This document shows, piece by piece, positions 1-64,000 of a DNA stretch of 64,000 nt. The stretch lies in NCBI GenBank assembly GCA_029964075.1, contig CM057135.1, positions 30,927,366 to 30,991,365 of the forward strand, written 5' to 3'. Position 1 is the first letter of the stretch; each line of letters starts with the position of its first letter. The notes beneath the pieces are model-generated. The model had not been told where the DNA came from. It did not search any database and saw only the letters and a list, made by a program, of their open reading frames with translations. Position numbers and translations under genes: made by a program. This stretch comes from Patiria pectinifera. Taxonomy: Eukaryota > Echinodermata > Asteroidea > Valvatida > Asterinidae.

Positions 1-44
1 TCAAAACTTTAATGTAAGCGTAATCGATTATTAAAATTGAAATT

Positions 45-278
45 TCAATCGAAAAAAAACCCAAATATAATTCCTCTGTTGATTTTTCGTGGCCGTAAGA
101 TGTATGTAGGATAGACTGGCTCCTTGTGTACCTCCAGACTACGTTGCAAAGGACAATCATTGAGTAGGGTTTCAGACTGCAGAGAGCGCTGATAGTTCTT
201 AAAGGTGTTTCCCATTCTCTTACATAGATATATGGACAAGTAAAGCTTTGCAACTTTAACACAATTTCTGTTTAACAA
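45..278 (-). other. possible terminal exon of an off-window minus-strand gene
   Basis: An open frame on the minus strand reads cleanly for about 50 codons from an ATG near 214 (starting MGNTFKNYQRS) down to about 60, then runs into a T-rich tract and stops. The codon choice looks protein-like and the segment lies next to otherwise AT-rich, frame-poor DNA. I do not recognise the protein. No convincing acceptor site stands out, so this may be the last exon of a gene transcribed from the right, or chance. Low confidence. Confidence 0.2.
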
Positions 279-639
279 TCAAAATAAATATTTTTTTTGA
301 CTTATTTTTGCAAAAATCGCTTGCATAAAATTATGGTTAATGATGTTAAAAACAAGTTGACAGTGACCGATGCATGAAATTTATCACTTGGGTATATCCC
401 TTTAATAATAATAATTGCCACAACTATCAACATGTTTGTTTTAATAATTACATTTTGAAAATTAAAAATAAATCCACACACAAACTAATAATAATACCTC
501 TTTATACGTATCTGCAATCTACCAACACAATTAGGTACTCAAGGCGCTGGAAATTATGTCTATTATTAGAGACAGGTAAATGAAGTACAGTGTACATGAG
601 AAATATGAGACCCACTATGTAGCACCTTTTATATAATGG

Positions 640-850
640 TTTACAAGGTGCTGCGGCGCATTAAGCAGCCACTGCCAGAAACACCGGGGCAAACCCCTTC
701 TCTTAGCGATAAATGTTACTGGGTTCTTTAACGTGCATTACTCAACACACGGGACCTACGGCTTCACGTCCCATCCGAAGGACGAAGCAATAATGGTAAA
801 GTGCCTTGCTCAGGAGCGCAAGCACATATGTTCCCACGGTCAGGAAGAAC
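640..850. repeat. dispersed repeat with an ACGTGC / ACACGGGACC core
   Basis: This stretch is much more GC-rich than its surroundings and contains a block running from about 675 (accggggcaaacccc) through ttctttaacgtgc to acacgggacc and cgtcccatccgaaggacg. I associate this core with a dispersed repeat seen in several marine invertebrate genomes, but I cannot name its class. It has no long open frame. The rest of 1-1380 shows nothing I can assign. Confidence 0.45.
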
Positions 851-1398
851 AAAACAAAGAAATTTAATTTAATTGCATATTACGAACTGTTCCCAATAAT
901 GTCATCAACAGCGGAAAGCTGACTTTTTGAGACCTTCACAGCGGGACAAGCTTAATGGCAGAGTGTTTAATTGACGACGGAGGGGATGATCAATGTGGAG
1001 AAGGGAGCGGGAGGGGGTCATGACTTTTCGGGGGTATTTGGGTGTAAATTGGTACGTTCCCCTGTACGTTCCCCTGGTTTCCCTGCACGGATCCCGGAAT
1101 AGCTCTGTTCCTTCAAGTTTCCCAATTTATAAAATGTATTTTTTGCATCTTTTTTGTGGAGTTTACGTGAGTGTTTATCATATAGTACAGGAATTACTAA
1201 ATAAGCAGCACTGTTTAACAAAATATTAGAGAATTCAAAGCAGTCTTCTGGATGAGGAAGATTAATGCACAACACAACCTTGTGTCTATGTACAAACATC
1301 CACTGAAAATTGCATCATTCGTATTTTTAATCTTTTGATAAACCCTATAATATTATGACACATGAAACTGGACTACTCCTTTAACGCAAAAGAGAACA

Positions 1399-1517
1399 AG
1401 ACCATTAATTATGAAGTGCGCCATCTATTGTTGGAATTAAGTACACGCAACCTAAACAAAATAGACCATTAATTTTGATGTGCGCCATCTAGTGTTGGAA
1501 GCGCTCGCAACCTAAAA
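1399..1517. repeat. tandemly duplicated block upstream of SREBF
   Basis: Two copies of a block of about 57 bp, 64 bp apart (starts at 1399 and 1463), share agaccattaatt, a GCGCCATCTA core, a following gttggaa and a final cgcaacctaaa. They lie about 210-330 bp upstream of the SREBF ATG, where a promoter is expected. An inverted CCAAT box (gattgg, 1595-1600) follows. Whether the block binds a factor is inference. I saw no clear sterol regulatory element here. Confidence 0.5.
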
Positions 1518-1724
1518 ATTGCCTGATGCATCAACAATTTGCATATTGTTGTTAAACACATGACGCAAAATCGTACGATGGTAGCGCGCGATCTGATTGG
1601 TCCGATTCTCGTGGTCTCACTCTGTTTTTCTGGGCAGTTCGCGTTGTGTGATTCATCATGCAATGCAATGTGATTGAAAACTCACGTAGCCAGATATAGA
1701 AAAAGTGTCGAATTAGTTCGCACC

Positions 1725-4700
1725 ATGGCGGATCAGCTGCAACAGTGGCTGTTTTCGTCCGATCCTTTAGGGGATCTGGACCCGAATTTACAGTCTCCAG
1801 GCGGCAGTGATGTTCTTTTGGATGATATTGACGGTATGTAAAAATTTCCACCTTTTTCGTGGCTCGGGTGTTGGGATGGGCGTCAGGAAAGTGTGTGTGT
1901 TTTGTGTTGCTGGTGGAAAAAAATCATTGATTGACATTTTGCAAACCATCATGTGTAGAAACTTTAAGACAAGTGTTTTATTTTATACATTTTGACAGTG
2001 ACATTGTATTGTATACATTTTCTAAGCCGTGATATAGGCCTATCTTTGTTTTGAAATTTTAATATGAAAGCAATTAGAAAATTGGAGGCCTCAAAAGTCA
2101 AGTTCATCTTCATGACTCTTTTTGTTTTCTTTTTGTTTTTTTGTCATGTTTGTCCCTGTTTGTCATGTTTGTAGCAATTGGTAATTTAATGCCTTCCAAT
2201 TTTGCCATTGTTTTTATGAGAAGCTAACTTAGCCTAGTGACTGTGTTTATCCATGATTTATTCAAATAGTTGACAGCTTTTCCAGCCGCCGACAGTTTTT
2301 ACTTACTGTTTTGTAGCCATGATTTTTTTGCAGGTTCGCTGAATATCATGTTAATACGCAATATTAAATGCAGTGTTTCAAATTTCAAATTTCCTGAGCT
2401 GTACAGTCGAGCATGCCGGAAAGAATGTAGTATCCAGACACCACTTCAGTGGTTGTGCACAAAGTCTATGGAAAGTAAACATGGTAAAGAAAATTTAGTT
2501 CCCAACATGAACAAAATTGGAAATGTTTCTCAGTCCCAGATTGATGTCTTTCAACATTTTTGCAATGATTGACTTATTGAAATGAGTGGTGTCCCGTTGC
2601 AACATTCTTTCCGCGCTGCCAATAAAAAACAGATCAGCATCAGTCAATGGTCAACACACTTGAGCTATTAAACATTGGTTTTAAGGGAAAATATGTGACA
2701 AAAGAAACTGATCAAGTGATAACTCAATGTCAAAAATGAGTTTGCAAATTGGTTTTAATTATTCACAGTGTAAACGTGAAATGTTTACTTCGATTTTTAA
2801 GTGCTTCAGTTCAGTCCAGCTTTCCTGGTTAAGGACCAAAAGGAAATTCTCCACAGGCAACAGGGAGGCAACCAAGTACACTCCAAGTTAAGAGAACGGT
2901 TAACAGAACTTTTATTTTGGCAAATAATTCTTAGCAAATTTTTCACTTGTCCTGAAACTTTTTGAAAGATCAACAAATGATAGTTATCAGATATTTCTTT
3001 TGAGATAGTTTTGAGATCTTTTCTTTTCCCCACCCAAGGTTTTATCATTTTATATGGTCTCTCTGAAGTGATAGTGAAAAGTTCACTAACTTGTTGTGAA
3101 AAATTCAGACTTCCAGCTTTTGAGAGATGAGATAAAAGACAAATAACTTGACTTCAGTGTTCCTTGCCAGAAATGTATTGAAATAAGATTTCTTAGGATG
3201 ATGGCAGAAAATAAGTGATAGTTATTCCGGAGTCAAAAATAGAACTTGATCGTGAGGCCTGCAAAAGGGCAAATTCAGTTTTTGTGCATCCTTTTATTAG
3301 ATACTCTCAGCACAACAAAGCAAACCTGCCTGCCTTTTCAAATTTGTATGAGAGCGCTATCGAATAGATACCCAACACTGCAGTCTCACATATCAATGTA
3401 AACAGCCTATGAGGAAATCTATACTGGGGAAGGTGGCAAGTTATTGAATTGTAAACAATGACCCTGGGTCCTGCCATAGAGGACGACGATGAGTTATGAA
3501 ATAAGGGAATATGATCGTGCCAACTCTCAATGCCCTATTGATGAGACGTCCAGGCTTCCAATCAATGTGACATGCGGTGTGCTGACCAGTTCCCTTCAGT
3601 TTGGATGTTTGCCAATGATCTCAAAGGACTTTACTTGAAGGTTGGGGTGCAGTGTTGAGTTTTTAATGCCAACATTTCTTGCAATATTACGGAGCTTTTC
3701 TACGACGTTAGGATTAATCAATTTAACTTTTTCAAATTTTAACCTTTTTTAATCTTACAGATATTTTTTCTTAGGAGACAAAGGACTGTGCACTTTTCAA
3801 AAGGTGACATTTCGGGAGAAGCGGGTATTGATGACTAGTTAGAAAGCCTTGGAGGGTACATTGTTGTCGTCCTTTCAAAGGCTGTTACTTGAGATATCAG
3901 CCCGGATATATCCCTGAAATTCTACCCTATTTTTTACATCCCTATTCATTGCTTTGTTTTTGTTTTCTACAACATGAAGGCAAGATCCACTTAATAATGG
4001 TGTTTCAAGCTCTGTGCAAGTACTTAAGACCCCCGTTCATTCTATGATCCTCACTTCCTCCTGAAATTCACTGGTGCTCGCATCACATCTTGCAGCAGTC
4101 TTGAAAAAACGTTGGACGCTATCTTGATGTGCTTTTTTGATTGATATGCTTTCTTCACAGATGTTATCAAATATGAATGTCCCGATGATTCTCTTCTACT
4201 TGATACCACCTTGGGATCAGCAAATCTCAACGATTCTGGTTTTCTATCACCGGACTCGCACTTTGATATGCTGATGACGTCTCAAGCATCGAGACTGCAA
4301 GATCAGCAACAGCAGCTACAGCAGCAACTTAGTCCAGTACAAGTACCTGCAAGCACAGAGGTACAGCAAATCTCTCCACAGCAGATACAAACGCAGCAGT
4401 CACAGCTCCAGACAGAGCAGGCAGAAAAGGAGCAACTGCAGAACCAACTGCAGCAGCAGCAGCAACAGGCTACCGTGCAGATACAGCAGTTGCTGCAGCA
4501 GCTTCAGAAGCAGGCACAACGCCAAGCCCAGTTGCAAGAGCAACAGAAGCTGCAAGCACAGCAACAACAGATACAAGCCCAACAGCAGATACAAGCCCAG
4601 CAGCAGATACAAGCCCAGCAGCAGATACAAGCCCAGCAGCAGCAGCAGCAGACTGTTCAGTTGCAGCAACAGCAAATACAGCAGCAGCTTTCACCGACTG

Positions 4701-7700
4701 CAACCCCCTTGACTGTTCAGCAGGTGCCCCAGTCATCTCCACTCAACTCTCCCAATGTTCTGAGTACAATTGCAACATCACATGTGCTGACTTCAAGTAA
4801 CATACCGACTGGCAAAACTGTAGTCGCATCACCAACGATTCAGTCACTATCTCTGACTCCACAAGTACTGCAAACTCCATCAAGTCCTCAGCTAACAATC
4901 CAGTCTCCTAAACTAGCTGTGTCTCCAGCCAAACCAGTTCAGCCATTGCCAGTCACTACAAGTTATCAACAGGTAAATATTTCAATGAATTTGTTGCATT
5001 TTACCTGAGTAAAAAAAACGTTGTCAGTTGGCATTCACAGTATGCAAAGTGGTGACCTTGGCCTTGACACTATGAATCCCTAGGGGGTTTTCTGCATATT
5101 TTACTGCAGAGTCCAGTGTTCATTTCATCAGATTGTGCTTGATGTTTCACTTCAAGTTTTTGCAAGGAATGTTTCCATTGTTTTATTGCACGTTGCTGAA
5201 TGTGGGTGGAATCGGCAAGATACTGATCAAATGTTAATGCTTGGGTTAAGTTGAGGTGGACATATGGCCATTTCCCACCACTGCCATAATGCCATTGTTC
5301 CCCTTAAATGTTGGTACATATCGTGTGCTGCACTGACTTTTCTATTAATTTTGCAGATCTGTTCTACCATAGCATTGTTGAATTAATTAAATTGATTATC
5401 TGTTTGGCAGGTTGTCGTTCCGACCCCAATCATCAAGGCTGAACCCACCAAATGCCTACCCGTGGTCTCGGTCACTAGTGCCTCCCTTCACATCAACAAC
5501 GATGGTGCAGTCATCACCAGTATTCCCATGCTGCAGGTTGACAATGACAAGCTGCCTATCAGTAGGCTGACGTCGACCCGGACTGAACAACCACCGCCGA
5601 AGAAAGGAGAGAAAAGGACAGCGCACAATGCCATTGAGAAACGTTATCGATCCAGCATCAATTCCAAGATACAGGAACTCAAACAGATGGTGGTTGGACA
5701 TGACGCTAAGGTTAGTTTCTGCTATCAAAGTTGTCTCTTCACAATTATGAATCATAAGACCTCTCAGTTTGCTGTCTGGATTTGTAGGATTAAGGATTCC
5801 ACCGTCAGAAAACCTTAGGTGACTAGAAATATTTTTGTCAAATCCCAGAAGGTCTCCCTTTCGAAAAATAAAAAAGCTTTAAGGTGATTCCAAACCATTA
5901 CTATTGTCTTGTTTTACGTGCAGATCCAGAAATCTGGCATTCTTCAGAAGGCCATAGACCACATCAAATTCCTGCGCAACACAGTCAACAAGTTGAAACA
6001 AGAGAACATGATACTGAGGGTCCAAGCAGAGAAGGCCAATCCATCACACACACTGCGTAAGTGACTGTCCTCTCAATGCCTGCTAAATTTCCAATTGCAT
6101 TTTGTTTTTCAGGAAATTCACCAGGTGATCCAGTGCATCTTCATTGTTAAAACAAATTCGCTAAATATCAATCTGATTAAGCAAATAGATATGAAATGAA
6201 TTCTGTTGTTGTCTTTATATACAGTGAGTGATTCCATCAAAGTAAAGACTGAACCGATGACACCACCCCCATCTGATACCAGCTCACCCCTGCGTAGCCC
6301 CATCAGCAGCACCTCAGACGTCTGTAGCTCTGACATGTGTGAAGAAGAAGCTATGGAGCAGAACTTCCCTTACAGCGAAGAGGAAGACTTCAAGTCTGAA
6401 CCCTACAGTCCCGGTGGTCTGCTTGACCGCACACGCCTGGCTCTTTGTGTCTTCATGTTCTGTTTCGTGGCTCTGAATCCCCTCGGATTCCTGTTTGACT
6501 CGCCTGGATCTTCTACAAACGTTGCTTTTGACAGACCACAGGGACACGGACGCACCATTCTTGCTGAAGAAGGTATGTTGTATTTAACAAAGTATTGTTT
6601 GTTTTTTCAATTACCGTTTCTATTTGTAACCAAAGTAATTGTAATCATTTTTTTTTTAAATCACTTTAAATTACTTTTTTATTGACAGAGCTAATTGAGC
6701 AGACTTGGTTCCAGTGGCTGTTGTCCTCTTGTCTGGTGTGGTTTGTCAACGCAGCGATAGTCATAGGCTTCTTAGCTGGTGTCTTCATATTCGGGGAACC
6801 AGTCACCAAGTCCCACAGCGATGCATCAACGACGTTCTGGAGACATCGGAAACAGGCGGATTTGGATCTTGCTAGGGTAGGTGACTCACTCTGTTGCTCA
6901 AATTATTCAGTTGCGTCTGGAAAGATAAGTCCTTCCTGGAGAAATGCTTTTTATTCTTTAACAAAAGTTATTTCTTCATTTATACAGGGTGACTTTGCAG
7001 CAGCAGCCAGCCAGCTACGCACCTGCCTGTCAGCTTTAGGCCGGCCTCTACCAACATCTAGACTAGACCTGTTGTCATCTCTCATCTGGAACCTGGTACG
7101 TCATGCTCTGAATCGTCTTCTCATCGGTCGCTGGTTGGCTACTCTTGCTGGCGGGCTGCGTAGGAAGAGAGAAGGAGAAAAGTGTCCTGATGGCAAGACG
7201 TCGTCTCGCAATGGTGCATTGGTCTATCACAAACTACATCAGCTTCATATGGCTGGTGAGTTTCTAGTCAATTTTCATAAATTCAATGCCTAGTTTGTTA
7301 TATTTAAAGATCTATTTCTGCAGAACTCTTTTGGCAGAACTGCTCATTACAAACTGTAACATGTTTATTCCAGGTTACTTGACTGACGGTGACCTGTATG
7401 CCATCAACATGGGTTTGTGTGCCATGAATCTTGCTGAGTGTGCTGGGGATACCATCAGTCCAGCCACATTGACTGAGATCTATGTCACTCAAGCACTGTG
7501 CTTCAGGATCAGACTGGCCAGCAGACTGCAAGTGTTCTCTGTGAGTCAAATTTTGTCGTTTTAAGTTGACCTTAACCCCTGCTGTTTGGCAATCCTCCTC
7601 AATCCTCCAAAATTTTTCAAATTTTCCAAAACTTTAACTATTTCAAATTGTATTCAAGTGTCAGAGACTCACTGCATTCAAATGCATTCATCCTCAATCC

Positions 7701-10700
7701 CATCCCATCTCCTCACTTGTGCTTTGCACTTGTGTTTTAATGAAGGAATCCTTCCAAAAATCATCAGATCATCATCCACTGACTCCTGTGCATTCATCCT
7801 CAATCCTCCAAAATCCTCTTGTGCTTCAATCACTCATTTCACTCATTCCCCTCCAAAATCCTCATGTGCTTCTTTCACCACATCCTCAATCTCTATCTAG
7901 AAATCCAAAAAAAACCGGAGGATTTTGGAGGAGTGAGGTGGGTTAGGGTTAAGAAGTGTTTCACTGATCTAATTGATAACCAAATGGTTGTAAACAAAGT
8001 GCAATTGAAAAGTCGGTGGAGCATTTCCAAAGGATTGGTTGCCAGCATGCATATATCATACCACTATTGTCAAGTTCTATTTGAAGAGAAACTGTACGCA
8101 CCTGCTGTAATTGATTGTCTACATTTTATATTTCCTCAGAGGTATTTCCTGAGTCGTGCCCGTCATATCAGTGCTGGTGGCTCTGAGTTACCATCCCTGC
8201 AGTGGTTGTTCCATCCTATGGGATATCGTTTCTTCCTGTATGGAGCTTGGACCTGTCAACCCAAGGAGAGTCTCTACAGTGTGGCCGGAAATCCAAGTAA
8301 GAACATTTCATGTTAGTTTGCATGCTGGGGTTTTTGCATTGTGAAAGTTTTATGTCAAATTAGGTTTAATACAAAAAAACTGCTGGGAAACAATTGGTCA
8401 TTATAACCTTCAAACCGATATAATGCGACATTTCATCAATTCAGATTAATGTATCTTGACATCAGAAGACTGTGGACATTATTTGTTTCCAATTTTAATA
8501 GATTTAAGTTTTGGTTTCTTCCATTACAGCGGACCCACTCTCCTTTGTCAGCCAGGCCTACAGAGAACATCTTCTAGAGAAGGCTGCCTACTCCTTGGAA
8601 TCTCCAAACTCAAACTCCTCTTCAAGAAACCCAAAAGCTGAAAGGTACCAATTTGTTTTATTTATCATCAGTTCTCTAGGTTCTGTAGCTCTAATCATTC
8701 CAGCAAAGATCCTACAAGCTGAACTGCGCAAGGTTTTTACTTGGTATTGTTTGAATTGAATTCCACAGCGATCCTCAGTGTTCCGAGACACTCCAATACC
8801 TTCAGCTCCTGAGTGAATGTTCTGATTCAGCCAGCACTCCCAAACAAGCCTTTGCCATCGGCTCCAACATGTCAGCTGCTTCAGGTAAATCTCCCAGTCC
8901 AAATCTCAATCAACTTAAGCATTTGAAACATTGCCTTTATACGTTCTTCGTAGTAAAATTGCTTTCAGTTTAAGTTTCTAGACAACTGAAACCTTCAAGA
9001 ACTGTGTCTGAATGAAGAATACAATATTTCCATGTTATGGAATGATGTAAAAAATTAGCCATAAGCTAATTGAAAACTCTTTAAAAATTCAAAGCTATTG
9101 TTTGTGTACAGAGTGTACAAGCTCCGTCATCAAAGAGTAAAGTCAACTTCTTTTTATTCTAATGCATTGTGTTTTCTCTGCCCACCAGGTGCAGACCCAG
9201 TCTCCAAGTGGTGGTGTAACATCGTCTTTGTGGCTGTGTATTGGCTCCTGGGAGATGACGCAGCAGCAGAGAGACTCTACTCTGCATTGGAATGTCTGCC
9301 ACAACAACTACAGAGTGCAGAGTAAGTCAAATGATTCTCATAATTGTAGTGTAATTCACAACGAAGTAACTAAAGTTTGCCACATCAGGATATTTAAGTT
9401 CTGGAATTCTGATGAATTGAAGTCGCATTTTTACAACTTTTTCCCCCAGTAGTTGATCACTCTGAGAAATTTTAGTTGAAGTAATGAGTTTTTTATTTAG
9501 ACCGTCACTCCACAAATGCCTGTTTGGTATAATCTCTTTTTTTTGCAGTTTAATTTTGTCCAGAAAGAGGATTCTTTCTAATGATTTCCTTGTGTTCTTT
9601 GTAGGGATGCTCTTCCCAAGGCCACTCAGCTGGCCTTCAAAGCAAGAAAAGCCTTCCTCAGCCCAGACAGCAACAGAAAGGAGGCCTTTCTGGATGAGTG
9701 TATCTACATCTGCAACAAGTCCAGTGCTCATCTGAAAAGCAGTCTCAACTACTCGGGGCAGCATCGCCATGAGAAAGTCACTCAGGTAAGAAGACATTCT
9801 CACAGCAAATCAACCCAGATTATTGAAATCTTGAAAAAAACAAAATCATTCCCTAAAGAAGCCATATGAAGATGTAGTATTGAGATGCAAGGGGTAGGTA
9901 TGCATGGATGAATGAAGCCGTCAGGATTTGTCTTCAGTAAATGGAGTGGAGTACATCATCCATCGGCATGCTTCTTGCCTCCCTGGTGCATTGTAGTTGC
10001 ATTGCATTTGTCTTGAATATGCAGTGCATCTGCAAAGCAACAGGGCGTCAAGACAAGACAACGAGGACATCAAGAAGAGCAACAGTCAACCAGGAGACGG
10101 TATTTAATGCTTAGTATTACAAAACTGTAAAGCAAAAAAAAACATGTTAGAAATGTTGTTTGTTTTTCTGTCACCAGGCAATGCAAGTCTTGGTCTGTGA
10201 CTGGCTTCTGTCAACTCGTACAGCCGTGTGGCAGAAGCAACAAGGCTCTCCTAACACCCCAGTCACCTCCATCTCACCCCTAGAGCTCTCCTCTTTCCAG
10301 CAAGATCTGTCTTGCATCCGCAAACTCTCCACATCCATCAAGGCTGCCGTGCCCAGGGTGTATGTCTACCAGGCTACCGCTAGGCTGATGGCTGGGGCAC
10401 ATCCTGCCAAGACACAGCAGCTATTGGATAGAAGCTTGAGGAGAAGGGTGACCAATGCATACTCGAACATGAAAGGTGCGTAGTTTTGTAATAAGTTTGT
10501 ACCGATAAGTGTGGCTAATTGTGGCCAGCATTTGTCTCCAGTCTCCTTGGTACGAAAAAAGTTGAAAAGATGTCTAGTCTTGCAACAAGATGCTTTTGAT
10601 TTCCTCCTGGACAGCTATTTATTCTCCTGGGTGGGGAGAGGCAAGTGGGCGTTGAAGTGGCTTGCCAAATTAGAAGTTGACTTGCAGTTGGATTTGAACC

Positions 10701-11102
10701 ACTAACCCTCCAATCATGAGTCCCAAATACTGAATCACTTTCAAAATATAACATTTTCTTTCTGTTTTACAAGTTATTCTTGTGCCTCCTGTACTTGTAA
10801 TTTAATATCAGTTGTATATCATCAGATTTTTGACCTTTTCTTTCCCATTGATTTTTAAAAAAACAGATGATGATGAGGTGACAGTGAGTGATCGTGACCG
10901 AGCCTCAGCCCTCCTGATGGCCTGCAGACATCTCCCCTTCCCTCTCCTCTCCTCCCCTGGTCAGAGAGAACGCATGCTGGCTGAGGCAGCTAGGGCACTG
11001 GAGAAGATTGGTGATCACAGGGGACTACAAGACTGCCAACAGATGTTGAGAAGTCTTCAGAATGGCGGCAACAACTGCAACGCCACTGTGGCTTGCTGTT
11101 AG
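1725..11102 (+). CDS. SREBF: sterol regulatory element binding protein (15 coding exons)
   Basis: Membrane-bound bHLH-zipper transcription factor. In the family it is held in the ER by SCAP, cut in the Golgi by S1P and S2P, and its N-terminus activates lipid and sterol genes. Exons read here: 1725-1833, 4161-4972, 5411-5710, 5924-6056, 6225-6572, 6689-6876, 6988-7255, 7374-7540, 8140-8296, 8530-8644, 8769-8884, 9189-9321, 9605-9785, 10178-10475, 10867-11102; all phases agree, giving 1186 aa (human paralogues about 1,145). Visible in order: acidic N-terminus, glutamine-rich activation region (about residues 95-200), bHLH with the family-specific Tyr (EKRYR, Tyr386), leucine zipper, TM1 (about 522-542, with the NPL motif), lumenal loop with an RxxL site, TM2 (about 577-600) and a long regulatory C-terminus. 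The start is the first ATG after stops, in context caccATGg. One gene rather than the vertebrate pair. The exon 10 acceptor (8530) is the least certain join. Confidence 0.95.
4290..4700 (+). repeat. glutamine-rich (CAG/CAA) tract with an 18-bp tandem repeat in SREBF exon 2
   Basis: Exon 2 of SREBF has a long run of CAG and CAA codons interrupted by Leu, Ile, Thr and Ala. Inside it, 4571-4642 holds four nearly identical 18-bp units encoding IQAQQQ. The reading frame stays open throughout, so the repeat is coding; the antisense Leu- and Ala-rich frames are shadows. Tandem units of this kind usually vary in copy number between individuals; that is inference here. Confidence 0.85.
5612..6050 (+). 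other. SREBF: SREBF bHLH-leucine zipper region (exons 3-4)
   Basis: Exon 3 ends with the basic region and helix 1 ([20 protein letters not shown]); exon 4 carries helix 2 and the start of the zipper. The tyrosine in EKRYR replaces the arginine of most bHLH proteins and lets SREBPs bind the non-palindromic SRE as well as E-boxes (established for the family). This residue is the strongest single reason to call SREBP rather than another bHLH-zip factor. Confidence 0.95.
6409..6780 (+). other. SREBF: SREBF membrane hairpin with S1P and S2P cleavage regions
   Basis: Exon 5 encodes DRTR followed directly by TM1 (LALCVFMF...ALNPL), matching the DRSR-LC region where S2P cuts in vertebrate SREBPs. 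The lumenal loop contains RTIL (6551-6562) in the context GHGRTIL, which fits the RxxL consensus of S1P at the expected place before TM2. Exon 6 encodes the second membrane segment ([19 protein letters not shown]). Two-step proteolytic activation therefore looks intact; actual cleavage is inferred from the family. Confidence 0.88.
7572..7952. mobile_element. MITE-like element with TTAACCC ends (intron of SREBF)
   Basis: Bounded by ttaacccc on the left and gggttagggttaa on the right, so it ends in TTAA plus CCC/GGG. The interior repeats short motifs related to aatcctccaaaat and tcctcaatcc. It lies in the SREBF intron after exon 8. The TTAA target and CCC/GGG termini fit a non-autonomous piggyBac-like element; no transposase frame is present. 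Confidence 0.5.
10555..10745 (-). mobile_element. tRNA-derived SINE fragment (intron of SREBF)
   Basis: Read on the minus strand, the segment begins with a tRNA-like part ending in a B-box-like gtggttcaaatcc (around 10690-10702) and continues into a non-tRNA body. The fragment is diverged and I could not fold a full cloverleaf. It sits in the intron between SREBF exons 14 and 15. Confidence 0.35.
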
Positions 11103-12240
11103 TCCTCTGTGGCAAATGTCAGAGGGTTGATGATCCCTCTTATTGGCAAAGTATAAAACTACCTTGCTTTGCAAATCAGCTAAATACTGACTGTTTCTTG
11201 AGAGTGGAATTTTCAGCCGTAACCTTCCAGCACAAAAATGCTGTGCTGTAGTGTTATTGTGGTACTGTCTGTAACTTTTGAATATTGTAAATACATTTCT
11301 TTTAAATAAATACATTTCTTTTACATAATCCTGTATATATGTTTTGAACAAAAAGACACCGATTAGGATTGAGTGTGCCCAAAACAAAAATATTTATTCC
11401 TCCTCAAATTTACAATGAAAAAAATTGGAAAAGCACCAATTATAAAGTACCAAGTACTATCTAAAGAGAAATTTGTTATCAAGTGAAGGGTTGATTTAGG
11501 GTCTAAACAAATATTATGTATATCAGTATCCATAAATGTATATTCAGTCTGTCTGCCATTTTATTTACAAATTAACCAAATGTATGGTCCTACAAAGATT
11601 TTTATTTGAAAAAAAAAAAAGATGTGTTAAATAGTTATATTTAAGCCATTTTGAAAGACTCTAGACTTCGGTTTATGTTGTGCTTTTGTTCTTGTTCCTA
11701 CACAAAGCAGTGCTTAACAGTAATAATATTTACCTTCGACTTTTTAGATAACACAAAATATCCATTATAATGGTTTAAGTAATTTTCTTTGTTTTGTTTT
11801 TTTAAATTTGAAGCAAGTTGCCTACATGAACACAAATGGCCTGGTGTAATAAATGGGATGAACTTCACAATACATGTATATCCATTTACCTTTAATTGTA
11901 CATAACACTTTGCTGGGAAAATATATTTTCAAAGAAGATTACACATTTTTTTTTAAGTTACTTCTGGTGAACGTATAAATTGCCGCTAAAAAGTTACCTA
12001 GTATATTTCCTATTTACATTAATTTTGAGTTCGTTAATTTCCATCTAAATATATAGAAAAAAAGCTTTTTACAGCTTCCAATGCTATGACAAAATACACA
12101 TACTTGTACAAAAGTGAGTGGTAATAGTCTTTGAATAAATGAAATGTTAACTAAAACCGTTTGTGGACGTGATGTTTTGAAGTTAAACAGATTTGGATAT
12201 GTACTAAACCTCTGAAACTAGCAACTAAAATCGTCGGGCT
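11103..12240 (+). other. SREBF 3' untranslated region and following spacer
   Basis: No coding potential. AATAAA hexamers occur at 11305-11310, 11848-11853 and 12134-12139, so the SREBF transcript could end soon after 11.3 kb or as late as about 12.2 kb. Which signal is used cannot be told from sequence. Confidence 0.45.
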
Positions 12241-12379
12241 TCAAAGGGATTTTGTTTCATATCTGCAGTGCAAACAATAATTTGACAACTGGGCAGAGGG
12301 TTGGGGTTTTTTTGGAGGGGGAGAGAGGTGTGCCATATGAAAGAAATTTCTCAAAACGGGGAAGTTAATCGGAGTAAAA

Positions 12380-13200
12380 TCACCGGTTGATGGTTTGAGC
12401 GCTTTGTTCATTGGTTGAAGGTTCCTTGACGTCACCGGTGCTGGACAGATTGACTCCTGTGATTGGTCCAGCGTCGCGTAGAGCGAGGATGACTCTCCTG
12501 TATAATCTCGGATGACACTTTCTCAAATGGGTTCTAATTCGTTCAAACCTGTACAATGACGTCAATAACATGAGGAATAAAAATGTGAAACCTCAATTTT
12601 ACACTTTAATTGAATTTTAGTTTGAACTTAACGCTAATTGGGAGGAATTCTGAACAATATAAATTTCAGGATAGTTTGTATAGAGGGCGCTTTGCAGATA
12701 CATTGTTGATCGAGCAAAAATATGCTGTTAAATCAACTTGAAGGATGGAAAACACTTTGGTAGGCCTACTCACTTCAAATGACATTTTCCGCACAACCCA
12801 GGCTCGTCAGCTATCCTATGATGTCCTCCTTTTTTAACCTTGACGCAAAATCTTGATTTTCTTTGGCATGTCTTGGATGATGAAGACATTCCGCCGTGCC
12901 TCAACTGCCTCTGCAGTTGGGATGATGCGGTCTTGAGAAGAGTTGGTTGGGATGGGTTGGTTATGCACGGACGACCTGGATATTTTGATCAAATTACGTT
13001 TTAAGATTTACATGTCATACATTTCGCAAAAAATACTTTACCATCCTCACCGGTATACAGCTTTGGATTTTGCATACCACCGGCCCTAGGAAAATACAAT
13101 AAATATACACACAAAAACTTTCCTTACTTTTTATCCTTGGTGGAAGTTTGTCCGGGTAATGTCCTGGTCGAATAATTGTGAAAAAGCCGCGCCCGGGCAT
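12380..13200 (-). CDS. possible small minus-strand gene, unidentified
   Basis: Three pieces on the minus strand look exon-like. The ATG at 13200 opens a 24-codon segment (MPGRGFFTIIRPGHY) ending in a good donor at 13128. A segment at 12975-12839 lies between a CAG acceptor and a gtt donor and reads TAEAVEARRNVFIIQDMPKK in one frame. The stretch 12571-12380 follows an acceptor and holds an open frame with FERIRTHLRKCHPRLYRR. The phases do not join all three cleanly: the middle piece runs into the last in a frame that ends after RQGLNELEPI. I do not recognise any part. It would be head-to-head with COMMD8 across the CpG-rich stretch at 13.2-14.0 kb. It could be a real short gene with an exon I mis-bounded, a pseudogene, or chance. 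Confidence 0.25.
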
Positions 13201-14058
13201 TTCGTCATTCGTTTTGATAATTTTTAAGTTCAAAAGGGTAAATTTTGACGTCAAATTATTTTGGCCACTGATTTCTACTAATCGCATCATGAGAATTCAC
13301 TCGGGTTTGCGCGTGTTCTCGCGCGCATCAAGGGGAGCGATGATAGGCGGGCCTGCAAAGCAGGCGGGGGGGGGCGGTATGTTGATTTGGAGTAGGTGTT
13401 TGATGTGGAAGTTGGTTCTTGTAGGCCTATGTTATTTTGTTCGTACTTGTTCTCTCAAATCTTTTGTTGGGAAAAAAAAATAACATCAATGTTCGGTCAA
13501 TCAAAAGCCCGCCATTCCCATCCCACATGACCACGTCCACTTCCCATTACAACTCCCAGCCGGAGCTCGGCGCGATAGCTAACACTCCATTCACTACATT
13601 TTTTAACTTAAAACAATTTCGGTGCTTTTTCCGTGTATAAATTTTAAGACGTTCTACGTAAATCGTCTCCTTTTTTACCAATCCAATGCAGGGACAAAAT
13701 ATTGAGGTTTTATTCACTTCAGGCCGGTACCAAGCTAAGGAAGCTAGACCCTTCAAATCTAACGGCCCGTTGCCCTCGTGAAATGCGGCGAATATGCGGC
13801 GTGGATAATGTGTAAACGAAGATGCAAAAACCTGTTCGGTATGAAATTTTTTTATTTCCGATTAATTAAAATAAAATGAAGCCCTCCTTGAATTTTTGAA
13901 TCTCCCCCCATCCCCAGGTCAGCCACTCATATACAGCCACTGACAGCCGACTACGCCCCCTATATTTTTTTGTCTGGCGTTAGGTCTGAAACCCTTTTCA
14001 ATTTGTGGATATGTTTCAACCCAATCAGCGGGACCCAACTATGACTGTTCTTGTCAAC

Positions 14059-16838
14059 ATGGCGGCCTCCATGGATGGCTTAAAACTTCTCGAGAAATGC
14101 CCCTCTGAAAAACTCGATTCGGTGGGTATACCTAACAACATGAGTCATATCAGACTTATTTTAAAACTTTGTAGAATCAGTGGAAATTTATTTCTTCTAT
14201 TTATCTAAAGGAACGCTTTGAATTTGGAGTAAGTTTTGTTGTGTTCTCCTGCACTGCTCGGACTGCTCGATTTCCGGACAGAAATTATTGTGCACAATTT
14301 AATATTACGTAGTGGCTATCGGTACGGCACTACGGCAGCCGTAACACGATACGGTATTGCAAAATCACCATTGTGAATCTAGGAAAGAATTATGCATCCT
14401 GACGCCACTTTTTCATCACACATCATCTTTCAATAATTATGTTGAAAAGAAATGAATCTGGGACTGAGAAACATTTCCAATTTTGTTAAAAAATAAATAG
14501 TGGATGTATTGCCGGATCCAGTTTTTTTTTTTATTAAAGTAAGGCGGAGAGATCAGAAAAAATTCCGTACTGGGCCACCACTTTTTGAAATTAATTTTTG
14601 AGCGCCATTACTAGTTACTTCATTGAGATTCGAACCGCGGACACTTGCCTGAAAGACAAGACTTTTACCACTAGACCACGCGCACGATCACATTGCAATG
14701 ATAGATCTTTGGACATATTTGTACCCATTGAAATAAACTAAATATTCATGAGAAAATAAATATTCATAATGACATATTGCACTGTCATTGGCCGGCTCAT
14801 CGTTGTCATGGTTGTCGATGTCATGCGTATAACGTACCGCTGTCTTCCAGACACTACATGTACTCCATCAATTTGACCGACTGCTATACTGCCTAAACCC
14901 AATAAGAACACGTATTGAAACATGTTTTGTTTTAACATGTTTAAGCGTTACTTTTACTTTAGTCTAGATCATTTCAAAATCACAATAAAAGGAAAAAAAA
15001 GGAAAAGTTACCAAGTAGATGAAATAATTTGTAATTGTTTTTTTGTAATGTCTGAACTTTAACTGTTATGTCAACAGTTATTGCATGAGGTGATTGATGG
15101 AATATGTGGGCATTGTCGTCCCAGATTGCAAGACTACTCAAAGGTCTGGACTGGTGAAGTATGGTTCCAAGTATTAGATGCTTGCCAGACATGGATAAAG
15201 AATGCGGTGAAAAATGGACTCACTAAAGATGGGGTAAGTGTTATCAATCAAGCCTCAGACTTTTCACATACATCTTCACTTCTTGAATTTATTGGTGAAT
15301 GTTTTCAAAAAAATTATGAGATGTCACTGTCATTTATCTTTAAATCTGTGTGTGATAGCCTCATTTTACATATAAATCAACCTGTAACTTTTGTCAACTC
15401 CAAAGGAAACGGAACTACTACTCAAGACTGAAATGTAAAGAGTAGTTGACAAACCTCCTGGACATGGCACCGTGGCACGACATAGAATCAGTCAATTGAT
15501 GTGTTATCCGTTTATCTCTCTGTTCACAGATGGAGAAAGACCTAGAAAATCTGCCAGCAGAGATCCAAAGAAAACTAGTGGAATGTGTGACAGTCAGACG
15601 AGGGGACATCCGGGCTAGTCTCTTGGCTGATACTGCAGCCATCTCACAGGCGCATCTCAAAGACTTTGACTGGAAACTCAAGGTATGTTGTTGGAAACGC
15701 AAGGAACATTTGAGGTACGGAGCCTGGCTGATAGCATTTGGACCCCATATTATATTTATAGTCATTTGGCTTGTGCACAACTTAATGTCTACCACTGATG
15801 ACGTTCTTGTGCACATTTAAACCCCAGCTGGAAATTGTCAGGTCTTACAGATGTTACTTTCTTTCCTTCAACAGCTTGCCCTCTCAAGTGATAAGATTGC
15901 ATCTGTTCAAGAACCGCTCCTAAATGTAGACTTCAATGTTCAAGAAGGAGACCACAATAAGACAGTGTCTCTAGAAATGGACAGACAAGAGCTGAATAAA
16001 CTCATAGCTTCTCTAGAAACAGCCAATAAGGTAAGAGAAACTGAGGACAAAAAAGGGTTTTGCTGGGCATTTCCACTTGATGTGGCTTTGCCTTAACCTT
16101 AACTCCCTAGCATAATTTACAAAGAACTGTACCCATTCAGGCAAATTCCAACAACCACACGGGAAATCCTACACACTCTGTTGGACTTAGTTTCTGGAGG
16201 TATGTCAAACCCAATGTAAAAGACCATCAGTTTAGGGGTACTGTACCTATCCCAACAGATTTCAACAAAACCTGCCGTTGGGCTTTGATGGGTTGAGTTC
16301 GGTTAGGGTTAGTGTGAGTACTGGACTTTTGAGTGCAAAAGGTGGTCATTTTGCTGATGATAACTAGTGTGTGCATATCAACAAATCGCGTACAGTATAT
16401 ATGTGACAAATTTCAACATGAGTTATAAATCAACAGGAACATTTTTTGTCATTGGCCAGAGCTCTTGTTTGGGTATGCTATTTGCTTTGACTTTGAATTT
16501 TAACCGCCAACATATTCTAATGCACATATGCGATAACTTCAAGACAGTATTGAAAAGCTTAAATCTTTATTATTAAGTACAAGTTTTTTTCTGGGTGGAC
16601 ATGCCTATTTTTTTCATGTGAAAAGGTAAAAAACTAAAATGTGTCACTTTTTGGCCGTAGCCAAGTACACTATTCATAGCTTTTTAGGATAGGATAAATA
16701 TGCATTCCTGAAGTTCACATTGGTGTATTTTGCTTTTCAGGCAGTTACAGATGAAGACATGAGAAGAAGAATCATGCATTCATGAAGTTTAAATTGGTGT
16801 ATTTTGCTTTTCAGGCTGTATTACAGATGAAGACATGA
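14059..16838 (+). CDS. COMMD8: COMM domain-containing protein 8 (5 exons)
   Basis: Subunit of the COMMD ring of the Commander complex (with CCDC22 and CCDC93), which acts in endosomal cargo recycling and in regulating cullin-RING ligases and NF-kB. Exons: 14059-14121, 15078-15233, 15530-15682, 15875-16030, 16815-16838, all joined in phase 0, giving 183 aa, the same length as human COMMD8. Matches to the family include HEVIDGICG in exon 2, ISQAHLKDFDWKLK in exon 3 and LALSSDKIASVQEPLL in exon 4, the start of the COMM domain. The last exon encodes only AVLQMKT, equivalent to the human VVLQLK end. I chose the ATG at 14059 for its context (aacATGg) and the family length; in-frame ATGs also lie at 14005, 14041 and 14071. 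A degraded second copy of the last exon lies just upstream. Confidence 0.93.
14520..14690 (-). mobile_element. tRNA-Glu-derived SINE (COMMD8 intron 1)
   Basis: On the minus strand, a tRNA-like head at about 14685-14620 has an A-box-like tggtctagtgg, a five-pair anticodon stem around a loop CTTTCAG (anticodon TTC, Glu) and a B-box ggttcgaatct. The acceptor ends do not pair, so this is not a working tRNA gene. The element ends at a T-run at about 14522-14534, which is the A-tail on the minus strand. This is the classic SINE layout. Confidence 0.6.
16093..16312 (-). mobile_element. MITE-like element with TTAACC ends (COMMD8 intron 4)
   Basis: Runs from ttaaccttaactccctag to ggttagggttag. The interior is the same as that of the element at 36536-36710 in the opposite orientation; for example both contain taggggtactgtacctatcc or its complement. 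Same family of ends as the elements near 7.6, 22.1, 25.2, 35.6 and 52.6 kb. Confidence 0.55.
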
Positions 16839-16839
16839 G
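16700..16839 (+). repeat. tandem duplication of the COMMD8 last-exon acceptor and coding end
   Basis: Two copies 74 bp apart (16700-16763 and 16774-16839) both contain atgcatt, ttggtgtattttgcttttcag and a coding end finishing in acagatgaagacatga. The second copy keeps the family reading frame (AVLQMKT, stop). The first has lost two bases after the acceptor, so if used it would read AVTDEDMRRRIMHS and stop. Both have the same strong polypyrimidine tract and CAG. Confidence 0.85.
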
Positions 16840-19487
16840 GGATGTTTCTGTGTGTGTCATCTCACCTCGAATAAGAATGTCCCCGTAAGTTCCTTTTTTT
16901 TGAAAGGAATTTCCTAAAATTCCTAGAGTTTATTGTATGAAACCTGCCTCTTAAATTGATAAACGAGGAAGATTTAAACCAGCAGGCGCTAATGTCATGG
17001 AGCAGCTGAGCATGGATATTTGTGAAGCACTGAAAATATCTTCTAAGCAAGTACAGATTATTGGCACTGAAAACAATTATACAATTTTGTAGAAATTGTT
17101 CATTGTTTGTGGCTGTTCTCAGTGGATTCCTGCTTGGCTCATAAATTTTCTAAGCAATATTTTCGTCTTGGCTACTCTGTGAAATTTGGTCCAGTCCACT
17201 GATGACTTGACTCAACACATTTGATTTAATTTGGGATAAAGACAAGACCGTCGATCTTTTAGTGGGTGTCATGCAGGACAAAAACGTCATTGAAAGCTGG
17301 CGAGATTTTTCTTTTCACCATTTTTTCCCATGGAAGCTTGGCTATTAGGTCGATGGAAAATCCTGATTAGAAATTTTATAAAAAGAATAATTCTTTGAAA
17401 AGATTTAATACTTAATCATAAAATGACATCAAATCTATTTGTAGGCCTGTCATCATGATGCATGCGATATAATTAATGTAAATACTGATAAGGAAGTTTG
17501 TCTAGACAAACTCAATTTGTTTTGATTTTATGAATCCCGCAGACGTTTGATTAAGAACCAGTAATAAAATATCAATATTTGGACTGACGCACACGATTGA
17601 CAATAAACTGTCTAATTTGGGATTCATAAATGTCTCATAATTTATACATTACACAAGACAGTTTACCCATTCCTATTGGTTGAGAGCCTGTCACATAGGT
17701 GTTTTTTTGCGATTGATAAAACACTGGCTTGCTGGTTTTAAATACTTTTCCAGTGTCCCATGAAATCTGGTCCCCTTCACCCTTTTATTAGTTGAATATT
17801 ATCGACGACCACTACGACCAGGCCCTGAGTTGGTTTGAAAAATACATGTACTTGTTTAAAATCAGCCAAGCACATATTTATTTCCGTGGTAATTCATATA
17901 TTACTTCATATATTACTTTCATCGTTAGCATTTGAAATAAATCTCTTATAGTTTGAGGAAGTAGTGTACATCTTGGCAATAAAATTGAAGATAAGACTGC
18001 TTGTCTTGACTTGCTTTTGAAGTCAAGTTTTAAAAGTACTTCCACTTTTGTCTCCAAGACATATGATGCCCACTGTCGGGTCTTACATCTTTAGAAGTTC
18101 TATCTGTCTTGTTGAACTGATTTGGATTTTCAAGGATTTTTACATTAAGACAAACATTTTTAAACTGTATTACTTTTTAAATTTCATAAGTTTAATTTTG
18201 CATATATTCCAGAACCTCTGACCAAATTTATGCATTTGACGAAATTAACATGTACCGGTACTTAATAATAGACATAATTATAATAGGTACATACATAGTG
18301 CTTACAATTAAAAGAAAAAAAAACGCTTTACATCATTATTACCCCTGATCATTGGGCCAGTGAAACATTCCAAATACAGTCTCAGCTCCCTGGGGAGTAT
18401 ACAGCTGGATGACATGTGATTACTTAATGAGTATTAGTTTGTTAATCGATGTTATAATTTTTTTTTTCTTGGCATGGAAAGGAAATAAATGAAGCTCCAT
18501 ATGTAATTGAACTGTTGTCTGTAAAAAATAATGTAATCACAAGTTTATCATGATTATTTGTATTTTAAAGTCTCTGAAATGTTACAAAATATACCTATTT
18601 ACATCACTTTGTTTTACTCTTTTACCACTTAACCATTTCTAAGGCGCACAGCATTCTTAAATTCTATACATGTACACAACGCAGAATATTGTGCGTGCAT
18701 GTCTTCAATTATTCAGACACTGATTTGACGACCTCTTGGCTAATTTGTTTCCTGTTTGTACAGCCATGACATTAAATAGATGTTTCATCAAAATGGTAAA
18801 CAAAACTCTGAAACAGACTTTCCAAGGCAAATACACGCTACCTTGTTTTAGATACGAATGGCAATTAGTGGCTGAAACCCACCATCTGGTGTTTAGTTTT
18901 TCTAATTCAGCAATTTCTCTTTCCTTTCACTTTATTTTAAAATGACTCTTATTATTTCAGAACACATGTTCATCTATCAATCTTTTTGCCAACCACATAT
19001 CCCTGTACAAAAAAAAAGGAATAAAGCCATTATAAAACCCAATCACCGTGAATGTATTAAGGGTATTAGTCGCAAAATGAGTTACAAAATTGTTTGATGA
19101 GATTTGTTGACAATTCCATTTATATGCTTGACGTCGTCACGTTTTGAACGTTGACCCTCGAGGAGAGATTTTTTTTCCTCAAGGCACTCGCACGAAGTCT
19201 TTGTTCACGTTGTGACTTCTGGTTGGTTAGTTATCTGCGCCTGTGAAGTGGTGTGTTGTCTCTTTTCAGCAGTGCTGATTCTGAAGTGGTCTGCCTCTGA
19301 TGAAAGTTCATAGCACTCAGAGATTGAGAGACACAGCAAGGTGGTTCAGACGGCCTGTCGGGAGTGATCTAGCTCTCTCAGGAGCAAGCACATTGACACT
19401 AAAAGGAGGTTAGGAGGCGACAGGTTGCACCACAGATTAGCACAACTGCTCTTTGGTGGACGCACTTTGATTCTGACGGTAATTGAA
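16839..19487. other. intergenic region between COMMD8 and the GPCR gene
   Basis: AT-rich, with no exon I can support. It includes the COMMD8 3' untranslated region (AATAAA-type hexamers near 17.56, 17.94 and 17.98 kb) and, just before the receptor ATG, its presumed 5' region. The open frame at 18736-18945 resembles nothing and looks like chance. Confidence 0.4.
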
Positions 19488-20681
19488 ATGGCAAATAGTC
19501 AGGATATTGTATGCGATATTCAAGAGAATTTCACAAGTGAGGAAGAGACCTACCTGAGTGTGTATGATGCAGGGGACAGGTTTGCTATTCAAGTGGTCTA
19601 TCCCTGCATCATGGCCCTAGGAATCATCACCAATGGAGCATTTTGTGTTGTATTGTCTCGAGTAAAACAAATGAGAAATGTAACCAATCTTTACTTGGTC
19701 AACTTGGCTTTGGCTGACCTGACTTTCTTGATTGTAGCAGTGAGTGAGAAGCTTGCTCGCATCATTGCCTCTCCAGTTCAACTTGACAAAACTCTGTATG
19801 GATTGGCCGGTTGCATCCTGATTCCCTTCATCGTTAACTGCACCTATTTTGCCTCTATCTTTATTGTCACTCTAGTTTCCATAGAAAAGTTTTATGCCAT
19901 CTGCCGTCCCTTACAGCACCGTAGAATTAGCAGTTTTGAGCGGACTGTTAAGTTACTCATCGGAGCGTGGATGCTGTCCATCCTTTGTTCTTGTACATTC
20001 ATCCCAGGCAGAGCCAATGTTGTCACTATCTGCGTCCAGTGGCCAGCAGACTACGCTGACATTGACCTGCCTTCTGTTGTCACTCTGTGCAGACCAATCG
20101 ATGTCTGGAAATGGTTCCAACATGTCTCCAACTTTTTACAGTCTGTGCCGTTGTTCGTCGCTGCTGCTGCAAACACTGTGATGTATGCCAAAATTCTGAA
20201 GACAATGCATAGGCGGGTTGGCGCGCAAGACGATCTGACTGAGATGAATAACAAGAGAGTCCAAGTACGCAATCAAGTAGCTGCTATGCTCGTTGCTAAT
20301 GGTCTAGTTTTCTTCTTATGCCAGATGTTATTTCAGTGTGTCTCCGTTGCCTTGGCATTCCGGCATCTTAGGACTCCACCCATTTTGACCGTAGCACAAA
20401 TTGACAAGGTGCTCCTAGTAGCCAGGATCCTCACGTATCTGAATTCAGCAGTCAATGCCATCATCTATAACATCGTCAGTTCCCGCTATCGTAGTGCCTT
20501 CAAGGAGACATTTTGCTGGCGCAAGGCTCGTAGAGTTCATCCCAGACCCAGAGTTAACAATGTGGACAATAACCAAGATCATCTCAATCCAGAAAGTGGC
20601 CAGAGTGACTCAAGAAATCGCACATCCGGAGCTGATAACTCAAGAAATCGCTCGTTAGAAACTGAAAACACTCTGTGTTAG
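19488..20681 (+). CDS. rhodopsin-family (class A) G protein-coupled receptor, single exon
   Basis: A 397-aa seven-helix receptor in one uninterrupted frame. I chose the ATG at 19488 (MANSQDIV); the frame is open a little further upstream but has no ATG there. Visible landmarks: N-glycosylation sequon NFT near residue 14; TM1 with GIITNG (Asn49); TM2 NLALAD (Asp77); Cys109 before TM3; TM3 end EKFYAICRP (133-141) in place of DRY; TM4 Trp161; TM5 Pro221; TM7 NSAVNAIIYN (319-328). TM6 reads FFLCQMLFQ, so the CWxP tryptophan and proline are Gln and Leu, and NPxxY has become NAxxY. Overall style is nearest to peptide receptors of the TRH/neuromedin/ghrelin type, but the ligand cannot be told. A hydrophilic Ser/Asn/Arg-rich tail follows. 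It may belong to a lineage-specific expansion of intronless receptors, as described in echinoderms (inference). Confidence 0.88.
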   Translation: MANSQDIVCDIQENFTSEEETYLSVYDAGDRFAIQVVYPCIMALGIITNGAFCVVLSRVKQMRNVTNLYLVNLALADLTFLIVAVSEKLARIIASPVQLDKTLYGLAGCILIPFIVNCTYFASIFIVTLVSIEKFYAICRPLQHRRISSFERTVKLLIGAWMLSILCSCTFIPGRANVVTICVQWPADYADIDLPSVVTLCRPIDVWKWFQHVSNFLQSVPLFVAAAANTVMYAKILKTMHRRVGAQDDLTEMNNKRVQVRNQVAAMLVANGLVFFLCQMLFQCVSVALAFRHLRTPPILTVAQIDKVLLVARILTYLNSAVNAIIYNIVSSRYRSAFKETFCWRKARRVHPRPRVNNVDNNQDHLNPESGQSDSRNRTSGADNSRNRSLETENTLC

Positions 20682-22086
20682 AATTGATTCAAAGCATTAG
20701 TAGTAATTTTCAAGAAATATTTAGTTCTGTATTAAGTTCTTGTAAAATGAGTCTCCAAAATCAACAGATTTCAAATTTGATAATTTGGGGGTTTTTTTAG
20801 TACAGAAAAGAGCATACATATCTCTTGCAATTTTTTCCGCAGATATTTAGCCTGGAATTGACAGTTTTTATTAATTTGATCAAGCAAGTAAATTGAAAGA
20901 CTTGTACTTGCAAACTAGATCTAATATTTAGCGCCTTTCAACTCTTTGTGTGATTTATGGCTTAAAATGAAAAGAAAAGACCCCCCAAAAAAAAACAAAA
21001 TCGGTAGCCAAAGTCCATTAAGACGTAAGTAAATACTCAAAGGTGAGATATTCAAGAACCTCTGACCAATTCAAATAAATGCATTTGCATATTGTGCTTG
21101 AAGAAGCGTTATCAAATTTATCCATTAAGGATGTTTTTGATTTAAGAATGCCGTTTCATATGAAGCCGCCATCCCCATTTGTGGTTCTTGGTTGATTGAA
21201 AGCTTGCATTTCAGTACTTGTGTGAACATGAAAGTGGTCTATTTATTTAAGTACGAGACAGTGCGCGCTCGTTTATACTCTGTACTTATTCTATTACAGG
21301 CTTATTAGGTGGGAGGCACATGCTACTGCTAAATTTAAGGCTACATGTACGTTCTGCTGGATTCTTAAAAAAATATGTGGCTGCTGTATATAAGTGGGGA
21401 AAAATGCCTTGATTGAAAAAAAAATCACTGTTGTAGCTCTATTTTCATAAATGTGTATATAGAAAGGATATGAATATTTCTGTAAATATCTAAATATTTA
21501 AAAGACATGACAAAGTTCATCGCAGGTGAACACTTGAAAACTGTCTGTATGTCTATCATGTGAATTGATCGGGTTGCTGGAATCAACCAGGGCAACCTCT
21601 TAATCAGCCTGGTTTTGTGAGTAGGTTTGCATTTAAGCATCAGGTTATGGGTTCAAATCTCACCCAAGCCAGCCGGTGAAAGTGCCTCCCAGGTTTACAT
21701 GAAGCACAGCATGTACAGTGCCTATTAATGTTATTTAAAAAAACAAAAATTGCCACTAGAATTCAAGCCAGTTTTTATTGAAATCAATATTATCATTTAC
21801 AATTGCACAAGTTGTACATAAAGTAGGTTAGTTGGTAAATGTGTATTCTTTAAATCACAAAAAAAGTTATTATCAATGCATGTCTGTCTAGTGAAGTCAA
21901 CCAAATCCTGGACTTAGGCCTGTGTATAAAAGTTTTAGAAATAGAGATGTTTGTTCATATAGTAGCTTTTTGCTTCTTCAAAAAAAACAAAAACCTTTTT
22001 TTTTTTTTTTTACAATTATAGAATTTGATTTGTGTGGAAAAGTTATGTAAAAGAGGGACATTTACCAAGGTTGTTCAGTAAGTAAT
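20682..22086. other. GPCR 3' region and intergenic spacer with a tRNA-like SINE remnant
   Basis: No coding signal. Around 21590-21735 a tRNA-like piece ends in a B-box-like gggttcaaatctc (about 21650) followed by a short body and an A-rich end, consistent with a diverged SINE on the plus strand. The rest is AT-rich sequence. Confidence 0.35.
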
Positions 22087-22466
22087 TTAACCCAAGGCTT
22101 CCCAAACCTCCAAATCCTCCTTGCATAAATAGAGGATTTTGCAAGATTGAGGCTGTATGGCCCGAGGATGTACTGTGTCAAGGTCTTATGGGCTGGACCT
22201 TGTACTCGCCGTGCGTAAATTAGACCACGGCCTATATTATGCTGGGAATTCCCGCACTGCTCCAGGATGTCACTGGCTCTGCCTCTGCCCCCAAATATTG
22301 ACAGTCTTTTGCAGGATTGAGACAGTGGTCACCAAGGACCACATCCAAGAAACAACTTACGGTTTTGGAGCTTTGAGGCTGTATGCATTTTTTTTACACG
22401 GAGGCAGTTGGAGGATTTTGGGATTGAGGTTGCATTCTAGCAGAAATGCCTAAGGGTTAGGGTTAA
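22087..22466 (+). mobile_element. MITE-like element with TTAACCC ends
   Basis: Begins ttaaccca and ends gggttagggttaa. Its interior (for example gctccaggatgtcactggc near 22260) appears reverse-complemented in the element at 35617-36033, so the two are copies of one family in opposite orientation. No open frame of interest. Confidence 0.6.
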
Positions 22467-23200
22467 TGAGCATATAATGCTACACAGTATCAACAGTAAT
22501 GCACTAAGTATTTTTTTCCAGGTAAAGTCTTTGTCACAACATGAAATTTGATTCGTAATCAAACAGATGTCATCTATCCATTCTAAAACCATGGGACTGT
22601 TGCATATATTTTTCCTTGGTGTTTACCCGGGGCTATATAAGCTTCGATTACCTGAAACAAAGGCACCTATTAGCCCTCAATCCATGTAATAATTATGTGT
22701 TATGCATAAAACTAAGGCACTCAATGTCATTGATGTTTTTAAGACTATTACCATATGATGTATATATGGGAATCAATCACTATATTCAAACAAATTAAAT
22801 GACAGGTCATTAATCTTATATCTTTCATCAATCAAAGAAAGTGCAGTACAGGTAAACATGTCTCAGTTTTCTTGTTGCAAGGTTTAAAAGTTACGTCATT
22901 AGAATCTATAGCTTGTAATGTGAGCCAAATCTTAACGAAAAGTCATTAACTTAAGTGCATAGCGAATTGATGGAGAGACGTCTATAGAGATTGCCAAGAT
23001 TGCATGGTAACTGAATTATTTGATTGCACAGAAATAACCAACCGTTGCTATCGGCTGGAACGGCTATCGTCAATGCATAATTGTTACTTGGGAGTGTACT
23101 TTGTTTATTCCTTCAACGTCATGATATCAGCAGAGTGCAGAGTCTATGTTGTGAATTTCATCATTTTGTTTCTCTGTTGTTTTTTTTATTACAATGCTAA

Positions 23201-23637
23201 CTGGTGTAAATAATACTCAAGTAAAGAAATGCATTTAATACTGTAAGTTACAGAAATGGAGTAATGTTTTGAAATACAGTTGGTTTCCTTTTTGCATAAA
23301 ATACAGATATAAATACGGTGTATCGTAATGTTCATGCTTAGGTAAATTGAGTTGATGTGAAAATGTATTTTAAAAATTGTATTTACACATAGTGCTGTAG
23401 TTGAGTCTGTGGTTGAGTACTGGTGTAAATGTTACTCAAGTAAAGAAATGCATTTAATACTGTAAGCTACAGAAATGGAGTAGACAAAGCTTTTGAAATA
23501 CAGTTTTTCAGCTTCATTATTGCATAAAATAAAGATATAAATACAGTGTATCGGTTATGTTAATGCTTAGGTAAATTAAAGAGTTACAAGTGATAGGAAA
23601 ATGTATTTAAAAAATTGCATTACATGCAGTGCTGTTG
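23201..23637. repeat. tandem duplication of about 219 bp
   Basis: Two diverged copies start at 23201 and 23420 with ctggtgtaaat and share aagaaatgcatttaatactg, a gcataaaata...agatataaatac block and ttaggtaaatt. They abut the minisatellite that follows. Confidence 0.75.
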
Positions 23638-23642
23638 TTCAA

Positions 23643-23864
23643 TCCATCACAAGTCCATCACAAGTCCATCACAAGTCCATTCCAAGTTCATCACAAGTCC
23701 ATCACAAGTCCATTCACAAGTCCATCACAAGTCCATCACAAGTCCATCACAAGTCCATCACAAGTCCATCACAAGTCCATCACAAGTCCATCACAAGTCC
23801 ATCACAAGTCCATTCACAAGTCCATCACAAGTCCATCACAAGTCCATCACAAGTCCATCACAAG
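23643..23864 (+). repeat. 11-bp minisatellite (tccatcacaag), about 20 units
   Basis: About 20 head-to-tail copies of tccatcacaag. A 12-bp variant with an extra t (tccattcacaag) occurs at 23709 and 23809, exactly 100 bp apart, which shows a higher-order unit of nine repeats. Reading frames through the array (SPSQVHHK-like) are artefacts of the repeat. Just downstream (about 23943-23991) are inverted partial units such as acttgtgaaaggccttgtgatgga. Confidence 0.92.
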
Positions 23865-24376
23865 TCCTTCAGTCTTAAGTCAAGTCACCAGCTATTCAAA
23901 TGAACTGTTACAAAAGCATTCCCTTGTCATTGTTCATCCCTTTACTTGTGACTTGACTTATGAAAGGACTTGTGAAAGGCCTTGTGATGGACTCCCACTA
24001 CAACGCCGTTTACATGTATTGCATGTTTAAAGTTTTGGTAAACATATTGCATAATCTTTTTTTTTCTTCAATTTGTGAGATATTACAACAATTGTTTATT
24101 TTATTTTACATAAGTTAGTAATGCTGTGTAAAGAACAACATGTTCTTTTCTTAATACTCATTTCTTACTTGGGCCAAAGAAAATAGTTCTGCTTCCGGTG
24201 ACCCTACCTACCCTATTTTGACAGCCATTACCCTATTTTTTGTTTGGGAATAATGAGAGAAAAACCACCAAAAAACCATCAATTACTACCTTTCACCCTT
24301 GACTACATGCAGATATCACCATATAATCGTACACAAAAAATCCCCCCCCCCAAAAAAAAATATTCCCCCCCAAAAA

Positions 24377-27300
24377 TCAGTAATTCCAGCCAGCCCAGCT
24401 GTGTGCAATAAGGAGATAGCACATGGCCACAAATGTAGTCACCAGCATCATGGGGAATCCCACCCTGGCAATAGAAACACAAGAAAATATACATGAATGG
24501 AAAATTAGTTTGGGTTGTTTTTCGGACACCTAAGTTAAAAAAAAAAAAAGAAGAAAATCCAGTATTTCTGGGACTCAACAAATGTGCTGAATTTGAACTG
24601 TATATTGTTTGTTTCTTTTTTCTAAGTCTTAAAACTTGATTTTTGTGACTTAATTTTTATTTTGCTGGAGCAGGTACATTTTTATGATACTGGCCTTTTT
24701 ACCTCATGAATTCCCGGAAATTGTAACTGCAGCCGTGTTGTTCAGCAATGCCAGCACACACTACGTTAGCTGAGGCACCAATGAGTGTACCGTTGCCTCC
24801 TAGACAAGCACCAAAGGCTAGGGACCAGACTAAGGGCTTCAATGGCAGGTCTAGATTTGGGTCATTGCCTAGGCTCAGGATGATGGGAACCTGGAGTCAA
24901 GAGAAGTTTAAGAAAGAAGATGTCAGTAATCTGAAGGTCTTAGGTTTAAACCCTGCTCTAATCGATTTCTTTGTTCAACTTTATAAAAAATTAGACTTTC
25001 CTTTCTCAAAAAGTGCTTATTCATAGTGCAAGTTACTAGTGCGAACGATGATTTTCACAAAATAAGTGGCTTGGATGGACTTTGAAAACGGATGTAATTA
25101 CAAACACATCCAGTCTGTCATTGCACAGCTAGATCGAATGGGGGGGGGGGGCAGAATGTGCCCCCCCCCCTTCGGCATTGAGAAGGGGAAAATGGGATTG
25201 CTTAACCCTAACTCCCTAGGGGGTGTGCAAAATCATATTAAAATTGGAGGATTCAGGACTGTAAGGGTTAATGTTGCAAAAGTACTGACTAATTACCAAT
25301 TTTGTGCTCTTATTTTTTTCACACAAGCTTACCATAGCTGTAGTAAATGGAATATTGTCGATGAAAGACGAAGCGATAGCTGAAACCCAGACTAGTAGTA
25401 TGATGGCTACTGTCAACTGCCCATCCTTTGGTACAGCCTGTGAGGAAACAAGACGTGGTGAACAAGTCTGGAAACCAGGCTAGATTCTTAACCTTTGTGT
25501 TTAAAACAATTTTAGGGTTTAGAGAACTCTCTCTCTAAAAACATCATGACTCACCTTAATGAGAGCAGACACCAAGCCTCCGATGAAGTCAATTAATCCT
25601 AAATGGGTTAAACCCTGAAAAAAGTAAAATAACATTATGCAACGAAATGAAATTTATCAGCATATTTTTAATCACTGGTTCCTCTAGGTAAGTGAACCAG
25701 AACACTAGGTTCACTGTTTACTCGTGCGTCCGGGTTCGACTCCTACCAGGACCATATTGGATTTAAATTACCTGATTGGATGAGGACTCTAAGCGGTAGC
25801 ATATATATGTTCATCAATAAAGGTTTCTCCAAGTTTGTGATTGATGTGAAATGGAGTAATCACTTTTATATATAAGTAACATATTTACGTTTCTTTGCAA
25901 AATTTCCTGTCCAATTCGCCCCTCAAATTTGACAGCATGCCCCTCCCCCTTTTTCATCATGATTTTTCCCTTGTAAACTAGGTCATCTATCTATGGATCT
26001 GTGCCAACCAATTTATACCTCCATAAGTACAAATAGTGCTGCGAAGAAGACCAGCGTTGCCCATTCAATCCTGTGCATGACGTTCTCAATGTCATTGATA
26101 TCGGCTAAGACAAGGAGAAATGTTGCAGCCAGAAGAGCAGTCCAACCTAAGCAACACAACACAAGAACATCACCGATTAATCATTGAAATTGATCACGTT
26201 TGCATCTTCAGAAGAACTAGATCATGAGACATCAATAATTTGAAGCGCCATGATGACATTGTAATTGGCCCGCAGCATAATGTCAAAGTGGCATACAGTT
26301 GTAGTTAGTTATGAAAAAGGTAAACTTTCATCAAGAACAGACATGAAAGCTAACCAGGTGCTTTCTTGTCATGCTTTGTCTTCAAAGTTTCTCTACAAAA
26401 GTGGCCTTTTTTCTCCAGGGGCCAACTTTTTGAAAGCATTTCCATTAAATTGATAATTTGATTTCTATTCCACTCACCTAAATTTAAATGAACACTGTCT
26501 ATGGACTGAATGAAGAACGTGAGGATGGCTGCAATTAACACAATGCTGCATTTTATTAACAGGGGCTTGTCCGTGATGCGATACTGTCCAAAAGAATACA
26601 AACATACTCTCCATTACCAAATTAAATCTCAAACATTTTAGTTTTGCATTGAAAATGTTCTGTATTCAGTTAACCAAAATAATGTCATTAGATAAAAGGT
26701 TTTCTTTTCTGTTACCTTTTTCTGTAATTCTTTTAGGTTTTCTCGCCATGTTGAACTGGACTCTAATTCACTGGAAAAAAAACCAAGCCAAAATAGATTT
26801 AGACACGGAGAACCTAGTATATTTCCAAAGAACAGTACTTTTTATTGTAACTTCACAAGGATGAATTAACACAGCGGGATTGAAACTGAAATTGAGAACA
26901 TGAGAAAAGTGGCACGCCTCAATTTAATGTACTCTTTCAACTACTTTAATTTTATCCAGGGAATATTGTGGCCACTACCTGGTTGTTTCGCATTGAAAAA
27001 AAAATTTCTAAAAAAAAGAAGAAACAAGATACCTTTATTTGACCAACCGTTTTTAAACTATTTGTTATTCAGTTTCAAGTGTAGTTTCATAAGGAACCTT
27101 TAATTTGGCCACTTACCCCACCATGACCATCTGATGCTTGAGTGAATCTTCCAGTTGATAGACTTTTTGCATGAGTAGTTTCTTGACTGTTGCTTCTTCC
27201 TTGGTTGCTACCATGATACGTGTTGCCGTCTGTCGCCAGAGCTCTATTTCTCGCTTCAACTCTGCAAAATCAAAAACAGTGTCCCTGTAACCAACACAAT

Positions 27301-30300
27301 TTTTGTCTTTGACAAATGAACTTGTATTTCTGTATCATCTCTTCTTTTTATTTCATGTTGTTACTTGTGATTTTAAAAATGTGTTGAATTAGTTGCATTG
27401 GAAAGACTTCGTACATTTTACAAAGATTAGTTTTAAACTTGTTCTAAACTGAAACAAACGGATCATCTATAAAGATCACAAACACATAGAAATCATTCCT
27501 AATTGGGAACACCTACTTTTCTCAGACTGTTTCCAAGGTGATGAGCATGCGTTGCCATTTTAAATGTGTTCCCTGTGGACTTTCTAAGTGTTCCACCCTG
27601 GACATGCTTTTGTAAAATTAATTGGTAATTGGTAAGACTTTGCAGCCAGATGTTTTCCAAATGTCTTCAAGTACTGTTAATTAACTTAGTACAAACCTCT
27701 TATTTCTGGAGGATCTTTAGCAGATAGATTCATCTTCCTGTACTGAAGCCACAGCAGCAGGAAACCAGCTAACATGCAGAAGATGATACCAATGAACATA
27801 TGCAGTGTGAACTCGGCAAAGTCTATACCCTATGTGTAGAGAAAACGGTTACCAGTTGAAAATTTGTTATACAGCGAACGGCTGTGTATGATTATCGGGC
27901 ATTGTGACATATTAAAGTGGTGGTGCAATTATATGTATATGTGTTGAAATGAAAATTAAAGTTTTATACACCAAGTTTACTCCTTGTAGGTTTACCTGTA
28001 AGATTACTGTAATTTTTGTATCTGTCAACGTACCTGATGTGGTCATTGTGAGCTGTGGCATGATGTGATGGATGGTGTTGCCATAGATACTGGGATGCAT
28101 ATGCATGATTGATGGATGAAGGTTTCACATGAAAAAAAAATAATGAAAAGAATTGTGGAAGTGTGCATCATAGGCAAAAACAACGACCAAAATATAATCC
28201 AGGCTCCTGGGAATGGATGGGAGTGGGCCATCCTCCTAATTTCTCATTTCTCAACAAACTTTATATTTGTCTCCGTCAATATCTTTTCACCTACATCATG
28301 CTTCTTTTCTTAAATTGTTTGACTTCTGGATCAAATGTTGAATCTTTCTAGATTTCTTTCAGTCTTGATAAAGTTTTTCAAGTCAGACTTACTGCTTCCT
28401 GTATTCCTTTATTGGAAACAATGATGACATTGGGCGGGTCACCTATCGCCGTTGCTGTGCCGCCAATGTTAGAGAACATGACCTCAGCAATTAGAACATA
28501 CTTGGGATCCAACTCCAAGACTTCACAAAGTCTGCAAATCATTTGAAAGATTGTTGATCAATTTCCAATTCAGAAAAAGTGTTGTTTCCAAAAAAGTTAC
28601 AATTGTGCCTTAACATTGAAAACTTTGATTGTATTAATTTACTTTCAAACACAAGAGACACTTAAAGTGTATGAAGGTTGATTAAATCCAAATGACCTGG
28701 GGTTTGGAATTCTGGACCACTTTTTCTGCTATAACCAAGTAAGTGAGTTATTTGTCTCTTCAGTTTCTTACATCTTGGGCTTAATGGCTCATACATTTAC
28801 CCAAATTATCTTTTCAATAAACAAATCAATTACAACTGTCTAATGTAATTTGTGATTACATCGAGTTTGATCATGCAGTCACAGATAATTATCCAATGTT
28901 GTCAATTTTACCTGATAGTTACTGGAGTCAAGAACAACACTATGACATTATCAGCAATTTATCAATTAAAACTGTTTAACGTAATATTATTGATGACTAA
29001 ACTGAATTTGAACAATTGTGAGAAGTTCATTTGCTACCTGATAGTGACTGGAGTCAAGAGTAATACTGTTGTGACGTTATCCAGCACGGATGAGATTGCA
29101 CCAGAGAAGACGCAGAGTATAATGATGAGGGTCCAGACTTTACCCTTGGCCATCTTGTAGGCTTTCAACGCACAGTAGTCGAAGAAACCGGTCTCCGAGA
29201 AGATGGCTACCAACGTCATCTAGTGAATATACAAATCGGAAACACAGAAGAGCCTGTAAGAGCTGGTTCCAACTTGAATTTGATATAAATTTGAAAAAAA
29301 GGGAATATTCTTTTTTTTTTTTTGTAATTTACTCACCATTCCCCAGAGGAGAGAGAGTGTCTCATAGTCGATCCAGGTCATGATTGTTTCTAGCGGAGGT
29401 CGCTCATTCAATGCTGCTAATGTGGCCAATACTGCAAAGGATCCCAACATAGCTGCCACTGTGCGGTGAACCAGCTACGGAAAAAAATAGGAATGTGGGT
29501 TATTTACAAAATAATTCAAAAAGTTAGAACTTGTATTAAGACCTCCTTGATGTAAATGTTGTAAATTTGTTAAAAACTTACAGAAAAAAATAGTTTAAAA
29601 ATAGCATTTAGAAAATATTGCTGGAAACTAATTTAATGTTGAGCAAACATAACTGAGTTTGAGTAAATTTTCTAAGGTGTTGAAAAAAGTTGCAACAAAG
29701 TTTTGACTCATCTAATTTTGTTCTTGCCACAAGATATATTGGGTAGAACTCATTTACCACTGTTATAGCATATGTATACACTTGTTCAAATATCCCAAAA
29801 ATTATCCTAGCAAGTTGGATGGATTGTTACCATTGGTTCAATGTAATACTTACATCAAAGCCAATGAGTACATAGACTGCAGTAAGAATGACTCCAGCAT
29901 ATATCACGTCATACTGGGCTGCATGCGGCATGGCAAGATAGCGGATTGCGATCACCGTATGATGCTCCGTATCCGTGGAAACCTGGATGTAAAAAGTGTC
30001 GTCTTCGTTGGAGCTGATAAAAAAAAAATTGATCATTTAAAAAAGATGATACAACAGACGTTTTACAATTTACTTGAGATTAAATTGCTAGTATTGGAGT
30101 ATATATGAATTTACATATTAGAAATTATTGCGTGTGGCATTTTGTGAACTTTTTGTCCAAGGGACATTTGAATTTTGTGGCATTATTGCAGTGCCCAACT
30201 TCTGCTACAAAACAGCAAAAGATGATTACTGGGAAAGTTTATACAACGTTGGGCACAAATAAGTAGAGATTAGTTTCAATACATGTACATCATTTAGCAG

Positions 30301-32499
30301 GGTGGCTTTTTTGCTATATAGCAATTCTTGTCTGCTCAGCACACTTTAGTGTCCATAGGCAAGACACATTACAGTGATTGCTTGTGTTTTCCAATTGGTT
30401 TGTGGTCATTACAATTAATATTCGTTTAGTAAACTCAGAAATGCAAAGTTTTTCATAACTTGAATCATGAACTCGGAGTTAAGTGATGAATATAATGACG
30501 ATATGATTCAACTTACTCATCCCAGGGCAGTAGTATTTTTTCTATTGTTTCCACCATTTGATTGCTTTGGACAACATCCTCATCTGTGTCTAAGATAAAG
30601 TTGTATTCCTTGACCACATGGCCATCGGATGACCTGGCCAGGATGACCGTTGCATTGTGGGGGTTTTCAGCTTCATCGCTGTCGATTACAAATGCTCCTG
30701 CTATACCAAGCCTTATGACATCCAATCGTGCCTCGTTGATATCGCTGATGTTGAGAACTATAGAGGGCAGGCTTCAGTCAAGGATTCAACTCAAAGAGTT
30801 CAACCTCCCCTCCCCCATCAGAATAAAAATTTAATAGAATATATCAAAATTTACTTCAGTGGACTGAATTTTAAAGTTTCTTCAATAAGGATACCATGAC
30901 TTTGTGTGCGAGATGTTGGGAGAATGGTGCGAATGGCTTCAGTTTCCTCTTGAAGACTAAAGAACACCTGACACAATGAGAACAGAAAACAAGTGTAAAA
31001 ACAAGGTAGAAGGTCAAGTAAAAATAAAAACCAAAAACAAAACCAAAACCAAAAAGGAAACATGATTTCTTGGCATGGTCCAAGCCAGAAAGAGAAAAAT
31101 AAACGTGAAACAGGGAACAAATTAGGAAAGTGTTTACGACTTTTTCAATGAGAGTGGTCCTCCTGAACACACAAACCAATTATTTTTTCTCAAAATGAAA
31201 GTAATTTTTCACTGTTGAATTTCTCAGAGCCATCTGTTAGAAAAACGATTTTTGTTTGTTTTATCATACTTACTAAAACCACAATCATAAGCATAAGGAG
31301 AAGACCAATCTTCAGATTGTTCAATAAACGTCTGTTGGGGCAAAACAGAAAAAAAGTTGTGAACAATTAATGACTTTAATTTCTTGTAAATAAGTGAAAC
31401 TGGAGAAAAATGACAAAGTAATAAAATAGAAAACAGAACTTCATTGTCAATGCAATGTAGTTAGTTATAAAACTGAAAATCTTATTCTTAGAGATATTCT
31501 CGGATGCCTAAAAGTATCCCAGATTGGGAATTTGTTCATCTATATACCACTTTGCACCTACTTTGCTTTTTTGGTCTTAAATTTTGCCATCCAGCTTTTC
31601 TTTGTATCTCCGTCGCCTTGGGAACTGAATGAGAGACTACTCCACATTCTCCTGTAGACTGGCAAGTTGTTGGATGCTACTCTGTTTATTAGAAACAAAA
31701 CCAGGAAAATGAACGTTTAACCTCATATTTCTTGTCTATTTTTCTAATTGAATAATGCATGTAAGGCCAAAAAAAAAATAAGTCGGTCTCTGGTCAGCGC
31801 GCGCGTCGATCTTTTTTTTGTCCAAAATGTTCCGCGGTAGCTCCAACAGCGCCCTCTATTTCCGCACCTCCTCAATTTTTTTTTTACCAAAGAGCACCAA
31901 GGAATGGGAAATTGCACCAAGGCAAATGAGGAAACCAAAAAAGCAAAATAGTACCTACCTTGTCTGTACAATCCAAGCTTGAAGAAAAAAAAAAAGCCGC
32001 GTGGCCGCATCAATTCCGGAACTTTGGTCTGACCAGAGACCAAGTATTTTTTTTTTTTGGCCTAAGAGACAAACTTTTTATCAAATGGTACAAGAAATTT
32101 CAAAAAAAAAAGTTTCTTTGAGATCAATTGCAAAACTTGACTATTTATTGACAAAAAAAGTAATATGTGAAGTTGAACAACTTGAACTATAATGACGCTG
32201 TTAAGAAAGTATTTTCAACCAAAAAAATCACATTGATAGAAACTTTTTATCAATAATTTACAGTTTACAAACTTTGTTTCTGGAGTAACCAGATCAGCAC
32301 TGTATCCAACCGTGAATGAATTTTGACTGATTCCGTTGCCATTGTAACCATCATGTGCAATGGAACGATGCTTCTTTTTCATATCCGTCAACAACTGGGT
32401 AGTTTCATTAAAGTCCGTCTGCAAGATGTCATCTTCAGGTATGGAGGAGGAGTAGACCGTGGAATGGGAGGTTTCATCCGTTTCATCATTATGTGACAT
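24377..32499 (-). CDS. OCA2: OCA2 / P protein, melanosomal 12-TM ion transporter (about 18 coding exons)
   Basis: Member of the arsenite/Na+-H+ antiporter-like (IT) superfamily. In vertebrates P protein raises melanosome pH through an anion conductance needed for melanin synthesis. Exons, 5' to 3': about 32499-32262, 31681-31562, 31331-31274, 30967-30855, 30744-30517, 30013-29854, 29474-29337, 29219-29038, 28531-28393, 27829-27697, 27261-27117, 26770-26716, 26583-26478, 26146-26019, 25614-25555, 25437-25333, 24890-24703, 24464-24377. From exon 2 onward all phases agree; the exact donor of the first exon does not fit and is uncertain. Total about 790 aa (human 838). Recognisable: TM1 ([12 protein letters not shown]), a lumenal loop with an NAT sequon, [40 protein letters not shown], a cytosolic basic linker, [47 protein letters not shown] and the C-terminal [10 protein letters not shown]. 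The gene is divergent from NUP98. Confidence 0.94.
25202..25271. mobile_element. 70-bp minimal TTAACCCTAAC...GGGTTAA element (OCA2 intron)
   Basis: Left end ttaaccctaactccctaggg, right end gtaagggttaa, only 70 bp in all. It carries the same end sequences as the longer family members and looks like a near-empty internal deletion derivative. Confidence 0.45.
25690..25800 (+). mobile_element. possible tRNA-derived repeat (OCA2 intron)
   Basis: A B-box-like gtccgggttcgactcc lies at about 25725-25741 with a possible A-box region upstream. No clean cloverleaf. Diverged SINE head is the likeliest reading; antisense to OCA2. Confidence 0.3.
28823..29073 (-). repeat. tandem duplication covering the donor end of an OCA2 exon
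   Basis: The true exon ends (minus strand) at 29038 with ACTCCAGTCACTATCAG then gtagca. A diverged copy at 28952-28912 reads [13 protein letters not shown] against [14 protein letters not shown] in the real exon, and ends ACTCCAGTAACTATCAG followed by gtaaaa. The flanking intron also matches (tcaattacaactgtctaatgtaat versus tcaattaaaactgtttaacgtaat, at 28825 and 28962). The duplicate has a donor but no acceptor that I can see. Confidence 0.75.
31762..32066 (-). mobile_element. MITE with TAAGGCC-A(n) ends, copy A (OCA2 intron 1)
   Basis: Ends are taaggccaaaaaaaaaa and tttttttttggcctaa, followed inside by cggtctctggtcag and ctgaccagagacc, so the terminal inverted repeats run about 35 bp. The interior (gcgccctctatt, a block of caccaagg repeats) matches the element at 41415-41788 in reverse. 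No transposase. The TIRs could fold into a long hairpin in the OCA2 pre-mRNA. Confidence 0.7.
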
Positions 32500-35355
32500 G
32501 ATGGAGGTAGCTGTACTGTCGTCAGATGAATAATGTCAATATTTGAAGAAAGGCTGCAAATGAGAAAAAAGTTGTTATTCCAGGATGATAAAAAGTTCTA
32601 AGGCTGATATAAATGTTTGAGACATTTCTGAATATAAAAAAGGGTTTGGTCTGGTTATGATCATGACAAGATCGGGTGTTAATGATGATTATGATAATGG
32701 GATAACTCTTCATTTAAAAAAAAAAAATGGTATATAAAAATGGAACGTGTAAACAGTTGAAATACCAGCCTACCTAATCAGATTCTCATTTTGTTCACTT
32801 GCCAAATCCAGTCGGTCTATACATTTTATTCTCAAATTATTGCACTGTAGAAAATGGCCGTTCACTTCAGTCCATGCACAGTAGCGTCACACAGAATCTA
32901 CCTAAATCACTGCAGGTACAAAATTGTATAATCCTATAATCTTTATACAAACTTCCATGATGCAAACAAAAACCTACGTCTATATACCAGCATATACCAG
33001 CCTATACGAAGCACCTGATCAATATACTGGACTTTGAACTGTTTTACTTCTGACACAATCAATGTTTTGACAACTTATCAAACTAGACCTTGTGACATGG
33101 TCCTGGTGTAAACTTTTGATTTAGGCAACCCTGGTCAGTGAGTGAGAATTCTGAACCAGACATGGAAGTAAAAGGAAGGGGGCTATTAAAATTAATTCCT
33201 GATATTAAATGAAAAATCAGTTTTAAAATGTTTTGGAAATTTAGATATCTTTTTTTACACCAGGCCTATACTGTTAAAAAAACCCAAATAACCTGCTGTG
33301 ATTCTAAATCAAATAATTTCTCAAATATTAGCAAGGTTCAATTAAATTGCTACAGAATGGAAACAATGAAAAAGCTATATGTAGATAAATAAATTTAACT
33401 TGATCAGATAAAAAAAAAACAATAAAGAAATAATGGGGGGGGGGTAGAAAAGTGGGTGGTGGGATATGTTATGGCTGTATGTGATTGTTGCCAAAAATGA
33501 TGGACTGCCACGCCCAGGCATCACTGAAGAATCAGCAACGTAAAATTTGTAAAATCAGAGTGACTTTTAATTGCTTCCTCCTCCCTCCAGTATATAGCTC
33601 CACACCTCTCTTCCATACCTGGTGGCGGAAATTTTCTTAAATAAGGCCATTTTTCACTTCAGAGATCCCTAATCTGCCCTCCCTGCACCCCCCCCCCCAG
33701 CAGTAACACCTCTGGATCTGCCCCTGATACCAAATACAGGATTTTGACCAAGTATCCCTCTTATTTCATGATTAATAACAAACTCTGGCTGTTAGCCATT
33801 TAACATCTTTATTGAGGATTCATGACCATCTACTTTTCTGTGAGGAAGATCGATGCCTGCATCCTCAATTGCATCTCAATTAATGTTCATAGCCCTCTCA
33901 TCTTGCACTTTGCAGCATCATTTTTGTGTGACTAAGTCTGAGGAGCAACGGATTCAACGCTTCTCCATGAAATCAAATGAAATGAGTAGTGTCATGATGT
34001 GATGGACAGAACAGAAGACAAAAGTCGTCATGCATCACTGCACAAGTTAATTGGCATGTTTAATCAAGCCCTACGACTCGTTTACGCGTTCAAGAGGCGA
34101 GCATTTTAACCGGCTTTGGGACAAAAACACAAACATGCAACTGCCGTCTGATGGTTCAAGCCGGGACACAGTTCAATGCGCATGGGCATAAGTTTTTTTT
34201 AATGCCAAGCGTGCGTAAGAAGATGGCAGACCAGTTTGAGCGGGATTGATGCGGTACAAACTCACTTCCCTAAATGATATCATAGGTAAATATATCCTTT
34301 AGTTTTTACCTTAGGATAATGCTTTCATAGCAAGCAAGTTTGAGAATGTATAAATACTGCGGAAGTTGCCAAGAAATATCAGAATCCAGAGCCCAACGTT
34401 CGTGTACGCGTTGGTCGTTGCGTTGCGGACATGAATCACTTGCGTGCTTTGGCTTTGCTCGTTTTTTGATCCTTCCATTGTCATGATTGTCTAACTTTGG
34501 CTTCAATTACTTCAACTTTCAAGTCATGCCAGTCTTTAAAAATATAAGCAGTAAGGACTCTTAAATTTAATCTTGACTTGTGTTTACTAAAAATTGTGAA
34601 CATTTGCTGAGCCTGAGTATTGTCTTCAAAGTTAAGTGCAAAAGTGCAAGTGCAAGCATTTCAGCATTGCCATTTGCAATTCAGTTGACGAGAATTAATG
34701 TAACTGATCCAAAAGTGATGACTGAACATTAAAACTGTTTTTCAAGATTTTGTTTGGCAGCATTTTATACGTCGGTAAGTGGCATCAACACTTTTTGACT
34801 TTGCATATTCAAAATTAAATGAGCTGTAAATTTGGGAAGTTATTTTGTTGTATCTGCCATCTGCCGGCTGCCTCACTCAAGGTAAACTAAGTCTTGCAAG
34901 TTTAACTAAGTATATTAGTATTAAACCACTGTCACTTGAATTCCTGGATTTACATTTGAACCGAAAGCAGCCTGAATGATGTTTGCTGTCTGGAACTAGG
35001 GAAATGACTGCACTCCTTATTTTGTCGTATTTTTTGGACAATGGAAAAGGGAAAACAAAGGACAAATTTACTAGTAAATTTGCTAACAAATAGTTACAGT
35101 GTTAAAATACAGCCAACATTGTGACCAACAGAAAGGTTAGCCTGCGCCTACATTGGCATTTTGCCATTAAATTAATGTCGACATCAGGGCTAGTTTGAAG
35201 GTTTAAATGTAAATTCCTGAATGGGCCAGTAAATTTTCCACATGACTGACAGTAACACATTGACTTTCATTTTTTTTTAATCCTCCAGGTCTAATTAACT
35301 CAGATTAATTCAAAGCTCAAGTCCACTTGACAAGGGTCATTGTAAGGAACTGATC
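32500..35355. other. divergent intergenic region between OCA2 and NUP98-96
   Basis: Contains the upstream regions of both genes. A likely NUP98 untranslated exon ends at a good donor near 34774 (cgtcg followed by gtaagt), and an acceptor at 35289 (cctccag) precedes the ATG by 67 bp, so the 5' UTR is probably spliced. For OCA2 an acceptor-like acgacag lies just upstream of its ATG. A poly-G run near 33435 and a poly-C run near 33690 occur with nothing coding between them. No further exons recognised. Confidence 0.4.
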
Positions 35356-38300
35356 ATGTTTGGGGCCAACAAAGCTCCATTTGGGACGTCATCATTTGGG
35401 TCAGGTAAAAGAATTTCCAAACTGTATTTAAAATATCTGATGATTTAAAATATCTTTTACAAAAATTATAATGACCTCATGCGTTGTCCTGTGTAAAACA
35501 TAGTACGTGTAAAACCCTCATCAAAGAGGTTGCCTATTGCTAGTAGTACTGACTCTTGTAATGCATGATGTAGACAAAGTATTTTTAAATTCATTTTAAA
35601 AAAAAAAGGATACATCTTTCCCTAACTCCCTAGGCATTTTGCTAGGATGTAACCTTAATCCTACAAAATCTTTCAACTGCCTCCATGTAAAAATTGCGCA
35701 CAGCCTCAATCCTGCAAAATCCTCCATAGCGCCCTATTTTTTTTTGAATGTGGTCCTTGGGTACCACTGTCAATCCTGCAAAATCGTCTAACAATCACTG
35801 TCAGTATGTTGAGGCAGAGCCAGTGACATCCTGGAGCAGTGCGGAGGATTCCAAGTATAATATAGACCTAAATTTATGCACGGCTGGGCTTAAACAACAC
35901 AAGGTCTGGCCTAAGACCTTGGCGCAGTGCATCCTCCAAAATCAGCAACACACTTTTGCCATATAGCCTCAATCCTGCAAAATGCTCCATATTGCATAGA
36001 GGGTTTTGGAAGATTTGTTAAGGTTAGGGTTAATGTATACATAACATCAACAATCCAAGAATTAGAAATGATCACATGCTATGGTCTTGGCAGGTGGTTT
36101 TGCTTCACCCACTGCTAGTGCTACCCCATTTGGCCAGCGTAAGTTCCTGTTTCGGATGAGTTCATATCCAGAGCTAATAATTTTCCATTCCATTATAAAA
36201 ACATAATCTAAATTTCCCCTTCACCTAAAAGAAGAATTAATAATTTAATAATAACTTGGAGCTTTAGATATCTATTGATTACTTTCCTGGTAATGCTGGA
36301 GAAATATTGGCTCTTTGTATTTAGTCAAATCACTATAAAACAAGCACATTGTTCAGAAATGCCCCTTGTTAAAGCACAATACAATACTATCTTTGCAATT
36401 TTTATACATTATATGGACAGCTATGTCAGCCTTATAAGTTGAAAGCTTGTCAGCATGTCACTAATGGTTATATAACAGGCATGCACATAAGTATTTGAAA
36501 ATGCAATACAGTTTTTCATGTGCTCTTGTACAACATTAACCCTAACCGAACTCAACCCATCAAAGTCCAACAGCAGATTTTGTTTAAATCTGTTGGGATA
36601 GGTACAGTACCCCTAAACTGATGGTCTTTAGAAACTAAGTCCAACAGTGTTGTTGGAATTTGCCAGGATGGGTACGGTTCCTAGTAAATTATGCTGGGAG
36701 TCAGGGTTAATCAACATTTGCTAATATTAGCGTTCGGCAGATTAACCGTAAACACATAACACATGACTTTCTTCATTCATCTGTCACCATGGTTTTATTT
36801 GTTCTTCACAAAATCAACATAACATTTGGAATACCAGTATACAATGTACATATGTACAAAAAAATTTTTTTTGAACACCGTTTATTTCTCCGCTTGCCAT
36901 GAAAATAATTAAATTGAGGTAAAAGGTTACTAATTATTTTGTTAACATTTTATAATTTCTCTCGCAATTGAGTCATATTTGGCACTTAAGAGTGGATGTT
37001 TGTCTTCAGTGTAATCAATTTCTTACGTCCGGCCAAAAAAAGTTGTTGTGTTGCCCTCACATGAAAATATCAGGAGGGTCGGTCAGTCGGTCGGGGATTT
37101 TTTTGGGGGGGGGGGTGTTATACATAGTTCATATATAGGCCTACCCTTTCTTCTATTCCATTCAGTTACCAATTCTCCTCTACCAACGTACATGAACCGT
37201 TTAGGCTACATGAACTGCATGCGTCAAATATACTGTGTACATATACATATGCGATACAATGTACATTGCATGTACACATGCCTCAGCCTGACTTACACAT
37301 ACAAAATACGGTAAATTCGAACTGTACTTTCATTTAGGTATGTACGTTTGTAAAGATGTGCAAAATTATGGCACTACAAAGAAATGGTAGCGGTAAGGTA
37401 AAAGTTTAAGAAGAAAAAAAAGACAGCAGATTCTGAATTTGGGTCGGTCGGATGAGGGTAACACAATTTCTTTTTTTTGGCCACATGTTAGTGCAGAAAC
37501 AACACCTGCAGTAAGCATAAGATTTCTTGAAGCTTTGTTACCTTTTAAATAAGCAGCAGAATCCAAATTCTACTATTTAATAATATTCCTGGTCTGATTC
37601 TTGCTTGTAGGTGCAAATGCCTTTGGTTCTAAGACACCAGGAGCAACAGGATTTGGTACTCCATCAGCGTTTGGTGCCCAGACTCCTGCAGGTAGTCTGT
37701 TTGGCACTGGGGCATCTGGGAGCCTGTTTGGTAGCACAGGGAACACCTTTGGAGGTAACACCTCTTCAGGTAAGGCGACTTCACTTTGATATTTGTCCTA
37801 AAGCTTCATGGAGAGGGATGTGTGATGTATTCAAAGAGACCTAACCCTGTCCTCTGAAGTATTTTGACTAAATTAAGAACCTTCTTGATTTGGCTGAAAT
37901 CCACGTAGTTGAACAGCCTATAAGGATTCAGTACATTAATCATAGATTTGTATATATGGAAAGTGTGTCGTGATTGACATAGTACGTTGCTTTGTGTTTG
38001 TTGTAACTTGAGATAAGCTGTAGATCAGTCCGGATTGATTGCTAGTGATCCTTAAATTGAGGATGAATGCATTTTGAGGCAGGACTGTCTGATGATTTTG
38101 TTAGGGTTAATTTCATTCATTGTACTGCAAAGAAATGAAGTTATGTGCAATAAATATTTTCCAATTCTAAAAATACTTGAGAAAACCTGAGAGCAGGTTA
38201 TTAATACTTGTTTTTCTATCTTTTTTTTGTACAATTGCAGGCATGGGATTTGGTTCAAATACTTCCAGTGCTGCAGGCACATTGTTCAGCAGCACATCAA

Positions 38301-41300
38301 ATGCCGGCACTACTGGTCTATTCTCTACTCCTGCAACATCTTCCTCCTTTGGCAACTTTGGATCAAAGGGTAAGTAAACTGTGTTCTGAACTTGATAAAA
38401 ACCTGCTTTTGTAATGTTGCTGACTGTTTTATAAGATGGAACCTTCCATTTCCTGTATTAAATATCTTGAATAAGGCAGTGTAACCTACATGTTTTGGTT
38501 CTTTACAAGGCTGTTTGCCATTGGTTCACTTGGTGTAATGTCAAAAGTCAAATCTGTCTTACAATTGCTGCCATTGGTTGTCCCCTCTTAAAGGTTTCAG
38601 GGATGACTTTTTTGTGTTTACTTCTGGTTCCAGCTTTGGTGCAGACATGCATCAGGCAATGTGCTATCTAAATTCCCAGAAATGGGGATACCCTAGGAGT
38701 AGGTAGAAATACTGACAATGATTGAGGTTCAGTAAAAAGTTGATGTGCACCGATACCTGTTTCAATATCAATGTAGATTCGCTGTACTTAAATCGAGGTC
38801 AGTCATTGGTTAGTCTTATCAATGCCAGTTTAGATTGGTTGAAACAAGACTGTACCATGTTGAAACAGATATTTTACAAGCTCTTAAATATCTACAGTCA
38901 TTTTGGGACTTACTAAGGCCAAGAGTACATGGAGGTAAAATTATTGAACAACTAGAACACTGAATTGCAGCCAAACCATTTTAGCAAGTCAAAAGCAATT
39001 ATTTTTCAAATGAGTGTGTGTGAAATCTGTTAGGAAAAGGGTTGGTTAAATTAAATCCATTGATGTTATTGAGTGACCTTGGCCATTCACGTGATCAATC
39101 TTTCCAATTCCATCCTTCTATCTGATCAATCATTCTGTATCGCCAAGCCCCAACCCCATGCCCCTCCCTCCTTTTTTTCCTGGAAACCTCTTGTGACATC
39201 CAAGCAGTATTAATAAGCAAGTCATATTTTAACCAATTGCCAAGAGAACGTTGTCAGATTTGCCTCAGACTTGAAATTGGAACTGGCAGGTTGGAAGGGT
39301 CACAGGACTTGCCGTGGTCCCAAATGAAGCTTAAATCAAACAGACCTTCCGGTGAAACGCTAATTAAATGCAGACATAGGAAAAATTGCCAACCCCTTAG
39401 TTGCTTTTCGCTGTTGGAAATAATTGATGTACATGTAACTGTTGATTTGAGTCAATTGACATATTCGCAGAGTGGAGTTGAAATGTGTAAATCTACTTGT
39501 TAATTTTCGGAAGAATAGTCTTCTGATAATTTGCTGAAGTACATGTAGTTGTTCAAAGTGGAAGAATGTCTTTTTTTGTACAATCTCTGACTGGAAATTG
39601 GAATTACGATTGGAATAGCTGGTGCCCAGAGCTGTACATTGACAAGACCCAATAGGGAATGGCAGGGGTGGCATCACTTAGATGAAGATACGCAGTCAAT
39701 TGAATTGAGGATGTTAACCATTAGTGTTGTCCTAATGCGCAGTGTTGGGATTGAAGCTTGTACTGTAACTCAAGGGCTAGGCTTAGGGAGGGATATATGG
39801 GGAGTGAGGCACATGATTGGTTATTCCTATGGCGTCGTAGAGTAGTAGAGTGGTTTCCTGCTGTCAGTGAGGATGTCACCCTTCGACAAGCTAACTTTCT
39901 CAGGAGGGCACTGAGAGTCAAAGAGCCCTGTGAAATTGAACACGAGACACGTGGCTGTGTTGAGTATACCTCAAAGGACTTTCCCCCCTGTAATATCCTG
40001 CCGCATTATCAGTCATCAAATGAACTTTTCACCCCTATTTAGTCTCCAAAATCTTTCTCCATGATCCTCCTTTTACCCCCCCCCTCAAAGTTTCTTTCAC
40101 AATCGACTCACATATGCCAAGCTCAGTATGCGTGCATAGTGATTGAAATCCTATCTACCAAGTTGGTGTTTTTAAGCTGAGAAACAATGAGCGTGCAGTT
40201 TGCCCCTAGGGGTACGCTCAGGTGCTTGGGAGACTTGCTACTGGTGTCGGAGACAGGTGAGTCAGCAGACTCTCCCCACCGTTTCACCTCGCCCCCCTCC
40301 CCCACCCCCCTGCCGATTGGTTGGAGACATGTGACCGTCTTGCCTGAGCACTAAAATGTTTGCACTTCGTCATTTGGCACGGTTACATTCAGAAAGCCTC
40401 ATTTGGGCAGTGAGAGATGGTGATGACGTACTCTTAGCTGATGACTTAATATACATGGGCAGATTGCTGGCTGTGACCGTTACTTGGAGTTCTGCGAGTT
40501 AATCCAAGACATGTACAAACTTTAAGTTCTTGTGAAACGTTCAAGTCTTAGTGAGTTAACATCTTCCCACTTTATTTCTGCTGGTACCAAATTCTTCCAA
40601 GATGGTGGACATGTCATTGTGGCCCATTTTTGCCATGGGTCGATACTTTCCAGGCTCTTCAGTTCCAGGTAAGGGCAACTGCAGGCTTTCACATTGACAT
40701 CTGCTAACCTACCTGAAACTTACATTTAATGGTAATATACAACATTCGCTTTTGCTGTAATTTTCAGAAATGGATTGGTTTGGGGGTTAGTATTTTAGAG
40801 CAAATATTGTGACACTGACTTGTTTAAAGTTTTGTATGCCAGGGGGAAAAACCAAGAAAAATATGCTCCCCTTGTAGTCTGGTTCCCTGACCCTACTTCA
40901 GACAAAACGGAGCAATTTAAAGACGTCAGGGAATTGTCAGGTCAGAGAACCAGACTAGCTGACTTGCACCCGTTCATGGATGTATAACCAATTCACTGAC
41001 AGTCTACTATTATTCACCGACTGTCAAGTAAGGTATTTCATAATAATTTTGGAGTTTTGTTTTTTGATGTTTGCAAATGTTGTGTATTACCTTTAAATAG
41101 TTTATGGCTAAATTTCAGTATTTGATTTAAGGTTGAGTGTAGGCTGAGTTTTTTTTAAGTAGGGAATTCTAAGTTTTGATTAATGATGGAGGCCAAATGG
41201 TTTATAGAACAAATAGATATCATGTCATATAGTCCATAGAAACTTTTTTACTGTTTCTATAAAATGTCTTCTCTCATATCAATCAAGTGCACCTTCATAG

Positions 41301-44300
41301 TGCACTTGTGTAGAAGTTCCTTTTAAGACAGAGTATAAAAGACTAGCATGGTTTGTAGAGGCACTTTAAATTCCCACTGAGGCAAGGACTGTATTGAGTG
41401 TACGCTGGTGGATGTAAGGCCCCCCCCCCCCAAAAAAAAATCGGTCTCTGGTCAGACCGAAGTTCTGGAATTGATTCGGTGAAGCGTTTTGTTTTTTGTT
41501 TTTTTCAAGCTTGAATTGTACAGACAAGGTGGGTACTATTTTGCTTTTTTGTGTCCTCATTATACATTGGTGTCCTCCATAATTTGCCTTGGTGCCCTTT
41601 ATCATTTGCCTTGGTGCAATTTCCCCATTCCTTGGTGCTCCTTGGTACAAAAAATTGAGGAGGTGCGGCAATAGAGGGCGCTGTTGTAGCTTCCGTGTTA
41701 ATTTGAAGGGGAAAAAAAGGTTGACGCGCATGATTAAAATCGACGCGCGCGCTGACCAGAGACCGAGGTATTTTTTTTTTTGGCCTAAGGTTTGCTCTTT
41801 ACAAGAGCACTCGGCAGATCCATAGTTTATTCTACTGATCAGTCCGTGTGTTTACTGGCAATGCATGCCCATGTTGTGGTACGAGAACCAGGTATTGAAG
41901 AAAAACACAGATACCAGAAAAAGAAACCCAACTGATAAATCAACATCCCGGAAGTTGTCTGAAGGGCTTTATAGCTTTACGGTGTAAACTGCAACTTTCT
42001 CGAGTGTCATCTGTCGCGCATTAAAATGCACATAAACGTGAAATCTGTTTTGGTTTTCCATGTAGCCTGGTTTTCATTTTGAAAATTCCCCACAAATGGC
42101 ATTCAAAACCTTTCTTTTTCATTGTCTGAGAAGTTACTAAGTAATTTGTAAAGTTGGTTACGGGAACCCGATTCCTAAATCTGGTTCCGGATGTCAGCAG
42201 TGGGATATTCAGATGCACACCCTTAATTTATGGTCTAGATCCAAAATGACAGGATTGTATTTTGTTTTCATTTGATTTGTCTTTTATTTTAAAACTTACC
42301 TGACTCGGAAGGAGTTCATCAAATCAACAAATACATGTATTTCATGAAATGAATTCATAAACATGAATTTAATTTTTGAGGCAACATTGAGGTCAAGCTT
42401 CAAACTTTGAGCTACAACCCCCCAGCCCCTGCTCAATGTTGTCTCTCATTGCGCGGTGTGTGCTCCATCCGCTGGAGGGACAACATTGACCGGGGGAGCG
42501 GGGGAGTTGATGACCGTTGGAGGCTAAGATTATTTCCAAGTGTCCCAACCATTTTGGCCGGGATTGTAGGTTTTAGCGTTTGTCGTCATCAAGCCTACAG
42601 CAAGACCAATTAATCATACCTCTACTAACAAAATTAGAAGCCATTTTTGAAGTAGAACCATATTTGCACTCTGGTAGTACGCACGCACTTCGACCAACAG
42701 GGTTAACCAAATGCTTCGTCTTTAAGAACACAAGCGGCATGCACGCAAACATGGTTCCACCTCAAAATGGCTTCTAAGTTTGTTCGCCGATTTAGCGTAT
42801 ACATACAGTAGCGTTCAATATCATAACTTGATATTGATTACTGTCATGCCTAATTGATGATCCTTATTTCATGATTTCCTTCTCCCCAAGTTTCTGCAGG
42901 GTAAATGACCTCCCAACAGCAGGATTTCTTTTATGTGGCCTCCATTTTTACACTTATCAGCTGTCATTTTTTTCTGGATATGATTTTAAAGTTCACAGAA
43001 AGTATGCCAGATATTGAAACGTGGGGGAAGGGAGAGTTTAAATTTGGCTTGACAGGTGTCTGTTTAATGTAACTCAATGTCAGTAATATGTGTGGACATT
43101 TATAAAGCGCTAGTATCCGGAAAGTCATAACTTAGTGACATTCACCTTAGCATTGGTCATCAGGTCTATAAATCACTTTTGATACTTGCGACGTTCCCTA
43201 GAGTCCGTGGCTGTCGTAGTTTATGGTATAGAGCTGCTATAGAAACTACTGCGCGTAAACCCTCACACTCACTAGTTAACTACGGCGGTATAGTGAATGA
43301 CAAAGTCCTTCAAATCTGAAGACTTAGGTCTGAAGCAGTAGGCTTAAGCCTGGAATTTGACAAAGTAATTCACAATTTCTACAAATTAAAAAGAAAAATC
43401 TGAAAGTACAATCTAAATTATAACACATTCACAAGTGAATTATAAGCAAATACTTAGACATCCTTCTGACTTCAGATTTGATCGGAGATGTGTTAATGAT
43501 AACTGGATATTGCGTGATCCAATATATCCTGCACTTTGCACTCTGACGGTATACAATGTACAAACAAGGCAAGTTGAACATTCAGCATCTCAGTTACTGA
43601 CGTTAGCAGACTGGTAAAACAAGGAGGATGGTTGCAGCATCATGCAAGAATGGATTGGAGTCAAGGAACAAGACCCAAGTTGACCTTAACCTTGACAATT
43701 ATCCAGTGGCCTGAATTCCTTGATCAGATCATTTCTTCAATCTCTATCTCTTGGATGGTTAAAAATCCAAAGGTCAACAGGAACAGGTTTTTTGGGGACA
43801 TTTTTGGCAGGTCACCAGAAGATTGATCTAACACCCTGCGTTTTTTTTTTGCAGGGAGCAGGGTGCTTGCAGTCTTAAACTGACATTAAGCATGAGACGC
43901 CTACACGCCCGGTAATGGGCTGTCATGTTAAAAACATCAACCTAATTCCCTAAGGCTACTGGCCTGGATTGGGGGGAGGGAAAGTAGCTGTATGTAATCC
44001 ATCCAGTTTAGAGAAAAAAAAGTAGCCAGATCATACCTTGAACCTTAACTAGTCCCCCGTTACCCACTTATTCCCACCAGACTGGATACCTTGTTCATAA
44101 ACAGGTGTTTGATTTGAAAGATGATTAAGTTGTGATTCATCAAGGAAAAAAAATGTTCTGAAAATGAAAGTGGAAAGACAGGGGTTTGGTTTTCCACCTT
44201 TTTTTTGGAGAATATCAACATTTACAACCTGTAGAGTGAGGATGCTTAAGAAGTTTGTAAAAATAGCACGCACTGTCAAAGGGCCACATGGTGTATGGAA

Positions 44301-47300
44301 ATGGTGCAACGAAAAGTACGCCTTTAATTCTACCGCATTCTGATGTCCATTTGATTGCTAAGGGGAAGCATACACTTGCAAAAGACTCTCAAGACACTAC
44401 AGTTATTAATAACAAAACCTTTAAACGCTGTCACTTCTTGAACATCAAGTCTCACAATGATGGTAGAGACTCCAGGAAGATGTAACCATAGCAACCCAGA
44501 GTTGTTTAGGGCCAGTTGTTGCCCTCCAATCGTTTGAAGTGACAGGCTAGTCAGTTGTAGTAGCCCCTTTCCTGTCTGGTAATGACAGAAAGCGGTTCGG
44601 TACTGAGCCACTAGCTGTCACGCCCAGAGCCCCCCAGCCAAGTCACTCCGTTGATGGACAAGATATAACAAAGTTCATGTACGTGTACATGTGCATGCAT
44701 TATCGCAGGTGTGTAACCCCCCTGGAAACTGTGCCATGCTCATTGACTCATCACCCATGTTACCGTGGTACTAGCCAAGGGGGTGCCAAACTGCAATTTG
44801 GTTGGCCTGTCATGTTTGATGAAACACTTTACCGTTTGTCACGCACATTTAAGTTACATTATTGTATCTTTGCCCTTTTAATGGTCTTGATCGTTCTTGA
44901 TAAATAGTGTCTTTTAATTCGTTTCCACTTTTATTTCCTAACTGTTGGCAGGTTCAGATAAAAAGATTGAGTTCTTAGCCCTAAATAAGAGTGTTGAATC
45001 CATCAAAGACCTCCCAAGAGGGGATGTGGTCTGTTTTGCCTTAGTTCAAATCACTAAATGTCTTGCCTGTAGCTATAGACAAACTGGGAGGAGGGGGCGG
45101 GGGGAGAGAATGTCAATGTATCCCTCATAAACCCCAGTGGAAATTGATGGACATGATGAAGGAAGTTTCTTAATAAGGAAATCAGTTCATCAATTGTCTG
45201 AAATCCATATTTATCCGAAATTGTACGCTTTGTACAAAAAAAAAGACCCACAAATTGAAGATACTATCCACTGTCATAGTCAACTTATTATTATTTTTTT
45301 TTACAAGCGTAGTGCTGAACCAGGAAAGGAAGTGTTCTTTCAGCTGTTGAGGTTTCAGTCATTTTAACGCAGTGATCCAAGCAAGACTCACAAGAAATAA
45401 CTCACATTCCCCAAATGTGCATTCCAGAGAATTCTTGATTCCATTTGTGTCTTGTCTTATCTCCACCTTGTCTTTGTAGCGTTTGGAGGGACAGCCCCCA
45501 CTGGTATGTTTGGCCAGACTACCACATCAACAGTACCCTTTGGTCAGACGGCTACAGCAGGTGCATCAGGGGGCTTATTTGGTGCAGCGGGTGGGGGATT
45601 GTTTGGAGGCACACCCCAGAGTGGAACTACTGTCAAATTCACCGTGAGTTATTGTTATATTATACAGCTGTGTTTAAAGATAAACTACTATTTTAGCTTT
45701 GTTTCAATATCCCACGTTTTACTCTAAAGATGAAAAAATTGAAAAGTGATGAATCGCCACAATGTACAGTTTATCAACTCTTTAATTTGGTTTTAACGAT
45801 TTTTGAGATGATATTTAACAGTTGAAGCAATTTCGTCACTACTTGTAGTTACATTGTATTCATGTTGTAACTGTAATGCAGATGTGTGATTCACTTTATG
45901 TTGGAAAGGAAAAGTTTCCTGGGCTTTACTGATGAATTGCATGCGGTAAAAAAATGTTAGCTGATCAAATGTTCTGCTTTTAATTATAACAACTGCCGAG
46001 TTTTTGACAGCTGATCCAAGTCGGCCTTTAGTGGGTTGTGCACAAGGGACACATACATCAAATAAAATGAGTGCGGTATTAGTAATATACTGTCATCATG
46101 TCAACACTCTGTATCACGTTTCAGTTACCAGATAGACTTGAAAATGGCAATCCACAAAAACTCTCAAGAGTTGTAGAGTCAAAAACTTGCCGCAAGGGTT
46201 GAATGTATGTGGGAATTAAATGTATTATAGTATTCTTTCTCTGTCATGTCTGTGATTAAAGGAATGAGTACGGACTAGCGTGGGATTCGAGCATGGAACT
46301 ATTTCTCACTTCTTTTCTAAAATGCTTAGTAGAGACGAAGCAGACATATGATCACTGTACACTCGTGAGGCCCCCTTCAATGGAGAAACCATTGTTCATG
46401 CTGTTGTACAAAGCACGTGCCCCGTGACGGATTATCTGAACAATAGCGAACACAATGCTTTGGCAATTGAAGGGGGCCTTCATGATACCATTTGGCGTTT
46501 CCGGATTGGCCTATAAGTTGTGAATTTTGAAGTGTGATCTTGGATGTGTCTGAGCAAACAAAGTACCCGTTTTCTTTTCGCTGCATAAGCAGAAAATATA
46601 AATCATAACGAACCATATGATATGAGAATTAGAAAAATACCAATCTGGAAAATAAGAACAAGCACACAGTTTTATCAGATTGTATTAGTTTCTTAGGTTG
46701 CATACATTTAGTGAACACTGGTTGAAAGACTGGCTGATGATATTTTTTTCCCTTGTTTTTTTTTAGCCTGTTACTAGCACCGATACCATGGTCAAGAGTG
46801 GACAGTCAACCAGTGTCAACACAAGACATCAGGTCATCACAGCTATGAAGGAATATGAAAACAAAAGTTTTGAGGTAGGATCAAATATAGATTTGTGATT
46901 TTTAAGGCATTTTTTTAGGTGTTGCATTAATGTAATGTACTTTAAATTTTCAATGTTATTTTTTAATATAATAAGGTTTCTGCTTACTTGAATATTTCAG
47001 GAGTTACGTATGGAAGACTACACTGCCAATCGTAAAGGACCAAGTAGTACAGGTCTACTAGGTCAAGGTATGACCCAAGTGGACAATAAGGCGGGTGGAT
47101 TGTTTGGCCAACCAACAGCTTCGTCTGGTACTGGATTCACCTTTGGTCAGAATAAATCAACATTTGGCACAGGAACACAATGTGAGTATTTAATGTTTTA
47201 CTTGTCTTGGAATTGTTTTTTCTTTTAAATTATTTTTAATGCCTGAAACGTATATTTTTTTTGGGGGGGTGGCTTGTAAGGCATTGTTTTTGCTGTATGT

Positions 47301-50300
47301 TTTCAATTTTCACATGGGGAGTCAGGTTGGCGTAGCGGTACTTTCCTCGCCTTCCACCGCTGTGACCCGGGTTCGAATCCCGCCTGGGCCAATATGTGGA
47401 TTGGGTTTTCAGTTCCTGCCTGATTCCGTGGGTTTTCCCCAGAATATTCCTCTGGGCTTTTCCTCCCACCTCTAAAACTGTAATTTCTTCTCATTGTCTT
47501 CTCTCTACAGATTTCTTCAGGCTTTAGGGCTACAGTGCCTAGGGCACTTTTGAGGGATCCTTGGTTTCATTACCAGAAAGAAATGAAACAAAAAATTAAA
47601 AAAATACTTTGTTTTAGAAGGATTTTCAAAACGGAAATCTTGATCCAAGTTTTTCCATTTGATGATAACAATTAGTTTTTTTCCCAATAATTCTGTAGCT
47701 GCCTTTGGTACCAGCAGTGCTGGTTTGTTTGGTGGTCAGCAGACACAGCAGTCTGGAGGGTTATTTGGTCAGAAGACTGGCTTTGGTACAACGGGGAACA
47801 CTGGATTGGGGTTTGGGGATAAGTCAACCTCAGCATTCGGTCAGACTGCAACCAAGGTAAGTTTAAAACCAAAAAAAAATTCAAAAATGTTCAAGATTTG
47901 TCTGAAAGAGTTTATATTCATGTATATAATTCTTACATGTTGCATCCTGAAAATGTGGCTCAGTAAAGTATGAACCAATGCTTGTGTGGTTGAAGAAAGC
48001 AAATGGAATTGGATTTGAGCCTTCAACCCTGGAGTACATTATTTTGTTGGTATCTGAAATGTACATTCATGTCACTATATACACATGTTGTAGTGATATT
48101 AAGATCTTTGTCCTATTCACCTGGTTCATGTTACTCGCTAAGAGCCATCATTTCACCTGTTCAGAAATGTTTGGCAATACCGCAATTATCAGATTTCACA
48201 TCTTGACATCTTGTTTTGGTGGCAGTCACAAACACTCTATCGTATCCCATTGGCCTCACAGAGTCTCTTTGGTCAGCCTGCTTCAACCCAAAGCATGAGT
48301 TTATTTGGCTCTACACCTGCTAGTGGTACCACTGGGTTTGGGACAGGGAGCACATTTGGTGGCACTACAGGATTCGGTCAAACCCAGGTATGTTGAAACA
48401 AACTTGGCATAAACAACGATTGAACTTGAGAACATTAACCCTTACTGCACTGGTGTTTTCCTATGACACTTTCAGATCTTTCAAAATCATCCTTGTTCTG
48501 TTTCTAGATTAATATCACAAAAGAGATTAATTCATATGGTGTTTCCGCAAACTTACCCTGCTGTTATCCTCACCATGCAAACTTTTCACCCTTATCGGAA
48601 GACTGTGTGTTTATAAACTTTTAAGGGCATCCGGCTTTGTTCAAAGTAAAAGTGGCTGGTGGGACCTTTTTCATTTAAAGTACTTCAAAAGCCCCTTGGG
48701 AATTTGCAGGATCTTAGAGGGTATGAGTAAGAACATCAATGTCACAGATCTGATTCTTGAGTGTGATTGTACTTCTTATGTGTGAGTAATTTTGTACAAG
48801 TTTTCCTTTATCTTGGTCATTTTTAATCCATCCGTTGCCTTGGTTCTTACAGTGTTTCTTATAATTTGTCCCACAGTCCAACAGTTTGTTTGGAAAGCCG
48901 TTAGGTTTTGGAACCACGACCACAAGCACTGGACTGACCCTTGGTTCGGGTACCAGCACAGGTCTGTTTGGACAGCAGAACAAGACTGGATTGTCTCTGG
49001 GCACCGGGGGAACGACAGGATTTGGTAAGAACTCAGACTAGAAAGGCCTTGGGATGTGAATTCCTTTCAATGTGAAATGATTTGGGAGGTGTTCCATTTC
49101 AGACCCCTTAGAAGTTTAATTACATTTTTAAGTGGAACAAATCTGGGGTGGGGCTTGAACCTCACCTGTGACCTCCGGATTGCTGTTCCGGTGCTCTACC
49201 AACTGAGCTATCACTGGGCTGGATAGCTCAGTTGGTAGAGCACCAGAATGGCAAACCAAGAGGTTACAGGTTCAAACCCCGCCCCAGTCATTTCTTTGTT
49301 CAACTTTTAAAACAATAATATACTGCGCCTAGTCAGTTTCTCTTAGTGGTATGTTTGAACAATTTCAATCAATGTTTGTGTTAGTTTGAATCATCCTTAA
49401 GTAAATTCTCTCATTTTTTTTCTCCTTTTGATCTACAGGCACCGGTTTTGGCACAGGTGCCACCCAGTCTACCAGTCTCTTTGGCAACAAAGGAACGACG
49501 GCAGGCTTTGGAGGTCTAGGCACTGGTCTGGGCGGTGGGCTAGGGACGGGATTTGGTACCACCAATACTGGATCCTCACTGTTTGGTGGCGCTACTAGTA
49601 AACCATCCACTCTGGGTGGACTGGGAGGCTTCGGAGCTACAAGTAAGTAAATTGCTTCCAACAGAGGACTTGTCAGTTTTTGGATTGAAAAGGAGGGGAT
49701 TGCTGGGGAGATGTGAGGGTTTTGCAGAAGGGATGTTCAACCAGTAAATGAAGCCAATCTGATTGTTGTGGGCATAGTTTGACTTTATTTATGAACTGAC
49801 GTTTAAAACAATTATTCCATCATACAGGATACTGACTTTTTTTAATTGATTTTTTCCCCAGCTGGCCTAGGTGGTGGTCTGGGGACTGGAGCTGGACTTG
49901 GCATTGGAAGCAACACAACTGGTATTGGAGGGTAAGTCTGGTGGACATTAACCTAACATATGTTATGTGTCTTAGGGTTTTCGTTGTGAAATGAATTTAG
50001 AATCTGTGTGATCTTGTTTATTTGTAACTGTCATGTTCATTATCTTTGCAGTCCTACAGTCGGTCTGGCAGTGCAAGATGCACAGGCTCAACAACAGCTT
50101 CTAGCAATCTTCAACTCACCATACGGAGATAATCCACTCTTCAGGAATAGACTCACAGTAAGTACTCCTCCCCTTCCCTGTCCTTCCCCTTCCTACTTGA
50201 CTTCCCCCGTTGCCCTTGAAACCGACCCACCGACCCACCCCAACCCACCCCCATCACTCACCCCATTTACTCACCCCTATTAATCACCCCCATTACTCTG

Positions 50301-53300
50301 AAGTTATTCTTGCCCTACAACTATCTTTTTGTATTTGTTCACTCTTTCCCCACTGTTTCTTGTACTGATTTTCTCCGTTGATTAATTTTCTTCCAGGATT
50401 CAGACAAGAGAGAGGATATTTTAAAGCCAACGAGCAAAGCAGCACAGAAAGCATTGACTACACCGCTGCAACACAAGGTACATAGATTCAACTATGTCAT
50501 TGGACCAAAATCTCTGAAATCGATGATGCCAGACTTTATTTAGATTGTCTCTGAACCTGGAATCATTGGGGCGTGGAAAATACCACCTGTCCTTACTGAG
50601 AAATCACCCATTTATGTTGCATATCAGCCCATTCTAACTGAAAACTGTACCAAAACATTGCCCCGTTTCAAATAAATGTATCTTCAGACACTCCTTCTTT
50701 TTTCAAAAATACTCAAATAAATGCCCGTAATGAAAATTAAGGTTCTTTTAATACTTTTGTTTTCACTCTCCAGGTATCTGCCAGGCCAGCTGCAAAACTT
50801 CGGCCTAAACCATTACAAGGTGTCTCCCACAAGGTATGGTATAAATTGCTAAACCCCCAAGTACTCTTGTTTCAATAGCGAACTTAAACTATTCATTCAC
50901 GTGTAATTATACCAAGGGAAACAGTAGCAGGTACATACCCGTGATTGCACGCTTTTGTATGAAAGATTCCACTAAGGGTGTACACAATGTTTGCAAATCA
51001 TCTGGAATTTATGGCATAAATTATGCAATTTCTCTCTTTTCTGTTCAGTCTAAGCTGTTTGAGGGATTGGATGATGAGGACCCAACACTCAACTCTGAGA
51101 TGTTTGTACCAAGGAGGAGTGTCAAGAAACTGGTCATCAAGAAGAAGGAAGATGTAAGTCTAATTTCTCTTCCACCTCCCTCCCCTAAAAACAAGCGATG
51201 ATTTATAAAACCTAAGCCTTGTAAACCCACTGATTTTGCTTGACCTGAAGGGCCAGTCCATTGTCTTCAGACGGGCAGACTGACTGACAGACTGACTGAC
51301 TCACCAAATCAGTCAGTGACTCGGCTTGAACAGACAAGTATAGTCCTGGTCATTAAATACTGACCATGTGAACAACAGAATGGAATATCCGGATCTTTGT
51401 TTTGTTTTCTCCTCAGAAATCTGAGAGTGATCACTTGCTGAATTCCAGTCGTTCTTTGGCTCAGGAGGAAGATCTTCTGTCTCCAATGTCTACTTATCCC
51501 ATTGACACGACAACTAAGCGATCCATCGTCGCCCAGTAAGTCTTTCATTTACGGCCTCTCCAATAAACATTCCCAATGCGGATAATCAGCAGGATTTACC
51601 CTTTCAATATTGCTGTCATTTTTCTTCATTTTCACCAGCCATCATGACATAGTGCTAAACGTTTGCTTTAGTTCTGTTTTTTGTGTGTGTGTGTGTGTTT
51701 TGTCACATTCTAACTGAAAGGAGATGACTGCCGAGTCAGAAACAGATGGAACGTTATGGTAGATTATGACAGCATTTTTGTATTCCATGGAAACATGTCC
51801 TTAAGATGGTTCACATGTTGATACTTGTTGACTCATTTCTTGCCAAAGGGACTCCTCACCCAGTACTCATGATGTGCTGGAGACACCAGGAGGTACGCGG
51901 TTGTTTTCCAAACCCCAGGCTCCTCAAAACGACAACCCATCATCATCCAGGTAAGGAGGTTTCATATCTTGAAAGATCGCAGGTAAAGTTCTTGTGAGGT
52001 AACCACAAATCACCTCCCTCACTCGCCACACAGCAGCTAAATGTGAGCCCTTGATTGCATAAAATGATTTTCCGTAATTTTCTTCACAGCAATCCTAAGA
52101 AGCAAGAAGACCCAGACTGCACAATCACAGACCTGAACGTCAAAGCGAAATCACCCAGCAATCTCAACACTAGTGAGATGTCATCAGCCGGCAGCGACTT
52201 GGATCAGTCCTCCCTAGTCGACACCATCCACATCGATGACAATCAGGAGAACACACCACCTCCCCACCCAGGGGGTGTGGTCTTACACAGGGCGGGGTAC
52301 TACACCATCCCATCCATGGAGGAGCTGGCGGAGATGGTAGAAGTCGATGAGGACAGTGGAAGGGTGTGTTTATACGTGGAGGATCTGACCATAGGACGGG
52401 CTGGGTATGGCAGCGTCTTCTTTCCTGGAGTGACTGACCTTGCTGGCATCAACCTGGATGAAATCGGTAAGTTGTGCTTCCTAGATTCACCCTTCTGATC
52501 ATGAGCTCATTAAATAACCAATTGTAATACCACCTCAATATCCAGGCTTGCCAGGTATTATGTTGATTGTGTTTTTCATTCTTCATTTATTGTCATAAGA
52601 TTAGCCTTAACCCTAACCACCCCAACTCCATCAAAATCCATCCCCCCATTTTGGTGGATTTTGAGGGACTTGGTCCAGAAGGCCTGGCGTGACTAAATAT
52701 TGATGGAGTATGATGGACTTGGGCCTAATGGCCTGAAGCAGTGCTAGGGGTATCCGATTGATTTTGCCTAGCTTCCTGTACTGCTATTGTGATAAAAGCC
52801 ATGTGTAGCAAGTCCATGAATGTCAACCAGTGCGTCAGTGGTGGATTCCATTATGTCATGTACAGTTTTGTATTGGACGCACAGTGATTGATGGATTTTT
52901 GATGGACTTGGTCCAGTTCCTAGTAAAAGACGCTAGGGAGTTAGGTTTAATAAACTACAATTTGTAGTGCAACACACACACGTGCGATATCTAAAGCAAT
53001 TGAACGAGGTGTGGTACCACTCTGAGAACAGACTTTTTTACAATCCTAAGAAAAGAGCTTTTTATACTACATTTTCTATTTTGCCATGTTCCGTTACAGT
53101 TCATTTCCGTCGTAAGGAGATCACCGTCTACCCAGACGATACCCACAAGCCCTCGGTGGGTGAGGGACTCAACAAGAAGGCTGAGGTGACATTGGATCGT
53201 ACCTGGCCAACTGACAAGACGTCTCGCAAACCCATCACGGTCAGTCAAGTCCCATCAACATGATTGTAAAATATGCTTTCTAATAAGTTGGCTTCAACAT

Positions 53301-56300
53301 TCTTAGATATTGCTACTGAGTTTAATAAAGTTAGTCATTTAGAAACCACAGGGTTTTACCTGATGATATCTAGAGCAGTAAAACCAAACAAGGTGATTTG
53401 TTTTTTTCTTCTTTAGGATGTGGATCGTTTGATTGCTCTGAACTACGAAGAGAAGCTGGAGAGAGCAACGATCAAACTTGGAGCCAAGTATGTAGAATAC
53501 CGCCCTGAAACCGGCTCATGGGTCTTCCAGGTTTGTCACAGTTGCCTTATTTGAGAAAGTAATCATTCTGAAGATTGACAAAAAGGAAAGAAAAAGTTTG
53601 TTATCTTATTCTGTTTCTCAGTGTCATTAGTTCACTCAGTCCCATCGGCATTACATACGGCTGTGTTATAATACTGATAAAAGTCGGTGATCACAGTATG
53701 TAAATGCCAGTGATTTGTGGATTGTCCTGACATTTTTTCTATTCATTTATTTCCTGTTGTAGGTCCAGCATTTTTCCAAGTATGGATTGTCAGACAGTGA
53801 TGAAGAGGAAGAACCATCCTCTAAAGATCCTAAGAAGCAGAAAACTCAACAGCAACAGGTACTGGCACACCAAAATGATAACATCTGGGAGACTTTTAAG
53901 CCAGTTTGCATTGAATGTTATTCTATTTGGGTAGTTGTTGTCATGACAGACACATTATAAAAGCATGAGGATGACCAGTGATTGCTTTTTAGTATCACTG
54001 AGAGATTTATCTTATTGTACTCATATTTCTTTTTTGATATTTCATATTTCTTCTATTTTGTAAAAAAAGAAAACAAATTGAATGTGGCTCTTGGCTTTAA
54101 TCTTGGAACTGTGGTGAACAAAACACAGTGACAAGAAACAACTACAAGAGGAAACCTCACGAAATTATGAATTTATCTGAAATTGTATTTGGTTTACAGA
54201 AACCTGCCCAGAAACCACCAGCAGCAGGTAAACTACCTAGCAAGCAACCTGCTTCCAAACAGCCTACACCAAGGGCCCCCTCTAGTGGCAGTCAGCAGGC
54301 TAGGGAGCCGTTCCCTTCCCAGCAGGAGGAAGAACCAATGAGAGATGACATGGACTTGGAGATGATGAGAGATTCACCAATCAGAGGCCTTGGAGGCTTC
54401 TCACCTAAACCTTACATGAATGGTCACCATGACGACCTGGGGGCGGGGCAAGATGATAGGCTGTTGAATGCCCAGATGGAGGAGGAGGACAGTGCGGAAC
54501 CTGTTGCATCCTCCCACCGGCTTGCCAATGTCCTGGGGATGAACACTCATCGAATGCAAGTCATGAAAGGTTCATTCTTTGCTGATGAGGATCCAGTGGA
54601 GTACGATTACAGTAAGTTAGATTTCAGTGGATTGAATTAGGCTAATGATGATATTTCACTGATTGTTATTGTCAACATTCTTAACCAGTATAGGGTGCTT
54701 TTTAATGCCGTTCTTCAGATTCAAAAAAATGTATCTGTTCTGAACAATATACACAACTTACATAATTTGTTTTGATTTGTTCAGGGTTAACGTCAGCCCC
54801 TGTCCCTCAGACAAGACCGTCGTTTTTTGACTCTCCATCCAGAGGCTCCCCCGCACCAAAAATGGAAGAGTCCTTCCAGGAGCGAGGTAAGATAACCATT
54901 TCATAAATTGAAAATTGTCTAAAGTTTTGTTCTTCACTAAGCAAGTTTGAGTTAATGGTGATAAATTAAATTAGCTTCATGTTTGAAAGTTGCTTTCATT
55001 GTATTGATTTCTGCAAGCGAAAAAGTTTGAAAATGAACATGGTGGCGTCCCTCGTGTTTTCCTGTGTGTAGGATTGAACAAAAGTTTTGGAGGTGGAGTA
55101 TGGAGACCCCGCCCCCTTGGTAGTCCCGCCAAGTACCTAGCTGGGATGGGAGGTGCGACAGACAGCAGAGGGAGCCCTATCCCCAGAACCATCAAGGACG
55201 AAATGCTGAATCGCAGAGATCACTATATGTCTAGTAAGCCAACGTAATACATTGACTAGAATGCGTAATAGTTCTTGGAATCAATGTTACATTATTCTAT
55301 TATTTATTGATGAATTTAATAATTTTCTAATGATTTTCTATGAATAATGTTTCTATGAACACCACTTTATACTGAACAGTATAGGCTATCATGACTGTTA
55401 TTTTCAAATATACCAATCATTTGCAACTGCAAATCACTATAAAAAGTGCCACTTTGCAAGATCATCATTTCTTTTTACCTGGTAGTGTTTGTTGTTGCAA
55501 CATTCTTTTGCTCTTGCTTTCAAAAGGTTTTCTCTTCTTGTTGCAACAGGTCACTTTGCAGCCCCTAAGCCCCTCCCACCACCCTTCACAGGACCCCAAC
55601 CCCTCCACATCCCAAGTGGAATGACCCAAGATCGCCCCGGGCCCCGATTGGTTGGATCTCGTCCCCAGCAGACAATCTTACCTCTCAACCAATCAGTGAT
55701 CAGTGGTAAGGTGCCTTGCCTTGCTGATACAGGCCTCGCCATGAGTAGATCATTCCGAGTAGGCTGGGGACCCAACTGGACCCTGGTGCATTCTGGGAAG
55801 GCAGTCGGACAACGCATGAGCGTCCCAGGTTAAAATATGATTTTTATTATGTTTTTTATTTCAGTTAGATATATTGAGGTTAAGGTTACTTCAAAAATTG
55901 CCAGGCTCAATTACAAATCAGGATCATACATCAGGCATAGATAGCAGTAAAGTAAATTTCACTATGTTATCCAATGTCAAATTTGCAGAACATATACTTT
56001 TCCCCAATTTAAAGACATAAAGGATCCTTTGTTTTTCATGCATTTTATTCGTTTACAATAATAACACCACTCAAAATCCAAAGAAGAATGTGCCAAACCT
56101 AACCTGTTGAAGTTTCAGCTCAGTGGATATTACACTTTTTGAGAAAACAGTGAAAAATCAGGCATGACCTTTTGATCACAATTTCATCGATAGCACTCTT
56201 ATTTACAAAAAAATCAGTCAATAAACTGACTGTTGGAAATCACCTACATTTTTTATTTCTTCTAAAAGCCAGACGGAATAATTTGACAGTGTGTTTAGTA

Positions 56301-59300
56301 CCAGTACAATTTTTAATTTAAGTAAGCATTTCTATCAAAATCTAGTAGGTTATATTATTTTATATATTTATTTACTTCGACATTTCTGTCGCGGGTTGTG
56401 GAAAAGGTTACATAACCCATATAAAATCCACAATCGCGTTAAAATATTAAAACAGGAAATTTATAGGTTACTTTTAGGATAAATGCAACTGATCCTATGT
56501 TTGCCTTTATTAAATTGACACAAACCCTTCCAATTATTAATGTGTGATTTCTTGCACCTCTCTCTCTTGGCAGACATCAAGAAAGAGCCGACAGCATTTC
56601 CCCTCCTGGCTACCAAGCAACCCACCAAGTCCTCCCTGGATGCTACCCCCTTCACACTCACCATGGAGAGGGTCAATCTAGCACCTCATCTCATGGCTTC
56701 AGATAACAAAGTCTTGGTAAGAATCTAAGAAAGGCTTCAAGTCTACCGGTGCTAGCATCACAGTGTGTGCAGCTCCTGTCTTGTAGGCCTACCAAATACA
56801 TCTACAGGTTGTGACAAAAAAATCAGTACTCTTCATTCTACAACCAAATATTTCAAATCCCCTCCTAGAACAAGACTAAGGATTTTTGTTTCCCGTTTTA
56901 CAGTGGTACCTTACATTCCTTAAATCTGAAAAAAAATTGAACGGTCATTCCCGAAACATTGAAGTAGTTGAAGGCATATTCCAAGAAAAAGAAGTTGACT
57001 TTAAAGCATTTCACAGTTTGAAAGAGAACTTCTGATTTAGAGGAGCTGAAATAACAGATTTTTTTCATAGAATGTCACAGATTTCTTTTACTAATTCTGA
57101 CTATTTTACTGTTGATCTCCAGGATCTTCATGAGCGTTCCTTGGACGTCCAGCTCCGTCACAGCCTTGCCTCCACCCAGCAATCCTCCCCAGTCTTTGCT
57201 CCTGAGCGAGGCATAGATTGCCTGCATCACTACGCCAAGACGGCCTTGAGAGATGCTCAGGAGAAGCTGACTGGAGACCAAGATACTTTGAATCATAGCT
57301 TGCTGGTCTGGAAACTCCTGGTAGCGCTGTGGGGAAGATTACCTAATCAAGATGAACAGGGTGAGTCTCTCACAGGGAAGCAGGGAGAACACACATCATG
57401 AACTGATTTTTGGAAATAAAGAGCATGGCATTTAGTAACAGTGATTTCAAAGATCTTTTAATTTTTTAAGTTTTTGCATTTCGAAGAGGAGCACAACATT
57501 GAACAAATATATGATGTTGACTGCTGAGGGTCACTTTGTAGACTACCTTTCCCACCGTGGGCTTTGAGTATGAAATAACTCAAACTGTTACTGAAATGCA
57601 TCCACCAGTTGATGTCACTACAGTTGTAGTACAGTTTATCTTTTGTAACAAGTCCCTTCATTTGTCTGTGTTGATGTAATTTTAGAGTTGGACCCAGATA
57701 GTTATCCATTCCGCAAGGCAAGACGCGAGGCTTTCTCCGAGTGGTTAGCTTCAGCTTCACGGCAACATGTCAACAGAGAGGTGCAAGATGCTAAGTTTAA
57801 GGTAAAGTCAGACAGAAAATATTCATAAAATTAACTTCAATAACATGCCTGTGTACATTGGTTTTGTTGGAAAGTAAGATTTTAGTAAGTTGTCCTCAAG
57901 ATTTTCTCAGTTTATCTATTGTTACTCTATGCACTTTGTGAGCACTTTCCAACCCCCGTTTGGGAGAGACATATTGCTTTACGCACGTGCAGGCAAAACT
58001 AATGTTATTTCAAATGTACACAAACTTGTAGCGTCTTTGCGTGAGGGTAAAGTGCTGTTGGCAATGCGTTGGAATATCTCTCCCAGTGGTCTCCCCCAAC
58101 TCTCCCGTTGTTACCGTTGAGGGGGTAGTTGTGCACGGAGCCCATATTGTTTATTGTCTGATTTTAAGTGTGCTAATAGACTCATCTTCTTTCCTTGTTA
58201 CCAGGACATGGGGCACATAGAGGCAGTGTACTCCCTCCTTACTGGCAGGCAAATCGGCGAGGCATGTGCAGTAGCACAGAGGTCAGGTGACCACAGGCTG
58301 GCTCTCCTATTGGCTCAGGCTGGGAGTACCAATGAAACCAAGAAACTGGTTGCTAAGCAACTGGGTGATTGGCATGAAATGGGGGTAGGTAAAGTTTTTG
58401 GTATTATTGTCAATGTGGTTCGAAAATGTCGTTATAAAGAGTTCTAATTTTCCTTTATGTGGTTTTTTTATCCTTATTCCTGAAAAAAGGAGATATTATT
58501 TTCGGGGAGCATCAAGAGTTGCTGACTGTTCCTTGATATTTAGATAAAATATATTTTATTTATCAGGGTTGGTTTACCTTACACTCAGGCAGGCAACTTT
58601 CCACGGATCAGCTGATTTCTTAGTTTTGCAAACAACTTTTTTTTTTTCCAGATTGACAAGTTCATGGCTCCTGAGTACCTACGTGTTTACGCCGTGCTGG
58701 CCGGCATACTAGTCTTGGAGTCAGCTCAAGGGACTATCAATACATGCCGAGGCTTGGATTGGAAGAGAGCCCTCGCTGTCCATCTTTGGTAAGCTAGACT
58801 GGAGAACTCGGTATTTAACAGTCGGAACTCATCACAGAAAACACATGTTTTGGATAATACTGCAAATGCACTGACCATGTGCCAACTGCTCCTGGAAAGT
58901 GAGAATGTAGTCACATGGAGTTATGTTCAAACAGAAACAATTATGACTCCATCAAAAAGTTAAATAAGTGATTCTGAATAATGATATCCATCTGTGTTTA
59001 AAAAGTTTCAGCCATACAGTTGAAGATCTTTTTAATTCAGTTTTGGACATAGGTCACTGTACTAAGGTGAGCATCCACATGGTCTCAATTGATAGTTTTT
59101 CAGGATGTCAGAATGATATTGGACACAGATGGCGTATTTTTGCCAAATTGTCCTCAATGAATGACTTTTTCTTTTGGTCACAAATTCAGGCATGCCTGTA
59201 GTCCAGTTGCTTCCGTCTCAGACGCCCTGGAAGAATATGAGACTGGATTCCTGGGTCAATCCGCCCTCCGCCGTTACTGTCCAGCACCACGCCCCCCATA

Positions 59301-62300
59301 CATGGAGAACAATCCAGACCTATACCCAGAGGAGAGAGATGATGACATGGGGGCGGAGTTTGGGGAAGATTGGAGGGAGGCTGTTGAGGAGGAGAGATTT
59401 GTTGTGAGGGATATGTGTTTCCATCTGGTCAAGTTGTACGCTGATCGCTCACATCGTTTGGAGAGAGTGTTAGCGCCGACGACACACACAGCGAACCAGC
59501 TGGACTATAGATTGAGGTATCATGAAAAAACTTGAAGTCTTTGCAATCCATAGGAATCATTTGCCCTTGGGCATTAAACTGAGATCTTGCCATGGTGACT
59601 GATAGCCAGGCAAATGATTCCAATCCCAACCACAGCCCTTTTCACAACATACAAGATTTTACACTGCTTACATAACACAGCACTGAAATTCATTAAGGGT
59701 GGAGCTGTCTTTGACATCCAAGGGGAAAAGAATATATCAATTTGTTAGAAGATGTAAAAAACGAGAATGAGTGGTGTTTTTTGTAACTTTCATTTTCTTT
59801 GTAAGAGATGAAGTTTGTCTTCGCATCCAATTAAGCCGGCCAGTGTGCATATGATTGCATTGTGCTCTGGTGGTGTAGTGGTGCGTACAGTAACAACCAG
59901 GCTTGTATTTGGCGCTTCTCTGTCTCCTTACGTCGAGACAAAGGTGATCAAAGCGAGCTACAAATAATCACAAATTGGGAAAAAAGCTGATGTGGTTTGG
60001 GACTGGAATCATTTGCCCTTGAGCATTAAACTGAGGCCTTGCCATGATGACTGATAGCCAGGCAAATGATTCCAATCCCAACTACAGCCCTTTTGACAAC
60101 ATGCAGGATTTTACACAGCTTACTTAACACAGCACTGAAATTGATTAAGGCAAGGAACTTGGTCACAGTGTCCAAAAATATTGTGATCAATTGACAGTTG
60201 TGTAGTGATGTGTGACTGAAATTAAATGAAATTCATCGGGGTTTAGGCCAAGGATAAGGAGTATCTGCACAATGAAACATTTTCAAAATTGACTTCATGC
60301 TTTTGTAGTTATTTTAAAATAGTCAGACGGACATTTTTTGGGGACATACTGTTGATTATTAGCCAATCAGTAATGCATAAAATAAAACCTTTTTTGCTCA
60401 ATGTTCTCCTCAGCTGGCATGTATTACAAGCCCTTCAAGCCCTAGGCTTCACCCATCTATCAGATCAAGACCTAGCTCATCTTCATACCAGCTACGCCGC
60501 TCAGCTTGAAGCACTAGGACTGTGGCACTGGGCAGCATTTGTTCTCCTGCACATCCAAGATGACTTCAGGTAACTGAACAATCAAACATTCCTGGAATAG
60601 TAGAATAAAAAAATATTTATTCTAAACGTCTGGCTTCAACACAACATCTTTTAAATTCAACTATTGCACTACTATTTTTGAAAGAAGTTTCATCTTGGGT
60701 AATGCTTTCTTTGACATCGAAGGGGAAAAGCATATGTCATTTCAACAGAAGATGTAAAAAAAAAGAAGAAAATAACGAGTGGTGTTTGTTTAACTTTAGT
60801 TTTCTTGTTAGAGATGAAGTTTTTCTTCGCATCCAATTAAGCCGGCCAGTGTGCATGTGATTGCATTGTGCTCTGGTGGTGTAGTGGTGCGTACAGTAAC
60901 AACCAGGCTTGTATTTGGCGCTTTTCTGTCTCCTTACGTCGAGGCACAGGTGATCAAAACAAGCTACAAATAATCACAAATTAAAAACCCAATTTCAAAA
61001 TTCCAGTCAGGCTCGGAATTCCATCCTCTCAGGTAGCATTCTCTGTGGACCAAGTCAAGTTTGTCAAAACAGATTCTTGGCACAGAATATTTGAAATTGA
61101 ACGATGTCTGTCTTGGTTTGTTACAGGCGTGAGTATGTAGTACGTCAACTTCTCAAGCGTCAGTGTTCACTGAAGAGGGGTGAAGAGAACGCAGCCAAGG
61201 AGCGCTTCCTGGTCAGTCAACTCCACATTCCGCCTATTTGGATCTCGGAAGCTAAGGTCAGTTGCAGGGTTCCTCTGTTAAAATTTAAAAGAGCTTTCTC
61301 TAATAAAGTTGTGAGGATATTATAATCGGTTGATTGAGAATGTTCCCGGGCATATAACTGATTTTAGAATTTTGGTGTTTATAAAACTTCCCATTTTGTA
61401 AGTGACTTGTATCATTGTTCAACTTCCTTGTGCACAGCAAGCTGATTAGGGAGGTACTTAGGGAGGAGACAGAAAACGAAAAGAGGGATTTGTGTGTAAC
61501 TCCTTCCTCGCTAATTCCCTTCAAAAAGGCCAAAGCAAAGATGCTACGTTAACATTTCTTTCTAATAAGGCAGTGAAGATTATCTATACCCTTTTATTTC
61601 ATTTTTCTTGTCAGGCATTCCGTGCTCAGTATGAAGGTCGTCATCCTGAGCAGGCATGGCATCTTCTTCAAGCTGGTCACTGGAATGAAAGTCACTCAGT
61701 CATCATCAAACACCTGGCAGCCGATGCAGTCATTAGTGGTAAGTCACATGACAGTCACTCAGTCATTGTCAAACACCTAGCCACCGATGCCATCATTAGC
61801 AGTAAGCCACACGACAGTCACGTGACAGTCACTCAGTCATTGTTAAACACCTAGCAGCCGATGCTATCAATTATAGTAAGTCAAGTGACAGTCACATGAC
61901 AGTCCCTCAGTCATTGTCTAACACCTAGCCACCGATGCCATCACTAGCAGTAAGTCACACAACAGTCACGTGACAGTCACTCAGTCATTGTTAAACATCT
62001 AGCAGCCGATGCTATCAATTATAGTAAGTCATGTGACAGTCACATGACAGTCACTCAGTCATTGTCAAACACCTGGCAGCCGATGCCATCATTAGCAGTA
62101 AGTCACACGACAGTCACGTGACAGTCACTCAGTCATTGTTAAACATCCAGCAGCCGATGCTATCAATTATAGTGAGTCATGTGACAGTCACATGACAGTC
62201 ACTCAGTCATTGTCAAACACCTGGCAGCCGATGCCATCATTAGCAGTAAGTCACATGACAGTCACATGACAGTCACTCAGTCATTGTCAAACACCTAGCC

Positions 62301-63993
62301 ACCGATGCCATCATTAGCAGTAAGTCACACAACAGTCACGTGACAGTCACTCAGTCATTGTCAAACACCTAGCCACCAATGCTATAAATTCAAAAAAATG
62401 ACAGTATCCACATATTCCTGAATTAAAAAAATGAACAAAAATAATCATACATTTGTAATATTTGATCCCATTTTTTGACAGAGAACTACAACTACTTGCT
62501 GGGTCTTCTCAAGGAGCTAGTTCCCTCAGATCGATCCATCACCATTCAGGATTGGACCACTAATGGGCAGGTCTTTCTAGACTTCATCAACATTGTACAG
62601 GTAGGATCCAAACCAAGTAAAGTCTTGCACGTCTGGAGAGTTTTGTTTCAAACCTGTTAACAAAAATCAGAGAAATGATTATAGACTATTGGGGACACTC
62701 TGTAACAGAAGGTGGTGTGTTGGGATTTTGTATTGTACAATGTATTGATACAGTACGGTTTGAGGCAATGTGATTCAACATAACATGTACTGAGATATTG
62801 GCTGATTAAGCTATCATCCAGTCTGAAGGAGAATTAACCACACATTAAACAGAAATGTATTGGTTAGGCAAAAAAAAAAGGTCTCCGGTTTCTGGTATGG
62901 AGCTTGCCCCAAAAGTGGTGCAGCGACGCGGCTTTTTTTTTTTTTCCCTGATTTTTTTTGCTTCAAATGTCGGCTGATGACTGCAAATGGTGCCCGACTA
63001 AACTTAGAGCAAATATATTGGAGTCCAGAGAGGCCACATAAAGCTTATTCTCAACCATAACCCAATCTAAAAACACGTTAAAATTGTGCAGCAGCAGGAT
63101 TCCAGTCAAACCAGTGAGTTTGGCGGTTTTGAGACGTCATCTTCATTGAAAAAAACTTTTTCATTTTGCCGACGTGCATGGCTACAGCGACGCGCGCGCA
63201 TACCGGAAACCGGAGATTTTTTTTTTTGGCCTTAGGATTTATTTTGTTTCCGAGCTTCTAGTGTATCAAAAGGCACTAGGTGGATACCAGCACTTTACAA
63301 ATCTTCTTATTATTATTAATTTGATGATATGATTGTTGACTGTGTATTCCTTTGTAGAGGTTAGATCACTTACAGCGTACTGAACCTACCACCTATGAGT
63401 TAGAGAAACTCTATCCAGACGTTGCCTCGTTGTGTAGCCGTGTCGGTAGCGTGACTTGTAGGACGGCCAAGGATCGTCTCTGCCAATCAGAGATGGCCAA
63501 ACGGACGGCCAACGTCATGAAGGCGGTACTCACACTACAGGTACAAATCAGCATGAAATTGGATTGAATTAAGCATCCAGGTATTTATAATGGGGTCTAT
63601 ATCTCAATGACCCCGAGTTACAAGCACTTAAAGATGACCTACGATTACACGTTTCTTAAAAAAAAAAGTGCAGACTTTGAAACAGTTGAAAACAAAGCTG
63701 CTTGAATTTTGTAACGAACTTGGTTTTATGAAACAAATTTATTCTACTCTATCTCATCAAACCGTACTTGAATTCAACATTGTCATGAAATCAGAATGTT
63801 TTTGTTCCTGCAAGATGAACATTGCTTCTGTGATCATTTATTACAGCAACAATCTTTGCAGCCAGACAAGCCAATCCATATCCCATCTCGTCTGCTTGCA
63901 CCTCACGTCGGTAAGCTCCCTATGCCAGAGGATTATGGTCTGCAAGAACTCAGGGAACTCACTCGTAGCTATATGGTAGAACTCACTGCATGA
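35356..63993 (+). CDS. NUP98: nucleoporin NUP98-NUP96 precursor (38 exons)
   Basis: Precursor that cleaves itself into the FG nucleoporin Nup98 and the Y-complex scaffold Nup96. Exons: 35356-35404, 36094-36138, 37611-37769, 38241-38369, 45480-45643, 46767-46874, 47001-47181, 47699-47856, 48262-48387, 48877-49024, 49439-49642, 49862-49931, 50052-50157, 50397-50477, 50774-50833, 51049-51153, 51417-51535, 51849-51950, 52090-52466, 53100-53239, 53417-53530, 53763-53858, 54200-54611, 54785-54886, 55072-55233, 55550-55828, 56574-56716, 57123-57360, 57686-57801, 58205-58384, 58652-58788, 59190-59516, 60414-60569, 61127-61256, 61615-61738, 62482-62600, 63358-63540, 63847-63993. All phases agree: 1931 aa (human about 1,817). 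The start [10 protein letters not shown] is a short FG-type N-terminus. The stop TGA is at 63991, seven bases before the window ends. Intron 4 (38370-45479) is long; an FG exon hidden there cannot be excluded. Confidence 0.95.
35617..36033 (-). mobile_element. MITE-like element with GGGTTAA end (NUP98 intron 1)
   Basis: Left end cctaactccctagg, right end aaggttagggttaa. The interior is the reverse complement of that at 22087-22466 over a long block (ggcagagccagtgacatcc, 35813-35831). The left TTAA is not preserved. Confidence 0.55.
36536..36710 (+). mobile_element. MITE-like element TTAACCCTAACC...GGGTTAA (NUP98 intron 2)
   Basis: 175 bp from ttaaccctaaccgaactc to agtcagggttaa. The same element as that at 16093-16312, inverted. 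Perfect TTAA on both sides fits a TTAA target-site duplication. Confidence 0.6.
37031..37492. mobile_element. MITE with GGCC-A(n) and TTGTGTTRCCCTCA terminal repeats (NUP98 intron 2)
   Basis: The left end ggccaaaaaaagttgttgtg continues ttgccctcac and ggtcggtc; the right end, reverse-complemented, reads ggccaaaaaaaagaaattgtg then ttaccctcatccgaccgacc. About 40-bp imperfect inverted repeats enclose unrelated AT-rich DNA with no transposase frame. Confidence 0.7.
41415..41788 (+). mobile_element. MITE with TAAGGCC ends, copy B (NUP98 intron 4)
   Basis: Starts taaggcccccc...aaaaaaaaatcggtctctgg and ends ccagagaccgaggta, T-run, ggcctaa. The interior shares the caccaaggaatgggaaattg block (as complement) and gcgctgttgtagct with copy A at 31762-32066. 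The poly-C/poly-A run in the left terminus has expanded. Confidence 0.7.
42418..42515. repeat. imperfect inverted repeat (hairpin) in NUP98 intron 4
   Basis: The left arm ccccagcccctgctcaatgt (continuing tgtctctc) pairs with the right arm gagggacaacattgaccggg (continuing ggagcggggg), leaving a loop of about 20 nt. The arms match over roughly 35-40 bp with a few mismatches. Confidence 0.45.
46369..46478. repeat. inverted-repeat element of about 110 bp (NUP98 intron 5)
   Basis: A perfect 13-bp pair, ggcccccttcaat at 46369-46381 and attgaagggggcc at 46466-46478, with weaker pairing further in. Probably a short MITE. Confidence 0.45.
47328..47600 (+). mobile_element. tRNA-derived SINE (NUP98 intron 7)
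   Basis: The head has an A-box-like ttggcgtagcgg (about 47329) and a perfect B-box gggttcgaatcc (47370-47381). The body contains gggttttccccagaatattcc and cttttcctcccacc, then ends A-rich near 47600. The acceptor ends do not pair, so it is a SINE and not a tRNA gene. Plus orientation, inside the intron. Confidence 0.65.
49145..49292. mobile_element. head-to-head pair of tRNA-like sequences (NUP98 intron 10)
   Basis: A tRNA-like copy on the minus strand (about 49215-49145) and one on the plus strand (about 49217-49292) face each other. Each has the A-box tagctcagttggtagagc and a B-box (ggttcaagccccac and ggttcaaaccccgc). The minus copy keeps a perfect five-pair anticodon stem (CCGGA/TCCGG) with loop ACAGCAA; in the plus copy this stem does not pair. 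The two A-boxes make a perfect 22-bp inverted repeat separated by about 9 bp. tRNA-Ala-like ancestry is likely; neither looks functional. Confidence 0.65.
51683..51702. repeat. (gt)n microsatellite
   Basis: A short run of about eight gt dinucleotides in NUP98 intron 17. Confidence 0.7.
52607..52950. mobile_element. MITE-like element TTAACCCTAACC...TTAGGTTTAA (NUP98 intron 19)
   Basis: Left end ttaaccctaaccacccc, right end ctagggagttaggtttaa, with TTAA at both outer edges. The interior carries repeated tgatggacttggtcca motifs. Same terminal family as the elements at 7.6, 16.1, 22.1, 25.2, 35.6 and 36.5 kb but with a different interior. Confidence 0.55.
53763..53777 (+). other. NUP98: Nup98/Nup96 self-cleavage site (HF-S)
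   Basis: Exon 22 begins [17 protein letters not shown]. The HFS triad with following KYGL matches the known site where Nup98 cuts itself between Phe and Ser; here the bond lies between codons ending at 53774 and starting at 53775 (Phe919-Ser920). Catalytic residues appear intact, so separate Nup98 and Nup96 proteins are expected. Confidence 0.92.
59553..59980. repeat. dispersed repeat blocks X and Y, first copies (NUP98 intron 32)
   Basis: Block X (about 59553-59700) opens with a hairpin whose arms are a perfect 13-bp inverted repeat (ggaatcatttgcc at 59553-59565, ggcaaatgattcc at 59609-59621). Block Y (about 59708-59980) includes tggtggtgtagtggtgcgta and gtatttggcgctt. Both recur nearby: X at 60005-60155 and Y at about 60702-60985. 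Confidence 0.7.
60005..60155. repeat. second copy of repeat block X
   Basis: Closely matches 59553-59700, including the same 13-bp inverted arms at 60005-60017 and 60061-60073. Confidence 0.75.
60702..60985. repeat. second copy of repeat block Y (NUP98 intron 33)
   Basis: Matches about 59708-59980 (ttaagccggccagtgtgcat, gtgcgtacagtaacaacc). Copy 1 lies in intron 32 and copy 2 in intron 33, so exon 33 (60414-60569) sits between direct repeats. Confidence 0.7.
61691..62395 (+). repeat. 74-bp tandem array derived from the donor end of NUP98-96 exon 35
   Basis: Ten units start at 61691 (the real exon end), 61754, 61828, 61902, 61976, 62050, 62124, 62198, 62272 and 62346. After the first spacing of 63 bp every spacing is exactly 74 bp. 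Each unit begins gtcactcagtcat and repeats the coding end ([10 protein letters not shown]) followed by a donor-like gtaagt, gtaagc or gtgagt and a gtcac(a/g)tgaca linker; the last unit has lost the donor. Two unit types alternate (attagca-gtaagt and attata-gtaagt) in the first part of the array. Confidence 0.93.
62864..63236 (-). mobile_element. MITE with TTAGGC-A(n) / GGCCTTA ends, copy C (NUP98 intron 36)
   Basis: Ends ttaggcaaaaaaaaaaggtctccgg and ccggagatttttttttttggcctta. The termini resemble those of copies A and B (GGCC, A-run, GGTCTC, and a nearby GCGCGCG) but the interior differs, so it is a sister family. No transposase frame. Confidence 0.6.
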
Positions 63994-64000
63994 ACTGGCC

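Follow-up and report, generated by a model that had tools for sequence, protein, structure and literature searches.

What becomes of a gene when the end of one of its exons, splice donor included, has been copied many times into the following intron, and does the splicing machinery use the copies? This question is raised by the 3' end of the NUP98-96 gene, which lies on the + strand at the right edge of the window, the whole 64-kb stretch of DNA that was analyzed. Pfam searches of the window matched successive exons on the + strand to the autopeptidase domain and the Nup96 domain; the protein encoded by the last four exons aligned to PDB Nup96 chains with E-values down to 8.8e-57. The Nup96 chains in the printed alignments are those that we take to be human and frog. 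The exon whose end has been copied lies outside the Pfam model, and its identity therefore rests on the PDB-chain alignment. The protein spliced from its donor at 61739 aligned to the Nup96 chains across the junction without a gap, which indicates that the exon end at 61738 is correctly assigned. The codon split by the junction of 61738 with 62482 encodes Glu, which is also found in five printed Nup96 chains. The features of the locus, with a slash marking the exon end in each donor, are as follows:

61615..61738, + strand: NUP98-96 exon (exon 35 of the original prediction), 124 nt, phase-1 end, supported by an acceptor and phase check and by the gap-free Nup96 alignment
61685..61692, + strand: ATGAAAGT, exonic left partner of an 8-base near-repeat
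61691..61738, + strand: U0, the source segment, the last 48 nt of the exon
61739..61744, + strand: canonical donor GTG/GTAAGT, the top score of the nine donors of U0 to U8
61748..61755, + strand: ATGACAGT, intronic right partner of the near-repeat, 63 bp from ATGAAAGT
61754..61827, + strand: U1, A type, donor 61802 GCA/GTAAGC
61828..61901, + strand: U2, B type, donor 61876 ATA/GTAAGT; contains the TAG at 61852-61854
61902..61975, + strand: U3, A type, donor 61950; read in the exon frame, its exon copy contains a stop
61976..62049, + strand: U4, B type, donor 62024
62050..62123, + strand: U5, A type, donor 62098; with U7 nearest to the exon (42/48)
62124..62197, + strand: U6, B type, donor 62172 with GTGAGT
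62198..62271, + strand: U7, A type, donor 62246
62272..62345, + strand: U8, A type, donor 62320
62346..62395, + strand: U9, the decayed last unit, without a donor GT
62482..62600, + strand: next exon (exon 36 of the original prediction), 119 nt, acceptor TTTTTTGACAG

The array is real. It had been predicted that the last 48 bases of the exon and the beginning of its intron are followed by nine copies, the first 63 bp on and the rest at exact steps of 74 bp, and the coordinates, both spacings and the number of units were all confirmed. The array abuts the exon and takes in the natural donor at 61739. Identity over positions 61743-62382 was 0.841 at a lag of 74 and 0.923 at a lag of 148, compared to a maximum lag-74 identity of 0.304 in 200 single-base shuffles. 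The TRF scores were 1063 for a period of 148 and 929 for a period of 74, the longer period ranking top because two unit types alternate over U1 to U6. Units of the A type (U1, U3, U5, U7, and U8) have ATTAGCA or ACTAGCA before the donor and those of the B type (U2, U4, and U6) have AATTATA, so that the array is ordered as 148-bp A/B dimers from U1 to U6, followed by U7 and U8, which are both A. The source segment U0 codes, from its second base, for 16 protein letters, and its last base opens the split Glu codon. A donor GT is retained in eight of the nine downstream units, at 61802 + 74k (k = 0 to 7), and is missing from the ninth, which starts at 62346. The 74-bp unit differs from the 63-bp unit by the addition of a second 11-bp AGTCACRTGAC. 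Among U0 to U8, 24 columns are variable; U5 shares an identical exon copy with U7, and U1 with U8, which appears to be a sign of exchange within the array.

Head-to-tail units of about 10 to 100 bp at one locus make up a minisatellite, and this is what was found. A DNA search placed the array sequence at one place only in the 613-Mb assembly, with the qualification that the search skips very common words and that distant copies could escape it, and the unit pattern with up to 3 mismatches gave nine matches in the assembly, all of them within the array. An origin from a dispersed repeat or transposon was rejected, as neither the DNA search nor the pattern search found related copies elsewhere in the assembly. 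The 63-bp first step is the distance between ATGAAAGT in the exon and ATGACAGT in the intron, which suggests that the array was born as a minisatellite, through a tandem duplication of 63 bp between these near-repeats. Slippage or unequal exchange would have produced this first duplication, which happened to enclose the exon end and its donor; the ATGACAGT 8-mer also marks the right edge of the array, where it recurs at 62398. An 11-bp duplication would then have led to the 74-bp unit, and further expansion, partly as 148-bp pairs, to the nine copies.

The history of the base at donor position -1 can also be sketched. This base is G in the exon and A in all eight GT-bearing copies. Since the split codon encodes Glu here and in the five Nup96 chains, the G is probably ancestral and the A of the copies derived, and the G would have been lost either in the founder or soon after expansion began. 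This loss was plausibly an instance of CpG decay, in which an ancestral CG would have decayed to TG in the exon but to CA in the copies. Columns 47-48 are TG in the exon and CA or TA in the GT-bearing copies, columns 14-15 are CA in the exon and TG in all copies, and both pairs fit a lost CG. In the window, the observed/expected ratios were 0.47 for CpG, 1.26 for TpG, and 1.31 for CpA. Decay of CpG fits five dinucleotide column pairs, or 9 of the 24 variable columns of U0 to U8, but does not fit 15 of the 24, which counts against this explanation.

Most of the copied donors had been described as consensus-like. This held for the intronic side, with GTAAGT in six of the eight copies, GTAAGC in U1, and GTGAGT in U6, but not for the exonic side, where the copies read GCA/ or ATA/, nor for their overall strength. 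With a human donor frequency table and an unmodified U1 5' end, the exon donor scored 5.53 bits compared to 1.44 to 2.27 bits for the copies, and the predicted energy of the U1 duplex was -9.1 kcal/mol for the exon donor compared to -4.5 to -5.7 kcal/mol for the copies. The lowest of the eight copy scores was that of the in-frame donor 61802 (1.44 bits), which has C at +6. Among the 3688 GTs at window positions 1-61600, 21 reached the score of the exon donor and 149 to 224 reached those of the copies. Donors elsewhere in the gene served as a yardstick. Sixteen exon-end probes were used, of which five with ambiguous donors (near 53859, 55829, 57802, 58047, and 58385) were omitted from scoring, and the addition of three 3'-end donors gave a set of 12 assigned and two likely donors. 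Phase was checked for 13 links, several of which had more than one fitting acceptor. All 12 assigned donors have G at -1, and 61739 ranks second among them, with 57361 higher; the 12 include 56717, whose exon did not align and has an open frame as its sole support. Three of the 12 scored below the best copies (2.27 bits), and A also occupies -1 in the two likely donors, 54612 (ACA/GTAAGT) and 55234 (CTA/GTAAGC), each of which was chosen as the best GT before a stop and is phase-compatible with an acceptor farther downstream. For both of these reasons the copies could be used: they are weak, not dead. Concealment of the donors by RNA structure was rejected as an explanation. The predicted unpaired probability of GTAAGT was above that of 61739 in six of the eight copies, and since the range of the copies (0.000 to 0.254) overlaps that of the 14 yardstick donors (0.001 to 0.152), structure explains no difference between donors.

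The frame arithmetic of the original prediction also proved correct. A splice from 61802 to 62482 would lengthen the exon in frame by 21 codons, with exon 36 still joined, and would turn the split codon GAG into AAG (Glu to Lys). This is the only downstream donor that gives an open in-frame isoform. Later donors had been expected to shift the frame or to pass stop codons, and the extensions made by all seven (U2 to U8) contain the TAG at 61852-61854, which also closes those to U4 and U7, although these are multiples of three. Splicing at U2 to U8 would leave 326 to 770 nt between the stop and the last junction downstream of it, and a stop so far upstream as a rule triggers transcript decay. 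The original prediction was sound in its anatomy and frame arithmetic, and its description of the copied donors calls for qualification; the A/B dimer order, the 11-bp AGTCACRTGAC, the A at -1, and the change of Glu to Lys are additions to it.

Selection on the copies was sought at the protein and the donor level. Simulation gave probabilities for the excess of synonymous changes of 0.092 for the exon copy of U1, in which five of nine changes are synonymous, 0.320 for U2, and 0.280 for U5, in tests of low power and in an array where exchange can mimic conservation. In U6, proline replaces leucine. Of 69 six-base windows, 22, including the donor hexamer, vary as little or less among U1 to U8. 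Purifying selection on the copies was therefore unsupported by the simulations for U1, U2, and U5 or by conservation of the donor hexamer. Nor does U1 show a sign of retention at the protein level, because its exon copy is the same as that of U8, whose donor lies past the stop. Since no sign of selection emerged from these tests of the copies and the in-frame donor is the weakest by score, the most likely reading is that the array is a locus-specific, near-neutral minisatellite of the intron whose copied donors are used at a low level at most, and we consider this probable. The source donor is the stronger one, and the spliceosome should use 61739 nearly always. Rare use of a copy would give a Nup96 with 21 additional residues (U1) or transcripts with an early stop (U2 to U8), and the net effect of the array on the gene is probably near neutral. 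Neutrality was among the options offered by the original prediction, and that option matches the reading favored here as most likely.

Other readings would give the copies a function, and the strongest case for one comes from human ABCA7, the closest precedent found and the only close one recognized in a search of largely open-access literature on repeats at splice sites, intron gain, U1 pairing, donor competition, minisatellite origin, and NUP98/NUP96. The VNTR of ABCA7 intron 18 is described as having a 25-bp unit, the first two bases of which are the exon-18 donor, with 23.7 copies in the reference genome and a number that varies between people (PMC5954066). Single-unit retention is reported there at 2 +/- 1%, unchanged by VNTR size, together with skipping of exon 19 that rises with VNTR length. 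Like that repeat, the NUP98-96 array adjoins an exon and both contains and repeats the natural donor, and retention of a single unit is an isoform described for ABCA7. Whereas the ABCA7 unit starts from the GT, that of NUP98-96 includes 48 exonic bases as well; retention of one such unit preserves the frame, and its copies carry A at -1. In addition, effects on splicing have been demonstrated in ABCA7 and would be a prediction for NUP98-96. On this model, the downstream donors would compete with 61739, and the number of units would set the amount of surviving NUP98-96 mRNA, with use of U2 to U8 leading to early stops and decay and with long arrays perhaps causing exon skipping as in ABCA7. There are eight GT-bearing copies, seven of which would produce the distant upstream stop described above, and ABCA7 offers both single-unit retention and length-dependent skipping as parallels. 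Against this, all eight copy donors are weaker than 61739, single-unit retention in ABCA7 was reported as rare and independent of VNTR size, and skipping of either neighboring exon (124 or 119 nt) alone would shift the frame. We find such control by copy number unlikely. Distinctly unlikely is a self-made rheostat in which the number of the eight weakened donors tunes the decay of NUP98-96 message and the first copy also adds a 21-residue repeat to Nup96; if it were true, the early loss of the -1 G from the founder would be the change that made the array tolerable.

The preservation of frame by the 63-bp step and the openness of the insert would suit a regulated use of donor 61802, which would lengthen the Nup96 solenoid by 21 residues and replace Glu with Lys. 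By chance alone, however, one step in three would be a multiple of three, and 61802 is the lowest scoring of the eight copy donors, the exon copy of U1 is identical to one that lies beyond the stop, and there is no gap at the junction in the five printed Nup96 alignments. We therefore regard this isoform as very unlikely, and give equally slim prospects to the repeat of the 16 protein letters of the exon end after GKSHD that it would carry. The copies could instead remain unspliced and act as spare U1 snRNP sites that reinforce 61739 or prevent premature cleavage, and five or six bases at each of the eight copies are predicted to pair with the U1 5' end. Yet 61739 should need no helper because it is already strong, the second of the 12 assigned donors, and many other stretches of the unit are at least as conserved as the hexamers, which makes this role extremely unlikely. 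No likelier is an error by which the array was collapsed, expanded, or misordered in the assembly: a single assembly stands behind it, but U0 to U8 differ in 24 columns with an ordered A/B pattern, and the whole array of about 0.64 kb is short relative to long reads.

Two further systems invite comparison with the array. In MIR137HG, VNTR length correlates with the use of nearby alternative donors (PMC6692358). In a model of intron gain by tandem genomic duplication, a duplicated exonic AGGT serves as both donor and acceptor of the new intron (PMC3443670). Splice signals were likewise copied by tandem duplication in NUP98-96, but here the copies of a boundary that was already present went into an intron that was already present, and they are not predicted to form another intron. 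The junction reads AGTG/GTAAGT in the exon and AGCA/ or TATA/ in the copies; as the array shows neither a duplicated AGGT nor a new intron, gain of an intron by this route was rejected. The array offers a natural test of competition between one strong donor and eight downstream copies in the same intron, in which the single within-donor difference common to all eight copies is the -1 base. If transcripts use 61739 alone, the change at -1 may suffice to shield an exon end from numerous competing donors. If the copies are used, NUP98-96 would join the disease-linked ABCA7 repeat as a second case.

Several other features of the array and the window were observed. The 64-kb window has four GTCACGTGAC palindromes, every one of them inside the array (61817-62344). 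GTCACGTGAC has an E-box core and is similar to the CLEAR element. The four palindromes probably descend from one ancestral unit, so their clustering may be due to chance. Inverted repeats around GTCACRTGAC were also seen. Near-identical peptides occur in the non-exonic open frames 59599-59987, 60051-60191, and 60818-60981, which suggests that these are copies of a dispersed repeat in two introns. Farther upstream, a glutamine-rich open frame with an 18-bp coding repeat at 4541-4645 is followed by a helix-loop-helix exon (4145-5818; Pfam HLH), together resembling SREBP. An exon at 15063-15431 matches the COMMD8 N-terminal domain (Pfam), and a rhodopsin-family GPCR of 437 residues is encoded in one open frame at 19368-20681 (Pfam 7tm_1). 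The window also holds an 11-bp TCCATCACAAG minisatellite of about 20 copies at 23643-23871.
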